A DNA stretch of 64,000 nt, from the NCBI RefSeq assembly GCF_009689585.1, contig NZ_AP018694.1, forward strand, positions 682,001-746,000, given 5' to 3'. This document shows, piece after piece, positions 1 through 64,000 of the stretch (the first letter of the stretch is position 1; every line of letters begins with the position of its first letter). Position numbers and translations under genes: made by a program. The notes under the pieces were generated by a model that did no database searches, was not told where the DNA came from, and saw only the letters and a program-made list of their open reading frames with translations. The DNA comes from Aquipluma nitroreducens (lineage in GTDB: Bacteria > Bacteroidota > Bacteroidia > Bacteroidales > Prolixibacteraceae).

Positions 1-928
1 GCTCAAGTCCCGATTTGGCTGTCATGGAAATAAGTTTACCAGCTTTAAATGTCAGGGTAAGTCCAACAATTTCTTTATCCTGAAAGAATTGGCGGTCAAC
101 TACAACAGTTCCTTCGGCAGTGCCCGGAACCGGCGATACATAGGCCTCTCCCGCAGGAAGAAAAACCTGCGAAGTTGCATACCCTCCCTTCAGGTCTTCA
201 ACCGAAAGAACACCATCGCTAACAATAACCTGCCGTTTCTCAATGTTCAATTTCAGGTTGGTTCCATTTGGGTTAGTCAGCACAACTTCATTTCCACCAG
301 CAAGTGTTGACTGCACCGACTTTCCGGTTGCTTCTAGTTTGGTGTAATCTACATTAACGCCTTCCCAGAACAAATCAGATAACTCCTTTAAGGTGAGGCC
401 AAACTGCCTGGCACTGGGTTCAGTCGGATAAAGTCCGTTCCCTAAATTCACGCCCTTTACGTTTCGCTTGGCGACCAAATCATTCACCGGTTCATAAGCT
501 TTGCCTCTTGCAACAAATCTCTCAGCCGGAATATCAGACAATAATCCGATGGTTTCGCCATAGTCCACGCTGATTACGGCAGTGATAAAACCAAATAGTT
601 TTAAATCAAGTTCAGGAGTTCGCGAATCATATTTTACCGGCACTTCCGTAACCCACCGCCGCGTCAACCGGTCGCTCCCGATGGTCAAAATCGGATAAGC
701 ACCTTTCTTACCCACATTGATCGCAATATCTTCCAACAATTCCAAATCGCGCATGCCTCCCGATACCAGAACAAATTCACCTTCGTGAATATTCGCACAT
801 TGGTTGACCAGTTTCTGGGCCAAAGCTTCATTTTCGGCCTTGCCCATGTCAGCCAATGGCTGTGCATTTGAAACAAATAAAAAGCTTACTAAACAAATAA
901 TAACTGCTAAAGTCTTTTTTGATTTCAT
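1..928 (-). CDS. M29-type aminopeptidase, exported, C-terminus off the window
   Basis: The gene runs off the left edge; about 309 codons are present. The protein starts with a Sec-type signal (MKSKKTLAVIICLVSFLFV, then NAQ), so it is probably periplasmic. The remainder matches the thermophilic-metalloprotease (M29) aminopeptidase fold. The most telling segment is FLPAGEAYVSPVPGTAEG at about residues 256-273, the family's PxGE metal-ligand motif with Glu near 261. M29 enzymes remove N-terminal residues using a two-metal site; the other ligands (a later Glu and His/Asp residues) would lie in the missing part. Cytoplasmic M29 enzymes are the norm, so a signal peptide is a Bacteroidota-style variation. 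The start is the ATG at 926-928. It stands alone, separated from carB by 440 bases. Confidence 0.8.
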   Translation of the reverse strand, partial: MKSKKTLAVIICLVSFLFVSNAQPLADMGKAENEALAQKLVNQCANIHEGEFVLVSGGMRDLELLEDIAINVGKKGAYPILTIGSDRLTRRWVTEVPVKYDSRTPELDLKLFGFITAVISVDYGETIGLLSDIPAERFVARGKAYEPVNDLVAKRNVKGVNLGNGLYPTEPSARQFGLTLKELSDLFWEGVNVDYTKLEATGKSVQSTLAGGNEVVLTNPNGTNLKLNIEKRQVIVSDGVLSVEDLKGGYATSQVFLPAGEAYVSPVPGTAEGTVVVDRQFFQDKEIVGLTLTFKAGKLISMTAKSGLE

Positions 929-1280
929 ACGATTTTCTCCTTTGCTTTTAAAACATTGAAATACTTCATGTAGATTTCTGTGTTGACGAAATAGAATAAT
1001 TGCGAGGAAATATTGAAGATTATCGGAGAGTTTACCGTTTATCAAACGGTACTGAATCCATTTGGAATTCGCTTTCTTCAGGCTTTAAAGCCAGTTCAGA
1101 AAATCCAACTGAGTTGCAGAAATAATTCAGTTGTCAGGCATCCATTTTAAGAGTATCTGACAAAAAAAATCGTGTTCTTTGCAAGGCATCTTAAATCAGA
1201 TAACAACAACAAAACCAAATAGTTTACAGGGAGCTGAAATATAAAAATTTGAATCAATCCCAGAAATCGATAAAAGAAAA

Positions 1281-1310
1281 AAGGTCATCCCGATTTTTCA
1301 GGATGACCTT
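1281..1310 (-). terminator. Rho-independent terminator after carB
   Basis: A perfect 10-bp stem AAGGTCATCC / GGATGACCTT with a 10-nt loop. Read on the minus strand it is followed by TTTTCTTTTA, a normal U-tract. It lies about 60 bases past the carB stop and closes the carA-carB unit. The rest of the 440-base gap (929-1368) holds only the palindrome at 1323-1352 and AT-rich sequence. Confidence 0.85.
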
Positions 1311-1322
1311 TGTATTTTGTTT

Positions 1323-1352
1323 TGTAGAGACGTTGCATGCAACGTCTCTACA
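1323..1352. repeat. Perfect 30-bp palindrome
   Basis: The 15-mer TGTAGAGACGTTGCA is followed immediately by its exact reverse complement, with no loop, between the carB stop and its terminator. Closely similar GTAGAGACG...CGTCTCTAC palindromes are, to my recollection, dispersed repeats in cyanobacterial and Bacteroidota genomes. Only one copy is present here. Confidence 0.75.
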
Positions 1353-1368
1353 CGGATTCTGTGATAAA

Positions 1369-4300
1369 TTAATCTTTGTATTCGTCCCAGCTTTTAATCG
1401 ACAAATCTTCAATTCCGTATTTGCAGAAAGCATAAATAAACGCACTTGCAACACGGGCATTGGTGATGAGCGGAATGCTATAATCGATCGCACTGCGGCG
1501 AATGGTGTATCCGTTGGTGATTTCACGGGTAGTATGATCTTTCGGAATATTGATCACCAGATCAATTTTCTTGTCCTTGATGTATTCCAGTGTATTCGGA
1601 TGTTTGTCGGTTTCGTCAGGCCAGTACAAACGAGTCGATGCAATGCCGTTATCAGCCAGGAACTGCTGTGTTCCGCCAGTTGCAAAAAGGTTAAATCCGC
1701 GTTCCGACAACATTCTGGCGCTTGCCAGCAATTCGATTTTCGAGCGGGTTTCTCCCGAAGAAATCAGAATGTTTTTCTTCGGAATGGAATAACCAACAGA
1801 AAGCATCGATTTCAAAATGGCTTCGTAGTAATTTTCACCGATGCAACCTACTTCGCCGGTCGACGACATGTCAACCCCCAAAACGGGGTCAGCATTCAGC
1901 AGACGGGCAAAGGAGAATTGAGCGGCTTTCACGCCCACATAATCCAGTTCGAACAGCGATTTGTCAGGAGTCTGGAACGGGGCATCGAGCATAACCTGAG
2001 TCGCAATTTCAATCAGGTTGTATTTCATCACCTTCGACACAAACGGGAAACTACGCGATGCCCGAAGATTACATTCAATCACTTTGATGTCATTATCCTT
2101 TGCCAGCAGCTGCATGTTGAAAGGCCCGGAAATGTTGAGTTCCTTGGCAATCTGACGTGCAATCTTTTTAATACGACGAATCGTTTCAACATATAATTTC
2201 TGCGGAGGAAAAACGATGGTTGCATCGCCCGAATGAACTCCGGCAAATTCAACGTGTTCCGAAATCGCATAAGCCACCACTTCGCCATTTTTAGCCACGG
2301 CATCAATCTCGATTTCTTTCGCCTGCTCAATAAATTCTGAAACCACAACCGGATGTTCTTTCGACACATTGGCGGCCAAAGTCAGGAAATGCTGCAACTG
2401 ATCTTTATTCGAAACCACGTTCATTGCTGCTCCTGAAAGCACATATGATGGACGAATCAACACCGGGAAACCTACTTCATCAACAAACGTGTAAATGTCT
2501 TCAATACTTGTTAATTCAGACCAACGTGGCTGATCGATGCCAATTTTATCGCATAACGAACTGAATTTTTGGCGGTCTTCGGCACGGTCGATATTCAATG
2601 GCGATGTTCCCAAAATGGGTACATTCTGCCGGTGCAATTTCATGGCGAGGTTGTTTGGAATTTGACCTCCCATTGAGAGTACCAAGCCTTTAGGAGCTTC
2701 CAGATCAACAATATCCATCACTCGCTCGAAAGTTAGTTCGTCAAAATAAAGCCGGTCGCAAGTATCGTAATCAGTACTCACAGTCTCCGGATTGTAATTG
2801 ATCATGATTGAACGGTAACCTTCTTTGTGAATGGTGGTAATCGCATTTACGCTACACCAGTCGAACTCAACCGAACTCCCGATACGGTAAGCGCCAGAAC
2901 CCAAAACAATCACCGATTTATCATCGTGCTGAAATTCCACATCGTGTTCGTTTCCGTTGTAAGTCAGGTACAGGTAATTGGTTTGTGCCGGATATTCACC
3001 TGCCAGCGTATCAATTTGCTTAACCGAAGGCAGAATGTTTTTGCTTTTACGCCAGTCACGTACCGTAAGCAAATCCTGATTAATCGCTTTGTTCGACGAC
3101 TTCAGCACCAAACGGGCAATCTGGAAATCGGAATATCCTTCTTTTTTAGCCTGAAGCAATAATGAATCGTCCAATGCAGGAAGTGAATTTACTGCTTCAA
3201 GTTTATTTTTTGTGACATGAATGTTCTGTAATTTTTGCAGGAACCAACGGTCGATCTTGGTTTTTTCGTAAATATCATCCACCGAATAACCTTTATTGAA
3301 AGCCTCGGCAATCGCGAAGATTCTGCGATCTGTAGGGTGAATCAGTTCCTCATCAATCTGCTCAATAGTAATTTCTTCTTTGTTGGCTACAAAACCATGC
3401 ATTCCGATTCCAACCATCCGGATACCTTTCTGAATGGCTTCTTCGAAAGAGCGACCAATCGACATGATTTCGCCCACCGACTTCATCGAACTCCCAAGGT
3501 TTTTCGATACTCCGGAAAATTTATTTAAGTCCCAGCGTGGAATTTTACAAACAATATAGTCGAGTGCAGGCTCGAAAGCTGCTGTAGTCACTTTGGTTAC
3601 CTGATTATTCAGTTGATGCAAGCCGTAGCCCAGCCCTAATTTGGCAGCCACAAAAGCCAGTGGATAACCAGTTGCTTTCGATGCCAGCGCTGAAGAGCGC
3701 GACAGACGGGCGTTTACCTCAATCACGCGGTAATCTTCAGAGTGCGGATCGAGTGCATATTGTACGTTACACTCGCCTACGATTCCGATGTGACGGATAA
3801 TCTTGATGGCCAGTGCACGCAACTTGTGGTATTCTGAATTCGATAAGGTTTGCGATGGAGCAACCACGATACTTTCGCCGGTATGAATTCCCAGCGGATC
3901 GAAGTTTTCCATGTTACACACCGTGATACAGTTGTTGAACCTGTCGCGAACAACTTCGTATTCAACTTCTTTCCAGCCTTTGATAGACTCTTCAACCAAA
4001 ATCTGAGGCGAATACGTGAATGCTTTTGATGCCAGCGATTCCAGTTCTTCGTCGTTGGCACAGAAACCGCTTCCCAATCCACCCAACGTATAGGCAGCCC
4101 GGATGATAATCGGATAGCCAACAATTTTAACCGCTGCGAAAGCTTCTTCCATATTCAAACAGGCAATACTTCGAGGAGTTTTCACATCGATTTCGGCCAG
4201 TTTTCCAGCAAATATTTCACGGTCTTCGGTATCGATAATCGACTGTACCGGAGTTCCAACCACTTTTACATTGTATTTTTCCAGAATTCCGCCTTTAAAA

Positions 4301-4602
4301 AGTGCAACGCCGCAATTCAGCGCAGTTTGTCCACCAAAAGCCAGCAAAATGCCATCAGGTTTTTCTTTTACAATAACCTGCTCCACAAAAAACGGAGTTA
4401 CCGGAAGGAAATAAATCCGGTCGGCAATGTCTTCCGAAGTCTGGATAGTCGCAATATTCGGATTGATCAGAATGGTTTCCACATTCTCTTCCTTCAGGGC
4501 TTTCAGCGCCTGCGATCCAGAGTAGTCGAACTCACCGGCCTCACCAATTTTCAGCGCTCCTGACCCCAGTACGATTACTTTTTTAATGTCTTTATTTATC
4601 AT
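1369..4602 (-). CDS. carB: Carbamoyl-phosphate synthase large chain
   Basis: Makes carbamoyl phosphate from ammonia (from CarA), bicarbonate and two ATP, for arginine and pyrimidine synthesis. About 1077 residues, the normal length. Two homologous ATP-grasp halves are visible: the first starts KKVIVLGSGALKIGEAGEF, the second near residue 560 with KSVIVLGSGAYRIGSSVEF. The C-terminal regulatory MGS-like domain runs from about 935 (ILISSGETRSKIELLASA, LFATGGTQQFL). I start it at the ATG at 4600-4602 (MINKDIKKVIV). The longer reading frame would need a TTG at 4626 and has no homologous N-terminus. It lies 80 bases downstream of carA in the same direction, separated by a short-word repeat. It is probably co-transcribed with carA and controlled by the carA leader. 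Confidence 0.97.
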   Translation of the reverse strand: MINKDIKKVIVLGSGALKIGEAGEFDYSGSQALKALKEENVETILINPNIATIQTSEDIADRIYFLPVTPFFVEQVIVKEKPDGILLAFGGQTALNCGVALFKGGILEKYNVKVVGTPVQSIIDTEDREIFAGKLAEIDVKTPRSIACLNMEEAFAAVKIVGYPIIIRAAYTLGGLGSGFCANDEELESLASKAFTYSPQILVEESIKGWKEVEYEVVRDRFNNCITVCNMENFDPLGIHTGESIVVAPSQTLSNSEYHKLRALAIKIIRHIGIVGECNVQYALDPHSEDYRVIEVNARLSRSSALASKATGYPLAFVAAKLGLGYGLHQLNNQVTKVTTAAFEPALDYIVCKIPRWDLNKFSGVSKNLGSSMKSVGEIMSIGRSFEEAIQKGIRMVGIGMHGFVANKEEITIEQIDEELIHPTDRRIFAIAEAFNKGYSVDDIYEKTKIDRWFLQKLQNIHVTKNKLEAVNSLPALDDSLLLQAKKEGYSDFQIARLVLKSSNKAINQDLLTVRDWRKSKNILPSVKQIDTLAGEYPAQTNYLYLTYNGNEHDVEFQHDDKSVIVLGSGAYRIGSSVEFDWCSVNAITTIHKEGYRSIMINYNPETVSTDYDTCDRLYFDELTFERVMDIVDLEAPKGLVLSMGGQIPNNLAMKLHRQNVPILGTSPLNIDRAEDRQKFSSLCDKIGIDQPRWSELTSIEDIYTFVDEVGFPVLIRPSYVLSGAAMNVVSNKDQLQHFLTLAANVSKEHPVVVSEFIEQAKEIEIDAVAKNGEVVAYAISEHVEFAGVHSGDATIVFPPQKLYVETIRRIKKIARQIAKELNISGPFNMQLLAKDNDIKVIECNLRASRSFPFVSKVMKYNLIEIATQVMLDAPFQTPDKSLFELDYVGVKAAQFSFARLLNADPVLGVDMSSTGEVGCIGENYYEAILKSMLSVGYSIPKKNILISSGETRSKIELLASARMLSERGFNLFATGGTQQFLADNGIASTRLYWPDETDKHPNTLEYIKDKKIDLVINIPKDHTTREITNGYTIRRSAIDYSIPLITNARVASAFIYAFCKYGIEDLSIKSWDEYKD

Positions 4603-4682
4603 GTTTCGAAAAGTTTCAAGTTTCAAATTCCAAGTTCCAGGTTTTCCGGACTCCGGTCTTCTGACTCCGGTCTTCTGACTTT
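4603..4682. repeat. Intergenic short-word tandem repeat between carA and carB
   Basis: The whole 80-base carA-carB gap is low-complexity. It holds two copies of the 14-mer ACTCCGGTCTTCTG (4650-4663, 4664-4677) next to reiterated TTTCAAGTTTCAAATTCCAAG-like words. Similar but unrelated words fill the argC-argD and argF'-argB gaps, and a related AACTTGGAACATGAAACTTG block lies near 32400. Confidence 0.7.
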
Positions 4683-5774
4683 TTACTTCTTATTCTTTTT
4701 GTATTCAATCACATTATTCATGAAATCGTCGAATAAAAACTCGGTGTCAACTGGTCCGCTGGCGGCTTCAGGATGGAACTGAGTCGAGAAGAACGGTTTG
4801 GTTTTGTGGCGGATTCCTTCGTTGGTTTGATCGTTTACGTTGGTAAACAGCGGTTCCCAATCGGCAGGCAATGTTTTGGTATCAACCGCAAATCCGTGAT
4901 TCTGCGAAGTGATAAAACAACGGTCGGTTCCCTGCAACAATACCGGTTGGTTGTGGCTTCGGTGACCAAATTTCAACTTATAAGTTTCAGCTCCGGCAGC
5001 ACGTGCCAGCAACTGGTTTCCGAGGCAAATACCCATGATTGGCTTTTCGGCATCCATCGTTTTGCGTATGTTTTCAACCGTGGCATCGCACAAAGCAGGG
5101 TCGCCAGGACCATTCGAAAGGAAGATACCGTCAAAATCTTCGTTGTTGAAATCGTAATCCCAAGGCACAACGATTACAGTTGCATTTCGTTTGATCAAAC
5201 AGCGAATGATGTTGTATTTCACTCCACAGTCAACCAGAACGATGCGGTGCTCTCCATTTCCATAGACTTCGACTTTATCAGTGCTTGCAATCGCAACCAG
5301 ATTTTCCTGATTCGGATCGTAAAAATCGATCACCTCATCGTCGAACTCAATTTTGCCAAGCAATGAACCTTTTACACGGATAATCTTGGTCAGCGCACGG
5401 GTATCGATTCCAAATAAACCAGGCACTTTTTGCTCTTTCAGCCAATCGCCCAGACTCTTGATGGCGTTCCAGTGGCTATATTCAAACGAATAATCCGAAA
5501 CAATTAAACCCGTAATGTGAATCTTGTTTGACTCATAAAATTCATACAGATTTTCCTCTTTCGAGTCACTTGGCACACCATAATTTCCAATCAATGGGAA
5601 GGTTGAGACAAGGATCTGGCCCGTATATGAAGGATCTGTTAAACTTTCCGGATAACCAGTCATAGCGGTGTAAAAAACGACTTCTCCAGCTACCGACTTT
5701 TCATATCCGAACGACTTTCCTTCAAAAGTTGTCCCGTCTTCAAGAATCAATCTGACTTTTCTAAGTTGTGTCAT
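4683..5774 (-). CDS. carA: Carbamoyl-phosphate synthase small chain (glutamine amidotransferase)
   Basis: Hydrolyses glutamine and channels ammonia to CarB. 363 residues, normal length. The N-terminal CarA-specific domain (VRLILEDGTTFEGKSFG, FYTAMTGYPESLTDPSYTG) is followed by a class I amidotransferase. The catalytic Cys is in MGICLGNQLLARAAG at about residue 250. The matching motifs are LKFGHRSHNQPV, SQNHGFAVD and the His/Glu pair in STQFHPEAASGP. The start is the ATG at 5772-5774. A terminator-like hairpin ends about 20 bases upstream, so expression may be attenuated. The gene diverges from argR across 243 bases that contain an ARG-box pair. Confidence 0.97.
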   Translation of the reverse strand: MTQLRKVRLILEDGTTFEGKSFGYEKSVAGEVVFYTAMTGYPESLTDPSYTGQILVSTFPLIGNYGVPSDSKEENLYEFYESNKIHITGLIVSDYSFEYSHWNAIKSLGDWLKEQKVPGLFGIDTRALTKIIRVKGSLLGKIEFDDEVIDFYDPNQENLVAIASTDKVEVYGNGEHRIVLVDCGVKYNIIRCLIKRNATVIVVPWDYDFNNEDFDGIFLSNGPGDPALCDATVENIRKTMDAEKPIMGICLGNQLLARAAGAETYKLKFGHRSHNQPVLLQGTDRCFITSQNHGFAVDTKTLPADWEPLFTNVNDQTNEGIRHKTKPFFSTQFHPEAASGPVDTEFLFDDFMNNVIEYKKNKK

Positions 5775-5791
5775 CGTTGCAATGCTAAATA

Positions 5792-5833
5792 TTAAAAAAA
5801 ATGCGTTTGGCTACGGCTGTAGGGCAAACGCAT
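5792..5833 (-). terminator. Leader terminator/attenuator-like hairpin before carA, with a 13-codon ORF inside
   Basis: On the minus strand ATGCGTTTG pairs with CAAACGCAT, with an inner CTAC/GTAG stem, followed by eight T. This is a textbook intrinsic terminator, yet it sits upstream of the carA start codon rather than after a gene. The same bases form an ORF ATG...TAA encoding MRLPYSRSQTHFF, with two CGT (Arg) codons. A ribosome on it would melt the stem. Hairpins of this wording may also be a dispersed Bacteroidota repeat, so gene-specific attenuation is an inference. Confidence 0.6.
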
Positions 5834-5978
5834 GGTTGTTATTTCGTAAACAAACTTCTTTCCTATGTATCTTCGGATTTTCAACCCGATACTTTTCAAG
5901 TTTCAATTCGTTTGTGTGTTTTAATTCTGCTACAAAAATAGATATTATTTTCTGAAAAAAAAGCTTGCAATTAATATT

Positions 5979-6017
5979 TTTGCATATTTTTGCATCAGAA
6001 ATGTATAAATATTCAAA
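5979..6017 (+). promoter_or_regulatory. Tandem ARG-box-like operators at argR
   Basis: Two 14-mers, TGCATATTTTTGCA (5981-5994) and TGTATAAATATTCA (6002-6015), both fit TGNAT-WWWW-WTNCA, which resembles the known ArgR half-site layout TGAAT-N4-ATTCA. They start exactly 21 bp apart, the spacing of classical paired 18-bp ARG boxes with a 3-bp gap. The second ends 2 bases before the argR start codon. The simplest reading is ArgR autorepression of argR and its downstream genes, possibly also of divergent carA. Confidence 0.65.
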
Positions 6018-6500
6018 ATGAAGAATCGCACAAAAAGACAGCTTGCCATTAAACAGGCAATTCTTAATGGCCGGATCAGCAGTCAGGATGAGCTTTTGCA
6101 CATCATGAAAGATCAGGGTTATGAATTGACTCAGGCAACCTTATCGCGGGATTTAAAAATTTTGAAAGTTGCAAAAGTCTCCGATCAGGCTTTGGGCTAT
6201 GTATATGTTATTCCTGAGGGTGCAAATACCGAAAATCAACGTGAAAATTCGCGCATCAATTTCCTGGCCGATGGGTTTCGCGATTTGCAGTTCTCCGGAA
6301 ATATGGCAGTAATAAAAACGATGCCTGGTTACGCTAGTAGTATTGCTGTTGTAATCGACAATGCCGAGCCATACGAAATCATAGGAACCATTGCCGGCGA
6401 CGATACCATACTGCTCATCATGCGCGAAGGAGTTACGCAAAGCGACATGATCAACAGTCTGATTTTGATTATGCCAAAACTGGAAGATAAACTGGGTTAA
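6018..6500 (+). CDS. argR: Arginine repressor ArgR
   Basis: 160 residues, typical for hexameric ArgR. The N-terminal winged helix (residues about 1-70) has the characteristic recognition segment LTQATLSRDLKILKVAKV. The C-terminal arginine-binding/oligomerisation domain has the family signature EIIGTIAGDDTILLIMRE, with the GDD motif that contacts arginine. It should sense L-arginine and control the adjacent biosynthetic genes. It is the first gene of the rightward run and has a tandem ARG-box-like site just before its start. This argR-GNAT-argG-argC-argD-proC order is, to my knowledge, common in Bacteroidota. Confidence 0.95.
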   Translation: MKNRTKRQLAIKQAILNGRISSQDELLHIMKDQGYELTQATLSRDLKILKVAKVSDQALGYVYVIPEGANTENQRENSRINFLADGFRDLQFSGNMAVIKTMPGYASSIAVVIDNAEPYEIIGTIAGDDTILLIMREGVTQSDMINSLILIMPKLEDKLG

Positions 6501-6612
6501 GAAAGAGATAGCAGTTAACAAGAAAGTCAACTATTAAAAACAAAATACAGGAAAGAAAAAGATTTGTGAGGATTTTGAAATTCCTGAAAACAAAAATTTA
6601 TCAACAACAAAA

Positions 6613-7296
6613 ATGAAAGATTTAAAAAATATTCAAGTTTTCGTGGCCACTGAAGAGCACCTCAAATATGTTGACGAGGTGAACGATGCCATCGATATTG
6701 CTTCAAAAGAGCGCGGAACCGGTATTGCCCGTCGTACACACGAATACATTGCCGACAAAATGCTACAAGGCAAGGCGATTATTGCCCTCGAAAACGGCGT
6801 AACTTTTGCCGGATTCTGTTACGTAGAAACATGGGGCGCCAAAAGCTTTGTGGCCAACTCGGGATTGATCGTCGTGAAAGAATTCAGGGGAATCGGACTT
6901 GCAACTGAAATCAAACGTAAAGCATTTTCTCTTTCAAGACAGCTGTACCCCAACTCCAAAATCTTTGGGCTGACTACTGGCTTGGCTGTAATGAAGATTA
7001 ATCATGAATTGGGCTACCGTCCGGTTACTTTTTCGGAATTGACTGACGATGATGTTTTCTGGAACGGATGCAAAAGTTGTGTGAATCACGATATTCTGGA
7101 GCGTACAGGCAGAAGCAAATGTCTTTGTACAGGAATGTTATTCGATCCGGCATGGGAACAGGCCAAGAAACCCGAAGAAAAAAAGCAAAATGGTGGCTGG
7201 GCAATTAAAGGAACGTTGCTCGATATCATCAATAAATTAAAACCAAATAAGAACGGAACTCAACCAAAAGAAGGTCGAAAATTTTTCATTTTTTAA
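6613..7296 (+). CDS. GNAT acyltransferase, probable N-succinyl/acetyl-glutamate synthase
   Basis: 227 residues with a GNAT core. The acyl-CoA pyrophosphate loop is VKEFRGIGLATEIKRKAF at about residues 95-112. No amino-acid-kinase domain is attached, so it is not a classical bifunctional ArgA. It lies between argR and argG, and no other first-step enzyme of the arginine pathway is present in the window. The downstream transcarbamylase is of the N-succinylornithine type. I therefore infer that it acylates glutamate, probably with succinyl-CoA. The C-terminal part is unusual: GCKSCVNHD and SKCLCTG carry four Cys that could bind a metal. The function is inferred from context; the GNAT fold is well supported. 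Confidence 0.7.
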   Translation: MKDLKNIQVFVATEEHLKYVDEVNDAIDIASKERGTGIARRTHEYIADKMLQGKAIIALENGVTFAGFCYVETWGAKSFVANSGLIVVKEFRGIGLATEIKRKAFSLSRQLYPNSKIFGLTTGLAVMKINHELGYRPVTFSELTDDDVFWNGCKSCVNHDILERTGRSKCLCTGMLFDPAWEQAKKPEEKKQNGGWAIKGTLLDIINKLKPNKNGTQPKEGRKFFIF

Positions 7297-7352
7297 GTTA
7301 TTGACCACAAAACGGATGGTTATTCTCGTAAATTCAAAACTTTGCTTTTTTT

Positions 7353-7388
7353 AAGCCTCCCCTTTAGGGGGAAGTTTGGAGGGGGCTT
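7353..7388. repeat. Hairpin repeat between GNAT gene and argG
   Basis: AAGCCTCCCC (7353-7362) faces GGAGGGGGCTT (7378-7388), with an inner CCCC/GGGG pairing, flanked by T- and A-runs. It looks like the CCTCCCC...GGGGAGG intergenic elements frequent in Bacteroidota. A related CCCTCC...GGAAGGGGG motif lies at about 12895-12930 before proA. It may act as a weak terminator or processing site inside the operon. Confidence 0.55.
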
Positions 7389-7400
7389 TAAAATATAGTC

Positions 7401-8594
7401 ATGAAAGAAAAAGTAGTTTTAGCATTTAGCGGAGGTTTAGATACTTCGTATTGCGCCAAATACCTGTCGGTAGAAAAAAATCTGGAAGTTTACACTGCCA
7501 TTGCAAACACTGGCGGATTCAGTCAGGCAGAACTGGATGCCATTGAGAAAAAAGCCTACAATCTTGGGGCAGTCAAACATGTTGCTTTAGATGTCACCGA
7601 CACCTATTACGAAAAAAGTATCAAATACATGGTTTTCGGAAATGTTCTCCGAAACAATACCTATCCCATATCGGTAAGTTCTGAGCGTGTATTTCAGGCC
7701 ATTGCCATTATTGAATATGCCAAGCAAATTGGCGCCAAATATGTAGCTCACGGAAGTACCGGCGCAGGAAATGATCAGGTTCGTTTCGATTTAACCTTCC
7801 AGATTTTGGCTCCTGAAATCGGTATCCTCACTCCTACCCGCGACCTCGAACTCAGCCGTCAGGAAGAAATTGATTACCTGAAAGCGCATGGCGTTGAAGC
7901 CGACTGGAAAAAGATGGATTACTCCATCAACAAAGGACTATGGGGAACAAGTATCGGTGGAAAAGAAACCCTGAAATCGAACAAAACTCTTCCTGAAGAA
8001 GCTTATCCATCGCAATTGACCGAAACCGAAGAAAAAGAAATTACGCTCGATTATATTGCTGGCGAATTAAAAGGTGTGAATGGCGAGATTTTCGAAAATC
8101 CGGTAAATGCAATTCGTGCCTTGGAAGCTGTAGCATCTCCATACGCTGTTGGCCGTGATATGCACATTGGCGACACGATTATCGGGATAAAAGGCCGCGT
8201 AGGTTTTGAAGCCGCTGCGCCAATTATCGCGATAAAAGCACACCAGATGCTCGAAAAACACACACTCACCAAATGGCAGCAATACTGGAAAGAACAACTG
8301 GGCAACTGGTACGGAATGTTCCTTCACGAAGCTTTGTATTTTGAACCAGTAATGCGCGACATCGAGAAATTCCTCGAAAATTCGCAGCAAACCGTTACCG
8401 GAAAAGTGATTGTGAAATTAAAACCTTACAATTTTGTTCTGGTTGGTGTTGAATCAGATCACGATTTAATGCGCTCTGAATTTGGTGAATATGGCGAGAA
8501 AAACTCTGCCTGGACTGCCGACGATGTGAAAGGCTTTACTAAAGTGCTTTCAACTTCGCTGAAGATTCACAATTCAGTGAACCATTCATTTTAA
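7401..8594 (+). CDS. argG: Argininosuccinate synthase
   Basis: Condenses citrulline and aspartate with ATP to argininosuccinate. 397 residues, normal size. The PP-loop SGGLDTSYCAKYL is at residues 10-22. Other recognisable parts are YVAHGSTGAGNDQVRFDLTF near 115 (AHGxTGxGNDQ substrate loop), the ELSRQEEIDYL stretch and DYSINKGLWGTSIGGKE. The C-terminal helical arm (FGEYGEKNSAW) is intact. It follows the GNAT gene by 104 bases that contain a hairpin repeat. The product feeds argininosuccinate lyase, which is not in this window. Confidence 0.96.
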   Translation: MKEKVVLAFSGGLDTSYCAKYLSVEKNLEVYTAIANTGGFSQAELDAIEKKAYNLGAVKHVALDVTDTYYEKSIKYMVFGNVLRNNTYPISVSSERVFQAIAIIEYAKQIGAKYVAHGSTGAGNDQVRFDLTFQILAPEIGILTPTRDLELSRQEEIDYLKAHGVEADWKKMDYSINKGLWGTSIGGKETLKSNKTLPEEAYPSQLTETEEKEITLDYIAGELKGVNGEIFENPVNAIRALEAVASPYAVGRDMHIGDTIIGIKGRVGFEAAAPIIAIKAHQMLEKHTLTKWQQYWKEQLGNWYGMFLHEALYFEPVMRDIEKFLENSQQTVTGKVIVKLKPYNFVLVGVESDHDLMRSEFGEYGEKNSAWTADDVKGFTKVLSTSLKIHNSVNHSF

Positions 8595-8601
8595 ATGATG
8601 A

Positions 8602-8677
8602 TTCGACCCCGACGGGGTCGCAGGATTATAGATGGAATGTAGTTTTCTACCAATATACGACCCCAGATAGGGTCGAA
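8602..8677. repeat. Dyad repeat element between argG and argC
   Basis: TTCGACCCCGACGGGGTCG (8602-8620) at the left and CGACCCCAGATAGGGTCGAA (8658-8677) at the right are each hairpins, and are also inverted copies of each other. They bracket a 37-base AT-rich centre. This is the design of a REP/BIME-like or miniature mobile repeat rather than a simple terminator. It fills nearly the whole 100-base gap. Confidence 0.65.
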
Positions 8678-8694
8678 CAACACAATAAATTGAA

Positions 8695-9663
8695 ATGATC
8701 AAAGTAGGAATAATAGGTGGCGCCGGATATACAGCCGGTGAATTGATCAGGATTTTGCTGAACCATCCGCAGGCTGAGTTGACTTTTGTTCAAAGCGGCA
8801 GCAATGGAGGCAATTTACTGTCAGACGTTCATACCGATTTGCTGGGTGACACCGACATTAAATTTGTAGCCGAAGCAGATTTCTCACTGATCGACGTGGC
8901 TTTTTTCTGCATGGGGCATGGAAAATCGAAGGAATTTCTCCAGAAAAATACAATTCCTGAAAATGTAAAAATCATCGATTTGAGCCACGATTTCAGGTTA
9001 AAGCGCGAAGGAAACGAATTCGTTTATGGTTTGCCTGAATTGAACCGCGAATTAATCCGGAAGTCGAACCGCATTGCTAACCCGGGATGTTTTGCGACCG
9101 GAATTCAACTGGCCGTTCTGCCTTTGGCTGCCGCTGGTTTAATTAAAGATGAACTGCATGTCAATGCCATTACTGGTTCAACCGGAGCAGGACAAGCACC
9201 AAGCCAAACCTCGCATTTCAGTTGGAGAAACAACAATGTATCGGTTTATAAAGCGTTCGAGCATCAGCATTTGGGCGAAATTGGCCAAAGTTTCAAACAA
9301 CTTCAGCCAAACTTCAATTTTGATATCAATTTCATTCCCGTCCGGGGAAATCATACCCGAGGCATCTTTGCCTCTGTTTACACCAAATTTGACGGTTCTT
9401 TAGAAGAAGCCGTCAAGCTATATCAGGATTATTATGCGTCACATCCGTTTGTATTTGTGAGCCAGACCAATCCCGATTTAAAACAAGTGGTAAACACCAA
9501 CAAAGCGATAGTTTACCTCGAAAAACATGGCAATAAACTGATGATCCTTTCGGTAACCGATAATCTGCTGAAAGGTGCCTCCGGACAGGCCGTTCAGAAT
9601 ATGAACCTGATTTTTGGCCTCGAAGAAACGCTAGGCTTAAATTTGAAAGCGGTGGCATTTTAA
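8695..9663 (+). CDS. argC: N-acyl-gamma-glutamyl-phosphate reductase
   Basis: Reduces N-acylglutamyl phosphate to the semialdehyde with NADPH; given the pathway variant here the acyl group is probably succinyl. 322 residues. The NADP-binding Rossmann start is KVGIIGGAGYTAGELIRILL. The catalytic Cys is in NPGCFATGIQLAVLPL at about residues 130-145. The active-site His segment is FIPVRGNHTRGIFASVYT, and the C-terminal GASGQAVQNMNLIFG signature is present. It follows argG and precedes argD with only repeat-type spacers between them. Confidence 0.96.
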   Translation: MIKVGIIGGAGYTAGELIRILLNHPQAELTFVQSGSNGGNLLSDVHTDLLGDTDIKFVAEADFSLIDVAFFCMGHGKSKEFLQKNTIPENVKIIDLSHDFRLKREGNEFVYGLPELNRELIRKSNRIANPGCFATGIQLAVLPLAAAGLIKDELHVNAITGSTGAGQAPSQTSHFSWRNNNVSVYKAFEHQHLGEIGQSFKQLQPNFNFDINFIPVRGNHTRGIFASVYTKFDGSLEEAVKLYQDYYASHPFVFVSQTNPDLKQVVNTNKAIVYLEKHGNKLMILSVTDNLLKGASGQAVQNMNLIFGLEETLGLNLKAVAF

Positions 9664-9670
9664 AATAATT

Positions 9671-9754
9671 GTTACGGGTTACGGGTTGCGGGTTACGAGT
9701 TAAACCCCAACACGAAACTCGTAACACGAAACTCGTAACACGAAACTCGTAACA
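9671..9754. repeat. Complementary short-word tandem repeats between argC and argD
   Basis: The left part is a 7-bp period (GTTACGG, GTTACGG, GTTGCGG, GTTACGA; 9671-9698). The right part has three exact 14-mers AACACGAAACTCGT (9709-9722, 9723-9736, 9737-9750). GTTACGAGTT on the left is the reverse complement of AACTCGTAAC on the right, so the transcript can fold into alternative hairpins just before argD. Confidence 0.8.
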
Positions 9755-9762
9755 TTTTTATT

Positions 9763-10887
9763 ATGAATTTATTCGACGTATATCCATTACAAGATATCAC
9801 TCCCGTTAAAGGAGAAGGTTGTTACATGTCGGACGAAAACGGTATTAAATACCTTGATTTATACGGCGGTCATGCTGTAATTTCGGTAGGACATTCGCAT
9901 CCACATTACATCAAAAGACTGACCAACCAATTAAACCAAATTGGTTTTTATTCCAATTCGGTGCAGGTTCCTCAGCAAAAAGAGCTGGCCGAAAAGCTTG
10001 GACAAGTTTCTGGCTATCCCGATTACCAGCTTTTTCTGGTCAATTCAGGAGCCGAAGCCAACGAAAATGCGCTGAAACTGGCGTCTTTTGTGACAGGCCG
10101 CAAAAAGATAGTGAGCTTCAAAAAAGGGTTCCACGGGCGCACTTCGGCCGCTGTGGCTGTAACCGACAATCCTAAACTGGTAGCTCCGATCAACGAAACA
10201 TCCAACGCCGTTATTATTCCATTCAATAACCTGGAATTACTGGAAGAACAGCTAAAAACCAATGAAATTGCCGGTGTAATTATAGAAGGTATTCAGGGAA
10301 TTGGTGGAATTCACGTTCCTGCTGAAGGCTTTTTGGTTCAGGCCGAGAAACTGTGCAAACAATACGGAGCATTGCTGATTTTGGACGAAATACAATCGGG
10401 ATACGGACGCAGTGGAAAATTCTTCGCGCACCAGTACACCACAGTAAAACCTGATTTAATTACTGTAGCCAAAGGAATGGGCAACGGATTTCCGGTAGGT
10501 GGTCTGTTGATTGCTCCTGAAATCAAACCTTGGTACGGTATGTTGGGAACCACTTTCGGCGGAAATTACCTGGCCTGTGCTGCAAGTCTGGCTGTTCTGG
10601 AAATAATGGAGAACGAAAAGCTGGTCGAAAATGCCGCAGAAGTTGGTGAATATCTGATCAATAAACTTAAATCCTTTTCAGGAATTAAGGAAGTTCGGGG
10701 ACTTGGGTTGATGATTGGGCTCGAATTTGATCAACAAATTAATGACATTCGTCATGTTTTATTAAAAAAACATCATATTTTTACCGGCGTAAGTGGAGCA
10801 AATACAATAAGACTACTTTCACCGCTAACTTTGACCAAGGAACAAGCCAATGTCTTCCTTGAAGCATTGACTGAAACGCTTGGATAA
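9763..10887 (+). CDS. argD: Acetyl/succinylornithine aminotransferase
   Basis: PLP enzyme that converts N-acylglutamate semialdehyde plus glutamate to N-acylornithine. 374 residues, a little shorter than the ~400 typical outside this phylum. Class III aminotransferase signatures: FLVNSGAEANENALKLA (phosphate-binding), KKGFHGRTSAAVAVT, LLILDEIQSGYGRSGKFFAH (Asp to the PLP nitrogen) and LITVAKGMGNGFPVGG containing the Schiff-base Lys at about residue 238. TTFGGNYLACAASLAVLE closes the site. It lies between argC and proC and overlaps neither. Confidence 0.95.
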   Translation: MNLFDVYPLQDITPVKGEGCYMSDENGIKYLDLYGGHAVISVGHSHPHYIKRLTNQLNQIGFYSNSVQVPQQKELAEKLGQVSGYPDYQLFLVNSGAEANENALKLASFVTGRKKIVSFKKGFHGRTSAAVAVTDNPKLVAPINETSNAVIIPFNNLELLEEQLKTNEIAGVIIEGIQGIGGIHVPAEGFLVQAEKLCKQYGALLILDEIQSGYGRSGKFFAHQYTTVKPDLITVAKGMGNGFPVGGLLIAPEIKPWYGMLGTTFGGNYLACAASLAVLEIMENEKLVENAAEVGEYLINKLKSFSGIKEVRGLGLMIGLEFDQQINDIRHVLLKKHHIFTGVSGANTIRLLSPLTLTKEQANVFLEALTETLG

Positions 10888-10901
10888 CTAAATTTTATAA
10901 A

Positions 10902-11699
10902 ATGATTGACCAGAAAATTACGATTATAGGTGGAGGAAATTTAGGTGGGGCAATTGCGTTCGGTTTAATTAAATCGAAACAAATTCAGCCTTCAGCAATT
11001 ACAGTCACCCGTCGTCGGTTAAATCTGCTTGAAAAACTTCAGGAGCAAGGCGTAAAAATTACCAACGACAATGTTGAAGCCTCAAAAAATGCAGATATTA
11101 TTATTCTTGCTATCAAGCCGTATCAGGTTCTTGAAATCATTCAGGAAATTAAACCTGTTCTAAATTCGAATCAAATTCTCATTTCTCTCGTAGCAGGAGT
11201 TGGGCTCCAGAAATTGGAAGAAGTTGCGGGTTCTGATGTTCAGATTTTCAGGGCAATGCCAAACACAGCTATTGCCATTCAGGAATCGATGACCTTGATT
11301 TCAACCAATGTAAAATCGGAAGAATTACGTAATTTGGTTTTGCACATTTTTAACCAGCTTGGTCAAACAACAATAATAACTGAAGATTTGATGGCTGCGG
11401 CAACAGTTCTGGCATCGTGCGGAATTGCTTTTGCACTTCGCTACATGCGGGCTGCCATGCAGGGCGGTATCGAAATCGGGTTCGGCGCTGAAATGGCTCA
11501 GTTTATTACAGCTCAAACAGTAAAAGGTGCAACTGGATTAATCCTTGATTCGGGCCGTCATCCGGAGCAGGAAATCGATAAAGTGACCACCCCTCGCGGA
11601 ATCACCATTACCGGGCTGAATGAGATGGAACACAAAGGCTTTAGTTCATCGCTGATTCAAGGGTTAATTGCCTCTTTCAACAAAATTGAAAAAGGCTAA
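10902..11699 (+). CDS. proC: Pyrroline-5-carboxylate reductase
   Basis: Last step of proline synthesis (P5C + NAD(P)H to proline). 265 residues, normal size. N-terminal dinucleotide fold ITIIGGGNLGGAIAFGLIKS. The family's C-terminal signature (ATGLILDSGRHPEQ, then VTTPRGITITGLNEME) is near residues 210-235. It follows argD by 14 bases and so belongs to the same transcript. The next gene, proB, begins within about 10 bases of its stop, or overlaps it if a more upstream start is used. Arginine and proline synthesis share glutamate as precursor, which explains the mixing of the two gene sets. Confidence 0.96.
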   Translation: MIDQKITIIGGGNLGGAIAFGLIKSKQIQPSAITVTRRRLNLLEKLQEQGVKITNDNVEASKNADIIILAIKPYQVLEIIQEIKPVLNSNQILISLVAGVGLQKLEEVAGSDVQIFRAMPNTAIAIQESMTLISTNVKSEELRNLVLHIFNQLGQTTIITEDLMAAATVLASCGIAFALRYMRAAMQGGIEIGFGAEMAQFITAQTVKGATGLILDSGRHPEQEIDKVTTPRGITITGLNEMEHKGFSSSLIQGLIASFNKIEKG

Positions 11700-11709
11700 C
11701 AAAACTGTT

Positions 11710-12804
11710 TTGAAGACACTTTTACGCTATAAAAAAATAACTGTCAAAGTTGGCAGTAACGTTCTAACCAAGTCTGATGGAACATTGAATGATGCCAATA
11801 TTTCGCATTTGGTTGACCAGATTGCTTTTTTGCATCAGGAAGGTGTCGAAATTGTTCTGGTATCTTCCGGAGCAGTAGCAGCAGGTCGCGGCGAAATTGG
11901 CAATGGCCGAAAACTGGATACGGTTTCGGCGCGGCAATTGTGGTCGGCCGTTGGTCAGGTAAAAATGATCAATAAGTGGGCTGAGGCGTTCAACCAATAT
12001 GGTATTGTGTGCGCCCAGGTTCTAACCACCAAAGAAAATTTCAGTGATCGTGTTCATTATTTGAACATGAAAAACTGCATTTCGACCCTGATTGAAAACA
12101 AGGTTATTCCGATTGTGAACGAGAACGATACCATTTCGGTTACCGAACTGATGTTTACTGACAATGACGAACTTTCAGGATTAATTGCCTCAATGGAAGA
12201 TTCTGAAGCTTTGATTATACTGAGCAACATTGACGGAATTTACGATGGTTCGCCCGAATTACCTGAATCGAAAGTAATTCGCGAGGTTACCTCAAAAAGC
12301 AAACCGTTGAACGAGGCCATTTCAACCAGCAAATCGAGTTTCGGTCGTGGAGGAATGTTGACCAAATATCACATTGCAAAAAAAGTGGCAAAAGGTGGCA
12401 TTAACGTTCACATTGGCAACGGAATGAAAGAGAATACGCTCCTGAAGATTATGAATCCAATGGAGGATTTTGTTCACACTTCGTTCTTGTCTGAAATAAA
12501 GAAATCATCGAATGTAAAAAAATGGATTTCATATTCAGAGAGTTTTGCCAAAGGTGAATTAGTTGTGAATCAAGGAGCAAGCAACGCGCTTCTTTCGAGC
12601 CAGGCCACCAGTCTGTTACCTGTTGGAGTTGTTTCAATTGAAGGCACATTTGAAAAAGGTGATTTGGTGAAAATTAAAGATGAAGATGGAAAGCTGATCG
12701 GAATTGGCAAATCAGAGTACAATTCGGAGAAAGCTGAAAAATTCAAAGGCAATAAAAACAAAAAAGCAGTGGTCCATTATGACTATTTGTACATTATGGA
12801 ATAA
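11710..12804 (+). CDS. proB: Glutamate 5-kinase with C-terminal PUA domain
   Basis: Phosphorylates glutamate for proline synthesis. An amino-acid-kinase domain (ITVKVGSNVLTKSDGTLN; VEIVLVSSGAVAAGRGEIG; FTDNDELSGLIASMEDSEAL; GRGGMLTKYHIAKK) is followed by a PUA domain over the last ~85 residues (GELVVNQGASNALLS to YLYIME), as in E. coli ProB. No ATG is available near the N-terminus. The frame is open upstream to a TTG at 11668, inside proC. I prefer the TTG at 11710, which gives MKTLLRYKKITVKVG and a normal-length N-terminus; AAAAAGG lies about 13 bases before it. The start is therefore uncertain by up to 14 codons. Confidence 0.92.
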   Translation: MKTLLRYKKITVKVGSNVLTKSDGTLNDANISHLVDQIAFLHQEGVEIVLVSSGAVAAGRGEIGNGRKLDTVSARQLWSAVGQVKMINKWAEAFNQYGIVCAQVLTTKENFSDRVHYLNMKNCISTLIENKVIPIVNENDTISVTELMFTDNDELSGLIASMEDSEALIILSNIDGIYDGSPELPESKVIREVTSKSKPLNEAISTSKSSFGRGGMLTKYHIAKKVAKGGINVHIGNGMKENTLLKIMNPMEDFVHTSFLSEIKKSSNVKKWISYSESFAKGELVVNQGASNALLSSQATSLLPVGVVSIEGTFEKGDLVKIKDEDGKLIGIGKSEYNSEKAEKFKGNKNKKAVVHYDYLYIME

Positions 12805-13034
12805 TAAAAATATCGACTCAGGATTTGTGTACTGATACCCTTTTCATAGACCCCTTAATTAATGCCTTAATGGCAAACGATTCCTGAGTTATATTCCCTC
12901 TTCCTCCCCTCCAGGAAGGGGGATTTTTACCTCTGGGAACGATTTTAATGAAACGAAAACTCACTCCACACCAAACGATTGGACTTCAGAGTATCGAAGA
13001 TGTGACGAGGTGAGTCTGTAATAGAAAACTAACG
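12805..13034. other. 230-base gap between proB and proA with inverted repeats
   Basis: ACTCAGGA (12816-12823) is matched by TCCTGAGT (12882-12889) around a 58-base loop containing GCCTTAATGGC. A C/G-rich CCCTCC...GGAAGGGGG hairpin follows at about 12895-12930. No ORF or convincing promoter was recognised. It could be a structured leader or just repeat debris. Confidence 0.35.
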
Positions 13035-14285
13035 ATGAACGTAAAAGAACAACTCACTCTGGTTGTAAAAGCCAGTCGAAAACTGAACTTAGTTTCAGAA
13101 GAGAAAATAAATAAGGTTTTACTGGATGTGGCTGAAGCTGCAATTCAAAACACGGCACTCATTCTGCAAGAAAATGCAAAAGATCTGAACAGAATGGATC
13201 CAACCGATCCGAAGTATGACCGATTGATGTTAACTGCCGACCGAATCAAAGGAATTGCATCAGACATCAACAATGTAGCCACACTCCCCTCACCTCTTGG
13301 CCGTATTTTAAGCAAAACAACTCGTCCAAACGGACTTCAAATCACAAAAACAAGTGTGCCATTTGGTGTAATCGGCATCATTTTCGAAGCTCGTCCGAAT
13401 GTAACTTTCGATGTATTTTCGTTATGCCTGAAATCAGGAAATGCTTGCGTTCTAAAGGGAGGAAGCGATGCCAATGATTCGAATGTGGCCATTGTAAAAG
13501 TCATTCACGAAGTACTCCGGAAACACGATTTGGATGAAAACAGTCTCGCATTACTTCCAATCGACCGCGAATCAACAGCCGAACTTTTACATGCTCACGG
13601 ATTAGTCGACCTGATTATTCCGCGTGGTTCGCAAAGCCTGATCAATTTTGTACGCGAAAATTCATCGATTCCGGTAATTGAAACTGGCGCAGGGATTTGC
13701 CATACTTATTTTGATGAATCGGGCGATATTGCTAAGGGCAAAGAGATTGTTTACAATGCAAAAACACGCCGTCCGGGCGTTTGCAATTCACTCGATTGCC
13801 TAGTCGTTCATGAAAACCGGTTGAATGATTTACCATTGCTAACTGAGCTTCTTCCACAAAGCAATGTAATTATTTATGCTGATGAGAAAGCGTTTACTGC
13901 TTTAGATGGCAAATACCCTTCTGAACTATTGGAACATGCTACAGAAGAGTCGTTTGGAACAGAATTTCTGGATTACAAAATGGCGGTAAAAACAGTTGCT
14001 GATCTGGACGAAGCATTGGATCACATTGCAACATTTAGCTCCAAACATTCTGAAGCTATTGTTTCTGAAGATCAGGAAACATTGGAGATATTCCGGAAAT
14101 CGGTCGATGCCGCAGCCGTCTATTGCAATGTTTCAACAGCTTTTACTGATGGCGCCCAGTTTGGATTGGGTGCCGAGATAGGCATTTCAACTCAAAAACT
14201 CCATGCACGCGGACCAATGGCGCTTGAAGAGCTGACCAGCTACAAATGGATCGTCGATGGGGACGGTCAGATCAGGCCGAAATAA
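13035..14285 (+). CDS. proA: Glutamate-5-semialdehyde dehydrogenase (gamma-glutamyl phosphate reductase)
   Basis: Reduces gamma-glutamyl phosphate to glutamate semialdehyde with NADPH. 416 residues, the usual ProA size, in the aldehyde-dehydrogenase superfamily. Signature stretches are [20 protein letters not shown] at residues ~113-132, [24 protein letters not shown] and the catalytic-Cys segment [16 protein letters not shown] near 250. The C-terminal [20 protein letters not shown] is the family signature. ATG at 13035. It lies downstream of proB and completes the proline set proC-proB-proA inside the arginine cluster. Confidence 0.96.
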
Positions 14286-14471
14286 GATCAGAAAAAAGTC
14301 ATTAGTCAATAGAAAAGACGATTGCTTGTCTGCTAATAATAACTCCAGAGGAGTGAAATATTTATAGAAAAAAAATAAAGAAGAAAAATCGTCCATGAGG
14401 CTAAGTTGTAAAAAGCAATAGCCTTCTTTCGGACGAAACTAGGTTCATCCTCTAAAATGAATAAAAAATCC

Positions 14472-14501
14472 TTTTCAGAATTGAAAATTGCAGTATCTTT
14501 A
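14472..14501 (+). promoter_or_regulatory. Possible promoter before the succinylornithine carbamoyltransferase gene
   Basis: The 281-base gap after proA contains TATCTTTA (14494-14501), one base off the Bacteroidota -7 element TAnnTTTG, with TTTT at 14472-14475 at about the right -33 distance. A degenerate ARG-like half site (TGAATAAAAAATCC, 14458-14471) sits immediately upstream. These are weak matches. The gap size makes an internal promoter reasonable. Confidence 0.3.
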
Positions 14502-14566
14502 TCCAATAACACATATCAGAATAAAGCACTAAAGCACAATAAATTAAGCCAATAAATCAACACATA

Positions 14567-15517
14567 ATGAGACATTTTACATCAGTCCACGATCTCGAAA
14601 ATCTGGATGAAGCTTTAAAGCTTGCATTTGAACTTAAAAAATCACCATACAAATATCAGGATCTGGGTAAAAACAAAACGCTTTTGCTCGTTTTTTTCAA
14701 CTCAAGTCTTCGCACGCGTTTAAGCACACAAAAAGCCGGATTAAACCTGGGAATGAACGTGATTGTTTTCGACATTAACGAAGGAGGTTGGAAACTGGAA
14801 ACTGAACTGGGCGTGATTATGGATGGAGATAAACCCGAACATATCCGTGAAGCTGTTCCCGTTATTGGCCGCTATTGCGATATTATCGGTGTACGCTCGT
14901 TCGCCAAATTCGAAAATAAAGAAGATGATTACGAAGAAAAAATAATTCAGCAATTTGTTGATTATTCAGGAGTTCCGGTTGTAAGCATGGAAGCTGCAAC
15001 GCGCCATCCGCTTCAATCGTTTGCCGACCATTTAACCATCGAAGAATTCAAAACAAAAGAGCGCCCAAAAGTGGTTTTAAGCTGGGCTCCGCATCCACGG
15101 GCTTTGCCTCAGGCAGTTCCGAACTCATTTGTGGAGTGGATTCGCCAGACTGATTACGAATTGGTGGTTACACATCCGGAAGGCTACGAGCTTGCACCTG
15201 AATTTATGGGCGACCTGAAACCTGAATACGACCAAATGAAAGCATTTCAAGATGCCGATTTTATCTATGCCAAAAACTGGGCTGCATATGGTGAATACGG
15301 ACAGATTCTGTCGAAAGACCGTTCCTGGACCGTTTCAGAACGCCAAATGGCCGTGACCAATAATGCCAAATTTATGCATTGTTTACCGGTTCGCCGCAAC
15401 ATGATTGTTACCGACGAGGTAATTGACGGTCCAAATTCAATTGTCATTCAGGAAGCTGAAAACCGTTTATTCTCGGCACAGGCTGTGCTGAAGATGATTT
15501 TAGATGAAATAAAATAG
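14567..15517 (+). CDS. argF': N-succinylornithine carbamoyltransferase
   Basis: Transfers the carbamoyl group from carbamoyl phosphate to N-succinylornithine. 316 residues. The carbamoyl-phosphate motif is FFNSSLRTRLSTQKAG (SxRTR) at ~44-59. MEAATRHPLQSFADH and FMHCLPVRRNMIVTDEV are strongly like the Bacteroides fragilis enzyme. Residue 90 is Pro in MDGDKPEH. In the literature on this family, Pro at this place marks the succinylornithine enzyme while Glu marks the acetylornithine enzyme. The whole pathway here is thus inferred to use succinylated intermediates. It uses the product of carAB encoded nearby and is separated from argB by a repeat-filled gap. Confidence 0.93.
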   Translation: MRHFTSVHDLENLDEALKLAFELKKSPYKYQDLGKNKTLLLVFFNSSLRTRLSTQKAGLNLGMNVIVFDINEGGWKLETELGVIMDGDKPEHIREAVPVIGRYCDIIGVRSFAKFENKEDDYEEKIIQQFVDYSGVPVVSMEAATRHPLQSFADHLTIEEFKTKERPKVVLSWAPHPRALPQAVPNSFVEWIRQTDYELVVTHPEGYELAPEFMGDLKPEYDQMKAFQDADFIYAKNWAAYGEYGQILSKDRSWTVSERQMAVTNNAKFMHCLPVRRNMIVTDEVIDGPNSIVIQEAENRLFSAQAVLKMILDEIK

Positions 15518-15603
15518 TTCGGAGTGCCTAAAGTTCGGAGTGCCTAAAGTACTTAAGGCCGCTCTAACTCTAGGCACATTAGGCACTTAAAACTTTAGGC
15601 ACT
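15517..15603. repeat. Direct and inverted short repeats between argF' and argB
   Basis: Two exact 16-mers GTTCGGAGTGCCTAAA (15517-15532, 15533-15548) begin on the last base of the stop codon. AGTGCCTAAAGT (15539-15550) is perfectly inverted as ACTTTAGGCACT (15592-15603), and other TAGGCAC words lie between. The structure ends just before the argB start. Confidence 0.8.
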
Positions 15604-15608
15604 TATTT

Positions 15609-16388
15609 ATGGAAAGATTAACCATTGTAAAAGTTGGTGGGAAAGTAGTAGAAGAAAAAGAATCACTGGATTTGTTGCTGAATCAGTTTGCTCAAATCAG
15701 GGGAAAGCGGATTTTGGTACACGGTGGCGGAAGACTGGCTACCACACTTGCTGAAAAACTGGGAATTGAAACCCAAATGGTTGAAGGTCGCCGTATCACT
15801 GATGAAGCTACTCTTGAGGTTGTAACAATGGTTTACGCCGGATTGGTGAATAAAAATATAGTTGCAGGTTTGCAGGCCAGAGGATGTAATTCGATCGGAC
15901 TTACCGGCGCCGATCTGAATGTTATCCGGGCAAAAAAACGTCCGGTTAAAGACATTGATTATGGTTTTGTTGGTGATATTTTAGGTGTCAATACATCTGA
16001 ATTAAGGTTACTCCTGAACGAAGAGGTTGTGCCGGTTATGGCACCCATCACGCACGACTGTCACGGGCAATTACTAAATACAAATGCTGATACCATAGCT
16101 GCCGATCTCGCCATCGAATTATCTAATTACTTCACAGTAAATCTTTTTTATTGCTTCGAGAAGAAAGGAGTATTGCTTAATGCCGAAGACGAAAACTCGG
16201 TGATCTCAGAATTGAGTTTTGATCGTTTTAAACTGCTTCAGGAAGAAGGGGTGATTAAAGAAGGAATGATCCCGAAACTTGACAACGGATTTAATGCCAT
16301 GCGAAATGGAGTCAGTCAGGTTTTAATTACCAATCCTAATCTGATTTCGATGGCTCGGGGTACCCGGTTAAGCCTTAAAGAGGATTGA
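15609..16388 (+). CDS. argB: N-acetyl/succinyl-glutamate kinase
   Basis: Phosphorylates N-acylglutamate, the second step of the arginine pathway. 259 residues. Amino-acid-kinase fold: the ATP-binding Lys/Gly segment TIVKVGGKVVEE, the acylglutamate-binding loop LVHGGGRLATTLAEKLG, EGRRITDEATLEVV, NTNADTIAADLAIEL near 160-175 and the Lys of GMIPKLDNGFNAM. It is likely a succinylglutamate kinase, given the P90-type transcarbamylase just upstream. It is the last gene of the rightward arginine run and is followed by a strong terminator 22 bases past the stop. Confidence 0.95.
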   Translation: MERLTIVKVGGKVVEEKESLDLLLNQFAQIRGKRILVHGGGRLATTLAEKLGIETQMVEGRRITDEATLEVVTMVYAGLVNKNIVAGLQARGCNSIGLTGADLNVIRAKKRPVKDIDYGFVGDILGVNTSELRLLLNEEVVPVMAPITHDCHGQLLNTNADTIAADLAIELSNYFTVNLFYCFEKKGVLLNAEDENSVISELSFDRFKLLQEEGVIKEGMIPKLDNGFNAMRNGVSQVLITNPNLISMARGTRLSLKED

Positions 16389-16410
16389 AAAAAAAATTGA
16401 AGAGAATAGA

Positions 16411-16442
16411 ATCCGACCCTGTTTAGTGTCGGATTTTTTTTT
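16411..16442 (+). terminator. Rho-independent terminator after argB
   Basis: ATCCGAC / GTCGGAT stem (16411-16417, 16428-16434) followed by nine T. It closes the argR-to-argB run. Confidence 0.9.
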
Positions 16443-16926
16443 GCGTGCATTCGCTTCCTTCATCAAGAAAGCGGCTAAATCATTGAAAAACACACTCGAA
16501 ATATTTATGATCGCAACTGGAAACGAGTCAGTAAAATTCATAACCTTTTCTGCTTATTTTCGTTTATACAGTTACAATTCAATCAATAAATCATTTGGAT
16601 TTTGAAGGTAAATATTTTATTAATCAGGCTATTATATTTTGACAATTCGTAAATTCAGGTTATTTTGAAATACATTTTAAAACGCAATTTAGTGGTGATT
16701 GGATTTTAGTGTGGATTGATTGTGTAGATTAGGAGAGCCGTTTCAAGTATTTGCTTGAAACGGTTTCTCCTTTTATACTGAATACTGTGCTTAACTCCTT
16801 TGCAAAAAAAAAATGCTTTACCAACCTAATTTTTGCCGTGTAACCGATCTGTTTTTGCTCATAAAATTATAGATTTGAAATGCAATTTTAAGTTCACTAC
16901 TGAATCATTAGGTACAATCTTTTACT
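16443..16926. other. 484-base gene-free stretch with an orphan terminator hairpin
   Basis: AT-rich, with no ORF I can support. It contains one strong hairpin: GGAGAGCCGTTTCAAG (16732-16747) pairs with CTTGAAACGGTTTCTCC (16754-16770) across a 6-nt loop, followed by TTTT. There is no gene upstream for it to terminate, so an unannotated small RNA between about 16560 and 16775 is possible, but no clear promoter was found. Confidence 0.4.
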
Positions 16927-17003
16927 CGGGGTGTAGCGCAGCTTGGTAGCGCGCGTCGTTCGGGACGACGAGGTCGTCGGTTCAAATCCGGCTACCCCGA
17001 CCA
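16927..17003 (+). tRNA. tRNA-Pro, anticodon CGG
   Basis: Full cloverleaf. The acceptor stem CGGGGTG pairs with TACCCCG. D-arm GCGC...GCGC. The anticodon stem CGTCG/CGACG carries the loop TTCGGGA (CGG, reads CCG). The T-arm has GGTTCAAATCC. Discriminator A and an encoded CCA end at 17003. It is a single-copy isolated tRNA followed by a terminator. Confidence 0.95.
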
Positions 17004-17018
17004 AATAAAAATCAAAAC

Positions 17019-17054
17019 AAAAACCTCTCAAATACATCGACTTGAGAGGTTTTT
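17019..17054. terminator. Bidirectional terminator after the tRNA and the GH105 gene
   Basis: AAAAACCTCTCAA (17019-17031) pairs with TTGAGAGGTTTTT (17042-17054). The A-run and T-run make it work in both directions, ending the rightward tRNA and the leftward gene at 17084. Confidence 0.8.
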
Positions 17055-17083
17055 ACTTTTCCGATAAATTATCTGGATTCGGA

Positions 17084-18211
17084 TTACCTTAAAAGTGCAG
17101 TAGCACACCACAAAAGAGGAGCTTGTCCATGAAGGTCGCCAACAATGCGCTTTCGTTGCATGTAATGATTTCTATCGTTTTGAATGTTGGTTCCCTCACA
17201 CACTTCAGTAAGTTCATCGTTGGCATTAATGTAATTGGTTAATGCCAACCAGCCATTTCGAGCTGCTGTTCCATACGTTTTCTGGTCGAGCCAGCCATTT
17301 TTCACACCAGTAATCATGGCGTAGGTAAACATGGCCGTTCCTGAAGTTTCTTTCCAGGCTTCCGGGTCGTCAATAATTTGTCGCCACATTCCATCTGTTT
17401 CCTGATATTTCAATAAGGCAGCCATCATTTTATGATAGCCTTCCATGATGCGATTTCGGTTTGGATTGTCATTGGGTAATATTCGAAGGATTTCAGCCAT
17501 ACCAACAGCCATCCAACCATTTCCTCGTCCCCAGCTGAAATGTGCATCCGGCGAATGGTAAAACAAACCGTTTGCCAATTGTATTTTATCGAGGTAAAGT
17601 ACCATTTCCTTGGCTGCCCGATCGATGTATTTGAGGTCGCCGGTTGCCCGGTAAGCCTGTGCCTGAACGGCGGTAATCATGAACATATCATCAATCCAGA
17701 TTCGTGTTTGCCATGAATATCCTTGCGAAGCAAAGTCTTTTTGTTCTGACTTCGCATCTTCAGGCAATGTCCATTGTGTATCGGCATATTTCAGACCCAG
17801 ATCAAGGTACTTCTGTTGTTTGGTTTTTAGATACAATTCAAGCGGAACGGATCCAAACACGTTGTTATCTACATGATTTGGTTTGGGTAGAAGATTTGCT
17901 TCTCCATCAAATAACGGAGTAAAACGACCTTCGAAACGATTAAAAAGAGCATCATTTTGGGTTACTTCGGCAAACCACATCCCTCCAAGCCATGTGCAAA
18001 CATCAGGATAAGTAATTTGCGTTGGAGGTGTCGCCGGATGCGTATTTCCGTATTTGGAATGAGCAGTTTTCAGAAACTTTTCGGCTATTCGGGTGCCAAT
18101 TTCTATAGGCGATTTCCCGTTAGGCCAATGTTTCAAGTCATATTCTTTGGACTTGGCATTCAGTCCAAAAACAACAAACAGCAACAAAACAAGTAAAAGT
18201 GATTTCTTCAT
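17084..18211 (-). CDS. GH105/GH88-like unsaturated glucuronyl hydrolase, exported
   Basis: 375 residues with a signal peptide (MKKSLLLVLLLFVVFGLNA). It has the (alpha/alpha)6-barrel features of YteR/YesR-type hydrolases, which remove 4,5-unsaturated uronic acids left by polysaccharide lyases. The acid catalyst is probably in IWIDDMFMITAVQAQA at about residue 172. SWGRGNGWMAVGMAEIL near 240 is the hallmark loop. WKETSGTAMFTYAMITGV and GDLHGQAPLLWCATALL close the barrel. It is the last gene of the leftward PUL-like run and suggests a uronic-acid-containing target glycan. Which uronide it cleaves cannot be read from the sequence. Confidence 0.85.
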   Translation of the reverse strand: MKKSLLLVLLLFVVFGLNAKSKEYDLKHWPNGKSPIEIGTRIAEKFLKTAHSKYGNTHPATPPTQITYPDVCTWLGGMWFAEVTQNDALFNRFEGRFTPLFDGEANLLPKPNHVDNNVFGSVPLELYLKTKQQKYLDLGLKYADTQWTLPEDAKSEQKDFASQGYSWQTRIWIDDMFMITAVQAQAYRATGDLKYIDRAAKEMVLYLDKIQLANGLFYHSPDAHFSWGRGNGWMAVGMAEILRILPNDNPNRNRIMEGYHKMMAALLKYQETDGMWRQIIDDPEAWKETSGTAMFTYAMITGVKNGWLDQKTYGTAARNGWLALTNYINANDELTEVCEGTNIQNDRNHYMQRKRIVGDLHGQAPLLWCATALLR

Positions 18212-18302
18212 AAATTTAGGTTTAAGGTTTTAAAGTTTCATAAAGATAGAATTATAGAAATAAATTCTCAAAAAATCCAGCCATGGCTAAAATGCTTATT
18301 AT

Positions 18303-19754
18303 CTACGATGTAACTATCTCTGATGCAATTAAATTATTCCGTCTATCCATGTAAAAGAAAAACCAGACCGCCATACCTAATGCAACAACAAGGCCAGCTG
18401 ATAAAGAAACCATATACGACAAACCAAAACCCTCAGGAGCAAATAACAAGTAGCTGGTAATAACAACAGTCATAAACAGGGCGGGGATAAGCGTGATCCA
18501 GTAGAATTTCTTTTCCTGAGCCAGGTAAACTGTTATGGCCCAAAGTACAACCATTGCCAATGTTTGGTTCGACCAAGCGAAATAACGCCAGATTACAGCA
18601 AAATCGACCAGAGTTAAACCATAACCAACAGCAAACAACGGAACGCTAATTAGTAGTCTATTTTTGATTGGTCCTTGTTTATAACTCAGGAAATCGGCTA
18701 CGATTAAACGGGCACTTCGGAAAGCGGTATCGCCCGATGTAATTGGCGCAGCAACCACTCCCAATAAGGCAAGTGCTCCACCCACTTTACCGAGCAGCGA
18801 GTTCGAAATTTCGTTCACTACAAAAGCGGCGTTTCCTTTATTGGCAACCATCACATCGTTGAGCGGACCTACTCCATTGTAAAAAGCCATGCCTATGGCA
18901 GCCCAAATCAAAGCTACAATTCCTTCAGTAATCATTGCCCCATAAAACACTCCCCGACCCTGCTTTTCGTTGGTAATGCATCGCGCCATCAAAGGCGCCT
19001 GAGTGGAATGAAACCCTGAGATGGCGCCACATGCGATGGTAATAAACATCATTGGGAAGATGGGGAATTTTTCAGGCTGATTGTGAAAGTTTGTCAGATT
19101 GCTTAAAGTCAATTCAGGTATACGATAACCCTCGACAAAAAGGGCAACCGTTAATCCAACAGCCATAAACAAGAGAGCAAAACCAAAAACAGGATAAATT
19201 TTACCAATGATTTTATCGATAGGCAACATAGTAGCCAAGACGTAATAAATGAAGACTACCCAAACCCAGAAATTCATCGTTAGTGTTTCAGGAGTTAAAC
19301 TCTCCAAAATTTTAGCTGGACCCATAATGAAGACTGCACCCACAATCACCATTAAAACGACCGTAAAACCGCGCATAAACTGCTTGGTGCCAACGCCCAG
19401 ATAAATTCCAACAATTTCGGGAATACTCAAACCTTTGTGTTTCACCGATAGCATTCCGGAGAAATAATCGTGAACCGCTCCGGCAAAGATCGACCCCAGA
19501 ACAATCCAGAGAAAAGCTACCGGCCCCCACATGGCTCCGGCTACAGCTCCAAAAATAGGTCCGAGTCCTGCAATGTTCAGAAATTGAATCAGAAAAGTTT
19601 TCCACTTGGGCAATGGCATGTAATCCACTCCATCGTTCATACTCATGGCTGGTGTTTCCCTGTTTTCGTCGGCACCAAATATCTTCTCCATCAACTTTCC
19701 GTAGAAAACATAACCCAATACCAAAGCCACAATCGAAACAAAAAAGGTAATCAT
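18303..19754 (-). CDS. CstA-family transporter
   Basis: 483 residues, nearly all membrane. It has the CstA signatures LNIAGLGPIFGAVAGAMWGP (about residues 60-79), GSIFAGAVHDYFSGMLSVKH and HSTQAPLMARCITNEKQGR. Known CstA proteins import peptides or pyruvate during carbon starvation. This is the shorter form without the long C-terminal extension of E. coli CstA (about 700 residues). It sits between a secreted oxidoreductase and a GH105-like enzyme, so in this locus it might import a small product of extracellular breakdown. That is inference; the substrate is unknown. About 12 or more transmembrane helices are apparent. Confidence 0.85.
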   Translation of the reverse strand: MITFFVSIVALVLGYVFYGKLMEKIFGADENRETPAMSMNDGVDYMPLPKWKTFLIQFLNIAGLGPIFGAVAGAMWGPVAFLWIVLGSIFAGAVHDYFSGMLSVKHKGLSIPEIVGIYLGVGTKQFMRGFTVVLMVIVGAVFIMGPAKILESLTPETLTMNFWVWVVFIYYVLATMLPIDKIIGKIYPVFGFALLFMAVGLTVALFVEGYRIPELTLSNLTNFHNQPEKFPIFPMMFITIACGAISGFHSTQAPLMARCITNEKQGRGVFYGAMITEGIVALIWAAIGMAFYNGVGPLNDVMVANKGNAAFVVNEISNSLLGKVGGALALLGVVAAPITSGDTAFRSARLIVADFLSYKQGPIKNRLLISVPLFAVGYGLTLVDFAVIWRYFAWSNQTLAMVVLWAITVYLAQEKKFYWITLIPALFMTVVITSYLLFAPEGFGLSYMVSLSAGLVVALGMAVWFFFYMDRRNNLIASEIVTS

Positions 19755-19800
19755 GTTAGCCAGTTTAAGTAATTATCTTCATTCGCTAAAATACAGATTT

Positions 19801-21465
19801 TTACTGCAGTTTAAGCACCTGATTCTTTTTCTTCAGCGTTTCCTTAAGCACATTGTAATCAACGTCCTGAACTCCAATTCCGCCATCAATTGCATTGCAA
19901 GCTGCCGCTGCGGCAGACTGGCCTAAAATCATGAAGACCGGCTCCATGCGAATCGACCCATAGGCAATGTGACTCGACGAAACACAAACCGGAACAAGCA
20001 AATTGGTACATTCTTCCTTCTTCGGGATTATGGAGCCATAAGAAATTGAGTATGGAGCTTCGGGCGAAACACCAATATCGCCTTCATCCTGTACAAATCC
20101 TTCGGAAGTCACGTAACGCTGTGCATTGTGCGAATCCATCGCATACGACCCCATTCCAACCGGTTGCGGGACTTCGCGTTTAGCCAAAACATCGTTTTCA
20201 GTAGTCACATAAACGCCAATCATTCGCCGTGCTTCGCGAATGTACAACTGTCGCGACCAGTTTCCATTCTCCTGAAATTCATCTTTTGCCAATCCCCACT
20301 TTTGCATTTCATCGTGAATTTCCTTTGGAACACGCGGATCGTTTGCCACATAATAAAGCAAACCTTTCTGGTAATCTGCATGCTCCTGAATAATTTCCTT
20401 GCGTCGTTCGTACGAAGCTTCAGGATAATCGTAATTCATGCCAATAAAATCGCTGCTAAACGGACCATGATTGTTGGTATCTGTTTTTCGGTTTGGAATC
20501 AGGTCGAATTTATTAAACCACTCTCTCCAACCGGCATCAAACACGCGACCAAGCAATTCGTAGTTAGCCGGATCGTAATTTTCAGGTTTCGGGAAAGGCA
20601 CTAAATTATCGGGATTACTACTCATACACAAGCGAAAACAGTAGGCCTGAATTTTGTTGTCGCCCGAGCAGTTTGGTGCAATCGGTTCGGACGAAATGCC
20701 ATACAGCAAGCCACTTTCAGGTTTCCCCGGAATCTTGTACGGATCAATCTTATCTTTGAAATGATGACCGTGCTGAAATACTTCAGCCTGGACGCCATTC
20801 CATGTTTCGTTGTAAACCGAGCAAGCTTCGCGCCCAACATGATAAGTTACGCCGGCAGCAGCCATCAAATCGCCTTCGTAAGTGGCATCGATAAACATTT
20901 TGCCTGAAAAGGTTTTTCCTGAAAGCGTCTTGAATGATACAATTTTGCCATTCTCTTTTATCAATCCGTTGGTTCTATCGAGCCATTCGTTGCGCAAAAC
21001 AGTGATTTTATTTTCAGCAATAAAGTCTTCGAAAACCTGTTCTGCCACGTGAGGTTCGAAAATCCACATGGTCCGGTTTTCGCCGTCCATTGCAACTGTT
21101 CCCTGACCTTTGTTACCAAATTCGGAATGTTTCTGCCATTTCCATGCTGCTGAATCGTTGTAATGCAACCAAACCCGGTGATAAAATTCGCGCGAAAGTC
21201 CACCAATGGTCGATTTGTCACCGGTATCGGTAAAACCCAATCCGCCTGAAGAAAGTCCTCCTAAATGAGTATCCAGAGAAACAACCAAAACTGTTTTGCC
21301 AGACTGAACGGCTTCTACGGCTGCTGTTACTGCCGCCGAAGTGCCTCCATAAATAATGAGGTCGGCAGAATAAGTGTTTTTATGGATTGAACTACAGGAG
21401 AATAATGAGCATAAAACAACTAAAAATAGTAAGAGAATACGACCAGATTGGAACAGATTTTTCAT
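19801..21465 (-). CDS. Exported lipoprotein FAD-dependent oxidoreductase
   Basis: About 554 residues. The start is the ATG at 21463-21465; the longer frame would use a TTG. A lipoprotein signal ends at LCSLFSC|SS. The FAD-binding beginning ADLIIYGGTSAAVTAAVEAV is followed by LGGLSSGGLGFTDTGD, as in the PF12831-type FAD oxidoreductases often labelled xanthan lyase-like. FIDATYEGDLMAAAGVTYHVG is a further FAD contact region near residue 215, and a C-terminal GQSAAAAACNAIDGG loop is present. The substrate is unknown. It is one of two related oxidoreductases in this locus; being lipid-anchored, it probably acts on an extracytoplasmic sugar or glycoside. Confidence 0.8.
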   Translation of the reverse strand: MKNLFQSGRILLLFLVVLCSLFSCSSIHKNTYSADLIIYGGTSAAVTAAVEAVQSGKTVLVVSLDTHLGGLSSGGLGFTDTGDKSTIGGLSREFYHRVWLHYNDSAAWKWQKHSEFGNKGQGTVAMDGENRTMWIFEPHVAEQVFEDFIAENKITVLRNEWLDRTNGLIKENGKIVSFKTLSGKTFSGKMFIDATYEGDLMAAAGVTYHVGREACSVYNETWNGVQAEVFQHGHHFKDKIDPYKIPGKPESGLLYGISSEPIAPNCSGDNKIQAYCFRLCMSSNPDNLVPFPKPENYDPANYELLGRVFDAGWREWFNKFDLIPNRKTDTNNHGPFSSDFIGMNYDYPEASYERRKEIIQEHADYQKGLLYYVANDPRVPKEIHDEMQKWGLAKDEFQENGNWSRQLYIREARRMIGVYVTTENDVLAKREVPQPVGMGSYAMDSHNAQRYVTSEGFVQDEGDIGVSPEAPYSISYGSIIPKKEECTNLLVPVCVSSSHIAYGSIRMEPVFMILGQSAAAAACNAIDGGIGVQDVDYNVLKETLKKKNQVLKLQ

Positions 21466-21557
21466 TGTTAGGTTTTGTTGATTTACATTTGTCAAGATAG
21501 CATCTTTTAACTTCCGGAATAAAACATATATTTATTTTTTCATGTAAATTTTGCAAA

Positions 21558-22508
21558 TCAATTCAAAAAGGCTTCCTTTAATTTATTTGTCTGATCTACA
21601 TTCAGAGCGCGAGAATCACTCAACATCAGTGGGGCAAAAACGTTGAGCAATTTTTTATCAGCCAAAATCCGGTTTAGAAGAATACTTTTACTGTATGCGT
21701 CCAAATCAGGAAAAATCGCTACTAACGCCTTGTTTTTACCCATTGACTTAAAAGGCAATGGTGCTTTGGTAATTAGATATGCCCTTACCAATGGCGCACT
21801 TTGTTTGATGACCTGAAAAAGTAAATCGGCATGAAGTTCATAATCTGTTTCCGACCACTGCTTCAACGCAAATAACTGACTCTCATAATTCTCCGATTTC
21901 AGCAATCGCATGGCAATCCGGTCCGAATAAATGCTTCGGGTATAAGCTGCCATGCTGTCTTTAACGGCTCCATTAATAAAATGCCACAATGTAAAGGAAG
22001 AATATACAGCGCCTTCAACCACCGCATTTTTAATTGTTTTAGGAGTTGCCCCGGTCACTGCATCCACTGTCGTCGATTTAATCTTAACCGTTTTATCTAC
22101 CAAATCTTCTTTATCAAGAACCCGCAACATGCTGTTTTTATCTTTTAAAAGCTGGTCAAGTTTTTTATAATCGGCTTCAGAAAACCGTTTATGATCAAAC
22201 TTAGTCAGCGGTTTCCCGGGTAATGTATCAAACCGGACATAATTTCCGGCCAGATCCCAGTAAAACATCAAAATAACATTGGCACAAAGTTTATCCTCAC
22301 AAACCGGCGTGTTTATTCGCGATTCGTACCCAATTGGTATTTTTTCGGCATCACTGCATATTCTAATCACATCGGCCACGGCAAATTCATCAGATTTATA
22401 TACAAATGCTTTGCTGCAGGTATTGACCTGATCCTGCGAAAATACTTCAGGGTGAACCAATCCTGTAATTAAAATCAAGCCTATAAAAACCAAGTGAGGT
22501 GCGCGCAT
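21558..22508 (-). CDS. Exported protein with a flavinylation-like DAVTGAT motif
   Basis: 316 residues from the ATG at 22506-22508, which leaves a 4-base gap to the upstream gene; a TTG at 22529 would overlap it. Signal peptide at residues 1-25. The recognisable element is VDAVTGATPKTIKNAV (149-164), matching the D-x-x-(S/T)-G-A-T pattern where ApbE attaches FMN covalently to Thr in NqrC/RnfG-type domains; Thr155 would be the target. Several Cys (CSDAEK, PVCEDKLC) lie in the N-terminal half. The C-terminal part is helical, HEAT-like at best. I do not recognise the family. Flanked on both sides by exported FAD oxidoreductases, it might be their electron partner. Confidence 0.6.
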   Translation of the reverse strand: MRAPHLVFIGLILITGLVHPEVFSQDQVNTCSKAFVYKSDEFAVADVIRICSDAEKIPIGYESRINTPVCEDKLCANVILMFYWDLAGNYVRFDTLPGKPLTKFDHKRFSEADYKKLDQLLKDKNSMLRVLDKEDLVDKTVKIKSTTVDAVTGATPKTIKNAVVEGAVYSSFTLWHFINGAVKDSMAAYTRSIYSDRIAMRLLKSENYESQLFALKQWSETDYELHADLLFQVIKQSAPLVRAYLITKAPLPFKSMGKNKALVAIFPDLDAYSKSILLNRILADKKLLNVFAPLMLSDSRALNVDQTNKLKEAFLN

Positions 22509-22512
22509 CTGC

Positions 22513-24348
22513 TTATTTCTGAGATTCAATTAAATCGAGGTACTCGTTTAAATGCGATTGGTAAATATCGCGTGGACTGGCGTTGTATTTTTTGCAAAGT
22601 GATGCCGCAAAACCAACTGCAGCGCCCATTTGTCCGGTGGTGCGCATCACACGCGGCCCACCCAAACCAACATGCGAACAGCTAAAATCGCGTCCGGCCA
22701 TAAACAGGTTATTTATATTTTTCGAATAAAAACAACGGTACGGAATGTTGTATTGGTTGGTTTTATAAAACATGGCTTCCGATAAAAAATTGGGTTTATC
22801 GGAGTCGAGTAAATTAATCTGATAATGCACATCAACCTCACGTTTTTCGAAAACAACTGCATCTTCAAACTGAGTACTGTTACGCTCGTCGTTAAAGGTA
22901 TATATATAATCGCCCACCAATCGACGCGATTCTCGCTTCCCCAACAGATATGACACCCATTTTAATTGCAGACTGTCAACTTTTTGCTGCTGTTGACTCA
23001 AGTCAATCTTACCAACTTTGGCTTGATCAGAAGTTTTGGTTTCCATGGTCGGATGTTTGTAATTGTAAAACGATCCGTAAATGGCGCGGAACATATGATC
23101 ACGAATGGTTTCCGCATCTTCAATCTGGCTCAGGTCATTTTGCGAAAATTCCCATTGCCACTCGCCGTTTTTCTCGGCATATTTTTTAGCCACATCCATC
23201 GCCCAAGGAACCTCCGGAAATTCGACCCGTTTCCCAGCATTTTCTGATCCCCATAAAACAGAAGAACCCATTACAAAGTTGTCTGAGGCTTCCGGACTCC
23301 ACAATAATCCGTGCTCATCCCAGCTTTCGTTGTATTTCGACGAAGCTTCCCTTCCATAATTATATTCGGCGCCAGCCCAGTAGCCAATCCAGCCGTCGCC
23401 GGTACAGTCTATAAACAATGGCGCTTCAAAACGAACAGACTCCCCGGTTGAGGTTTGCCGTGCATCGACCGAAGTAATTTTTCCATCTGTAGCATTGGCG
23501 CCGTAAGCCCTGAAGTTGAGAAACAGATCGATATTCTTGTATTTTTCCACATTTGTCATACGCTTTTGGTCCTCTTTTAAAGCATCTGCTGACCCATTGG
23601 GATAATGTTCGGTATCCAGCATTTTCAGGATGCGCTCAAACTTCCCGTAAATACCGAGTGTATGAACCCGTATTTCACCACTGGCATTTCCACCTAAAAC
23701 AGGCCGATCGTGCACAAGCGCAACTTTCAGGCCTTGCTCTGCAGCTGCAATGGAAGCAGCACAACCGGCAATTCCTCCGCCAACCACCACCAAATCATAA
23801 TTAGCCACCTGTTGAGGAGCAATAGTTACTCCGGATTGTGCTAATCGCCACTTTTTCAGCACTTCTTTTTCGGTTGGCAACTTTTCATTTTCCGATTGGG
23901 TCAGATAAATAGCATCGCAACGACCTTCGAAACCGGTCAAATCTTTAAGCGAAAGCTTTTTCTCCCCTTTCGAAAGATCCATATTCCCTGCATATTCCCA
24001 GTTCCAGCCTGGGTTTTTCCCTAACTCCCGTTCCAGTTTTTTCCCGTCAATAGCAACATAAAAGCGGCCGGGAGCTTCCCAGTTTCCGGGAGCCCAGTTT
24101 TTTGTACGAGCCCAAACATGATACTTTCCGGCTTTCTTAATTGAAATATTCGTTTCGGCATCTTTTACCGGCTTTCCCATTCCGTGCGCCAATAGGTAAG
24201 GCGATCCCATTTGTTCAACAAATTGTGGATCGACCACCCAACCACCTTTGCTGGCAAAGCTTTCAGCTTCAATTAGCAATGCATTGTTTTGAGCCTGACC
24301 CGTAAAATAAAAGATAGTAGTCAGAATGATGAGAAATAATTTATTCAT
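22513..24348 (-). CDS. Exported FAD-dependent oxidoreductase with N-terminal carbohydrate-binding-like domain
   Basis: 611 residues with a signal peptide (MNKLFLIILTTIFYFTGQAQ). Residues about 22-150 form a beta-rich module (LLIEAESFASKGGWVVD ... GKYHVWARTKNW) resembling carbohydrate-binding or golvesin-type domains. The FAD oxidoreductase follows: YDLVVVGGGIAGCAASIAAA (~184-203), VLGGNASGEIRVH, FIDCTGDGWIGYWAGAEYNYG and a C-terminal FMAGRDFSCSHVGLGGPR plus TTGQMGAAVGFAASL. It is the PF12831-like type, as is the gene at 19801. The CBM-like front end suggests it acts on a polymer or on bound glycan. It lies 31 bases downstream of the 832-residue lipoprotein gene, so it is probably co-transcribed. 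Confidence 0.8.
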   Translation of the reverse strand: MNKLFLIILTTIFYFTGQAQNNALLIEAESFASKGGWVVDPQFVEQMGSPYLLAHGMGKPVKDAETNISIKKAGKYHVWARTKNWAPGNWEAPGRFYVAIDGKKLERELGKNPGWNWEYAGNMDLSKGEKKLSLKDLTGFEGRCDAIYLTQSENEKLPTEKEVLKKWRLAQSGVTIAPQQVANYDLVVVGGGIAGCAASIAAAEQGLKVALVHDRPVLGGNASGEIRVHTLGIYGKFERILKMLDTEHYPNGSADALKEDQKRMTNVEKYKNIDLFLNFRAYGANATDGKITSVDARQTSTGESVRFEAPLFIDCTGDGWIGYWAGAEYNYGREASSKYNESWDEHGLLWSPEASDNFVMGSSVLWGSENAGKRVEFPEVPWAMDVAKKYAEKNGEWQWEFSQNDLSQIEDAETIRDHMFRAIYGSFYNYKHPTMETKTSDQAKVGKIDLSQQQQKVDSLQLKWVSYLLGKRESRRLVGDYIYTFNDERNSTQFEDAVVFEKREVDVHYQINLLDSDKPNFLSEAMFYKTNQYNIPYRCFYSKNINNLFMAGRDFSCSHVGLGGPRVMRTTGQMGAAVGFAASLCKKYNASPRDIYQSHLNEYLDLIESQK

Positions 24349-24379
24349 ATCAATTGGTTTATATTTTCAAATGTATGCT

Positions 24380-26878
24380 TTATTCGTATTTCAACCAGGC
24401 AGTTGCCGAGCAGTCCTTGTCAGCAGTAAAGCGAATCCAGCGCGACTGGAAACTTTCAGGGAAACTGTATTCGAAAGTTTCTCCAGATTTCACCGATACC
24501 GTTTGATAAGTCATCCACGGGCCATGACCAATCGGTTCAACTTCGATGGTGAAAGTAACCGTTTCTTTTGAATCGTGCGAAAGTTTCAAACTGCGATTGT
24601 CGTAAAATCCAATCAGGTAAGGATCTGAAGCAACTCCAGCTTTCACTGCCGAGTTTTTCCACGAACCGCCTTCGCCCACCGGTTTACCCATTTGCCACAA
24701 ATCGTCAATGGCTCCTGCCCAAACCGCAGCTTTTCCGTCGGACGAAGTCACCACATGCGAATTGCCTTTTGCCGCTTTGGCGTCAATTCCGGTCATAACA
24801 AGCATTCCGCGATACGAAACATAATCGTGTATCCTGAAATTGTGTGAAGCTATCGGGCGAATCTTAGCAAAACCATCGGCATTTTCGGCCGGAAGTTCGT
24901 AAAAAGTTCCGGCGCAGTTGAGTAAATCGCGTTCGGTAGCCACCTCACGACAAATACGCAGCAATGCTTTTCCGGTCAGATCGGCATACTTTGCATTTCC
25001 CTTTGGAAGCCTCCAGCGACGGCCCTGTTCGTCAACAATCAGTACCGAAGATTCGCCGAAAGTGACCACTTGCTGCGGAATGGCAAATTTTTCGCGGATA
25101 AAAGAGGCTGTCTTTGCATCATCTTTTTTCACCAGGTTCATCAACGAATCGAGTTCATAATAACCATTTTCAGTCCATTTCTGATCGTTAATTGTTCCGG
25201 CCAGAATTCCCAGTTTCCGGCGATTATTACCCAATCCCCAAAGTAATCCGGCATTGGTTTCCGAAGCTGAAACTGGCGCCAGTCCGGCAAATATCTGATC
25301 GGCTTTGGCATTGCGTTTATCTTTTTGTGTATAGAAAAAATGGACGGTGGCTTTGGTGGCTTTATCGGTTTTTACCCGCACCCATTCGCCGGTTTCCTGT
25401 GCTGTAAAAATCAGGTTGACTGCTTCTCCTGCTTTGGCAGTCACTGTTTTCAAAGTTTTCCAGGTATTGTTCCCTTTGGTGTCAATTTCAAGGGTAAACG
25501 ACACTAGTTGAGTCCCTTCATTTTTAATCCATGCCAAACGGTAATCCCATCCTGCAAACAGGAAAGGTTCAGAAGCTTCTCCGGCTTTCACGTTTTCTGA
25601 AATCCAGACAGCGCCTTCGGCCGTATTCGGGCCCAGCTGGTCTGGTTTTTCCGGAGAAGTAAACCACAGGTTCGAATTCGATTGACCGGGACCTTCGATG
25701 TTGCCTTTTACTTTTCGTTTGTTCAGGAATTCTTTTTGTGCCGAGTCGTCGCAACCAAACACCAGCTGATTGTTCCAGCGGGTGAAGTCGCCAATTACTT
25801 TCAGGTAAGCCGAGCGCGGACGGATTCCGACGGAATTGACAGCAGTAAACGTTCCGGGGAAACGCCAAAACATGCCATGCATGGTCATCAAATAATCAGG
25901 TTTTTCGGCAGTACCAATGTCGCGGATCCGCGGCCATTCGGTGTTCCAGCCATGAGCGCCATCGTAGCTGTGACTGGCTTTCGGCAATCGGTAAAAATTC
26001 CAGCCGTTTTTCGGGTTGCGGACGCCAACCAATACTGATTTAAAATCCCAGCCAGTGGCCCAGATTGGGTCGGTTGCCGGATTCGGATTCCCGTTAATTC
26101 CACCAGGACCTGTTACCTCAACAAACTGGCTACGGCGCACCACTTTCCAATCTTTACCGTTCCATTCGGCCAAAACTCCCGAAGGAATATCGAAATGTTT
26201 CAATGCTTCATCCGAAGGCTCCCCATTATTACTGTAAACCATCACTCCTTGTCCGGAATACAAACCTTTCCCATGTGCTCCGGGAAGTAAAGTCCCTTTA
26301 AAATTACCTTCAGTGTCTTTGGTTTTTTGTTTTGTTACATTGATGTCTTCGAACAGCATTTTAGGCTGAAGTGTTTTTACATCGACTTCGTAAAATCCTT
26401 CTTCCATTGTCCCAAAATATATTTTTCCCACCGGATCAGTTAAATGGCGTGCATTCCCGGTCATTCGACCCGGCATTGATTTGTACGGAATAGTTTTCAC
26501 TTTTCCTGAAGCGTCAATCGCATAAGGCCCAATAAAGAGCTGATTGCTTTCCTTGTGTATCATCCGGTTGGCCGGTGTCCCGCCAATGCTTTCAGGATGA
26601 ATGGTTTTTACCAATTCAGGAGTAAACGAATACAATTTATCGGAAGAGCCAAAGGGTAAATGAGGACCGTAAGTGATCACCCAAAGTTGCCCGGCCCAGG
26701 GAACAACAGCACCGGTTCCACACTCGCCTTCGCTGTTGTAGTAGGCAAGCGACGGATAAATTCCGCTGAACGATTTTACTTTTTGCTGCTGTTTTTCCTG
26801 AACAGTACAAGCTGCAAAAAATAGTGCTGTAAGAACAACAACTATATTGCGTTTACTTATTCGATTTGGATTTTTCAT
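24380..26878 (-). CDS. Large lipoprotein with duplicated beta-sandwich module, unknown function
   Basis: 832 residues; lipoprotein signal ending TALFFAAC. I do not recognise the family. The first ~430 residues have short repeating beta-strand patterns (LWVITYGPHLPFGSSDKLYS, GKIYFGTMEEGFYEV), suggesting a beta-propeller. Two similar modules follow. At about 440-530: SFTLEIDTKGNNTWKTLKTV, KAGEAVNLIF, WVRVKTDKA. At the C-terminus (about 740-832): TFTIEVEPIGHGPWMTYQTV, KSGETFEYSF, WIRFTADKD. They share the order strand, x-W-T, K-x-GE, WxR. It sits between SusD and the FAD oxidoreductases and is likely surface-exposed, binding or displaying substrate. Confidence 0.7.
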   Translation of the reverse strand: MKNPNRISKRNIVVVLTALFFAACTVQEKQQQKVKSFSGIYPSLAYYNSEGECGTGAVVPWAGQLWVITYGPHLPFGSSDKLYSFTPELVKTIHPESIGGTPANRMIHKESNQLFIGPYAIDASGKVKTIPYKSMPGRMTGNARHLTDPVGKIYFGTMEEGFYEVDVKTLQPKMLFEDINVTKQKTKDTEGNFKGTLLPGAHGKGLYSGQGVMVYSNNGEPSDEALKHFDIPSGVLAEWNGKDWKVVRRSQFVEVTGPGGINGNPNPATDPIWATGWDFKSVLVGVRNPKNGWNFYRLPKASHSYDGAHGWNTEWPRIRDIGTAEKPDYLMTMHGMFWRFPGTFTAVNSVGIRPRSAYLKVIGDFTRWNNQLVFGCDDSAQKEFLNKRKVKGNIEGPGQSNSNLWFTSPEKPDQLGPNTAEGAVWISENVKAGEASEPFLFAGWDYRLAWIKNEGTQLVSFTLEIDTKGNNTWKTLKTVTAKAGEAVNLIFTAQETGEWVRVKTDKATKATVHFFYTQKDKRNAKADQIFAGLAPVSASETNAGLLWGLGNNRRKLGILAGTINDQKWTENGYYELDSLMNLVKKDDAKTASFIREKFAIPQQVVTFGESSVLIVDEQGRRWRLPKGNAKYADLTGKALLRICREVATERDLLNCAGTFYELPAENADGFAKIRPIASHNFRIHDYVSYRGMLVMTGIDAKAAKGNSHVVTSSDGKAAVWAGAIDDLWQMGKPVGEGGSWKNSAVKAGVASDPYLIGFYDNRSLKLSHDSKETVTFTIEVEPIGHGPWMTYQTVSVKSGETFEYSFPESFQSRWIRFTADKDCSATAWLKYE

Positions 26879-26902
26879 AGTTATATTAGTTTATCGGATA
26901 TT

Positions 26903-26931
26903 AAAAAAGGGTGAATTATTGCCACCCTTCC
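26903..26931 (-). terminator. Terminator-like hairpin between susD and the 832-aa lipoprotein gene
   Basis: AAGGGTG (26907-26913) pairs with CACCCTT (26923-26929). Read leftward it is followed by a T-run. It could reduce expression of the downstream lipoprotein and oxidoreductases relative to susCD. Confidence 0.6.
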
Positions 26932-26972
26932 TGTAAACTTCTGTTATTGTGTTTTGCTGGTTTATCGTTGAT

Positions 26973-27006
26973 ATTGAGCGGGTGACCTTGAAGTCAGCCG
27001 CTCAAT
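26973..27006 (-). terminator. Long hairpin just after susD
   Basis: ATTGAGCGG...CCGCTCAAT with an inner TGAC...GTCA gives a nearly continuous 13-bp stem, 14 bases past the susD stop. No T-run follows directly, so an mRNA-stabilising or processing hairpin is as likely as a terminator. Confidence 0.5.
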
Positions 27007-27019
27007 TATCAGTAAAAAC

Positions 27020-28735
27020 TTAGTACCCGTCGTTCTGTTTCAGATTCGAGTTAATCAGGATTTCCTTGGTTGGTATTGGCCAAAGGTATTGTCGGGTTGG
27101 GAAGTTGCGCACGGCAATAAGCTTAATTAAACCTGCATCATACATTTGATCTAAATTAGCGACACCGTCATCGTCAATGTCAGGAGTTTGTGGAAAAAAC
27201 CACAATCCCGGTTTTATAACTTTGGTTCGTAAATCAGCAGGATCAAGCATTCCGTAAATTTTCTTGTTCAGCACTTTTTCAGCTAATTTCCAACGAATAA
27301 TATCTTCATACCTGCGGGCCTCATCGGCAAACTCCATTCTCCGTTCGATACGAACCAGTTTCCGGGCGTTGGCCTGAGTGCTGACAGTTACAGCCGGATA
27401 TTTGGTTTTATCGGTAACCGCAACTTTATAGGCACGAGCCCTTACTTTGTTAATGGATGCATCAAGCATAGCCTGATCGATTTCATTTAATTCAATTTTG
27501 GCTTCAGCATATATCAATAAAACATCAGCATACCGCATGATAAACATTTCGTTTTCAGCTTTAAAGTCATCAATCCAATCCTCGTCGATCCCTTTTTTGA
27601 AGCACAAACCATTAAACGAAGCATACTGTGCATTTCCTCTGGTGTCATTATTTGTTACCCGTTGACCGGTTTTTAAATTTGTTGTTTTCAATGAGTCTGG
27701 ATGTGGCTGATAAATAAATCCTAACCAGGGAGTTCCGAATTCAACAATGGTTGCATTACATCGAGGGTCGCGGTTTTTGAATGGATTCTTTGGGTCGAAA
27801 AGTGGTGATTCATCAATAGGCAGACCATCGGTGCAGAGGTAAGCACAGAACAACTCCCATGTAGGTGCAATAACTGCCCCCCATCCCCCAGCCAACCGGG
27901 TGAGATAGTTTTTGGTATCTCCAATGGTCACATTTAGTAATGTGGATCTTGGAATACCGAAAACCAATTCTTTAGGGTTCTTTGTTTTCGAAAGGAAAAG
28001 CGTTGAATAATCGGCATATAATTCATAAACATTCAAATCCATACAGGCTTTTGCAGCGTCGCGGGCAATGGCCCAATCGCCAAAGAACAGGGCGACACGG
28101 GCTTTCATGGCCAGGGCAGCGCCCTTGGTGGCATGCATATTGGTCGCACTTCCATAAGATGTTGGTAAAACTGAAGCGGCGTAATCATAATCATCATATA
28201 CCGCTTTCAGAATGGTTTTCTTATCTGTTTTTGACTTTGTAAACGCTTCACCCAAACCTAAAATGTTTGTCGAATAAATCACATCACCATAATAAGTGAT
28301 TAAACGGGCATACATCGAAGCCCTGACAAACCTGGCGTCACCGGCATATTTGTCAAGAGTAGCTTGTGGCAACTTATCCTTCGACTTTTCAAGATTGATT
28401 AAAATGGTATTGGCACGTGCAATACATTTATAACTATTAGCCCACCATGTGTTTACATTTCCATCCTGACCCGTGAGGGTACCATTGGTAAACGAATTTG
28501 TCAAAGCACGGCTCATAATATCGTCTGACCATAAATCCAAATCGTTATAGGGAATCTTATCATCCGGCCAAAAATCCAACCGATATAAATCGTTTAGGGC
28601 CATGGTAATTTCGCTATCGTTTGAATACCAGTTTGCACTTGAACCTTGTGACAGTGGATTTAAATCTAAATCAGTACAGGACACCGCGGTGAATAATCCT
28701 GACATTAGCAGTAGTATTAATATTTTATTTTTCAT
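27020..28735 (-). CDS. SusD/RagB-family outer-membrane glycan-binding lipoprotein
   Basis: 571 residues with the lipobox SGLFTAVSC. SusD-type features: an early DLDLNPLSQGSSANWYSND segment, TPR-like helices (ARFVRASMYARLITYYGD, MKARVALFFGDWAIARDAAK) and the C-terminal RIERRMEFADEARRYEDIIR and RQYLWPIPTKEILIN typical of the family. SusD caps the SusC channel and binds the polymer or oligomer. It follows the SusC gene by 12 bases and precedes two hairpins. Substrate identity cannot be predicted, but the neighbours (GH105-like, FAD oxidoreductases) point to an acidic or decorated glycan or glycoside. Confidence 0.93.
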   Translation of the reverse strand: MKNKILILLLMSGLFTAVSCTDLDLNPLSQGSSANWYSNDSEITMALNDLYRLDFWPDDKIPYNDLDLWSDDIMSRALTNSFTNGTLTGQDGNVNTWWANSYKCIARANTILINLEKSKDKLPQATLDKYAGDARFVRASMYARLITYYGDVIYSTNILGLGEAFTKSKTDKKTILKAVYDDYDYAASVLPTSYGSATNMHATKGAALAMKARVALFFGDWAIARDAAKACMDLNVYELYADYSTLFLSKTKNPKELVFGIPRSTLLNVTIGDTKNYLTRLAGGWGAVIAPTWELFCAYLCTDGLPIDESPLFDPKNPFKNRDPRCNATIVEFGTPWLGFIYQPHPDSLKTTNLKTGQRVTNNDTRGNAQYASFNGLCFKKGIDEDWIDDFKAENEMFIMRYADVLLIYAEAKIELNEIDQAMLDASINKVRARAYKVAVTDKTKYPAVTVSTQANARKLVRIERRMEFADEARRYEDIIRWKLAEKVLNKKIYGMLDPADLRTKVIKPGLWFFPQTPDIDDDGVANLDQMYDAGLIKLIAVRNFPTRQYLWPIPTKEILINSNLKQNDGY

Positions 28736-28747
28736 GATACCGAAGTT

Positions 28748-31700
28748 TTAAAAGGTTACTGATAAGCCAAATACATAAGAAGCAGTGATTGGATAACCAC
28801 TGTCTGAAACTTCAGGGTCCCACCCTTTCGGGAATTTATTAAATGTCAGCACATCAGAGGCGCTAGCATAAACCCTAACCCGCTGCAGATTTACTTTCTG
28901 TGTCAGATCAGTTGGCAAATTATAGCCAAGGGTAATGTTTTTAACCCGAAGATATCGTCCATTCATCAACCAATAATCAGACATGAAATAATTGTTTCCA
29001 GCATTGTTATAAGTTAATCGGGGATATTTTGCAGCCAAGTTCTGTGCGTCGGTATTGTATTTACTCCAGCTTGCCCCGTCAAGTATTTTTGGGATATTTC
29101 CCCAGTTCTCAACCAATGGTGTTATCATCAAGCCTTGCAAACGAGTATTAATTTTGCCAACTCCCTGCAAAACCATTGAAAAATCGAAGTTTTTGTAATC
29201 GAGTTTGATGTTTGCCCCATACATGTAGCGAGGTAAAGAACCTCCTAACAACATTCGGTCATATTCAGGAGAAATTTTACCATCTGGAACTCCGTCAGGA
29301 CCGCTGAGGTCTTTATATTTTACGTCACCAACTTTTACCGTTGTGTTTATTTTTGGTGAAGCTGCCAGATCTTCAGCTGTTTGAAACAACCCATCAGAAA
29401 CATAGCCATACCATTCGTTGAATTCGCTTCCTTTTTTCTTGATCTGATCGCCAATAAACTCTGTACCACCCAAATCGCCCATGGTTGATTTAAAATCAGA
29501 AATATTTGCCGAAACAGAATAACCTAATTCACCAATTTTATCATTCCAGCCGATTTCAGCTTCCCATCCCTTGGTATCCATCTTTCCGGTATTCTGATTC
29601 GGATTGTCGAAACCCATGAAAACAGGAATCTGCAAAGCCAGCAACATATCTTTGGTTGTTTTATTGTAGTAGTCGCCGGTAAAATGTAGGCGATTATTCA
29701 GGAAATTGGCATCAATACCCAAGTCGATTGATTCGGTTGTCTCCCATGAAATGTCCTGAATGACATATTGGGTTTGTGCAGCCGTTTGTGCAGCCGCTAT
29801 GTTGCTTCCCTGATAAAACAAAGCATTATTAAACGCCATAGTAGCCTGGTATGGATAATAGTTCGGATTAAATGAACCATTAACCCAACTACCAATTCTT
29901 TCATTTCCCAAGGTTCCCCAGGATGCACGCATTTTCAGGAAGGAGATTGCAGGAATTGATTTCAGAAATGATTCTTCAGAAACTACCCAGCCTGCAGAGA
30001 AAGAAGGAAAAGAGCCCCAGCGATAGTCTTTATAGAATCGCGAAGACCCATCATATCGGATATTTCCCTGTAAAAAGTATTTGTTTTGATAATTGTACAT
30101 TACACGTCCGAAATACGAACGGTAGGCATTCTCGTAAGCGCTTCCATTGTTTCCTCTAAGATCAAGGGGGCCCAAATCCAGGTAAGGGAAAGATGTCAAT
30201 TCATATTTTTGACGTGAGGCACCCAAATTTTCATTGAAAGCATAATAGTTTTCGTATCCGGCCATCAGGTTCAGATTATGTTTCCCGAATGATTTCATGT
30301 AATTGGCGAGCAATTGAGAAGTAACTCTGGAATAATCGTTCCTTGTTTCGTATAAATTGGTTGCAGTTCCCCATTGAGTTGTTCCTGCCAGAACAGATGG
30401 ATCATCAGCAGAATAATAAGGAACCCGTAACTGAAAATTCTTGCCTTTATCGAAACCTAATGTAGGAGATACAACTGCTGATAATTTTAAACCATCAATC
30501 GGAGTATAATCGATTGAGATTTTTCCACCAACCTGGTTGTACCAGTTGTTGTTATAACCACCATACTTTAGCTGTGCATAAATATTATTTCCACTTTTTC
30601 CTTCAGCAATACGGCCATCGGCCCAGGTCGCAGCATAAACCGGAGCCGAAATGCGAGCATTGTAAATCGGATCAATACTTGGTTGATTAGAGATGGAACG
30701 TTTGAAATTTAAATCGATGCTTGCCGACAAATTCTTTGTAATTGTGACATCATTGTTAAATCGGGCTGTCATTCGTTCATAAGTACGTCCTTCGTACAAT
30801 GCATCAGTTTTGTCGTATGCCATTGATACTTTCGTGCGGATAGCCTTTGTTCCCGCGGTAATGCTCAAAACATGGCTTTGGCGTGGGGCGCTGCTTTTCA
30901 AAATTAATCCAGTCCAATCGGTATTTGGATATTTATTCGGATTTTCGGCATTTAAAGTGGTGTAATTATCGATAACATCCTTGGCATAGGTTGGATATTC
31001 GTTAGCGCCATTGTTGTTGTCATTCCACCTAAGTTCGTTTGTCATTTGCATATAACGTTTAGCATCAACATATTCAGGCTGTGCTGTTGGTTTTTCAAAA
31101 CCATATTCAGCATTATAAGTTAAAGATACTTCACCTGATTTTGCCCGTTTGGTGGTAATCAGGATTACACCGGAAGCCGCCCGCGACCCATAAATAGAAG
31201 CAGATGCAGCATCTTTCAGAACCGACATATCCTGCACGTCGTTCGGGTTAACGTCGTTCATATTATCAACCGGCACGCCATCGACAATAATCAGTGGGTT
31301 GCTGTCGCCAATGGTAGTAACCCCGCGGACACGAATATTGGCAGTTGCACCAGGCTCATTGTTACTACGGGTAACCATTACGCCAGAAACCGCTCCCTGA
31401 AGGGCTTGTGACAATTGTGTCACCTGACGGTCAGCAATTGATTCACCTTTTACAGAACCCACAGCACCAGTAAGGTCGCTCTTTTTTACGGTACCGTATC
31501 CAATAGCGACCACTTCTTCAATGCCAATGGTTTCATCTTCCAAAACAGCATCAATTGTACTTTTACCAGCAACGCCAATTTCAATTTTTTTCATTCCAAC
31601 GAACGAAAAAACAAGTGTAGCATCTCCGGGAACATTGGTCAGATTATACACCCCATCTGCATCAGTTATGGTGCCATTGGTAGTTCCTTTAACCAATACC

Positions 31701-32149
31701 GTTACGCCCGGTAACGATTCGCCTGAAGCATTTTTAACTGCCCCTTTTACTTTAATCCCAGATTGCTGAAAGCCATTACCAGCAGGGCTTACCGCTTTTA
31801 TAATGATATTTTTACCTGCAATTTCATAGGTAAGATTTAAGTCTGAAACCATCGCTTTCAGGATTTCGTCAATGGTTTTGTTTCGGTAGTCAACACTGAT
31901 GGTTCTGTTTTCATCAATCTGACTTTTGTTGTAAAAGAAATACACTTCCGACTGCCGTTCAATTTCATCAAAGATCTGCGCAATGGTAGCATTCTTCATC
32001 TTCAAGTCCAATCGGGTATTCTGAGCCGAGACATTGGCTGAAAGCTGAAGCACTGTCAGAAGAATCAGGAAAAAGTTAAGTTTCATAATTAACCAGATTT
32101 TTTTGAACGAAGACAAGGAGCCCTCATTCGATTGCCATAAAATTTTCAT
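28748..32149 (-). CDS. SusC-family TonB-dependent outer-membrane transporter with STN domain
   Basis: 1133 residues. N-terminus: a hydrophobic signal within the first 43 residues, then a secretin/TonB short N-terminal (STN) domain (LDLKMKNATIAQIFDEIE, YEIAGKNIIIKAV). A carboxypeptidase-like domain (VKGAVKNASGESLPGVTVLV) and the SusC plug (VAIGYGTVKKSDLTGAVGSV; VDGVPVDNMNDVNPND; SIYGSRAASGVILITTKRA) follow, and then a 22-strand barrel ending SYVFGLSVTF. The STN domain marks it as a signalling receptor that contacts a FecR anti-sigma factor, and fecR and sigma genes lie directly upstream. The start at 32149 gives the long basic leader common in this family; an ATG 21 codons later is possible. 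Confidence 0.95.
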   Translation of the reverse strand: MKILWQSNEGSLSSFKKIWLIMKLNFFLILLTVLQLSANVSAQNTRLDLKMKNATIAQIFDEIERQSEVYFFYNKSQIDENRTISVDYRNKTIDEILKAMVSDLNLTYEIAGKNIIIKAVSPAGNGFQQSGIKVKGAVKNASGESLPGVTVLVKGTTNGTITDADGVYNLTNVPGDATLVFSFVGMKKIEIGVAGKSTIDAVLEDETIGIEEVVAIGYGTVKKSDLTGAVGSVKGESIADRQVTQLSQALQGAVSGVMVTRSNNEPGATANIRVRGVTTIGDSNPLIIVDGVPVDNMNDVNPNDVQDMSVLKDAASASIYGSRAASGVILITTKRAKSGEVSLTYNAEYGFEKPTAQPEYVDAKRYMQMTNELRWNDNNNGANEYPTYAKDVIDNYTTLNAENPNKYPNTDWTGLILKSSAPRQSHVLSITAGTKAIRTKVSMAYDKTDALYEGRTYERMTARFNNDVTITKNLSASIDLNFKRSISNQPSIDPIYNARISAPVYAATWADGRIAEGKSGNNIYAQLKYGGYNNNWYNQVGGKISIDYTPIDGLKLSAVVSPTLGFDKGKNFQLRVPYYSADDPSVLAGTTQWGTATNLYETRNDYSRVTSQLLANYMKSFGKHNLNLMAGYENYYAFNENLGASRQKYELTSFPYLDLGPLDLRGNNGSAYENAYRSYFGRVMYNYQNKYFLQGNIRYDGSSRFYKDYRWGSFPSFSAGWVVSEESFLKSIPAISFLKMRASWGTLGNERIGSWVNGSFNPNYYPYQATMAFNNALFYQGSNIAAAQTAAQTQYVIQDISWETTESIDLGIDANFLNNRLHFTGDYYNKTTKDMLLALQIPVFMGFDNPNQNTGKMDTKGWEAEIGWNDKIGELGYSVSANISDFKSTMGDLGGTEFIGDQIKKKGSEFNEWYGYVSDGLFQTAEDLAASPKINTTVKVGDVKYKDLSGPDGVPDGKISPEYDRMLLGGSLPRYMYGANIKLDYKNFDFSMVLQGVGKINTRLQGLMITPLVENWGNIPKILDGASWSKYNTDAQNLAAKYPRLTYNNAGNNYFMSDYWLMNGRYLRVKNITLGYNLPTDLTQKVNLQRVRVYASASDVLTFNKFPKGWDPEVSDSGYPITASYVFGLSVTF

Positions 32150-32435
32150 AAATTTGGTTGTTTTTAAGTAAAAAAATGATTTTCGTTTTTTCGCATTCTG
32201 CGTTTTTCAACAGGGACAGTTCGCAGCTGTTCCTGTTTTTTATTCCGGAAGTTCGGAACCGCAGAAATAAAAGGCAAAGCAGTTATTTCATCATAGTCAT
32301 TTCAATTTTAAGTTTATATTCAGTTAGTATTATAGTCGTTAACAAGGCGAACCTGCTTCCAATTGCCCGTCGTCTAAAGGCGAACGGCAAAGGATAACAA
32401 CTTGGAACATGAAACTTGAAACTTTGAACTACTTT

Positions 32436-33431
32436 CTACTGCAACCAGATATCACGCCCATCCATCCGGTATTTCAGATTAGTTGTTCTTTCAAGGGTTT
32501 CCAGCGCACTAAAAATATTCTGTTCGTATTCAAACATTCCCCTGAAGTGTAACTGCATCAACGAATCGTTCTGTAAATGAATTCGAACATCGTACAAACG
32601 CTCCAATTCAGTGATAATAGTTTTTAAATCGGCATCTTTAAATACATATTTCCCATCCTTCCAAGCCGTGAGCAAGTATGTATCTACTTTACCAAGAGTC
32701 AACTTATTTTCAGAGGAATTAAAAACAACCTGCTCTCCCGGTTTCAATTCAACAGGTTTAGCCGAACTCCCGTTCAGACTAAATTCTACACTTCCTTCTT
32801 CCAGAGTGGTCTCAACGTTGCTATCTCCTGAATAAGCCTTCATGTTAAAAACAGTTCCCAATACTTTGATTTGTGCATATTTGGTTGTTACCAAAAACGG
32901 TTTATGTTTGTTTTTCGACACTTTGAAATAAGCTTCTCCATCCAATTTTACTTCGCGAAAGCTACCTTTTAAACTTGCATCGTACTTGATGGTTGTTCCG
33001 GCATTTAACCAAATCTGAGTTCCATCGGCTAGTACACATTTTGAAATCTGGCCTTTGGGCGCTGTAACTTCGCACATGGCAGTTTCTACACGGTTTCGAT
33101 CCGAACCCAAATACCAACCAATGCCCAACATAACCGGTAAGGCCAAAATTGCAGCAACGCGGTATATCCAAACCGATAAACCAACCCGCTTTTCAGGTTT
33201 CGAAAGTTGCTGAATGATCTGATCTTTGATTTTTTCGCGGTCGAAAGCAATCTCTGAAGCAGAGAAAAAAGGATGACTCTTTTCCCAAATGCGCTTAGCC
33301 TCACCGAAAACCCGTTTATTTGAAGGCGATTTCCCTATCCAATGATTCAATTCATTGGCTTCTTCAGGAGTTGCTTCACCACTAAGAGATTTAGCTATAA
33401 TTAATTCAATCTGATCGTATTCGTTTTGCAT
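32436..33431 (-). CDS. FecR-family anti-sigma factor
   Basis: 331 residues. An N-terminal cytoplasmic region (IIAKSLSGEATPEEANELNHW) binds the sigma factor. One transmembrane helix lies at about residues 85-107 (WIYRVAAILALPVMLGIGWY). The periplasmic FecR domain (VTAPKGQISKCVLADGTQIW, LDGEAYFKVSKNKHKPFLV, VLGTVFNMKAYSGDSNVETT) and a C-terminal STN-like domain (DLKTIITELERLYDVRIHLQ) interact with SusC. It lies 43 bases after the sigma gene and 286 bases before the SusC gene. That gap is AT-rich with a reiterated AACTTGGAACATGAAACTTG block near 32399 and no further gene. Confidence 0.93.
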   Translation of the reverse strand: MQNEYDQIELIIAKSLSGEATPEEANELNHWIGKSPSNKRVFGEAKRIWEKSHPFFSASEIAFDREKIKDQIIQQLSKPEKRVGLSVWIYRVAAILALPVMLGIGWYLGSDRNRVETAMCEVTAPKGQISKCVLADGTQIWLNAGTTIKYDASLKGSFREVKLDGEAYFKVSKNKHKPFLVTTKYAQIKVLGTVFNMKAYSGDSNVETTLEEGSVEFSLNGSSAKPVELKPGEQVVFNSSENKLTLGKVDTYLLTAWKDGKYVFKDADLKTIITELERLYDVRIHLQNDSLMQLHFRGMFEYEQNIFSALETLERTTNLKYRMDGRDIWLQ

Positions 33432-33474
33432 CCGTCTTGGGAATTCGTTTATTTGACCCTTTGACGATTTGCGG

Positions 33475-34068
33475 CTAAATTACCCTGTAAGGAAGTTGAT
33501 GTTTTTTTGAAATAAAAAAAGACAAGAGTTGTATCATCTGATAATCAGACAAATCCTTTCGAAGTTTTTTTAAGGCGATACTAATCTGCATTTCCACAGT
33601 TTTAACCGAAATATTTAACCGATCGGCAATTTCAGCATATTTCAAGCCTTCAAAACGGCACAATAAAAAAATCTCGCGACATTTCTCCGGAAGGTTTTGT
33701 ATGGCCTCATTGATCCGCGCTGCAAGTTCCGCTTCCTCCATCAAATCAGCTTCAACTATTGATTCATTCGGTTCAAGTGATGACAGATAGCGCGATTCAA
33801 CTTTTTTGTGTTTCAGCACATCCAGCGAAGCATTGCGGGTTGAATGATAAAGGTAAGCCTGAAGAGAAGCTACAAGCAGTCTGTCGCGCTTGATCCAAAG
33901 ATCGACAAATATCTGCTGTACGATTGATCTGGATAAATCAAAATCGTGAAGAATCTGATCGGAAAAAAAACAAAGGCGGGAATAATACAAATCAAAGGCT
34001 TTATTAAAAGCCTCCTCATTACCATTTCTGATTTCTGTAAAAAGAATATGTTCCCTTTCCTGAGTCAT
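33475..34068 (-). CDS. ECF RNA polymerase sigma factor
   Basis: 197 residues from the ATG at 34066-34068 (MTQEREHILF); an ATG at 34089 would add MLLLLPT. The sigma-2 region (EAFNKAFDLYYSRLCFFSDQ, VQQIFVDLWIKRDRL) and the sigma-4 helix-turn-helix (LPEKCREIFLLCRFEGLKYA, EIADRLNISVKTVEMQISIA) are clear. It belongs to the Bacteroidota FecI-like group working with FecR and an STN-bearing SusC. It should switch on the susCD promoter when the transporter is occupied. No binding site consensus was identified in the 286-base gap before susC. Confidence 0.93.
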   Translation of the reverse strand: MTQEREHILFTEIRNGNEEAFNKAFDLYYSRLCFFSDQILHDFDLSRSIVQQIFVDLWIKRDRLLVASLQAYLYHSTRNASLDVLKHKKVESRYLSSLEPNESIVEADLMEEAELAARINEAIQNLPEKCREIFLLCRFEGLKYAEIADRLNISVKTVEMQISIALKKLRKDLSDYQMIQLLSFFISKKHQLPYRVI

Positions 34069-34174
34069 AGTCGGTAAAAGTAGTAACATTTTTCAGGAAG
34101 GAGAATATTATATATTGAATACCACCAAAATCCTAAATTAAGAAAACAATCACCAGCTCCCCTGCGATATTAGA

Positions 34175-36037
34175 TTACTGACCCGGAGTTATCCGTATAA
34201 AACCTGCAGTAGGAACAGCAAAATCAACAGCATTTTTGCTCTTACATTTAACGATCCCCTTCTCTGTACTCACTCCTTTACAATCGAAGATTTCGTAATT
34301 ATAATGAGCATCAGCCTTATTCAGCAGAAACTGAATATTTCCTACCGTTTTTGAATTAATAACATCAACAGGCTTATTCAGAACAACAGGCAAATTAATG
34401 GTATAATCTTCGTACACCATGTATATAATTTTCTGCTCATTCTCAACCTTAATTCCGGGATAAAACCTCGAAACCTGCATCGGCTCAAAGCTACCTTCAA
34501 AAATAACTTTGTGATTCGTTTTCCAATAGTCAAGCCAGAACCTAATCGTTTGCTTTGAAGCTTCCGGAAGAGTAGTTACATAAAATGAAAGATAAGGATT
34601 TCCAAACAATACCGATTGCAATTTACGTGCAATATCTTCCTCCGATTCCCTCTGATTAATTGCAACGACTTCCATAAATGGGGTAAACTTTCCATAAAGT
34701 AAGCGATTGTTTACCATCTTTTCGCGCACAACCTGAGTATTTTCGACACCAACAAATCCAGTCAGGAAATTTTGATAACTCACCAGATTTGGTCCAACAA
34801 CCGAGAATATCTGCCCCATGAAAAAATTAGGTTTTATGGCATTGAGCCTGGTCTTCATGTCGGAATATAACGTATCAACCGCTAAATCGATGGAAACAAA
34901 ATCGCGACCTTTATCCTGATCAATAACAGCTCCTTCTTTCGGATAAAAACCCTTCAGAAAGTCAAACCAATAACCATCAAAATTCCATGTCGATAAAAAA
35001 TTTGCATACGTACTGACCAAATATTTTCTTACATCTGAATACCTTGGATCGAGTACAAACATTTGGCGCGGAGCTCTGTATCGGATGTATTTGCCATCAA
35101 ACTTCTTTAAAATAACCGGATTACCTCCAATAAACGGGATGGAATACCACAGATATAAAGGAAGCCCCATATCCGAACATTTCTTCTTAAACAAACTCAT
35201 CGTTTTGAAACTATTCTCATCGTAGGAGTATGCAGTATCTATTTTCATCTGAACCAAACTCTGCCATCCGTCATCGACTAAAACTGACTTAAAATTAAAG
35301 GTCTTCAACGAATCCAAATCTCTGGTAATATTTTCGAGTGGAATATTACGGTGCATGGGATACCAGGTCGAAAACACAGGAACATTTGTGGTATCTGCAG
35401 TAGCAACGCCCTTTTTAAATTCGTCTTCTAAAAACCAGGATGACGCATCGTAAATTGCCTTTGAAAAATGAATACTCCTGAAATCGACCCAAACTTCGGC
35501 CTGATAATCCTGCAAATTGGAAAGAGGGGGATTGTCCTCAAAAAATCCGAGGCTAAACACAATCGAGTCGCCCTCTTCTTTGATGTTTGAACTCACAAAT
35601 TTGGCTTTATAGGCATCTTTGCAAGTAACCGTAATCTGGTTGTGGTCGTTTATTGTAAGACCTGAAATAATGGAAAAATTAGCGGCTGCCCTATCATACG
35701 ATGGAATTGTAAAATATGATTTATTTGACCATGTTTTGGAATTCCATATTTGGTTGATTTTATCTTTCGGAAATTTCACCGATAGATTAAACGAGGGCGG
35801 AGTTGCTGCAAAAGTCGAATGAAGGTAAATATTCAGAATGTATTTTTGGAGGCCTTGTTCCTTGATGTCAATCGTTGCTTCAAATGGCGACATTAAACCC
35901 TCAATATGTATTTTACTCCGATTAAAAACATATTTACCTTCAGGTTCAGCTCCAAATACGTCTGTATCATAAAGTAGATTCAGAAATAAAACCAACCATA
36001 ACACAAATCTCAAACTGATTCGAATACTTAAGTTCAT
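34175..36037 (-). CDS. Exported glycosidase, clan GH-D (alpha-galactosidase) like
   Basis: 620 residues with an N-terminal signal (RFVLWLVLFLNLL). An N-terminal beta domain (~40-215) precedes a (beta/alpha)8 barrel. Its strand motif FKSVLVDDGWQS (~250-260) is the DDGW signature of GH27/GH36 enzymes. The strand NFDGYWFDFLKG (~353-362) carries a candidate nucleophile, Asp359, where GH36 usually has KxD. A C-terminal beta domain starts near 520. The sequence is well off the standard pattern, so the sugar specificity is open. It reads in the same direction as the sigma/FecR/SusCD genes, 107 bases upstream of the sigma gene, and may be part of the locus. Confidence 0.65.
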   Translation of the reverse strand: MNLSIRISLRFVLWLVLFLNLLYDTDVFGAEPEGKYVFNRSKIHIEGLMSPFEATIDIKEQGLQKYILNIYLHSTFAATPPSFNLSVKFPKDKINQIWNSKTWSNKSYFTIPSYDRAAANFSIISGLTINDHNQITVTCKDAYKAKFVSSNIKEEGDSIVFSLGFFEDNPPLSNLQDYQAEVWVDFRSIHFSKAIYDASSWFLEDEFKKGVATADTTNVPVFSTWYPMHRNIPLENITRDLDSLKTFNFKSVLVDDGWQSLVQMKIDTAYSYDENSFKTMSLFKKKCSDMGLPLYLWYSIPFIGGNPVILKKFDGKYIRYRAPRQMFVLDPRYSDVRKYLVSTYANFLSTWNFDGYWFDFLKGFYPKEGAVIDQDKGRDFVSIDLAVDTLYSDMKTRLNAIKPNFFMGQIFSVVGPNLVSYQNFLTGFVGVENTQVVREKMVNNRLLYGKFTPFMEVVAINQRESEEDIARKLQSVLFGNPYLSFYVTTLPEASKQTIRFWLDYWKTNHKVIFEGSFEPMQVSRFYPGIKVENEQKIIYMVYEDYTINLPVVLNKPVDVINSKTVGNIQFLLNKADAHYNYEIFDCKGVSTEKGIVKCKSKNAVDFAVPTAGFIRITPGQ

Positions 36038-36226
36038 AAAGCAAAAAATCTTTTGTTTCGTAAAGATAAAAAAACAAGCATATCAAAGTCATTCACGATT
36101 AATCTATTTATCAAGTTGCCATACAAAAACAAGCACCAACAATAGTTTTTTGACCTAATTTAGTCGAAATTTGCTATCGAATAAAGTAGCACCAATTGTT
36201 CCTTTACAACACTTACACATTAAGAA

Positions 36227-36649
36227 ATGGAAAAACAATTACAAGATTTAATAAACCACTTGCAGCATATCGGCATTCCGGTCTCTGATATTGCTGCTTC
36301 GGAAGCTTTTTATAATCAATTGGGATTTAGCAAGGTCATGCAATCAACCTTTGATGAAGATGGAGAATCAGGCACTTGCATCATGTTAAAGAATAAGAAC
36401 CTGATCCTTGAATTGTACCAACTTCCTGATAAAAAACTCAAAGAAATCAGGGAACGAAAGGATGGCCACATCGATCACATCACTTTCGATGTTGATGACA
36501 TTGATATGACTTTTAATCTGCTGAAGAGTTCTTCGTTTAAAGTGATCGAGGAACAGCCGGTATTTCTTCCTTTCTGGTCGAATGGCTGTAAGTATTTCAA
36601 TATCCTTGGACCTGACGGTGAGCGACTAGAGTTTAACCAGATTTTATGA
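36227..36649 (+). CDS. VOC-superfamily (glyoxalase/dioxygenase fold) protein
   Basis: 140 residues with two beta-alpha-beta-beta-beta repeats: LQHIGIPVSDIAASEAFYNQ in the first half and HIDHITFDVDDIDMTFNLLK in the second. Possible metal ligands are His17 (QHIGIPV), Glu66 (LILELYQ), His84 or His87 and Glu136 (GERLEFNQ), positions usual for VOC enzymes. Substrate unknown. It stands alone, divergent from the glycosidase at 34175, with 189 bases between them. Confidence 0.85.
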   Translation: MEKQLQDLINHLQHIGIPVSDIAASEAFYNQLGFSKVMQSTFDEDGESGTCIMLKNKNLILELYQLPDKKLKEIRERKDGHIDHITFDVDDIDMTFNLLKSSSFKVIEEQPVFLPFWSNGCKYFNILGPDGERLEFNQIL

Positions 36650-36940
36650 TCAAGCATCATGCGTTCTGTTATCACAGTTCTAGTCCCGAAAACGCTACAA
36701 AATTCAAAATATTTCGGTTAAAAATCAGCAATAAACAATATCAATACCTAAGCAACGAAGTGTAATAGCAGCAAAATATGAAGATTCCATTCCGATGAAA
36801 GAAGCTTTATCGGATCTGATGAAAACCTTGTATTTCATGACAAAGTTGGGCTTGAATCGGGATAGCATATAGATCACTTTCAATAAATTACCGCATCTTT
36901 TATAACAGAAAGGTAATCAACAATCAAACTGGTGCTAAAT
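36650..36940. other. Gene-free stretch after the VOC gene
   Basis: About 290 bases, AT-rich. I see no ORF, repeat or RNA gene in it. A short frame around 36780-36860 (MKEALSDLMKTLYFMTKLGL) could be remnant coding sequence but has no support. Confidence 0.4.
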
Positions 36941-36943
36941 AAA

Positions 36944-36967
36944 AAACCCCGCTTTTCAGCGAGGTTT
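36944..36967 (-). terminator. Terminator of the thrS-infC-rpmI-rplT operon
   Basis: AAACCCCGC (36944-36952) pairs with GCGAGGTTT (36959-36967) with one mismatch. Read leftward it is followed by TTTATTTAG. It lies 30 bases past the rplT stop. Confidence 0.85.
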
Positions 36968-36997
36968 CGTATGTTTATTCACCCAATTGGTGATGAC

Positions 36998-37342
36998 CTA
37001 TTTCACCTTATCAACAATTGCTTTGAAAGCAACAGGATGATTCATTGCTAAATCAGCCAAAACTTTACGATTGATTTCGATATTTGCTTTTTTAAGCAAA
37101 CCGATGAACTGTGAATAAGATAAATCCTCGGCGCGAACAGCAGCGTTAATACGCTGAATCCATAAAGCACGGAAGTTTCTCTTTTTTGCTTTTCTATCTC
37201 TGTAGGCATATTGCAACCCTTTTTCCCAGGTATTTTTTGCAACTGTCCATACATTCCTACGGGCACCGAAGTTACCTCTGGTAAGCTTCAGGATTTTTTT
37301 TCTGTGAGCCCGCGATGCTACTGCATTTACTGATCTTGGCAT
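36998..37342 (-). CDS. rplT: 50S ribosomal protein L20
   Basis: 114 residues, basic, canonical sequence: [20 protein letters not shown], then [20 protein letters not shown] and [21 protein letters not shown]20 binds 23S rRNA and is needed early in 50S assembly; in many bacteria it also represses its own operon by binding the rpmI leader. It is the last gene of the thrS-infC-rpmI-rplT operon, 87 bases after rpmI, and is followed by a terminator. Confidence 0.98.
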
Positions 37343-37429
37343 AAAACTGATTTTAGAATGGTTAGCGTTCCTTTCGGAATCTTCAAGCTAATTCACTCGA
37401 TTAATAACTAAATAACTAAAAAAAGAAAA

Positions 37430-37624
37430 CTAGATGTTCAACATCGCCTTAACATTCGACATGTCAGCTTTGTCAACGGTTCCCCAATAAGTCAGGTTAC
37501 GTTTTTGCTTGGTGCTTTTCTTGGTCAAAATGTGACTTTTGAACGCATGTTTTCTTTTAATTTTTCCGGTGCCGGTTAATTTAAACCTTTTTTTTGCTCC
37601 GGAGATCGTCTTCATTTTTGGCAT
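37430..37624 (-). CDS. rpmI: 50S ribosomal protein L35
   Basis: 64 residues, canonical L35: [20 protein letters not shown], then [20 protein letters not shown]. Small basic 50S protein. It is positioned between infC (29 bases upstream) and rplT, the conserved bacterial order. Nothing unusual beyond the short intergenic spacing. Confidence 0.98.
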
Positions 37625-37653
37625 CTTCCTAAAAATTAATGTATGTAAGAAAT

Positions 37654-38208
37654 TTATTTCTTCTTTTTAGGTGAAATAAACATGGTCATTCTTTTTCCTT
37701 CGAGTTGCGGCAACTGTTCAACTTTGCCAACTTCCTCCAGTTCCTGAGCAAATTTTAATAGCAAAATCTCGCCTTGCTCTTTAAATAAGATCGATCGGCC
37801 TTTGAAAAATACATAAGCCTTTACCTTGGCGCCTTCCTGTAGAAATTTCTCAGCGTGGCGCATTTTGAACTGAAAATCGTGTTCATCGGTGTTCGGACCG
37901 AATCGGATTTCCTTAACTACAACTTGTACCGTCTTTGCTTTTATTTCCTTCTGTTTCTTTTTTTGCTGATAAAGAAACTTCTGGTAATCAGTTATTTTAC
38001 AAACTGGCGGGTCGGCATTTGGAGAGATTTCTACAAGGTCAAGTTCAAGTGCATCAGCCATTTTTAGAGCTTCAAACAGCGAAAAAACACCTGGATTTTC
38101 GATGTTATCGCCTACAACACGAACTTGTTGTGCACGAATTTTCTCATTTATTTTGTGCTGAGGAGCAACTTCTGCTCTTCCACCATTGTATGGTCTTTTT
38201 ACTGCTAT
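37654..38208 (-). CDS. infC: Translation initiation factor IF-3, probable AUA start
   Basis: About 184 residues. N-domain [18 protein letters not shown] and [20 protein letters not shown]; linker [21 protein letters not shown]-domain [20 protein letters not shown] and [11 protein letters not shown]. No ATG exists near the N-terminus. The strong Shine-Dalgarno GGAGG (minus strand, 38221-38217) is only 2 bases from an in-frame TTG (38214), but exactly 8 bases from ATA (38208-38206), giving (M)[11 protein letters not shown]-3 genes are known for rare start codons (AUU in E. coli) that allow autorepression, so AUA is my preferred start. The gene follows thrS by about 25 bases in the usual operon. 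Confidence 0.93.
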
Positions 38209-38239
38209 GGCCAATTCCTCCTATTATTAGTTTATATTC

Positions 38240-40189
38240 TTAGTTGTATAACGACGATAATTGTTCTTTAACTTCAGCTTTTATAAAGTCAGCAAACTCC
38301 TGATGGGTCATTGTTCCTTTGTCGCCATCGCCTTGCTTTCTTACTGAAACCATTTGATTTTCAGCCTCCTGCTCGCCAACTATCAATAAATAAGGGATAC
38401 GTTTCAATTCGTTATCCCTAATTTTACGACCAATTTTCTCATTGCGGTCGTCAATTAGCGTGCGAATATCGCAATTATTTAGAAATTCTGAAACACTTTT
38501 TGCATAATCATTGAACTTTTCACTGATTGGTAATACCACAACCTGTTCGGGTGTTAACCAAAGCGGAAATTTTCCGGCAGTGTGCTCTATCAAAACGGCA
38601 ACAAAGCGTTCCATCGACCCAAAAGGTGCACGGTGAATCATCACCGGACGATGACGTTTATCGTCAGCGCCAATGTATTCCAATTCGAAACGCTCAGGCA
38701 AATTATAATCAACCTGAATGGTTCCCAGTTGCCAACTGCGTCCAAGAGCATCTTTTACCATGAAGTCTAGCTTCGGACCATAAAAAGCGGCCTCGCCTAA
38801 CACGGTTACAGTATTCAATCCTTTTTCAGCCGAAGCTTCAATAATAGCCTGCTCAGCCTTGTCCCAGTTTTCAATTGAACCTATATATTTTTCAGGCTTT
38901 TTCGGATCACGCAACGAAATCTGAGCTGAGTAATTCTCGAAGTTTAAAGCTTTGAAAATGATAAAAATAATATCAATCACTTTCTTGAATTCGTCCTTAA
39001 TCTGATCAGGACGGCAAAATAAGTGAGCGTCATCCTGAGTAAATCCACGAACACGGGTCAAACCATGCAATTCGCCACTTTGCTCGTAACGGTACACAGT
39101 TCCAAATTCAGCAAAACGAACCGGAAGATCTTTGTATGAATGTGGTTTAAATTTATACAATTCGCAGTGATGAGGACAATTCATTGGTTTCAGCATGTAT
39201 TCTTCCCCTTCCTGCGGAGTTTTAATCGCCTGAAAAGAATCTGCCCCATATTTGGCAAAATGTCCTGAAGTTTTATACAAATTTACATTGCCGATATGTG
39301 GAGTCATCACCTGCTCATATCCGAACTTCTTCTGAACTTGTTTCAAAAAATCTTCAAGCTGTATTCGAAGCATAGTTCCTTTCGGCAACCACATTGGCAA
39401 CCCCTGACCCACATTCTGCGAAAATGTAAACAATTCCATTTCCTTACCAATCTTACGATGATCACGCTTTTTGGCTTCTTCAACCAAAATCAGGTATTCT
39501 TCCAGCATTTTTTGTTTCGGGAAGGTAATCCCATAAACGCGGGTCAACATCTTATTTTTCTCGTTGCCTCTCCAGTAAGCTCCAGCAATTGAAGTCAATT
39601 TAACGGCTTTGATGAATCCGGTATTCGGAAGATGAGGTCCGCGGCATAAATCGGTGAAATTTCCCTGATTATAAACGGTAATCGTTCCGTCTTCCAATTC
39701 GCTGATCAATTCTTCTTTCAACGCGTCGCCTTTTGCCGAAAACATCTCCAAAGCATCCTTCTTCGAAATTTCTTTCCGAACAATATCGTGTTTTTCACGA
39801 GCCAGTTCAATTATTTTCTTTTCAATCTTTTCCAGATCTTTTTCAACTAATTGCTGACCATGAGGCAAATCGATATCGTAATAAAACCCATTATCGACAG
39901 TAGGTCCAATTCCGAATTGAGTACCCGGATAGAAAAACTCGATGGCTTCAGCTGTCAAGTGAGCCGATGAATGCCAGAAGGTTTCCTTCCCTTCCCGATC
40001 GTCCCAAAGAAATAATTTTATGCTGGCATCTTTATCGATAGCTCTGGATAAATCCCAAACTTCTCCATCGACAGAAATCGACAGAACATCTTTGGCCAAT
40101 CTGGTACTAATTGACTCGGCAATATCGTATCCGGAAACTCCACTTTCGAATTCCCTGACACTATTATCGGGTAAAGTAATTTTAATCAT
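38240..40189 (-). CDS. thrS: Threonyl-tRNA synthetase
   Basis: 649 residues from the ATG at 40187-40189 ([14 protein letters not shown]); the longer frame adds a non-homologous leader. Domains: N-terminal TGS (~1-62), the editing domain with [20 protein letters not shown] (HxxxH-like zinc/editing motif), a class II catalytic core (motif 2 FRYEQ-type: [36 protein letters not shown] with zinc-binding Cys; motif 3 [17 protein letters not shown]) and a C-terminal anticodon-binding domain ([20 protein letters not shown]). First gene of the thrS-infC-rpmI-rplT operon. Confidence 0.98.
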
Positions 40190-40300
40190 TCGTGATTTTG
40201 CTTTAAAAAACAGGGTGCAAAGATAAATATTAATAGCTGACATTGATCAATATTTGTCTGTTTTTCAAACCTAAAAATGACTCAAAACAAGCTAAAATAA

Positions 40301-40345
40301 AACCGGTCAGATCAGGTTGCGAATTTGAACCTGATCTGACCGGTT
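40301..40345 (-). terminator. Strong hairpin terminator after the outer-membrane protein gene
   Basis: A perfect 18-bp stem AACCGGTCAGATCAGGTT (40301-40318) with its complement at 40328-40345 and a 9-nt loop. Leftward it continues TTTATTTTAG. It separates the gene at 40366 from thrS. Confidence 0.85.
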
Positions 40346-40365
40346 GAAAAAACTTTTTTGCTTTA

Positions 40366-41409
40366 TTATCTAAAACCAAAACTCACCCCTGCATTATACG
40401 AAGTGTATTCAGCTTTATTTACTGATCCGAAAAGGCTGAAAAATGCCAACTTTAACCGAAGACCTGCATCCATGCAAATACCTTTGGATTCAAAGGTTAG
40501 GTCAATTGGGTCTGTTAAATCAAATATCAGTTCTCCAGTCGAAGTCTCAACCTTATATTTACCAAATAGGTTAATAGCTGTCTCACTTTTACTGTGACCA
40601 ATTCCACCAAAAACAGTTAAAATACCAATTTTCTTGGATAGTATGAGGCCAAACTTACTGGTCTTTGTATTAAATTTCAGTATCTGATTTGTGGCATTGT
40701 CAGCTGTAAGACGAACATCACCATCACTAAAGTCTCCAGGTCTAATCTTAATTTCGCTTTGCGCATTCATTTCAGAATAGCTTGCGAAAACGGAGGCGTC
40801 AAAAGGAAGCGATTTAATAACCGGAATCCATTCCTTAAAATTATGCTTCACTCCTAATCCCCAAAATCCAATTTTCATTTCATCGCCATTATTATCGTAT
40901 TTCAATTTTGGGACGAATCTCCCAATAACATCGGTGTGTGGTAATAATCCAAAACCAATTTGAGCCATTGGCACTGGCACCACATCTAGCCCTAATCCGT
41001 TAGGTGTATTAAATGACGAGATCGTATTTCCTTCATCATCTTTAACTATAACGCGAGGTCCTACTTGATCAGTACCTGCAACAGTCGGAGCAATATGGTT
41101 AGCTGCATTTTCCGGACTCAAATTGGTTAACCCGAGTAAATTTAAGTCGAATGTCGTTTCGCTTTTAGGAACCTGTATTGCGCTAACACTAAAATTAAAA
41201 TCAAATCCAAACTGCTTGTGTGTTTTTGCAGTATTATACCAACCATTATTCAAGCCATCGCCAAGAGCCATTGCATAAGGATTCAAATAAGCCATGGCAA
41301 GAACATTGGCATCTTTTTTCCCGGCTTTTAGGACCTGGATTACATCAGTTTGCGAGTAGGCGGTCAAAAATATAAATCCTGCGCAAAAAAGTAAAATCAT
41401 TTTTTTCAT
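40366..41409 (-). CDS. Predicted outer-membrane beta-barrel protein of unknown function
   Basis: 347 residues with a signal peptide (MKKMILLFCAGFIFLTAYSQ; an ATG two codons earlier is equally possible). The mature part consists of alternating hydrophobic strands and ends YTSYNAGVSFGFR with a terminal aromatic/Arg, as in outer-membrane barrels. It resembles the Bacteroidota hypothetical family annotated as DUF6588, from memory. Characteristic pieces are YLNPYAMALGDGLNNGWYNT and IGFGLLPHTDVIGRFVPKL. No enzymatic motif was seen. It is monocistronic, with its own terminator. Confidence 0.7.
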   Translation of the reverse strand: MKKMILLFCAGFIFLTAYSQTDVIQVLKAGKKDANVLAMAYLNPYAMALGDGLNNGWYNTAKTHKQFGFDFNFSVSAIQVPKSETTFDLNLLGLTNLSPENAANHIAPTVAGTDQVGPRVIVKDDEGNTISSFNTPNGLGLDVVPVPMAQIGFGLLPHTDVIGRFVPKLKYDNNGDEMKIGFWGLGVKHNFKEWIPVIKSLPFDASVFASYSEMNAQSEIKIRPGDFSDGDVRLTADNATNQILKFNTKTSKFGLILSKKIGILTVFGGIGHSKSETAINLFGKYKVETSTGELIFDLTDPIDLTFESKGICMDAGLRLKLAFFSLFGSVNKAEYTSYNAGVSFGFR

Positions 41410-41634
41410 AAACATAACAATTAGTGTTTTTAAGCCTTATTGATTTCCCCTTTATCCTTCTTCTTTCAAAACAAAGATATAAATTTCAGAGTTTATCAAT
41501 TTATTGTTATCCTATTTATTCCACTTTCATTCCAGAAAAAGAATGAATCTGTGGTATTCTGACATACTCGTTTTTTTATGTGAAAAAAAATTCGAAGTTT
41601 TAACATCACAAATATCCATCTAACTCGAAAAATT

Positions 41635-43833
41635 ATGAGCATCAAGAAAAGCTTTTTACTTATACTTATAAGTATTTCACTGACTGCATTTTCACAAAAA
41701 AAGATAGAACTCAACGACGTAGCTGGCCGGCGCTTATTTGTGCAAAAAAACATTACCGGTTTACGATCAATGAATGACGGAATGAATTACACCTCTGTGG
41801 AAAATCAAACCAAAATTGTGAAATACAATTATAAAACCGGAAATCAGGTTGAAGTTTTATTTGATTTATCTAAAATAGAAAATCCCGGATTTATCGGATT
41901 CAGTGATTATAATTTCAGCAACGATGAAACGAAAATACTGTTTACTACAAACCAGCATCCGATTTACCGTCATTCGTTTACAGCCGATTACTTCGTTTGG
42001 AACCTGACGACAAAAGAGATGACACCACTTTCAACAAACGGGTCTCAGCAACTGGCAACTTTTTCGCCAGATGGGGAGCGTGTTGCATTTGTTCGAAACA
42101 ACAATATTTTCGTAAAAAGTCTGAAGTTTGGAACTGAAAGTCAGGTCACACGTGATGGCAAAACCAATGAAATTATCAACGGAGCTCCTGACTGGGTTTA
42201 TGAAGAGGAATTCAGTTTCAACAAGGCCTTTGAATGGTCGCCCGACAGTAAATTTCTGGCATTTATTAAATTCAACGAAACTGAAGTTCCAATGTTTAAT
42301 ATGCCAATGTATCAGGGACAAAATCCCGAATTGAAAGAAAATCAGCTTTATCCCGGAAGTTACAATTATAAATACCCCAAAGCCGGCGAGAAAAACTCTG
42401 TTGTGAGTGTACTTGTTTACGATTTAAAATCAAAAAGCAGCGTTACCGCCGAAACCGGTGATGATACCGAACAATACATACCTCGAATCAAATGGACGGC
42501 TGACGCTTCTGATTTGGCAATCATGAAATTAAACCGCCTTCAGAATAAGTTGGATATTGTTTTGGCCAATCCGTTCACCGGAGATACCCGGGCCTTTTTT
42601 ACTGAAAAAAACAAGCGATACATTTCCGAGGACTTTTTTGATAACTTCATTTTCCTTCCTGACAACAAATACATCGTTCTGAACAGCGAACGAGATGGCT
42701 ATTCTCATCTTTATCTCTACGATCGCCAGGGGTTTGAAGTGAAGCAACTGACCAGTGGCAATTTTGATGTAACCACATTTTATGGCTTCGATCCGGTAAA
42801 AAAGATATTCTATTACCAGGCAGCCAAAGAATCGCCCATGCGCCGCGAAGTTTATTTTGTAAGTCTGGATGGCAAAAAATCCGGAAAGTTATCGACTCAA
42901 ACAGGCACCAACCAGGCTGATTTCAGCTCAGGCTTTCAATATTTCATCAATACGTTTACAAATACCGAAACACCAAACGTCATCACCCTTCATGATCAGA
43001 CCGGAAAGCTGATTCGGACTCTTGAAGAAAATAACGAATTGAAAAAGCTCTTGAAAGATTACAGCATCGGCAAAAAAGAGTTTTTCAGCTTTAAAACTTC
43101 CGAAGGAGTTGATTTGAATGGGTGGATGATCAAACCAGCGAATTTCGATCCGACCAGGAAATATCCGGTTGTGATGACCCAATACAGCGGGCCAAATTCG
43201 CAGTCAGTACTTGATAAGTGGAGTATTGGATGGGACGATTTCCTGGCTCAGGAAGGTTTTGTAGTTGCCTGTGTCGATCCACGCGGAACAGGCGCCCGTG
43301 GCGAAGAGTTCCGAAAAATGACCTATCAGCAACTGGGGAAATTCGAATCTGATGATCAGGTTGAAGCTGCTAAATATATAGGGATTCTCTCGTTTGTCGA
43401 CAAAAACAACATTGCCATTTGGGGATGGAGTTATGGTGGTTTTATGGCTGCTCTTTGTATGGAAAAGGGAGCCGGGGTTTTTAAAGCCGGAATTTCAGTA
43501 GCTCCTGTTACCAACTGGCGTTTTTACGATAGCGTTTACACCGAACGATACATGCGCACCCCAAAGGAAAACCCTGATGGATACGACGATAATTCGCCAC
43601 TTTCTCATGCTGAAAAAATCAAGGGCAAGTACTTGATTATTCACGGATCGGCAGATGATAACGTACATCTTCAAAATACGATGGAATTTACAGAGCGAAT
43701 GGTTCAGGCCGGTGTTCAGTTCGACATGGCTGTCTATACCAACCGGAATCATGGTATCCGTGGCGGTAATACCAGCATGCACCTTTATACGAAGATGACG
43801 AATTACCTGAAAGAAAAGCTACAGGAAAAATAG
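41635..43833 (+). CDS. Dipeptidyl peptidase IV-like S9B serine peptidase, exported
   Basis: 732 residues with a signal (KKSFLLILISISLTAFSQ). The N-terminal beta-propeller (~30-480) includes the DPP-IV N-domain double-Glu motif DWVYEEEFSF near 187-196, which anchors the peptide N-terminus. The C-terminal alpha/beta-hydrolase has Ser in GWSYGGFMAAL (~602), Asp in IHGSADDNVH (~682) and His in NRNHGIRGG (~714). It removes X-Pro or X-Ala dipeptides from peptides in the periplasm. Monocistronic, facing away from the gene at 40366. Confidence 0.95.
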   Translation: MSIKKSFLLILISISLTAFSQKKIELNDVAGRRLFVQKNITGLRSMNDGMNYTSVENQTKIVKYNYKTGNQVEVLFDLSKIENPGFIGFSDYNFSNDETKILFTTNQHPIYRHSFTADYFVWNLTTKEMTPLSTNGSQQLATFSPDGERVAFVRNNNIFVKSLKFGTESQVTRDGKTNEIINGAPDWVYEEEFSFNKAFEWSPDSKFLAFIKFNETEVPMFNMPMYQGQNPELKENQLYPGSYNYKYPKAGEKNSVVSVLVYDLKSKSSVTAETGDDTEQYIPRIKWTADASDLAIMKLNRLQNKLDIVLANPFTGDTRAFFTEKNKRYISEDFFDNFIFLPDNKYIVLNSERDGYSHLYLYDRQGFEVKQLTSGNFDVTTFYGFDPVKKIFYYQAAKESPMRREVYFVSLDGKKSGKLSTQTGTNQADFSSGFQYFINTFTNTETPNVITLHDQTGKLIRTLEENNELKKLLKDYSIGKKEFFSFKTSEGVDLNGWMIKPANFDPTRKYPVVMTQYSGPNSQSVLDKWSIGWDDFLAQEGFVVACVDPRGTGARGEEFRKMTYQQLGKFESDDQVEAAKYIGILSFVDKNNIAIWGWSYGGFMAALCMEKGAGVFKAGISVAPVTNWRFYDSVYTERYMRTPKENPDGYDDNSPLSHAEKIKGKYLIIHGSADDNVHLQNTMEFTERMVQAGVQFDMAVYTNRNHGIRGGNTSMHLYTKMTNYLKEKLQEK

Positions 43834-43941
43834 AATCGAGAGGAGTCCAAAACAAATGCAGTTTTATTGTTTTATTCTAACTTTAAACAATCAATTTAAG
43901 CCGATATTCATAACATATTATAAATAATCAACACAAAATAC

Positions 43942-45009
43942 GTGAAGTTGAAAACTTTACCAACCCAAATAATCGCTTTTTTTCTTTCCATCATCTTGTT
44001 AGCAGGATGCAGCAAAGATGCGCCATCGCAGAATCCTCCTGCGACAAATAATTCTTTCGCTAAGGGAGCCGACATCAGCTGGCTACCACAAATGGAAGCC
44101 TCCGGGTACAAGTTTTACAGCGATAACGGGAAGGAAGAAGATTGTTTCCAGATTTTGAAAGATCACGGAATCAATTCCATCAGGCTACGAACATTCGTCA
44201 ATCCTTCGGATGACCCGGCTAGTGGCCATTGCAGCAAAGAGGAAACAGTTGCAATGGCTGTTCGCGCCCAGAAATTTGGAATGAAGGTGATGATCGACTT
44301 TCATTACAGCGATACTTGGGCCGATCCCAGTAAACAAGTAAAACCCAAAGCCTGGGAAGGTCACGACTTCCCTACCCTTCTGAACGATCTTTATACTTAC
44401 ACTTTTGATGTGATGAGTGCCTTGAAAGCTGCCGGAGTTTCACCCGAATGGGTTCAGGTGGGAAACGAAATTCCAGGCGGAATGGTTTATCCGGAAGGAA
44501 GTTCAACGAACTGGCCGCAACTGGCTCAACTGATTAACAAGGGTTACGAGGCTATCAAAACAGTTAGCCCGCAATCGAAAGTCATTCTGCATGTCGATCA
44601 GGGAAACAACAACGACAGGTTCCGTTGGTGGTTCGATGCTGCCAAAGCAAACGGAGCAAAATACGACATCATTGGCTTATCTTATTATCCATATTGGCTC
44701 GAAGGAAAACCAGATTATTCCTTATCAATAGTTGACCTCGCAAAAAACATGAACGACATGGTTTCGCGTTACGGGAAAGAAGTAATGGTGGTTGAAGTGG
44801 GTGGCGAAGACACTAAAGTTCAAAACACTTACGACATGCTGATTGCCGTTCAAAAAAAAGTACTGGAAGTACCCAACAACAAAGGTCTGGGTGTGTTTTA
44901 CTGGGAACCAGAAGGAGCCCGGAGTTGGAGCCATTACGCATTGAGCGCATGGGGCGACGACGGGAAACCCACAAAAGCCCTGGATGCATTTCTCTGGAAG
45001 GACAATTAA
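43942..45009 (+). CDS. GH53 endo-beta-1,4-galactanase, lipoprotein
   Basis: 355 residues starting at a GTG. Lipoprotein signal ending SIILLAGC|SK, so probably on the cell surface or periplasmic. GH53 fold: FAKGADISWLPQMEASG at the N-terminus, DGINSIRLR-like HGINSIRLRTFVNPSDDP and IDFHYSDTWADPSKQ. The general acid is Glu in WVQVGNEIPGGM (~175), the nucleophile Glu in VMVVEVGGED (~280), and the C-terminal LGVFYWEPEGAR is typical. It cleaves arabinogalactan type I galactan. No SusCD pair is adjacent, but a TonB-dependent receptor gene lies 120 bases downstream in the same direction. Confidence 0.93.
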   Translation: MKLKTLPTQIIAFFLSIILLAGCSKDAPSQNPPATNNSFAKGADISWLPQMEASGYKFYSDNGKEEDCFQILKDHGINSIRLRTFVNPSDDPASGHCSKEETVAMAVRAQKFGMKVMIDFHYSDTWADPSKQVKPKAWEGHDFPTLLNDLYTYTFDVMSALKAAGVSPEWVQVGNEIPGGMVYPEGSSTNWPQLAQLINKGYEAIKTVSPQSKVILHVDQGNNNDRFRWWFDAAKANGAKYDIIGLSYYPYWLEGKPDYSLSIVDLAKNMNDMVSRYGKEVMVVEVGGEDTKVQNTYDMLIAVQKKVLEVPNNKGLGVFYWEPEGARSWSHYALSAWGDDGKPTKALDAFLWKDN

Positions 45010-45129
45010 ACGCATCTAAAAATACTGAAATTCCAGATTCTTCCGTTTAATGAACGCGGCATCCTGTATTGAGAAAATAGGGTAAAGCGCCTTAGAAACG
45101 GTATAATTGCAGGGCCAATTCAGGAAACC

Positions 45130-47847
45130 ATGAAAACAAAAGACAGATCTATTCAGAAAAACAGAATCATCAAAATAACAATACTCGCGTTTGTATTTTT
45201 AATATTGAACACCGGATTTATATTTGCGCGTGAAAAAAAAGTCAAGGAGAAAAAAGCGGCTCCAAAGTTTGGCATACTTACCGGTTTTGTTGTCGACGAT
45301 GAATTTAACGAACCGCTCGAAAAAGCTGTCATCACCATTCCCGGAACTTTAATCAGCGTGTTAACCGATCAACAGGGCAAGTACACACTGAAAATGAAAG
45401 GTGGCGATTATTTCATGGAAGTGAATTATCCCGGATATTTCAGAAAGCAATACAACATGTCGGTTTCCGATGGCATCACCACCCCCATGTTCATTATCAA
45501 GCTCCAGGCCAATGCCGTTGGACGAACCTTGCAGCACAAAATCACCTCTTTCGAAAACAAACACCAGTTTCCGCAAAGCCTCGAAAATTTTACAACCTGG
45601 CAGACAACAGAACAAACAGGCCATCAGGAATTCAATGAAATCTTCCGAACAATCCCATCAGTGAACCTTTTAAGCAACGGTAGCGGATTTAACGACTCCG
45701 GAATTGGCTTCCGGGGAAATGATGACACACACACTTCATATACTTTCAATGGCATTTTGCTAAATAATCCTGAAACCGGCCGCGTAAATTCTTCAATGCT
45801 TTCGGGCATGACCGACTGGGCCGGTCAAATTCAGGTGGTAAGTGGGCAGGCAACCAATCTTCAAAGCCAAACCAATTCAGGAGGATTGGTAAATGTATTA
45901 TCGATTGCGCCACACGAAAAAGCTGGAGCCGACATTTTTGTCGTTTATGGGAACGAAGGGTTCCTGAAAACTTCGGCAACTGTTCATTCCGGATTATCGA
46001 AAAAAGGACTGGCTTCATCCTTCCAAATTTCGCGGACAGCGGGAAACGGATTGGCTCAAAACACCGCTTTCGAACAATATGGATTATCATTGAATATTCA
46101 AAAAGAATTCAATCAGTCCCATACATTGGTTTTAAACCTAAACGGAATTATACAGCAGCACGACCGGAATTTTCCGGATTCGATTGGTGCCTATAACCGC
46201 TACGGAACAAAGCACAATCCGGATTGGGGCTACCTGAACAATAAACCACTTTCGGTGAGCACTAATTACGGGCGCAGCCCGATGGTTAGTTTAACTCACG
46301 ATTGGCACCCACGCGTTAAAACTCACATCATCACTCAGGTTTATGCTCAATTCGACCGTTCGGCCCTACTTTCACTTGGAGGACAATTACTCAATCAATC
46401 CATCAACACATTGGCTCGGGATACCCTTGGTCATATTGCCTTTGATCAGGTTTTGGAATGGAATAAGGGTCAAAATGTAGGCGGAATGGGCGTCTTTCGT
46501 CTTCCTGATGCCAGTGGTAAATTTATAAATTCCGAAACTTCAGGAATATCGGTTCTTTCAAACATTAGCAGTGAAACGCGTCTGGGATTGCGCACCATCG
46601 TCACCCGAAACATCAATAAACAAACTGATTTTAGCAGCAGCATCAACCTCGAAGATTACCGTGCCAATCACTTTGGGGCAATAAATAATTTAATTGGAGC
46701 CGACGGTTTTACGAGCTACTCCGACGTAAACCGAGCCGAGGGTTTTCCGGTTGAAAATCTGTTTCAATCCAAATTCCTGACCAAGTACAATTCGCCCGAC
46801 AAAACTGGGTACTTCTATCTGTCCGGAATTCAAACCGGAGGAGTATCGGTTCGCTTAAACCACCAGGCTTCCCGATTAAACTGGTATATTGCAGGATCGG
46901 CTTCCATGCAAAATATCGTCCGGACTGATTATTTCAACTATTTGAATACTGATCCTAAGCGAAAAACTGAATCAACTCTTTTACCCGGCGGACATGCACA
47001 AACCGGGTTCAATTTTAAACCTTGGAAATACCATTCCATTCATTTGAACTTAACTTACGGTTCGTATCAACCACTATTTACTACACTTTTCCCCACAGGA
47101 AATAACTGGAAAAATGATGGAGCTAAAAACGAACAGGTTTTCGATGCAGAGTTTGGATACACCATTTTCAGTCGAAGGCTCAAAGTGGAAGCTTTGGCTT
47201 ACCGTTCTCAAATTTCAAGCCGGTCGATGGTCAGATATGCCAATCTGACTGGAAATGATGCCTTTGGAGTAGTAAACAACATAGCGGAAGTACACCAGGG
47301 TGTTGAGCTGAAATCGTCGTACAAACTCACCAAGAATTTTCAAATAAACCTGAATGGCTCGCTGGGCGATTGGAAATATGCCAAAGATGCACAAGCTACC
47401 ATCTACAATGCAACTAAAGAAATTACAGCTGAAAATGAATTATGGCTAAATGGGTTGCGCGTGGCAAATACACCTCAACTGAGCCTGTTTGCCGAAGCCG
47501 AATACCGTTGGATGCACAACTTCTATGTCAGACTAAATTATTACCGTGCCGAACAAATTTACACCCCATTCGGACTTTACGATTTTAAGGAACTAGCTGC
47601 TCGAAGCGACTATAAACAAGCTCAAATTCCGAAATACGATTTGATTGGATTCAGTGGAAATTATTTGCTACAACTCAAGAAGTCGCTTATATTGAACCTA
47701 ATCTTTGGCGGACAGAATCTGTTGGATACCGAATACATCGAACAGTCATCAACCAATATTCCCGAAGGAAGTTCAGGCTACACCAGCAATCAGGTCTATT
47801 ATGGCATGGGACGAACCTGGTTTGCCGGAATAAAGGTTCAGTTTTAA
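45130..47847 (+). CDS. TonB-dependent outer-membrane receptor
   Basis: 905 residues with a signal around residues 12-35. N-terminal carboxypeptidase-like domain (GFVVDDEFNEPLEKAVITIP, TDQQGKYTLKMKGGDYFMEV), then a plug (FNEIFRTIPSVNLLSNGSGF, NDSGIGFRGNDDTHTSYTFN; GILLNNPETGRVNSSMLSG) and a barrel ending YYGMGRTWFAGIKVQF. It is not of the SusC type: there is no SusD partner, and the plug lacks the usual SusC TGAVGSV motif. The ligand is unknown. It might serve the GH53 product or an unrelated siderophore-like compound. Confidence 0.88.
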   Translation: MKTKDRSIQKNRIIKITILAFVFLILNTGFIFAREKKVKEKKAAPKFGILTGFVVDDEFNEPLEKAVITIPGTLISVLTDQQGKYTLKMKGGDYFMEVNYPGYFRKQYNMSVSDGITTPMFIIKLQANAVGRTLQHKITSFENKHQFPQSLENFTTWQTTEQTGHQEFNEIFRTIPSVNLLSNGSGFNDSGIGFRGNDDTHTSYTFNGILLNNPETGRVNSSMLSGMTDWAGQIQVVSGQATNLQSQTNSGGLVNVLSIAPHEKAGADIFVVYGNEGFLKTSATVHSGLSKKGLASSFQISRTAGNGLAQNTAFEQYGLSLNIQKEFNQSHTLVLNLNGIIQQHDRNFPDSIGAYNRYGTKHNPDWGYLNNKPLSVSTNYGRSPMVSLTHDWHPRVKTHIITQVYAQFDRSALLSLGGQLLNQSINTLARDTLGHIAFDQVLEWNKGQNVGGMGVFRLPDASGKFINSETSGISVLSNISSETRLGLRTIVTRNINKQTDFSSSINLEDYRANHFGAINNLIGADGFTSYSDVNRAEGFPVENLFQSKFLTKYNSPDKTGYFYLSGIQTGGVSVRLNHQASRLNWYIAGSASMQNIVRTDYFNYLNTDPKRKTESTLLPGGHAQTGFNFKPWKYHSIHLNLTYGSYQPLFTTLFPTGNNWKNDGAKNEQVFDAEFGYTIFSRRLKVEALAYRSQISSRSMVRYANLTGNDAFGVVNNIAEVHQGVELKSSYKLTKNFQINLNGSLGDWKYAKDAQATIYNATKEITAENELWLNGLRVANTPQLSLFAEAEYRWMHNFYVRLNYYRAEQIYTPFGLYDFKELAARSDYKQAQIPKYDLIGFSGNYLLQLKKSLILNLIFGGQNLLDTEYIEQSSTNIPEGSSGYTSNQVYYGMGRTWFAGIKVQF

Positions 47848-48307
47848 AAATTAAACTTATCTATTTTGCGCATTGGGGATCAATTTTGACTCATTAACTA
47901 ATAAACAAAAGTTCTGTAATCACCTTGATTACAGATAGTTTATCATCCATTGGAAACTATGTGGCAACATGACCGCTACTGATGCTACTCGACCAAAGCG
48001 AATACATTTTTAAGTTCCCAAAATTCATATTCAATTTAAATTCAAATCTACTTATCTGCCAATCAATTTGGTTGTGTGGCACAAAACTTCTCTCGGATTT
48101 TTGCATTTAATGTCAGTTTCCCAGGAAATCTTGCTACTTCAGGAGGACTGTATTTTATTATTCTTTATGCCCTTCGTGACAGCTACCATGTTCAAGAATG
48201 CCGTGCATGGCTTCAATGGGATTATGTGAACCCACAAACAAAACAGAGGTTTGGACCGTTATTCTGAAAAGCACAATCTGGCATAGCCCACACAAAAATT
48301 TTAAGGT
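47848..48307. other. 460-base gap before ilvD
   Basis: It contains a perfect small hairpin TCTGTAATC / GATTACAGA (47913-47921, 47927-47935) without a clear T-tract, possibly the end of the receptor transcript. A 63-codon frame at 48076-48267 begins at a GTG without a ribosome site and resembles nothing I know; I do not call it a gene. Nothing else seen. Confidence 0.4.
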
Positions 48308-49984
48308 ATGGACAGAAAACTAAATAAATACAGCGAAAAAATTACTCAGGATGACAGCCTTCCTGCAGCTCAGGCCATGCTTTATGCAATAGGCATGAAC
48401 GAAAGCGATCTTAGAAAAGGGCAGGTTGGCATCGTGAGCACCGGATTTCAGGGAAATCCATGCAACATGCATTTAAATGGATTGGCGGAGGAAGTAAAAA
48501 AAGGAGTGGACAATGAGGATGGCTTGTATGGTTTAATTTTTCATACCATTGGAGTGAGCGACGGGATAACCAATGGAACGGAAGGCATGAAATATTCGTT
48601 GCCTTCGAGAGAGATAATAGCTGACTCGATAGAGACAGTTGTAAGCGCACAGTTTTACGATGCGGTTATCCCCATCGTAGGTTGCGATAAAAATATGCCC
48701 GGCGCCATGATCGCCTTGGGGCGCCTTAACAGACCATCGATTCTGTTGTATGGCGGCACCGTTAAAAAGGGACGGTGGAAAGGTGAAGACCTGAATATTA
48801 TATCGGCATTTGAAGCCTATGGTGAGCGGATTAAAGGAGATATTTCAGACGAAGATTATGCTGGAATTATCAAAAACTGCATCCCCGGTGCAGGCGCCTG
48901 TGGAGGCATGTACACCGCCAACACGATGGCTGCAGCCATTGAATGTATGGGTATGAGTTTACCCTATTCTTCGTCCAATCCGGCGCTGAGTAAGGAAAAA
49001 GGATTAGAATGCTCACAGATTGGGAGAGCTATTAAAAACCTCCTGAAAAAAGACATCATGCCAAAAGACATCATGACCAGGCAGGCGTTTGAAAATGCCA
49101 TCACTTTAATCATGGCATTGGGGGGATCGACAAACGCTGTAATCCACCTGATTGCCATGGCAAAATCTGTTGGCGTACCACTGAATATCAATGACTTTCA
49201 GCGAATAAGCAATAAAACTCCATATCTGGCTGACTTAAAACCCAGTGGAAAATATTTATTCGAAGACCTTCATGATGCAGGAGGTATCCCTGGTGTAATG
49301 AAATTTCTCCTGAAAGAAGGATACTTCGACGGCAACTGCCTGACAGTGACAGGAAAAACTCTGGGAGAAAATCTGGAAGAAGTAGCCGATTTAGCACAAG
49401 GACAAAAGATTATCAGGCCATTTACAGAACCAATTAAAGAACATGGTCATTTACAGATTCTCTTCGGAAACCTTGCTGAAGACGGAGCTGTGGCTAAAAT
49501 CACGGGTAAGGAAGGCGAACTTTTTACCGGCCCTGCCAAAGTATTTGAAGATGAATTTGAAGCCATAAAAGGTATTCAAACTAAAGTTGTAAAAGGCGAT
49601 GTAATCGTAATCCGGAATTCGGGTCCGAAAGGCGGCCCGGGAATGCCTGAAATGTTAAAACCAACCAGTTTGGTCATGGGAGCCGGACTTGGTAAAGATG
49701 TTGCTTTAATCACCGATGGCCGGTTTTCCGGTGGCTCTCACGGCTTTGTTGTTGGCCATATTACACCTGAAGCTTCAGAAGGAGGATTAATCGGATTACT
49801 GCGTGATGGTGATATGATTACCATCGATGCAGTCAATAACCGACTGGAAGTTGCACTTAGCGAAAACGAAATTGCCGTCCGAAGAAAAGCATGGAAAAAG
49901 CCACCATACAAGGCGACCTCCGGTATATTAAAAAAATACATCAGTTTGGTATCGACTGCATCTGAAGGCTGCACTACTGATTAA
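48308..49984 (+). CDS. ilvD: Dihydroxy-acid dehydratase
   Basis: 558 residues, normal length. Third step of valine/isoleucine synthesis: dehydrates 2,3-dihydroxy-3-methyl acids. The Fe-S ligand Cys are in [14 protein letters not shown] (~53), [11 protein letters not shown] (~122) and [15 protein letters not shown] (~195). [20 protein letters not shown] near 470 is the second IlvD/Edd signature. It stands alone, not next to ilvB/ilvN/ilvC as is usual in this phylum, so it could be a second copy or a related sugar-acid dehydratase. The [20 protein letters not shown] stretch is standard for IlvD. Confidence 0.92.
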
Positions 49985-50162
49985 AAAATTCGTCACTATC
50001 CTCCAGCTCGGAAAGCATTTAGGGTGATGTAAATTAAAATGGATTGATTCCTGAAAGATTCACAACGATCGTTTTATTTACATTCAGGTCAGTGAGCAAA
50101 TTTACAGGCCGTTTTTGTAATATGCTTATGGTGGTAATTTATCAAATATTTGGTAATTTTAA

Positions 50163-50204
50163 ATCGGATACGATATAAATATATCGAATACGATTTTATC
50201 TAAT
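50163..50204 (+). promoter_or_regulatory. Tandem 12-bp operator repeat, copy 1, before rnk-like gene
   Basis: ATCGGATACGAT (50163-50174) and ATCGAATACGAT (50183-50194) start exactly 20 bp apart. A TATCTAAT box (50197-50204) follows at the place of a -7 element. The same arrangement occurs at 59116-59157. Each unit is a short dyad (ATCG...CGAT). It is probably the binding site for a regulator acting on the promoter of the gene at 50276. Confidence 0.75.
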
Positions 50205-50275
50205 AAAAATGGCTGATCGAATTTTACACTTAATGGTTAGGTGTCAAAACAATTATAGAGTACATTCAAAAATCA

Positions 50276-50695
50276 ATGGCCATGGGAAACGAAATTATTT
50301 TGACGGAATTGGATTACTTGAGATTAAACTCATTAATCTATAGGTTACTTGATGAGAGGAATCAAAACATAAGGGAGTTGAATTTTCTGAATATCGAAAT
50401 CAGAACGGCGAAAAAGGTTGCTCCCAAAAAGATTAAGCCTAATGTTGTAACAATGGGTTCGAGTATAGAAGTTACATTCGTGGAAACAGGTAAAACAATA
50501 GAATTGAAATTGGTTTACCCGCATGAAGCAAATCACGAAGATGGGCAAATTTCAGTGTTGTCTTCTTTGGGCTGTGCCTTGTTGGGCGCTAAAGTGGGAG
50601 ATTCGATTTCATATAGAACATCAGAGGGAACTCAAACTGTGAAGATCGGAAAAGTTCTTTTCCAACCCGAAGCTAACGGGATTGATTTAACATAG
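50276..50695 (+). CDS. Rnk/GreA-C-domain-like protein (paralogue A)
   Basis: 139 residues. A short N-terminal helical segment (LTELDYLRLNSLIYRLLDER) precedes an FKBP-like GreA/GreB C-terminal domain: NVVTMGSSIEVTFVETGKTI, LKLVYPHEANHEDGQISVLS, LGCALLGAKVGDSISY and ending LFQPEANGIDLT. This is the pattern of Rnk (regulator of nucleoside diphosphate kinase), a GreA-related RNA polymerase-binding protein that lacks the acidic coiled-coil tip needed for transcript cleavage. Three more paralogues lie at 59202, 59677 and 60380. Its promoter carries the same tandem operator as the 59202 gene. Convergent with gdhA across a shared terminator. Confidence 0.82.
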   Translation: MAMGNEIILTELDYLRLNSLIYRLLDERNQNIRELNFLNIEIRTAKKVAPKKIKPNVVTMGSSIEVTFVETGKTIELKLVYPHEANHEDGQISVLSSLGCALLGAKVGDSISYRTSEGTQTVKIGKVLFQPEANGIDLT

Positions 50696-50710
50696 CCTCT
50701 TCTGTGTAAA

Positions 50711-50740
50711 AAAAGGCTGAACCTCAAGGAACAGCCTTTT
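50711..50740. terminator. Bidirectional terminator between rnk-like gene and gdhA
   Basis: AAAAGGCTG (50711-50719) pairs with CAGCCTTTT (50732-50740). A- and T-rich flanks make it usable in both directions between two convergent genes. Confidence 0.85.
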
Positions 50741-50764
50741 ATATTTTATGTAATATCAAATGAT

Positions 50765-52117
50765 TTATACAACTCCCTGAACCATCATGGCATCAGCAAC
50801 TTTGATAAATCCGCCAATATTGGCTCCTTTTACGTAGTTGATAAACCCATCTTTTTCGGTTCCGTATTTTACACAGGTTTCGTGAATGTTGATCATGATC
50901 TGGTGCAAACGTGCGTCAACTTCTTCGCGCGACCAAGGTAAACGCATCGAGTTTTGCGACATTTCAAGCCCAGATGTGGATACACCACCTGCATTGGCTG
51001 CTTTGCCCGGTCCATAAAGGATCTTTGCTTTAAGATATACTTCAACAGCTTCGGGGGTCGATGGCATGTTAGCGCCTTCCGAAACAACATAACAGCCATT
51101 CTTTATCAGCATATTGGCATCGTCTTCGTTAATTTCGTTCTGTGTTGCACAAGGGAAAGCTACATCGCACTTAATATTCCATGGAGTCTGACCTTCGAAA
51201 TACTGCACATTGTATTTGTCAGCATATTCCTTGATACGTCCACGGCGGATATTTTTCAATTCCAAGACAAAAGCCAGCTTTTCTTCATCGAACCCGGCAG
51301 GATCATACACAAATCCTAATGAATCGGACATGGTAACCACTTTTGAACCCATCTGAATCAGTTTTTCAACGGCATATTGCGACACGTTTCCAGAACCCGA
51401 AACTGTTGCAATTTTACCATTCAAGTCCTGTCCGCGGGTTTTCAGCATTTGGTCGGCAAAATAAACAGCTCCATAGCCAGTTGCTTCCGGACGGATCAAG
51501 CTTCCACCCCATTCAATCGCTTTACCAGTCAATACGCCGGTAAATTCGTTCCTGATGCGTTTATATTGTCCATACAGAAAGCCGATTTCGCGACCACCAA
51601 CACCAATATCACCGGCAGGAACATCGGTATCAGCGCCAATAAAGCGCTGAAGTTCGGTCATGAAACTTTGGCAAAAACGCATGACTTCGTTATCCGATTT
51701 TCCTTTCGGATCGAAATCAGATCCACCTTTTCCACCGCCCATTGGAAGTGTTGTCAGGCTATTTTTAAATACCTGCTCGAACGCTAAAAATTTCAAGATA
51801 CCAAGATTTACAGTTGGATGAAAGCGCAGACCGCCTTTATACGGGCCAATTGCACTGTTCATTTGGATGCGGAAACCTCTGTTTACCTGAATTTCGCCGT
51901 TGTCGTCGACCCAAGGAACGCGGAACATCATTACCCGTTCAGGTTCTACCATGCGTTCCAGAATTTTTGCATGATTGTATTTTGGGTTTTCATCGATGAA
52001 AGGCATCAATGATTCGACCACTTCTTTTACTGCCTGATGGAATTCTGATTCTCCAGGGTTTTTGGCAATTACTTTTGCCATAAACTCGTTAACTCTTACG
52101 TTTAAAATGTCTGCCAT
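50765..52117 (-). CDS. gdhA: Glutamate dehydrogenase (NADP-type, hexameric)
   Basis: 450 residues from the ATG at 52115-52117 (MADILNVRVNEFMAKV); the longer frame needs a distant upstream start. Interconverts 2-oxoglutarate plus ammonia and glutamate. Family signatures: YKGGLRFHPTVNLGILKFLA; LPMGGGKGGSDFDPKGKSDN with the catalytic Lys; DVPAGDIGVGGREIGFLYGQ; ATGYGAVYFADQML; and the Rossmann ATVSGSGNVSQYAVEKL. Length and sequence place it in the ~450-residue bacterial biosynthetic class. It supplies glutamate, the precursor for the arginine/proline cluster upstream, but is not physically linked to it. Confidence 0.96.
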   Translation of the reverse strand: MADILNVRVNEFMAKVIAKNPGESEFHQAVKEVVESLMPFIDENPKYNHAKILERMVEPERVMMFRVPWVDDNGEIQVNRGFRIQMNSAIGPYKGGLRFHPTVNLGILKFLAFEQVFKNSLTTLPMGGGKGGSDFDPKGKSDNEVMRFCQSFMTELQRFIGADTDVPAGDIGVGGREIGFLYGQYKRIRNEFTGVLTGKAIEWGGSLIRPEATGYGAVYFADQMLKTRGQDLNGKIATVSGSGNVSQYAVEKLIQMGSKVVTMSDSLGFVYDPAGFDEEKLAFVLELKNIRRGRIKEYADKYNVQYFEGQTPWNIKCDVAFPCATQNEINEDDANMLIKNGCYVVSEGANMPSTPEAVEVYLKAKILYGPGKAANAGGVSTSGLEMSQNSMRLPWSREEVDARLHQIMINIHETCVKYGTEKDGFINYVKGANIGGFIKVADAMMVQGVV

Positions 52118-52345
52118 AATAAATTTTCTAGATATGATTTTTTTGATTTGTACCAGAATTTTGAAGTTGGCACGATTAGCATCCAAAACCTTCAATGCCT
52201 AAAAATAATATCCATAAACTTAACTGCGATAAGTTCTGGTTGAATTCCGTGTTTTACGTAGGGGAGAAAATGCGAAGTACCGATTGAATCACAACGGGGA
52301 AATCAATTGAAGCAAATTTCTGGCAATCGATATTTCAGTTGCCGG

Positions 52346-52999
52346 TCATATTTCTATTATATTGTTTTTAATCGCGAACTTCACCAAATCAACGGTACTT
52401 TTTAGGTTGAGTTTTTGCATGATGTGGTTCTTATGCGATTCAACCGTACGGACGCTGATAAAAAAGCGGTCGGCAATTTCCTGGTTGGTTTGGCTTTCGC
52501 CCCAAAGTTTGAGGATCTCCACTTGGCGCGAGCTCAAATTGGCAAGGTCGGCGCTTTGACTCAGTTCGTCGGCTTTAAGACCAGAAATATAGCGGTTCAG
52601 CAACAAATGTGTAATTGATTTACTATAATAATCATGCCCGTTACGCAGTGTGTAAATTGCTTCCATCAAACTATTCCGATCCGCGTCTTTTCCGAGAAAA
52701 CCTTTGGCTCCAGCTTTGATGGTCTTAAGCACAATCTCTTCATTATCAATAACCGAGACAATCAGGATTTTTAATTTCGGGCTGCTGATATTTAACTGTA
52801 CAATAAGGTTTAGGTTTCGGACCGAAATGTCGTGCATATTCAGTATCAATACATGAATTTGTATTGATTTCAATTTTTCGACCAGCACCTCGCGATTATC
52901 GCAGGAAAGAACAACCCGAAAGTCGCTAATTCCGGATAAGAGACCAGAGACACCTTCCAGCACCAGTCTATGTTCATCAAAGATGGCAATGTCAATCAT
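52346..52999 (-). CDS. NarL/LuxR-type response regulator with Asn at the phosphorylation site
   Basis: 217 residues. The receiver domain (1-~120) keeps the acidic pair (IAIFDEHRL, Asp8/Glu9) and the Lys in AKGFLGKDA (~105). The beta-3 strand reads HVLILNMHD, so residue 54, normally the phospho-accepting Asp, is Asn. The C-terminal LuxR helix-turn-helix is intact (LSSRQVEILKLWGESQTNQE, RFFISVRTVESHKNHIMQKL). Its start codon overlaps the end of the 1405-residue gene by 8 bases, so the two are translationally coupled and should act together. It may work without phosphorylation, through protein contact or constitutively. Confidence 0.9.
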   Translation of the reverse strand: MIDIAIFDEHRLVLEGVSGLLSGISDFRVVLSCDNREVLVEKLKSIQIHVLILNMHDISVRNLNLIVQLNISSPKLKILIVSVIDNEEIVLKTIKAGAKGFLGKDADRNSLMEAIYTLRNGHDYYSKSITHLLLNRYISGLKADELSQSADLANLSSRQVEILKLWGESQTNQEIADRFFISVRTVESHKNHIMQKLNLKSTVDLVKFAIKNNIIEI

Positions 53000-55900
53000 G
53001 ATTAATAATTATTGCTGAAGTCTTTAACTTTCCGTCCATTAAAATGGTCAGCGGATTCTTAAAACGAACGTGTTTGAAATATTTGGTATCACTTATTACT
53101 TTCAGTTTCTTCAACATTTCCCAGCGCACGAAATCGGTAGGCGAGGAATGCAGAACCGAAAAGTACCCAATATTCATTGAGGTTACATTGTGGAAAAAGT
53201 GCGACCCCAATGATGATTCCAGCGGGAAATTACCGAGGCTTACTTCCACGATGACTTTGGCATTCGATATTTGTGACCAGTTTACCGGAATTCCAACAAA
53301 CCGATCCTGACTTCCCCAGCGGCCAGGTCCGATCAAAACATAGTGTCGTTTATTTTTGATCATCTGGTTATTCAATTGTTCAATTTCGGCTGCCATTTCA
53401 ATCGTTTTCAGTTTGCTGAATGTAGTGTTATCCACATAAATTACATCCCGGATATCCTTTATTTCGCCATTACCCAAGCTCGACCGTGTATATAAAACCA
53501 TTTGTGATTGGTCCAACTGATCGATCACAATATTTCGCAAAATTTGATTGCCTATCAATGGTTTAATCTGAAGCAGATAAAACGTTGGCAAACCGTTCTT
53601 TGTACGTTCGAGGTCAACAGCATATTCAATCTCGACTGGAGAACCAAAAGCTTCTTTAATGGTATTCAGCAAAATACTGATGGTTTCGGCCAGCGGTATA
53701 TAGTTGTACAGCAGAATATCGGCAAAATTTACAATTCGTGGGCCATAAGCGCTCAAGCCAGGTTCAATACGGTCGTTATTCGGATTGTACACCGAAACAC
53801 AGTGATTCAGCGTTCCATGCTTCTCTGCCTCGCTGATATCCATTAGTTTTAGAGCGGCCAGTTCACCATTTTCCAGAAAATCAAAATTCTTATCCCGGCA
53901 GTCGAGCGCGTAAAACTGTACCTGTGAGTTATTCAGTAAATCTTTAATGCTGTGAATGCAAACTTTGGGATATTTGGGCGAAAAACGGAACGATTTCCAC
54001 CCATCCACCACATAGGTTCCCAGGCCAACTGCTGCAACGGCAAAACCTTCTTCCGGTTTCATATTGGCTACCGGATAATAATTGTACGACTGGGCAACCC
54101 CACTGATATGCGGATAATAAAAGTCGCCGTATTGGTTCCCAACCAACTCCTGAAGCACGACTGCCATCTTTTCTTCTTCAATTTTGTGATTGATAATCGA
54201 AAAATAGTTCCGGGCTTTCTCTGAAAAAGTGGAAGCATAAACCAGTTTGATTGCCGTTGAAAGCCGTTCAAGGATTATCTTTTTATTGACAGTGTAATTC
54301 GGAATAATATAGGTATCGAAAACTCCAGCAAATGGCTGTGTGATCGAATCTTCGGACAAGCTAGATGACCGTACGGCAATCGGTTTGTCGATTTGCGAGA
54401 CAAAAACCCGTAATTTTTTCAGGAGCGAAATCGATAAATGAGCATCCACAAAATGGCGCCGCAATTCGGCATACGAAATATCAGGATCTAAAATTTTATC
54501 GAACAACTTATTTTTCGTGATGAAATGCTGAAATTCATTCGTACCGATCACCACCGTAATTGGGGCAAGAATATTTATCCGGTTGGCGAGTGTCGGAAAA
54601 TTTAGATTGTAAATCAGCGTGTTGATAAATGCCAGGCCACGCCCCTTTCCTCCGAGCGAACCTCCGGAGAAAGACACGATATTTTTTTCGTCAAGGCTTG
54701 ATGTTTCATCAAAACTCAGGATTTTCCCCTTCTTTTTATCTTCCCTATAATGTTTAATGCTATCCAGAAAAAACTTCCGCATCTCGTCCATGTCTTTGAA
54801 CGTATTGGCCGATACAGGGTTGAGCATTCGTGCAAGTTGAATTTCACCACGCGACATTAGCCATATTGACAATTGATTTTCAGATGCATGAAGGAAAAGC
54901 GACTCGTCGGGAACTTCCTGAAGCAGGGTTTCGAACTCGCGCAACGATTTGGCCACTCCTATTTTATTCCCCTCTTTATCACGGAACACAAAATTCCCGA
55001 AGCCCAAATATCTGGTTAGGTAATGTTTGAGATCGTTCAGTAATGTTTCCGAATTTTTGTTGATAAAAGTTACTTCAAGATCCCTGGCAACCTGTTCGTT
55101 ACGTATTTCTGACGATTGCAAAATAATAGGAAGCTTTGAAATGTGCGATTTGACGTATTTAATAAAACTCACACCAGCGTGATTGTCCAGTTTTCCACCA
55201 CGATCGAATTCTACATCCGAAATTACACAGAGTAAAAAGTCTTTGTATTTATTAAAAATGGCAATTGCTTCTTCATAATTCCTGGCCAACAGTATTTTGG
55301 GTCTCGACCTCATTTTCGAAATCTTATCGAGCTCGTTCTTCTCAAATTCGGGCAACAATTGTTGTACTTGTCCAAAAACAATGTCGTACAAAAACTGAAG
55401 GTATTTGGAATAATAAAGTGGCGAATCTTCGATCAACAAAATGACACGAACCAAACCGATCTTAGTATCGTTTTCAACATTCACTTTGTCTTCAGTTGAC
55501 TTTACGATGGCAAAAAGAATTAGCGAATCGCCATTCCATACGAACAATTTATCAACCGACCGAATTGTAGGCACCAACTCCTCAAAGTATTTGATGTCGC
55601 TTTTTTTATTCAGGAGCAAGTAAATGGGAAGCGCCTCATTCCTGATTTTAATCTGCTCACTTAAAAGAATTGGTGCTGTACGATCCATTCCTGCCATTAA
55701 GATAACCAGATCAAAATTAGTAGTTTCGAGCAAACTGAGCGCTTCTTCGGCAGTAGATACCCCTGTTATTCGTGGAACTGAAAACAGGCTGTATTGATAA
55801 GCTTCCCCCATAAATTTCTCAAAAAACGAGTCTTCATTTTCAAGGGTAAAAGCATCGTACAAAGTGGCCACAAAAAGGATATGCTTGATTTTGTACTTCA

Positions 55901-57209
55901 TCATGTCGAGATAAACGTACTTGTCGATAGCTTGCTGGTTAAAATATAGCTGAAGCGGCTTTTTGTCTTTGATCAGCGAGTTTCTGAATTCATCGGAAGG
56001 ATAAATAACTTGAGCTGGAATCCCTTTCCGGTGAATGATTTCTCGGCCCTTATAATTATTCAGGTATCCACTGATCAGCCTGGCAATATTCGTCAGCAGA
56101 TTGCGCTCTTCATGCAAAAAAGGCCCTTCGTCTTCTTTCGGAAATTGTTTCAGGTAAAAAATCTCAATCGAGCCCTTTTTATTGTCGATGGTCACAAAAC
56201 TCTCGGTTTGCAACCAGGCTGTTTCTGTAAAATTGGGACTCAGATAATGTTTCCCTTCAAACCGGATGCGTGCCACCGTATATTTTGGATATTGCCACGA
56301 CTTAGGTAGAATGGCACATATTTCCATCAAAGTTTCATCCACCGATTTGCCTTCGTCAATAATAAGGGTTGTTTGGTTGATGGCCTTTAGTTCTTTTAAG
56401 CGTTCCACGTTCTCGTGCTGAAGCTTGTTGAATACGTCATGGGTTGCCGATCCAGCAATCAGGTTTGCCAGATTAACGAGCAATTCCCGTTCTTCTTTTA
56501 AGAAAGGACCTTCATCGGCATCCGGGAACTGCTTCAGATAAAAAATCTCAATCGTTCCTTCTTTTCTTCCGGGCGCGTCAAAACCCTGAACCATTCTCCA
56601 TCTTGTTTCCCTGAAATGACGACTCTGAAAGACATTTTTATCGTAACTGATCCGGGCAACAGTTTCGCCCGGGAATTGCCACGATTCAGGCAAAATAGAA
56701 CAGATTTCCTGCAACGAATCTTCGAGCGTTTTTCCACTCTTAAGGATCTCCGAAGTCCGATTTATACCTTTTAACTCTTTTTGGCGCTCCCCCATATTAA
56801 AGGCCAATGTTCCAAGTTGGATTTTTGAGATAATTCCAATGAGCAAAGTGGTTATCATTTGCAGTGTCGATTCAGCTACTTCAATAACCCATCCAGATGT
56901 ACCGGAAATAATTTGATGGAAAAGATACAGTTCAACAATTCCCTTTTTACGATCTGGCAATTCAAAATCGCGTTTTGCCATCACCAAAGTTTCATCGAAT
57001 GATTGGTTTTTAAAGATTTGACCATCAAACGAAATGCATACCGAAATAGAATTATTGGGGATGGAATTTCCGGCAATAGCGTCACAAACTTTTTGTAATG
57101 CTTGTTTTAAATCCTCTTCCTTATCAAGAATTTCAATCATCCGGAAAGTAAGATCCTTCAGATGAAGGATCTTACTTCCTGGCAGAAACGGATCTGAATT
57201 TTTAGACAT
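52992..57209 (-). CDS. Giant signalling fusion: three GAF-like repeats, two receiver-like domains, PEP-synthase-type ATP-binding domain
   Basis: 1405 residues, no signal peptide. Residues ~10-135, 140-255 and 270-385 are three related sensor-like repeats; repeats 2 and 3 share ERxKELKxIN, ICxILPxSWQ, VARI and IEIFYLKQFP. Residues ~440-570 look like a receiver whose phosphosite position is Met505 (LVILMAGM). Residues ~588-732 are a second receiver with the acidic pair LLIEDS and Asp665 (CVISDVEF). From ~845 comes a PPDK/PEP-synthase N-terminal domain (SFSGGSLGGKGRGLAFINTL; PIAVRSSSLSEDSITQPFAG). The phosphohistidine swivel domain (TxGGxxxHxA) and PEP-binding barrel are absent, so it is unlikely to be a metabolic PEP synthase. 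It precedes and overlaps the response regulator. Confidence 0.8.
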   Translation of the reverse strand: MSKNSDPFLPGSKILHLKDLTFRMIEILDKEEDLKQALQKVCDAIAGNSIPNNSISVCISFDGQIFKNQSFDETLVMAKRDFELPDRKKGIVELYLFHQIISGTSGWVIEVAESTLQMITTLLIGIISKIQLGTLAFNMGERQKELKGINRTSEILKSGKTLEDSLQEICSILPESWQFPGETVARISYDKNVFQSRHFRETRWRMVQGFDAPGRKEGTIEIFYLKQFPDADEGPFLKEERELLVNLANLIAGSATHDVFNKLQHENVERLKELKAINQTTLIIDEGKSVDETLMEICAILPKSWQYPKYTVARIRFEGKHYLSPNFTETAWLQTESFVTIDNKKGSIEIFYLKQFPKEDEGPFLHEERNLLTNIARLISGYLNNYKGREIIHRKGIPAQVIYPSDEFRNSLIKDKKPLQLYFNQQAIDKYVYLDMMKYKIKHILFVATLYDAFTLENEDSFFEKFMGEAYQYSLFSVPRITGVSTAEEALSLLETTNFDLVILMAGMDRTAPILLSEQIKIRNEALPIYLLLNKKSDIKYFEELVPTIRSVDKLFVWNGDSLILFAIVKSTEDKVNVENDTKIGLVRVILLIEDSPLYYSKYLQFLYDIVFGQVQQLLPEFEKNELDKISKMRSRPKILLARNYEEAIAIFNKYKDFLLCVISDVEFDRGGKLDNHAGVSFIKYVKSHISKLPIILQSSEIRNEQVARDLEVTFINKNSETLLNDLKHYLTRYLGFGNFVFRDKEGNKIGVAKSLREFETLLQEVPDESLFLHASENQLSIWLMSRGEIQLARMLNPVSANTFKDMDEMRKFFLDSIKHYREDKKKGKILSFDETSSLDEKNIVSFSGGSLGGKGRGLAFINTLIYNLNFPTLANRINILAPITVVIGTNEFQHFITKNKLFDKILDPDISYAELRRHFVDAHLSISLLKKLRVFVSQIDKPIAVRSSSLSEDSITQPFAGVFDTYIIPNYTVNKKIILERLSTAIKLVYASTFSEKARNYFSIINHKIEEEKMAVVLQELVGNQYGDFYYPHISGVAQSYNYYPVANMKPEEGFAVAAVGLGTYVVDGWKSFRFSPKYPKVCIHSIKDLLNNSQVQFYALDCRDKNFDFLENGELAALKLMDISEAEKHGTLNHCVSVYNPNNDRIEPGLSAYGPRIVNFADILLYNYIPLAETISILLNTIKEAFGSPVEIEYAVDLERTKNGLPTFYLLQIKPLIGNQILRNIVIDQLDQSQMVLYTRSSLGNGEIKDIRDVIYVDNTTFSKLKTIEMAAEIEQLNNQMIKNKRHYVLIGPGRWGSQDRFVGIPVNWSQISNAKVIVEVSLGNFPLESSLGSHFFHNVTSMNIGYFSVLHSSPTDFVRWEMLKKLKVISDTKYFKHVRFKNPLTILMDGKLKTSAIIINHD

Positions 57210-57370
57210 ATTTTCCGATTAAATCTGAATTTACTGAACTTTTGGGTTAAAGTTCAGAAGCTTTTCGAAATTAACACATAATTGATTTAATTTATTACAA
57301 AAGGCGCGAAAACAGCCAAAATTTCAATTCGACCGATCCAGCGCCTTTCATGGTAAATTCACTATGCTGT

Positions 57371-58198
57371 TTAAACGAGAATTTTTACGTTGTTGCCAGT
57401 TGTATTGCAAGGAATATCCTCCTCGCATCCAAACCTTTTGACCATTTCTTCCAGATTTGGATACCATGCGTTAAAGTCGAACCCATCCACACAAACCGCA
57501 TTGTTTGTGCTGGAAACACTTACCTTATAAATACCATGACCTGTGCTTTGCACAGTTTTGTTCAAATATAGAATTGCCTGGATCGGAATGTTGTATTTGC
57601 GGGTATGTACACATGTATTCTTGATCGTGGTAGCCGAACCGATTACCAATGCATGATCGACTTTGCTGCTTCTCAGGATTTGTGTAATTGTCTTACAAAC
57701 AGCAACTTTTTTTCCACCATCTTCGCTTTCGGTAATTACAGTTACTTCGTCCGAAATAGCCCTAATCTCGTTTTCGAGCAAGATGCCATCCAAAGTTCGA
57801 GCCGTAAGAATGGTAATGATTCGATTTCCTGCAGATCGAAGTGAAGCTAAAGCAGGTAAAAGCATAACAGCACCGGGTCCGTCGCTAACACATAAAACCG
57901 TACCAAAATTTTCTATTAGCATGGGATAACCAAAAGGGCCATTGATCCTGAAAATTTCGCTTCCGAAATTCAATTCAGCTAATTGTTGGGTGTATTTATC
58001 TGCAACAAAAACTAATACTGTAATTGTTTCATTTTCCTGATTGAATTTCAGAACTGCTGCGGGAATGCCAGGTTTATCTTTTTCTATGAGAATCGAAATA
58101 TATCGACCCGGCCTGATGTCGTTTAAAACGGTCGAAGTCCTAATTTCAAGATTCGCCACATTAGCAGATATGCTTTTCTTAGCTATGATTAAATTCAT
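57371..58198 (-). CDS. Ferredoxin-NADP reductase/NfnA-like protein lacking most Fe-S cysteines
   Basis: 275 residues from the ATG at 58196-58198; a longer frame adds a non-homologous leader. The fold is that of DHOD-B/NfnA/SudB electron-transfer subunits: the FAD loop IRPGRYISILIE (~29-40), RINGPFGYPM and an NAD domain. Family members normally end with a [2Fe-2S] motif GxCGxCR...CVDGPxFDG. Here the corresponding region is TGHGIYKVSVSSTNNAVCVD, with only the last Cys (~236) of four kept. The nucleotide loop VSDGPGAVMLLP is also altered from GGGxGxAPL. No NfnB partner gene is adjacent. It may bind FAD but probably cannot hold the usual cluster. It lies between the giant fusion and the MarR-like regulator, same direction. 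Confidence 0.75.
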   Translation of the reverse strand: MNLIIAKKSISANVANLEIRTSTVLNDIRPGRYISILIEKDKPGIPAAVLKFNQENETITVLVFVADKYTQQLAELNFGSEIFRINGPFGYPMLIENFGTVLCVSDGPGAVMLLPALASLRSAGNRIITILTARTLDGILLENEIRAISDEVTVITESEDGGKKVAVCKTITQILRSSKVDHALVIGSATTIKNTCVHTRKYNIPIQAILYLNKTVQSTGHGIYKVSVSSTNNAVCVDGFDFNAWYPNLEEMVKRFGCEEDIPCNTTGNNVKILV

Positions 58199-58367
58199 TT
58201 CATATCGGATTTTAAAAAGTCTTTCAATATAGATTGAATCAAACACAGAAAAAAAACCGTTGGCAGAATTAAGTGAATCATGTACGTGAAAAACGGAATA
58301 ACAAGTAACCGGATTTCGGATTGTTCGGCCTGCTGATATTTCGAAATGTGATTCCCATTTTAAAGTT

Positions 58368-59072
58368 TTATTTATACAAATGCTTGAGCGAATCCATTAA
58401 ATTCGACAATTCGGCAAAAGGTTTTGCGTTATGCTTTTGGAAAACTTCGTTATGAAAATCATCAATTTCTTCCAAAACTGGCAAAACTTTCTTCCATTTA
58501 TTATCACTTATTGCAGTAAAGAACATTGTGCTTTCATCACTTATTCGCTTTTGGGCTTGCTCATAAACAACTCTTCCCTGATCAGACATTATAAGCAGTT
58601 TAATTCTTTTGTCTGTTTCATCCTGTATCTCGAATAGTAAACCGTTATTAATCAAACGCCTGATTGTATCCATACCAGTCGTATATTCCAGATGATAAAT
58701 ATTGATCAGATCGGTCTTCTTTGCTCTTTCCAACATATCAACTGCCTGTAGGAATAGAAATTCCAAACGAGAATTGATTACCATATCTTTCAGCGCTTTC
58801 CGTATATAAGATTCATGATACCTGGCAATTCCGGCAGCAGCTTCCAGAAACCTGATTTTATCATCAAAATGATTTTTAAAAGGGACTGAAGCTCCCGGAT
58901 TACGAGCTGATATTTTTTTATCTGCTATTTTCTCCTGAAGTTCAGGTTCTTCGTGAGATTTACTTACAATCCACTCGGCAAAATTCAGAACATCTAATTG
59001 ATTATTCTCAAGTTCAAAACTTTCATAAAGGTCAATCAACTGTTTTAGAACAGCATACTTATTTCCCATCAT
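58368..59072 (-). CDS. MarR-like winged-helix transcriptional regulator
   Basis: 234 residues from the ATG at 59070-59072 (the next codon is also ATG). An N-terminal helical segment of ~95 residues precedes a winged-helix region: FLFLQAVDMLERAKKTDLIN, YHLEYTTGMDTIRRLINNGL, EIQDETDKRIKLLIMSDQGR. The last is a wing plus MarR-style beta hairpin with a D-x-R pair. A C-terminal dimerisation helix follows. It diverges from the rnk-like gene at 59202 across the tandem ATCGGATACGAT operator, so it is the leading candidate for the protein that binds it. The effector is unknown. Downstream, in the same direction, is the NfnA-like gene 170 bases away. Confidence 0.8.
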   Translation of the reverse strand: MMGNKYAVLKQLIDLYESFELENNQLDVLNFAEWIVSKSHEEPELQEKIADKKISARNPGASVPFKNHFDDKIRFLEAAAGIARYHESYIRKALKDMVINSRLEFLFLQAVDMLERAKKTDLINIYHLEYTTGMDTIRRLINNGLLFEIQDETDKRIKLLIMSDQGRVVYEQAQKRISDESTMFFTAISDNKWKKVLPVLEEIDDFHNEVFQKHNAKPFAELSNLMDSLKHLYK

Positions 59073-59115
59073 TATATTTTTTGTGTAAAAGTATAAAAAC
59101 ATTTACTATGTTTGT

Positions 59116-59157
59116 ATCGGATACGATGTATTAATATCGGATACGATTTTAATTTTA
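59116..59157 (+). promoter_or_regulatory. Tandem 12-bp operator repeat, copy 2, between marR-like and rnk-like genes
   Basis: Two identical 12-mers ATCGGATACGAT (59116-59127 and 59136-59147), 20 bp apart. TAATTTTA (59150-59157, near the -7 consensus TAnnTTTG) sits at the same distance as the TATCTAAT box at 50197. The first unit is inside the larger palindrome GTATCGGATAC. Confidence 0.78.
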
Positions 59158-59201
59158 CGAATTTAGAAATCAGACCAACAATTCTCTTTAAAATTGAAGA
59201 T

Positions 59202-59621
59202 ATGTTAAAACTATTAATATTTAAAGAATTTGAGGTTAAAGAAACTCAAAATAAGTCGGTAACCTATTCTGATTACTTCAGGCTAATGGATATGATAAAG
59301 ACTGATGTTGGGAAAGAAGAGGTTTATCCAAAGCGATTACATTATCTTTTTCTGGCTTTGACCTTTAGTGTCAAATTTGCATCAAATCAAATTCCTGAGA
59401 ATTTTGTCAGGATGAATTCGACTGTATTGATAACCAATTCAGAACTCATAAAACAACGAATACGGATTGTATATCCCGGAGAAGTGAAATCGAACGATGA
59501 TTATTCAATTTATAGCTTGATGGGATTAGTTTGTTTGGGACATCAAGAACAAGATATTGTAACTTACATGGATGGAGAAAAAGTAAAGCAACTCAGAATA
59601 GAAAAAATTATTTCACATTAA
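59202..59621 (+). CDS. Divergent Rnk-like protein (paralogue B)
   Basis: 139 residues from the ATG at 59202. The longer frame would start at a TTG within the operator and is rejected. The middle matches the other paralogues: NFVRMNSTVLITNSELIKQR, RIVYPGEVKSNDDYSIYSLM, GLVCLGHQEQDIVTYMDGEK. It lacks the terminal YQPEANG segment that the others keep, ending LRIEKIISH. The N-terminal portion (VTYSDYFRLMDMIKTDVGKE) aligns with the TELDYLRLNSLI helix. It is the most diverged of the four. It is directly under the tandem operator and precedes paralogue C by 55 bases. Confidence 0.7.
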   Translation: MLKLLIFKEFEVKETQNKSVTYSDYFRLMDMIKTDVGKEEVYPKRLHYLFLALTFSVKFASNQIPENFVRMNSTVLITNSELIKQRIRIVYPGEVKSNDDYSIYSLMGLVCLGHQEQDIVTYMDGEKVKQLRIEKIISH

Positions 59622-59676
59622 AGAGATCACAGAAAAAATAGTTATTCAATTCAGAAAAAAATTAAAGCAAATAGAT

Positions 59677-60090
59677 ATGAAAAGGAACATTATTATTACT
59701 GATTACGACTATGTTAGACTAGGCAATCTGATTGGTTCGATTAAGAAAGCTAAAAATGAAGAGCTCAGTAACCTAACCATTTTATGCGAAGAGATTGCTC
59801 GTGCCGAAAGGGTAAATCCGAAAGAAATTGAACCTGACTTTGTAACCATGAACTCTCAAGTTGAGGTAATTGATTTAGATAACGGAAAAGTGATGACTAT
59901 AAAGCTTGTGTATCCTAAAGATGCCGATTTTAGAAAGGGAAATATTTCCATTCTCTCACTTTTAGGTAGCGCGCTATTGGGTTACAGGGTTGGAAGCATC
60001 ATAAAGTTTGATGCCCCTTTGGGCGAAAAAAGAATTAGAATTAAAAGCATTATTTATCAACCCGAAGCAAATGGGGTTTTTGATGTTTAG
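59677..60090 (+). CDS. Rnk/GreA-C-domain-like protein (paralogue C)
   Basis: 137 residues. N-terminal helix ITDYDYVRLGNLIGSIKKAK, then the FKBP-like domain: DFVTMNSQVEVIDLDNGKVM, IKLVYPKDADFRKGNISILS, LGSALLGYRVGSIIKF and the ending IIYQPEANGVFDV. It is closest to paralogue A (50276) in motif content and spacing. Probably transcribed with paralogue B from the promoter carrying the tandem operator. In E. coli, Rnk affects nucleoside diphosphate kinase levels and binds RNA polymerase; the role here is unknown. Confidence 0.83.
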   Translation: MKRNIIITDYDYVRLGNLIGSIKKAKNEELSNLTILCEEIARAERVNPKEIEPDFVTMNSQVEVIDLDNGKVMTIKLVYPKDADFRKGNISILSLLGSALLGYRVGSIIKFDAPLGEKRIRIKSIIYQPEANGVFDV

Positions 60091-60134
60091 CTTTCGAATC
60101 GTTTGTTGTCGTCATATTCTTGTCTAACTCTAAA

Positions 60135-60266
60135 ATGAAAACTATGGCAAAAAAAGGAAATGGCTTAAAAGAACCCAGTAAGAATCTTAAAGAGAAGCGA
60201 CTGGAGAAAAGAACAAAGAAAGAAGAGCTAAAAATGTCGAAGCGTAAAAAATTACAATTGAACTGA
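60135..60266 (+). CDS. Small lysine-rich protein, 43 residues
   Basis: ATG at 60135-60137, stop TGA at 60264-60266. The sequence is extremely basic (MAKKGNGLKEPSKNLKEKRL from codon 4 on, ending KMSKRKKLQLN). It could bind nucleic acid or be an intrinsically disordered ribosome- or RNA-associated peptide. It lies between two rnk-like genes on the same strand, 44 bases after paralogue C. Too short for strong coding evidence; the bias toward Lys/Glu codons and the absence of internal stops support it moderately. Confidence 0.5.
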   Translation: MKTMAKKGNGLKEPSKNLKEKRLEKRTKKEELKMSKRKKLQLN

Positions 60267-60379
60267 TCCAAAGCTTTTAGCTTGCCTAAAGATTTAACCA
60301 TCCGCTGGCTGACTTTAATCTCCAATTAGGCCAGCGGATTTATATAAAGCAAATGTGTAACAATCAAAGATCAAATAAG

Positions 60380-60805
60380 ATGATTATCTCAACTTTAGAT
60401 TCCGAGTTGCTGAGGAAATGCATTCGAGCTGTTGAAGGTCGGCACACAACCAGATTTGATGAGATACAGTTATTAAAAAGGAAAATCTCGTCAGCATATA
60501 AGGTAAATCCTCAGGATGTGCCGCGAGATATTGTTACAATGAACTCTTTTGTAGAGCTTCAACGTTGCAATACAAATACAACATTTATCATAAAACTTGT
60601 ATTTCCTGAATTTGAAAATATAAAGGAAAGCAAGATTTCTATTTTTTCTGCTCTGGGGACAGCTATTTTCTCCGAAAAAGTCGGAGGTGAAGTAGTGTAC
60701 AAGACTTGGAAAAATGAGAACCACATCAAAATCACCGATGTGATATTTCAACCGGAAGCAAATGGAAATTACTATGTCGATAAACACGATTATGGTTATT
60801 TCTGA
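60380..60805 (+). CDS. Rnk/GreA-C-domain-like protein (paralogue D)
   Basis: 141 residues from the ATG at 60380; an ATG at 60353 would add MCNNQRSNK and cannot be excluded. N-terminal helix STLDSELLRKCIRAVEGRHT, then DIVTMNSFVELQRCNTNTTF, IKLVFPEFENIKESKISIFS, ALGTAIFSEKVGGEVVY and the conserved end VIFQPEANGNYYV. Gly residues of the LGxALLG turn are partly replaced (LGTAIFSEK), so it is less conserved than A and C. Last gene of the rightward rnk-like group and convergent with the cyd genes. Confidence 0.78.
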   Translation: MIISTLDSELLRKCIRAVEGRHTTRFDEIQLLKRKISSAYKVNPQDVPRDIVTMNSFVELQRCNTNTTFIIKLVFPEFENIKESKISIFSALGTAIFSEKVGGEVVYKTWKNENHIKITDVIFQPEANGNYYVDKHDYGYF

Positions 60806-60812
60806 TTGATTT

Positions 60813-60835
60813 CTTAGAGAAGTTCCTCTAAAGAA
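60813..60835. terminator. Weak hairpin between rnk-like gene D and the cyd-side small ORF
   Basis: TTAGAG and CTCTAA (extended to TTCTTAGAG / CTCTAAAGAA with a bulge) form a short stem between convergent genes. The stem is short and the T-tract poor, so this is tentative. Confidence 0.35.
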
Positions 60836-60878
60836 AGTCTGACGCAGTATGACAATATTGATAGATCGGACTCAACTT

Positions 60879-61082
60879 TTAGAAGTTAAAAGTATCCTCA
60901 GTATCTTCCATTTCGGACAGCATACACGGCGAAGAAAAATAAGGACGCGCTGGTTCCCGATAGGTTTTGACGGCTATTTTCATTTCTATAACCTCTTCTT
61001 CCGAGAGCTCATTCTTATCATCTTCACGCCTTGCCTTTTCCGTTTGCCCGGTCCCGGCAATTTTATTTCTTTTGTTTTTCAT
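60879..61082 (-). CDS. Small hydrophilic protein downstream of cydB, unknown
   Basis: 67 residues, MKNKRNKIAGTGQTEKARRE at the start and ARPYFSSPCMLSEMEDTEDT near the end. It lies 40 bases after cydB on the same strand. No membrane segment, so it is not a CydX-type subunit. The composition (basic first half, acidic tail with one Cys) is unlike a random frame. An opposite-strand frame of 82 codons covers the same bases but is Phe-rich and looks like a shadow. I do not recognise a family. Confidence 0.45.
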   Translation of the reverse strand: MKNKRNKIAGTGQTEKARREDDKNELSEEEVIEMKIAVKTYREPARPYFSSPCMLSEMEDTEDTFNF

Positions 61083-61122
61083 GGGTCAGGCTTTTAAACT
61101 CGTTATTTTAATAGAACTGTGA

Positions 61123-62127
61123 TTATTGCTGTTTATCCTGCCTGAACTTGAACACCTTAAACAAATAAGCAAAGGCAGGAAATATCAATAAGATACCGGC
61201 AATTAATGCGTAAACAAGCAAAGTCATCGTTTTTTCCGGGGCCCGACTGTTCCAGATCGTCAAATGCGATCCGTCGGCCAGATAAACCATAACCGGAAAC
61301 TGAATGGCAAACCAACCAGTTAAAATACAGGCTGTTTGCACTCCTGCCAAAAATCTGCTTACTAATATGTTGTGTCGTTTTATTTGTTGCCACAAGAAGG
61401 GAATGACTACCGTAGCAATAACTACGCAGATAATAGCAACGGGAGAATGGATAAAGCGGCTAAAGAAATTAAGTTCGTATAATTCTGACGCCACGAAGAC
61501 CCCCAATCCGGAAACAACGAGCAGCACGAAGAGAATGCGTGCTGTCCTCGAAAAAGTCAGGTAAGATTGTTTGTCATTGGATTCGCCCAAAAGATAGATT
61601 GCTGCAAGCCATGCGAATAGGATAGTCAGAAAAATACCAGTTGTAAAAGCGAAAAGATTGAACCAGGGCTGAATGAACGAATCGTAAAAAATTCCTTCGA
61701 CGTGCGACGGAATTTTTCCCATCATGATTGCTCCAAGCGTAACGCCCAGGAAAAAAGGAGTTAACAAACTTGATATCCGGAAGAACTGCGTGTAATACTT
61801 GTGGGTATTGTCGTTAGCCGTATCGTAATACCGGAAGGTAAAGGCGGTACCCCGAAAAATAATGCCCAGCAATACAATGAAAACCGGGATGTGCAGATAG
61901 GTTGTAAGTGTCGCAAAAACCTTCGGAAATCCATTAAAAATAATTACAACAGCCAAAATAAGCCATACATGGTTGGCTTCCCAAACCGGTGCTATTGCCT
62001 TCGAAATAGTATCCATTCCCTTCTTGCCTGAAACCAGTTCAACAATTCCGGCACCAAAATCAGCGCCACCCAGCAACACGTATAACAGGATTGCTATAGC
62101 CAAAACAAAAACGATAAATTCAGTCAT
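61123..62127 (-). CDS. cydB: Cytochrome bd oxidase subunit II
   Basis: 334 residues, about eight membrane helices. CydB features: LLYVLLGGADFGAGIVEL near the N-terminus, PVWEANHVWLILAVVIIFNG (~47-66), FPKVFATLTTYLHIPVFIVL and LGIIFRGTAFTFRYYD. With CydA it forms the high-affinity quinol oxidase that reduces O2 to water at low oxygen and tolerates NO. Its start overlaps the end of cydA by 8 bases (translational coupling). The sequence itself looks intact, in contrast to cydA with its internal amber codon. Confidence 0.95.
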   Translation of the reverse strand: MTEFIVFVLAIAILLYVLLGGADFGAGIVELVSGKKGMDTISKAIAPVWEANHVWLILAVVIIFNGFPKVFATLTTYLHIPVFIVLLGIIFRGTAFTFRYYDTANDNTHKYYTQFFRISSLLTPFFLGVTLGAIMMGKIPSHVEGIFYDSFIQPWFNLFAFTTGIFLTILFAWLAAIYLLGESNDKQSYLTFSRTARILFVLLVVSGLGVFVASELYELNFFSRFIHSPVAIICVVIATVVIPFLWQQIKRHNILVSRFLAGVQTACILTGWFAIQFPVMVYLADGSHLTIWNSRAPEKTMTLLVYALIAGILLIFPAFAYLFKVFKFRQDKQQ

Positions 62128-63442
62128 GAGTGATTAGATTTTGAGCATTTGAATGAACAGCCAATATCTGACGCCGCATCAGCCATACGACCAGAAACGT
62201 CAGCAGAAGATAGATAAATGTGATCAGGTAAAACGGATATTGAACGCCTGGCATTGGCGTTACAGCATCTTTCGTTTTCATGATACCATAAATAATCCAG
62301 GGTTGCCGACCCACTTCAGTTACAATCCAGCCTGCTTCAACAGCAATAAATCCAACTGGAGTAAGCCAGACCAGCAACTTTAGCCACCACGTTTTATCCA
62401 GGTTTTCCTTCCATTTAAATTTGAAAATCAGGAATAAAATACCTGCGCCCATCATAAACATTCCCATAAAAACCATGATCTGAAAGGCAAAATGCACAAT
62501 GGCAACCGGAGGCCAGTTTTCTTTACTGGTTTTATCCAGTCCTTCCACTTCGGCATTTGGATCTCCATGAGCCAAAAAGCTTAGCAAGTGCGGAATATGA
62601 ATAGCATATTTAACTTCCTCTTTCTCTTCATCAGGAATGCCGCCAATAACAAGCGACGCGGGTTCTGAGGTTTTAAACAAAGATTCCATAGCAGCTAATT
62701 TTGCTGGCTGAAGCTTCGCTACATTTTTGGCTGAAATATCGCCGCTTATGGGCTGTAATATGGCAGCAACAGCGCCAAACAAAAGGGCAATATGTATAGC
62801 GCCCCGATGAAACTCATTTCCTTTGTGACGAAGCAGCTTAAAAGCATGCACACCGGCCACTGCAAAACTGGTTGATGCAAAAGCAGCGATCGTCATGTGC
62901 AGCGCTTGCTGAAACCAGGCCTTGTTAAACATCGCTTTCACCGGATCGATATTGATTGCCTGGCCATTGACCCATTCAAAGCCGGAAGGACTGTTCATCC
63001 AGGCATTGGCCGCTATCACAAATATACCAGACATTACACCTGCAATCCCGACCAGAAGACCGGAAAACAGATGAATCCGGTTACTCACCCGATTCCTTCC
63101 ATAGAGAAATACGCCTAACGCAATTGCTTCGAGAAAGAAGGCTGTTCCCTCCCAGGAGAAGGGCATCCCAATAATAGCTCCGGCATGTTCCATGAATTTT
63201 GGCTAAAGCAGCCCAAGCTCAAACGACAGAACAGTACCCGAAACAGCGCCTACGGCAAAGAAAATAGCCACTCCCCTTGCCCATGCCTTCGACAGATCCA
63301 GATAAACTTTACGACCTGTTTTTATCCATTTGAGCTCGGCAACAAACATTAACCAGGGCATCGTCATTCCAATACAGGCAAAAACAATGTGAAACACAAA
63401 TGAAACGGTCATTTGAAGCCTCGCAGCAAGAAAATCATCCAT
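62120..63442 (-). pseudogene. cydA: Cytochrome bd oxidase subunit I, interrupted by an in-frame TAG
   Basis: Read through one codon, this is a complete CydA of 440 residues (short Q-loop type). The N-terminal part is MDDFLAARLQMTVSFVFHIV, with heme ligand His18. Codon 80 is TAG (63203-63205) in VLSFELGLL*PKFMEHAGAI, where relatives have Trp (LLWPKFM), so a single TGG to TAG change explains it. The frame then continues perfectly: IIGMPFSWEGTAFFLEAIAL, the quinone-binding LQPAKLAAMESLF and EAGWIVTEVGRQPWIIYGIM. There is no frameshift or decay elsewhere, so the change is very recent, a sequencing error, or suppressed. Without read-through only an 79-residue fragment and an internal restart at Met84 would be made. 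Confidence 0.9.
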
Positions 63443-63488
63443 TACAGGTCGGGTTTAATATGTTTTAAATAATTTGACAATCATTTCA

Positions 63489-63550
63489 CAAAGCTAAACA
63501 AAAAATATAAAAAGACATGCAGGTCTTTTTATATTTTATTTATAACTTTA
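63489..63550. promoter_or_regulatory. Symmetric dyad operator shared by divergent cydAB and ric promoters
   Basis: A perfect 15-bp inverted repeat (AAAATATAAAAAGAC at 63502-63516, its complement at 63523-63537, 6-bp centre). It is flanked on the left by TAGCTTTG on the minus strand (63496-63489, an exact TAnnTTTG) and on the right by TAACTTTA on the plus strand (63543-63550). Each -7 box begins 6 bases outside the dyad, so the element is symmetric about both promoters. Confidence 0.7.
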
Positions 63551-63575
63551 CGTTGAAATTTTAAAGCATGCAGCC

Positions 63576-64000
63576 ATGAAAATATCACAGAATACTTCAA
63601 TAGGAGAATTGGTAAAGTTAAATTTTAAAACCGCCTCCGTCTTTCAGGATAATAACATTGACTTTTGTTGTGGCGGGGACAAAACCATTTCAGAAGCATG
63701 TAAAAATGCAGGCTTAGATCCTGAAAAACTGATAGGCCAGCTGGAATTAATTGCTGAACAAAACGATGCAGACTCACAATATATCAATGGGTTGAGCCTT
63801 GAGGAACTTAGTAATTATATCGTCAAAAGACATCATAGTTATGTACGGGAAAGCATACCCCAGCTTCAGAAAAATCTTGAAAAAATCTGTCAGGTACATG
63901 GAAGCCATCACCCTGAATTGTTCGAAATAAACAGCTTATTTACAGAATCTTCAGGTGACTTGACCATGCACATGCAAAAGGAAGAACTGATGCTCTTCCC
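63576..64000 (+). CDS. ric: Iron-sulfur cluster repair di-iron protein (RIC/YtfE/ScdA), C-terminus off the window
   Basis: The first ~141 residues are present. The N-terminal DUF542-type domain has the signature NIDFCCGGDKTISEAC (Cys pair at ~31-32), preceded by SIGELVKLNFKTASVFQDN. The hemerythrin-like di-iron domain begins LEELSNYIVKRHHSYVRESI (His ligands) and continues to HMQKEELMLFP at the edge. RIC proteins repair Fe-S clusters damaged by nitric oxide or peroxide. Start ATG at 63576-63578. Divergent from cydAB, another NO-tolerance function, with a shared symmetric operator-promoter region. Confidence 0.92.
   Translation, partial: MKISQNTSIGELVKLNFKTASVFQDNNIDFCCGGDKTISEACKNAGLDPEKLIGQLELIAEQNDADSQYINGLSLEELSNYIVKRHHSYVRESIPQLQKNLEKICQVHGSHHPELFEINSLFTESSGDLTMHMQKEELMLF

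Follow-up and report, generated by a model that had tools for sequence, protein, structure and literature searches.

Regulators of the MarR family are homodimers joined through their N- and C-terminal helices, and are released by ligand or oxidation. Escherichia coli Rnk (3BMB) is an RNA polymerase-interacting protein of unknown function, encoded by a single rnk gene that is not known to have such a regulator as a neighbour. According to PMC9892617, two adjacent sites are common in the operators of MarR proteins, and in the case of MexR two palindromes overlap the promoters of both regulator and target. The Bacteroidetes promoter consensus (sigma-ABfr), as given in PMC7366714, is TAnnTTTG at -7 with TTTG near -33.

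The locus analysed here resembles the mexR-mexAB-oprM intergenic region in that two palindromes overlap divergent promoters, a likeness that is here one of sequence only and in which the marR promoter is the less certain. The two systems differ in that MexR and the MarR-like protein share 16% identity in a structural alignment, the operator arms are GTTGA in MexR and ATCG/CGAT here, and the MarR-like protein, unlike MexR, has 234 aa with an N-terminal extension. Moreover, MexR targets an efflux pump, while the putative targets here are Rnk-like genes. In contrast to E. coli, several rnk-like paralogues per genome stand beside a dedicated regulator, and their products miss the curated Rnk cut-offs. 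The -7 consensus is that of sigma-ABfr promoters, here placed in a fixed register with the operator; the Rnk-like targets and this strict register are what is particular to the module. No description of a marR-rnk module was found in the literature searched, among the matches listed and with subscription papers and preprints mostly outside its scope. The sequence-only reading had called the regulon apparently undescribed; the general plan of a MarR double operator is known from MexR.

The window, i.e. the whole 64,000-nt stretch of DNA analysed, carries two 32-bp elements of the form ATCGRATACGAT-N8-ATCGRATACGAT, exact at both sites. These and the neighbouring features are as follows.

50154..50161, + strand: -7 box TAATTTTA of rnk-like gene A (TAnnTTTG, 1 mismatch)
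50163..50174: operator A, palindrome 1, ATCGGATACGAT (sequence scan)
50183..50194: operator A, palindrome 2, ATCGAATACGAT, 20 bp centre to centre from palindrome 1
50276..50695, + strand: rnk-like gene A, PF01272 at 69.8 bits; by homologues, the start may be the ATG at 50282
58368..59072, - strand: MarR-like regulator, 234 aa, MarR-type winged-helix fold
59080..59083, + strand: candidate -33 TTTG of the rnk promoter, spacer 23
59086..59093, - strand: candidate -7 box TACTTTTA of the marR promoter, a box-like match
59107..59114, + strand: -7 box TATGTTTG of the putative rnk operon, ending 1 nt upstream of palindrome 1
59116..59127: operator M, palindrome 1, ATCGGATACGAT, spanning the point where rnk transcription is expected to begin
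59136..59147: operator M, palindrome 2, ATCGGATACGAT (sequence scan)
59202..59621, + strand: rnk-like gene 1, a divergent paralogue, PF01272 at 26.9 bits, exactly at the 26.9 cut-off
59677..60090, + strand: rnk-like gene 2, PF01272 at or above the cut-off
60380..60805, + strand: rnk-like gene 3, PF01272 at 47.8 bits; start at 60353 in the open reading frame list

A longer MarR-like reading frame (from 59102) would start inside the promoter.

The elements at 50163-50194 and 59116-59147 were the only matches in the window at up to 3 mismatches (expected 0.00), and none of 100 shuffles of the window gave any pair. The sequence-only reading had proposed two exact pairs with the same 20-bp spacing, both preceding Rnk-like genes and the second adjoining a divergent MarR-like gene, and all of this was borne out, with GreA_GreB domains of 69.8 and 26.9 bits encoded downstream. 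The operator unit is a 12-bp palindrome, ATCG-N4-CGAT. Single 12-mers with up to 2 mismatches occur 25 times in the window against 11.2 expected, so that the distinctive feature is the pair and not the unit. Since the unit is itself palindromic, the labels "tandem" and "inverted" carry little meaning; the genome's other two pairs have an inverted second unit. When the window's two promoter regions were compared, a good alignment was obtained at the operator only (36 bp, 86%), the remaining matches being short and weak or inside the operator. On this ground, the operator as a leftover of duplication was set aside.

The genome (5,712,279 bases) was scanned at up to 3 mismatches with spacers of 8, 9 and 10 bp. 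Four clear pairs were found in the 5.71 Mb, two of them in the window and the others at 4.83 Mb, in a paralogous locus, namely 4828169-4828202 (spacing 22, arms intact) and 4832794-4832825 (spacing 20, one arm mismatch in the first unit). All four precede Rnk-like genes. Two more places with 3 mismatches, 5548790 (spacing 22) and 2732569 (spacing 21), are taken as chance, as are 7 of the 14 exact single units ATCGNATNCGAT, which lie outside the four pairs that hold the other 7. The regulon is thus small, as had been predicted, and the pair does not occur in many random copies inside genes, an outcome named beforehand as speaking against it; its extent had to be widened from the window's two genes to the paralogous locus. 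There (L004), a marR gene is divergent from three rnk-like genes, and another rnk-like gene has its own operator. The two marR-rnk modules of the genome share 85% identity over 2443 bp and its two A loci 76.5% over 558 bp, a paralogy that explains the likeness between the two loci.

Across L094-L125 (420,675 bases), 35 pairs with up to 2 mismatches have spacings of 20-22, a figure that takes in L109 at 6745 and L121 at 16159, neither of them counted as an operator of its own; the remaining spacings between 13 and 60 together give 16. These counts support the suggested spacing of two helical turns and, together with the shuffles, led us to reject a chance origin of the pairs. Among the 41 operators defined below, the spacing is 20 in 21 cases, 21 in 15 and 22 in 5, and conservation reaches 98-100% in the arms of unit 1 and 66-100% in those of unit 2, against flank means of 57% upstream and 46% downstream, values that are partly set by construction because the search for the sites was confined to spacings 20-22 and allowed few mismatches in the arms.

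Both -7 boxes of the window end 1 nt upstream of the first palindrome. The equal distance to a putative -7 box reported earlier therefore stands as regards a shared box, with the correction that the informative box is the one directly upstream of the operator. A set of 40 operators was assembled from the own genome (4), G014 (2), G009 (1), L095-L123 plus L125 (30), two extra sites in L123, and L083. In 39 of them, the end of a TAnnTTTG box (up to 1 mismatch allowed) lies exactly 1 nt ahead of unit 1; the sole exception is the marR-side pair of L120, which has no -7 box in register. Since the -7 box was not used in choosing these 40 sites, the register is not a product of construction. By hand, L127 was added and, for L120, the rnk-side pair took the place of the marR-side one (both additions with 3 mismatches); in the resulting 41-operator set (38 distinct sequences), the box is in register in 41 of 41, compared with 47 of 1763 other upstream-flank positions. 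The pairs outside this set are those of L094 (same genome as G014), L109 at 6745 (unit shared with one used) and L121 at 16159, and the marR-side pairs of L119, L120, L121 and L123; among these, a -7 box was sought in that of L120 only. In the rnk direction, the 40 operators gave 13 occurrences of TTTG with a spacer of 23 and 8 with a spacer of 20. In the marR direction, 28 operators gave box-like matches (up to 1 mismatch) at offsets 19-22 (22), 14 (9) and 53-56 (12), and the matches at 14 and 53-56 make the marR promoter less certain than the rnk promoter. The operator would lie across the rnk start and reach the marR -33 region.

Palindrome 1 starts 1 nt after the -7 box, so that a dimer bound there would lie over the start site, as fits a repressor. 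We put at roughly 0.8 the probability that the MarR-like protein binds the 32-bp element as a double operator, through which it would repress rnk and its own gene. The same protein might bind in this manner and yet activate rnk, or both activate and repress, given that the sign of regulation is unreadable from the sequence and that the operator also lies upstream of marR; the repressor-like position of palindrome 1 makes this rather unlikely. It is less likely still that the repeat acts as an RNA hairpin in the 5' leader of the rnk messenger. In favour of this, the expected transcript would begin with the repeat, and perfect inverted repeats are found among the pairs, but the unit centres are reverse complements in only 11 of the 41 operators and equal in 7, so inter-unit pairing is not kept. 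In addition, with the expected start site inside palindrome 1, this unit would be only partly transcribed, and the two-helical-turn preference fits dimers bound to DNA. The hairpin was set aside as the main reading because the unit centres are not kept complementary.

The assignment of the operator to the MarR-like protein was examined by its conservation. Within the bacterial family, 25 of 140 genomes gave a match to this protein (E up to 1e-8); 22 of these, after the three weakest were left out, were treated as orthologues (E up to 1.2e-18), with two copies in the own genome. In a named collection, 32 loci encode a relative, spanning Mariniphaga, Mangrovibacterium, Sunxiuqinia, Maribellus, Draconibacterium, Gaoshiqia, Plebeiobacterium and other Bacteroidales; since many of these loci come from the same genomes as the G-numbered set, the two sets were not summed. 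A pair with up to 2 mismatches lies between marR and rnk in 31 of the 32, placing a palindromic operator, as a sequence feature, at the promoters of regulator and target. The exception is L124, which has no pair and where the contig end leaves only about 150 bases before marR. This supports the proposed role of the MarR-like gene as the probable regulator. Its product has a winged-helix fold of MarR type in a structure model that is a monomer and from which the roles assigned leave out the N-terminal ~60 residues. In L119, L120, L121 and L123, other DNA lies between marR and rnk, yet the pair is kept at both genes. The better pair is at rnk in L119, L121 and L123, where the marR-side pair has 3 mismatches; L120 is the reverse, with 2 mismatches at marR and 3 at rnk. 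A gene is inserted between marR and rnk in these four loci (L120:7161-7871), and its L120 copy has no Pfam match at E up to 0.001.

Binding of the pair by another regulator was also considered, either the response regulator at 52346-52999, whose gene sits between the two sites of the window and which had been suggested as a candidate partner, or a global factor. In the stretches around marR, however, this response regulator is found only in the own genome and G014, while pairs lie beside marR in nearly every locus; it was set aside as not conserved beside the operator. For a global factor, four clear sites in a genome are few. We consider either binder highly improbable, and the MarR-like protein is retained as the likely one.

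The association was then compared with several controls. The exact pattern gave 23 forward matches in the 140 genomes and the reversed control pattern 2; of the former, 16 have marR or rnk as a neighbour, and of the 7 that do not, 6 have a spacer of 6 or 12 bp. Neighbour gene clusters contained marR in 34 of 34 loci and rnk in 33, the next commonest cluster being present in 5, and among these 34 loci there was no conserved neighbour beyond rnk as a clue to the signal. Eleven Rnk-like genes from 11 genomes, taken from 22 matches not linked to marR, had no pair (0/11; up to 3 mismatches, spacings 19-23, stretches of 2.4-4.5 kb). Operator-less Rnk-like genes thus exist, including in module-bearing genomes. 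Likewise, none of 14 distant MarR homologues had rnk, or a pair at up to 2 mismatches, closer than about 1.5 kb. In a phylum sample of 395 genomes, 13 matched the MarR-like protein (E up to 1e-20), and among the 12 other matches rnk occurred within the 1.5-kb flanks in G150 only. At that locus (L127), the search at up to 2 mismatches gives no pair, and there is one with 3 mismatches, spacing 22 and the -7 box in the same register. The operators across loci are related by descent.

All four rnk-like genes of the window reach or exceed the cut-off of PF01272 (GreA/GreB C-terminal domain). The genome has nine GreA_GreB domain genes, eight of them Rnk-like, and the ninth, at 3236256, is probably GreA. 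Each of the four operators heads a gene group, and together these groups take in all eight Rnk-like genes (1 + 3 in the window and 3 + 1 in the second locus); the genes behind each operator may be co-transcribed. Between genes 2 and 3 there is a gap of about 290 bp without a pair inside, which makes co-transcription of gene 3 with gene 2 uncertain; gene 3 may have its own promoter. With the curated Rnk model NCBIfam PRK05753, the window genes scored 97.9, 37.1, 101.6 and 66.5 bits, all below the cut-off of 109, and with Pfam Rnk_N the best window score was 22.8 (cut-off 23.7), hence the name "Rnk-like". The model of the gene 2 product (137 aa, helix 9-42) has a short N-terminal coiled coil as in Rnk (~136 aa), and its top structural match is 3bmb (E. 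coli Rnk). The Rnk-like proteins, of 137-141 aa, do not show the long N-terminal coiled coil of the GreA/GreB cleavage factors (~158 aa), and GreA 1grj aligns with profile positions 33-127 only. Gene 1 is strongly diverged and yet kept in the second locus, which suggests, by sequence, a distinct role among the paralogues.

Taken together, these features suggest that a MarR-type protein of a group of Bacteroidetes very probably switches its own and the neighbouring Rnk-like genes via a double site. Two MarR dimers would sit side by side on one DNA face, one per 12-bp palindrome, and by covering the rnk start site would block initiation of the rnk genes; on its other side, palindrome 1 adjoins the divergent marR promoter and could provide autoregulation. 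With the same operator at 50163 and in the paralogous locus, eight Rnk-like genes would fall under one switch. An inducing signal would release MarR, whereupon the Rnk-like proteins would rise, presumably bind RNA polymerase, and compete with GreA for it. The presence of a dedicated regulator that is conserved and has a defined operator points to Rnk-like proteins being turned on and off in these bacteria. More tentatively, and on balance doubtful, the module could be self-contained and inducible, a MarR-type sensor with a diversified Rnk-like set, in which the signal changes the occupant of the RNA polymerase secondary channel and shifts transcription globally, rnk1 to rnk3 differ in role, and duplication of the module strengthens the switch. 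As a regulator-operator-promoter unit with a fixed 1-nt register from -7 box to operator, the module gives a concrete handle on what Rnk-like proteins do; Rnk-type function would become directly testable if the signal were found or if a marR deletion locked these proteins in one state.

Several other genes lie nearby. In L004 (5223-7813), universal stress protein and sodium/proton exchanger genes stand between marR and the single rnk-like gene, and in L117 (5395-6783) an exchanger-like match (45%) follows the rnk-like genes. At 52346-57209 (- strand) of the window, the gene of the response regulator lies next to that of a 1405-aa protein, which carries a PPDK_N (phosphoenolpyruvate synthase-type) domain together with a weak receiver-like stretch; among the loci searched, this combination occurs only in the own genome and G014. 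A glutamate dehydrogenase-type gene adjoins rnk-like genes in the own genome, G014, L123 and L122, identified by Pfam for the window and L123 copies and by similarity for the others:

50765-52195, - strand: window copy
L062:8182-9522
L123:10118-11452
L122:5387-6535

A link of the module to nitrogen metabolism is possible, from few loci. In L123, the glutamate dehydrogenase-type gene is on the same strand as the operator-bearing rnk-like gene and follows it.
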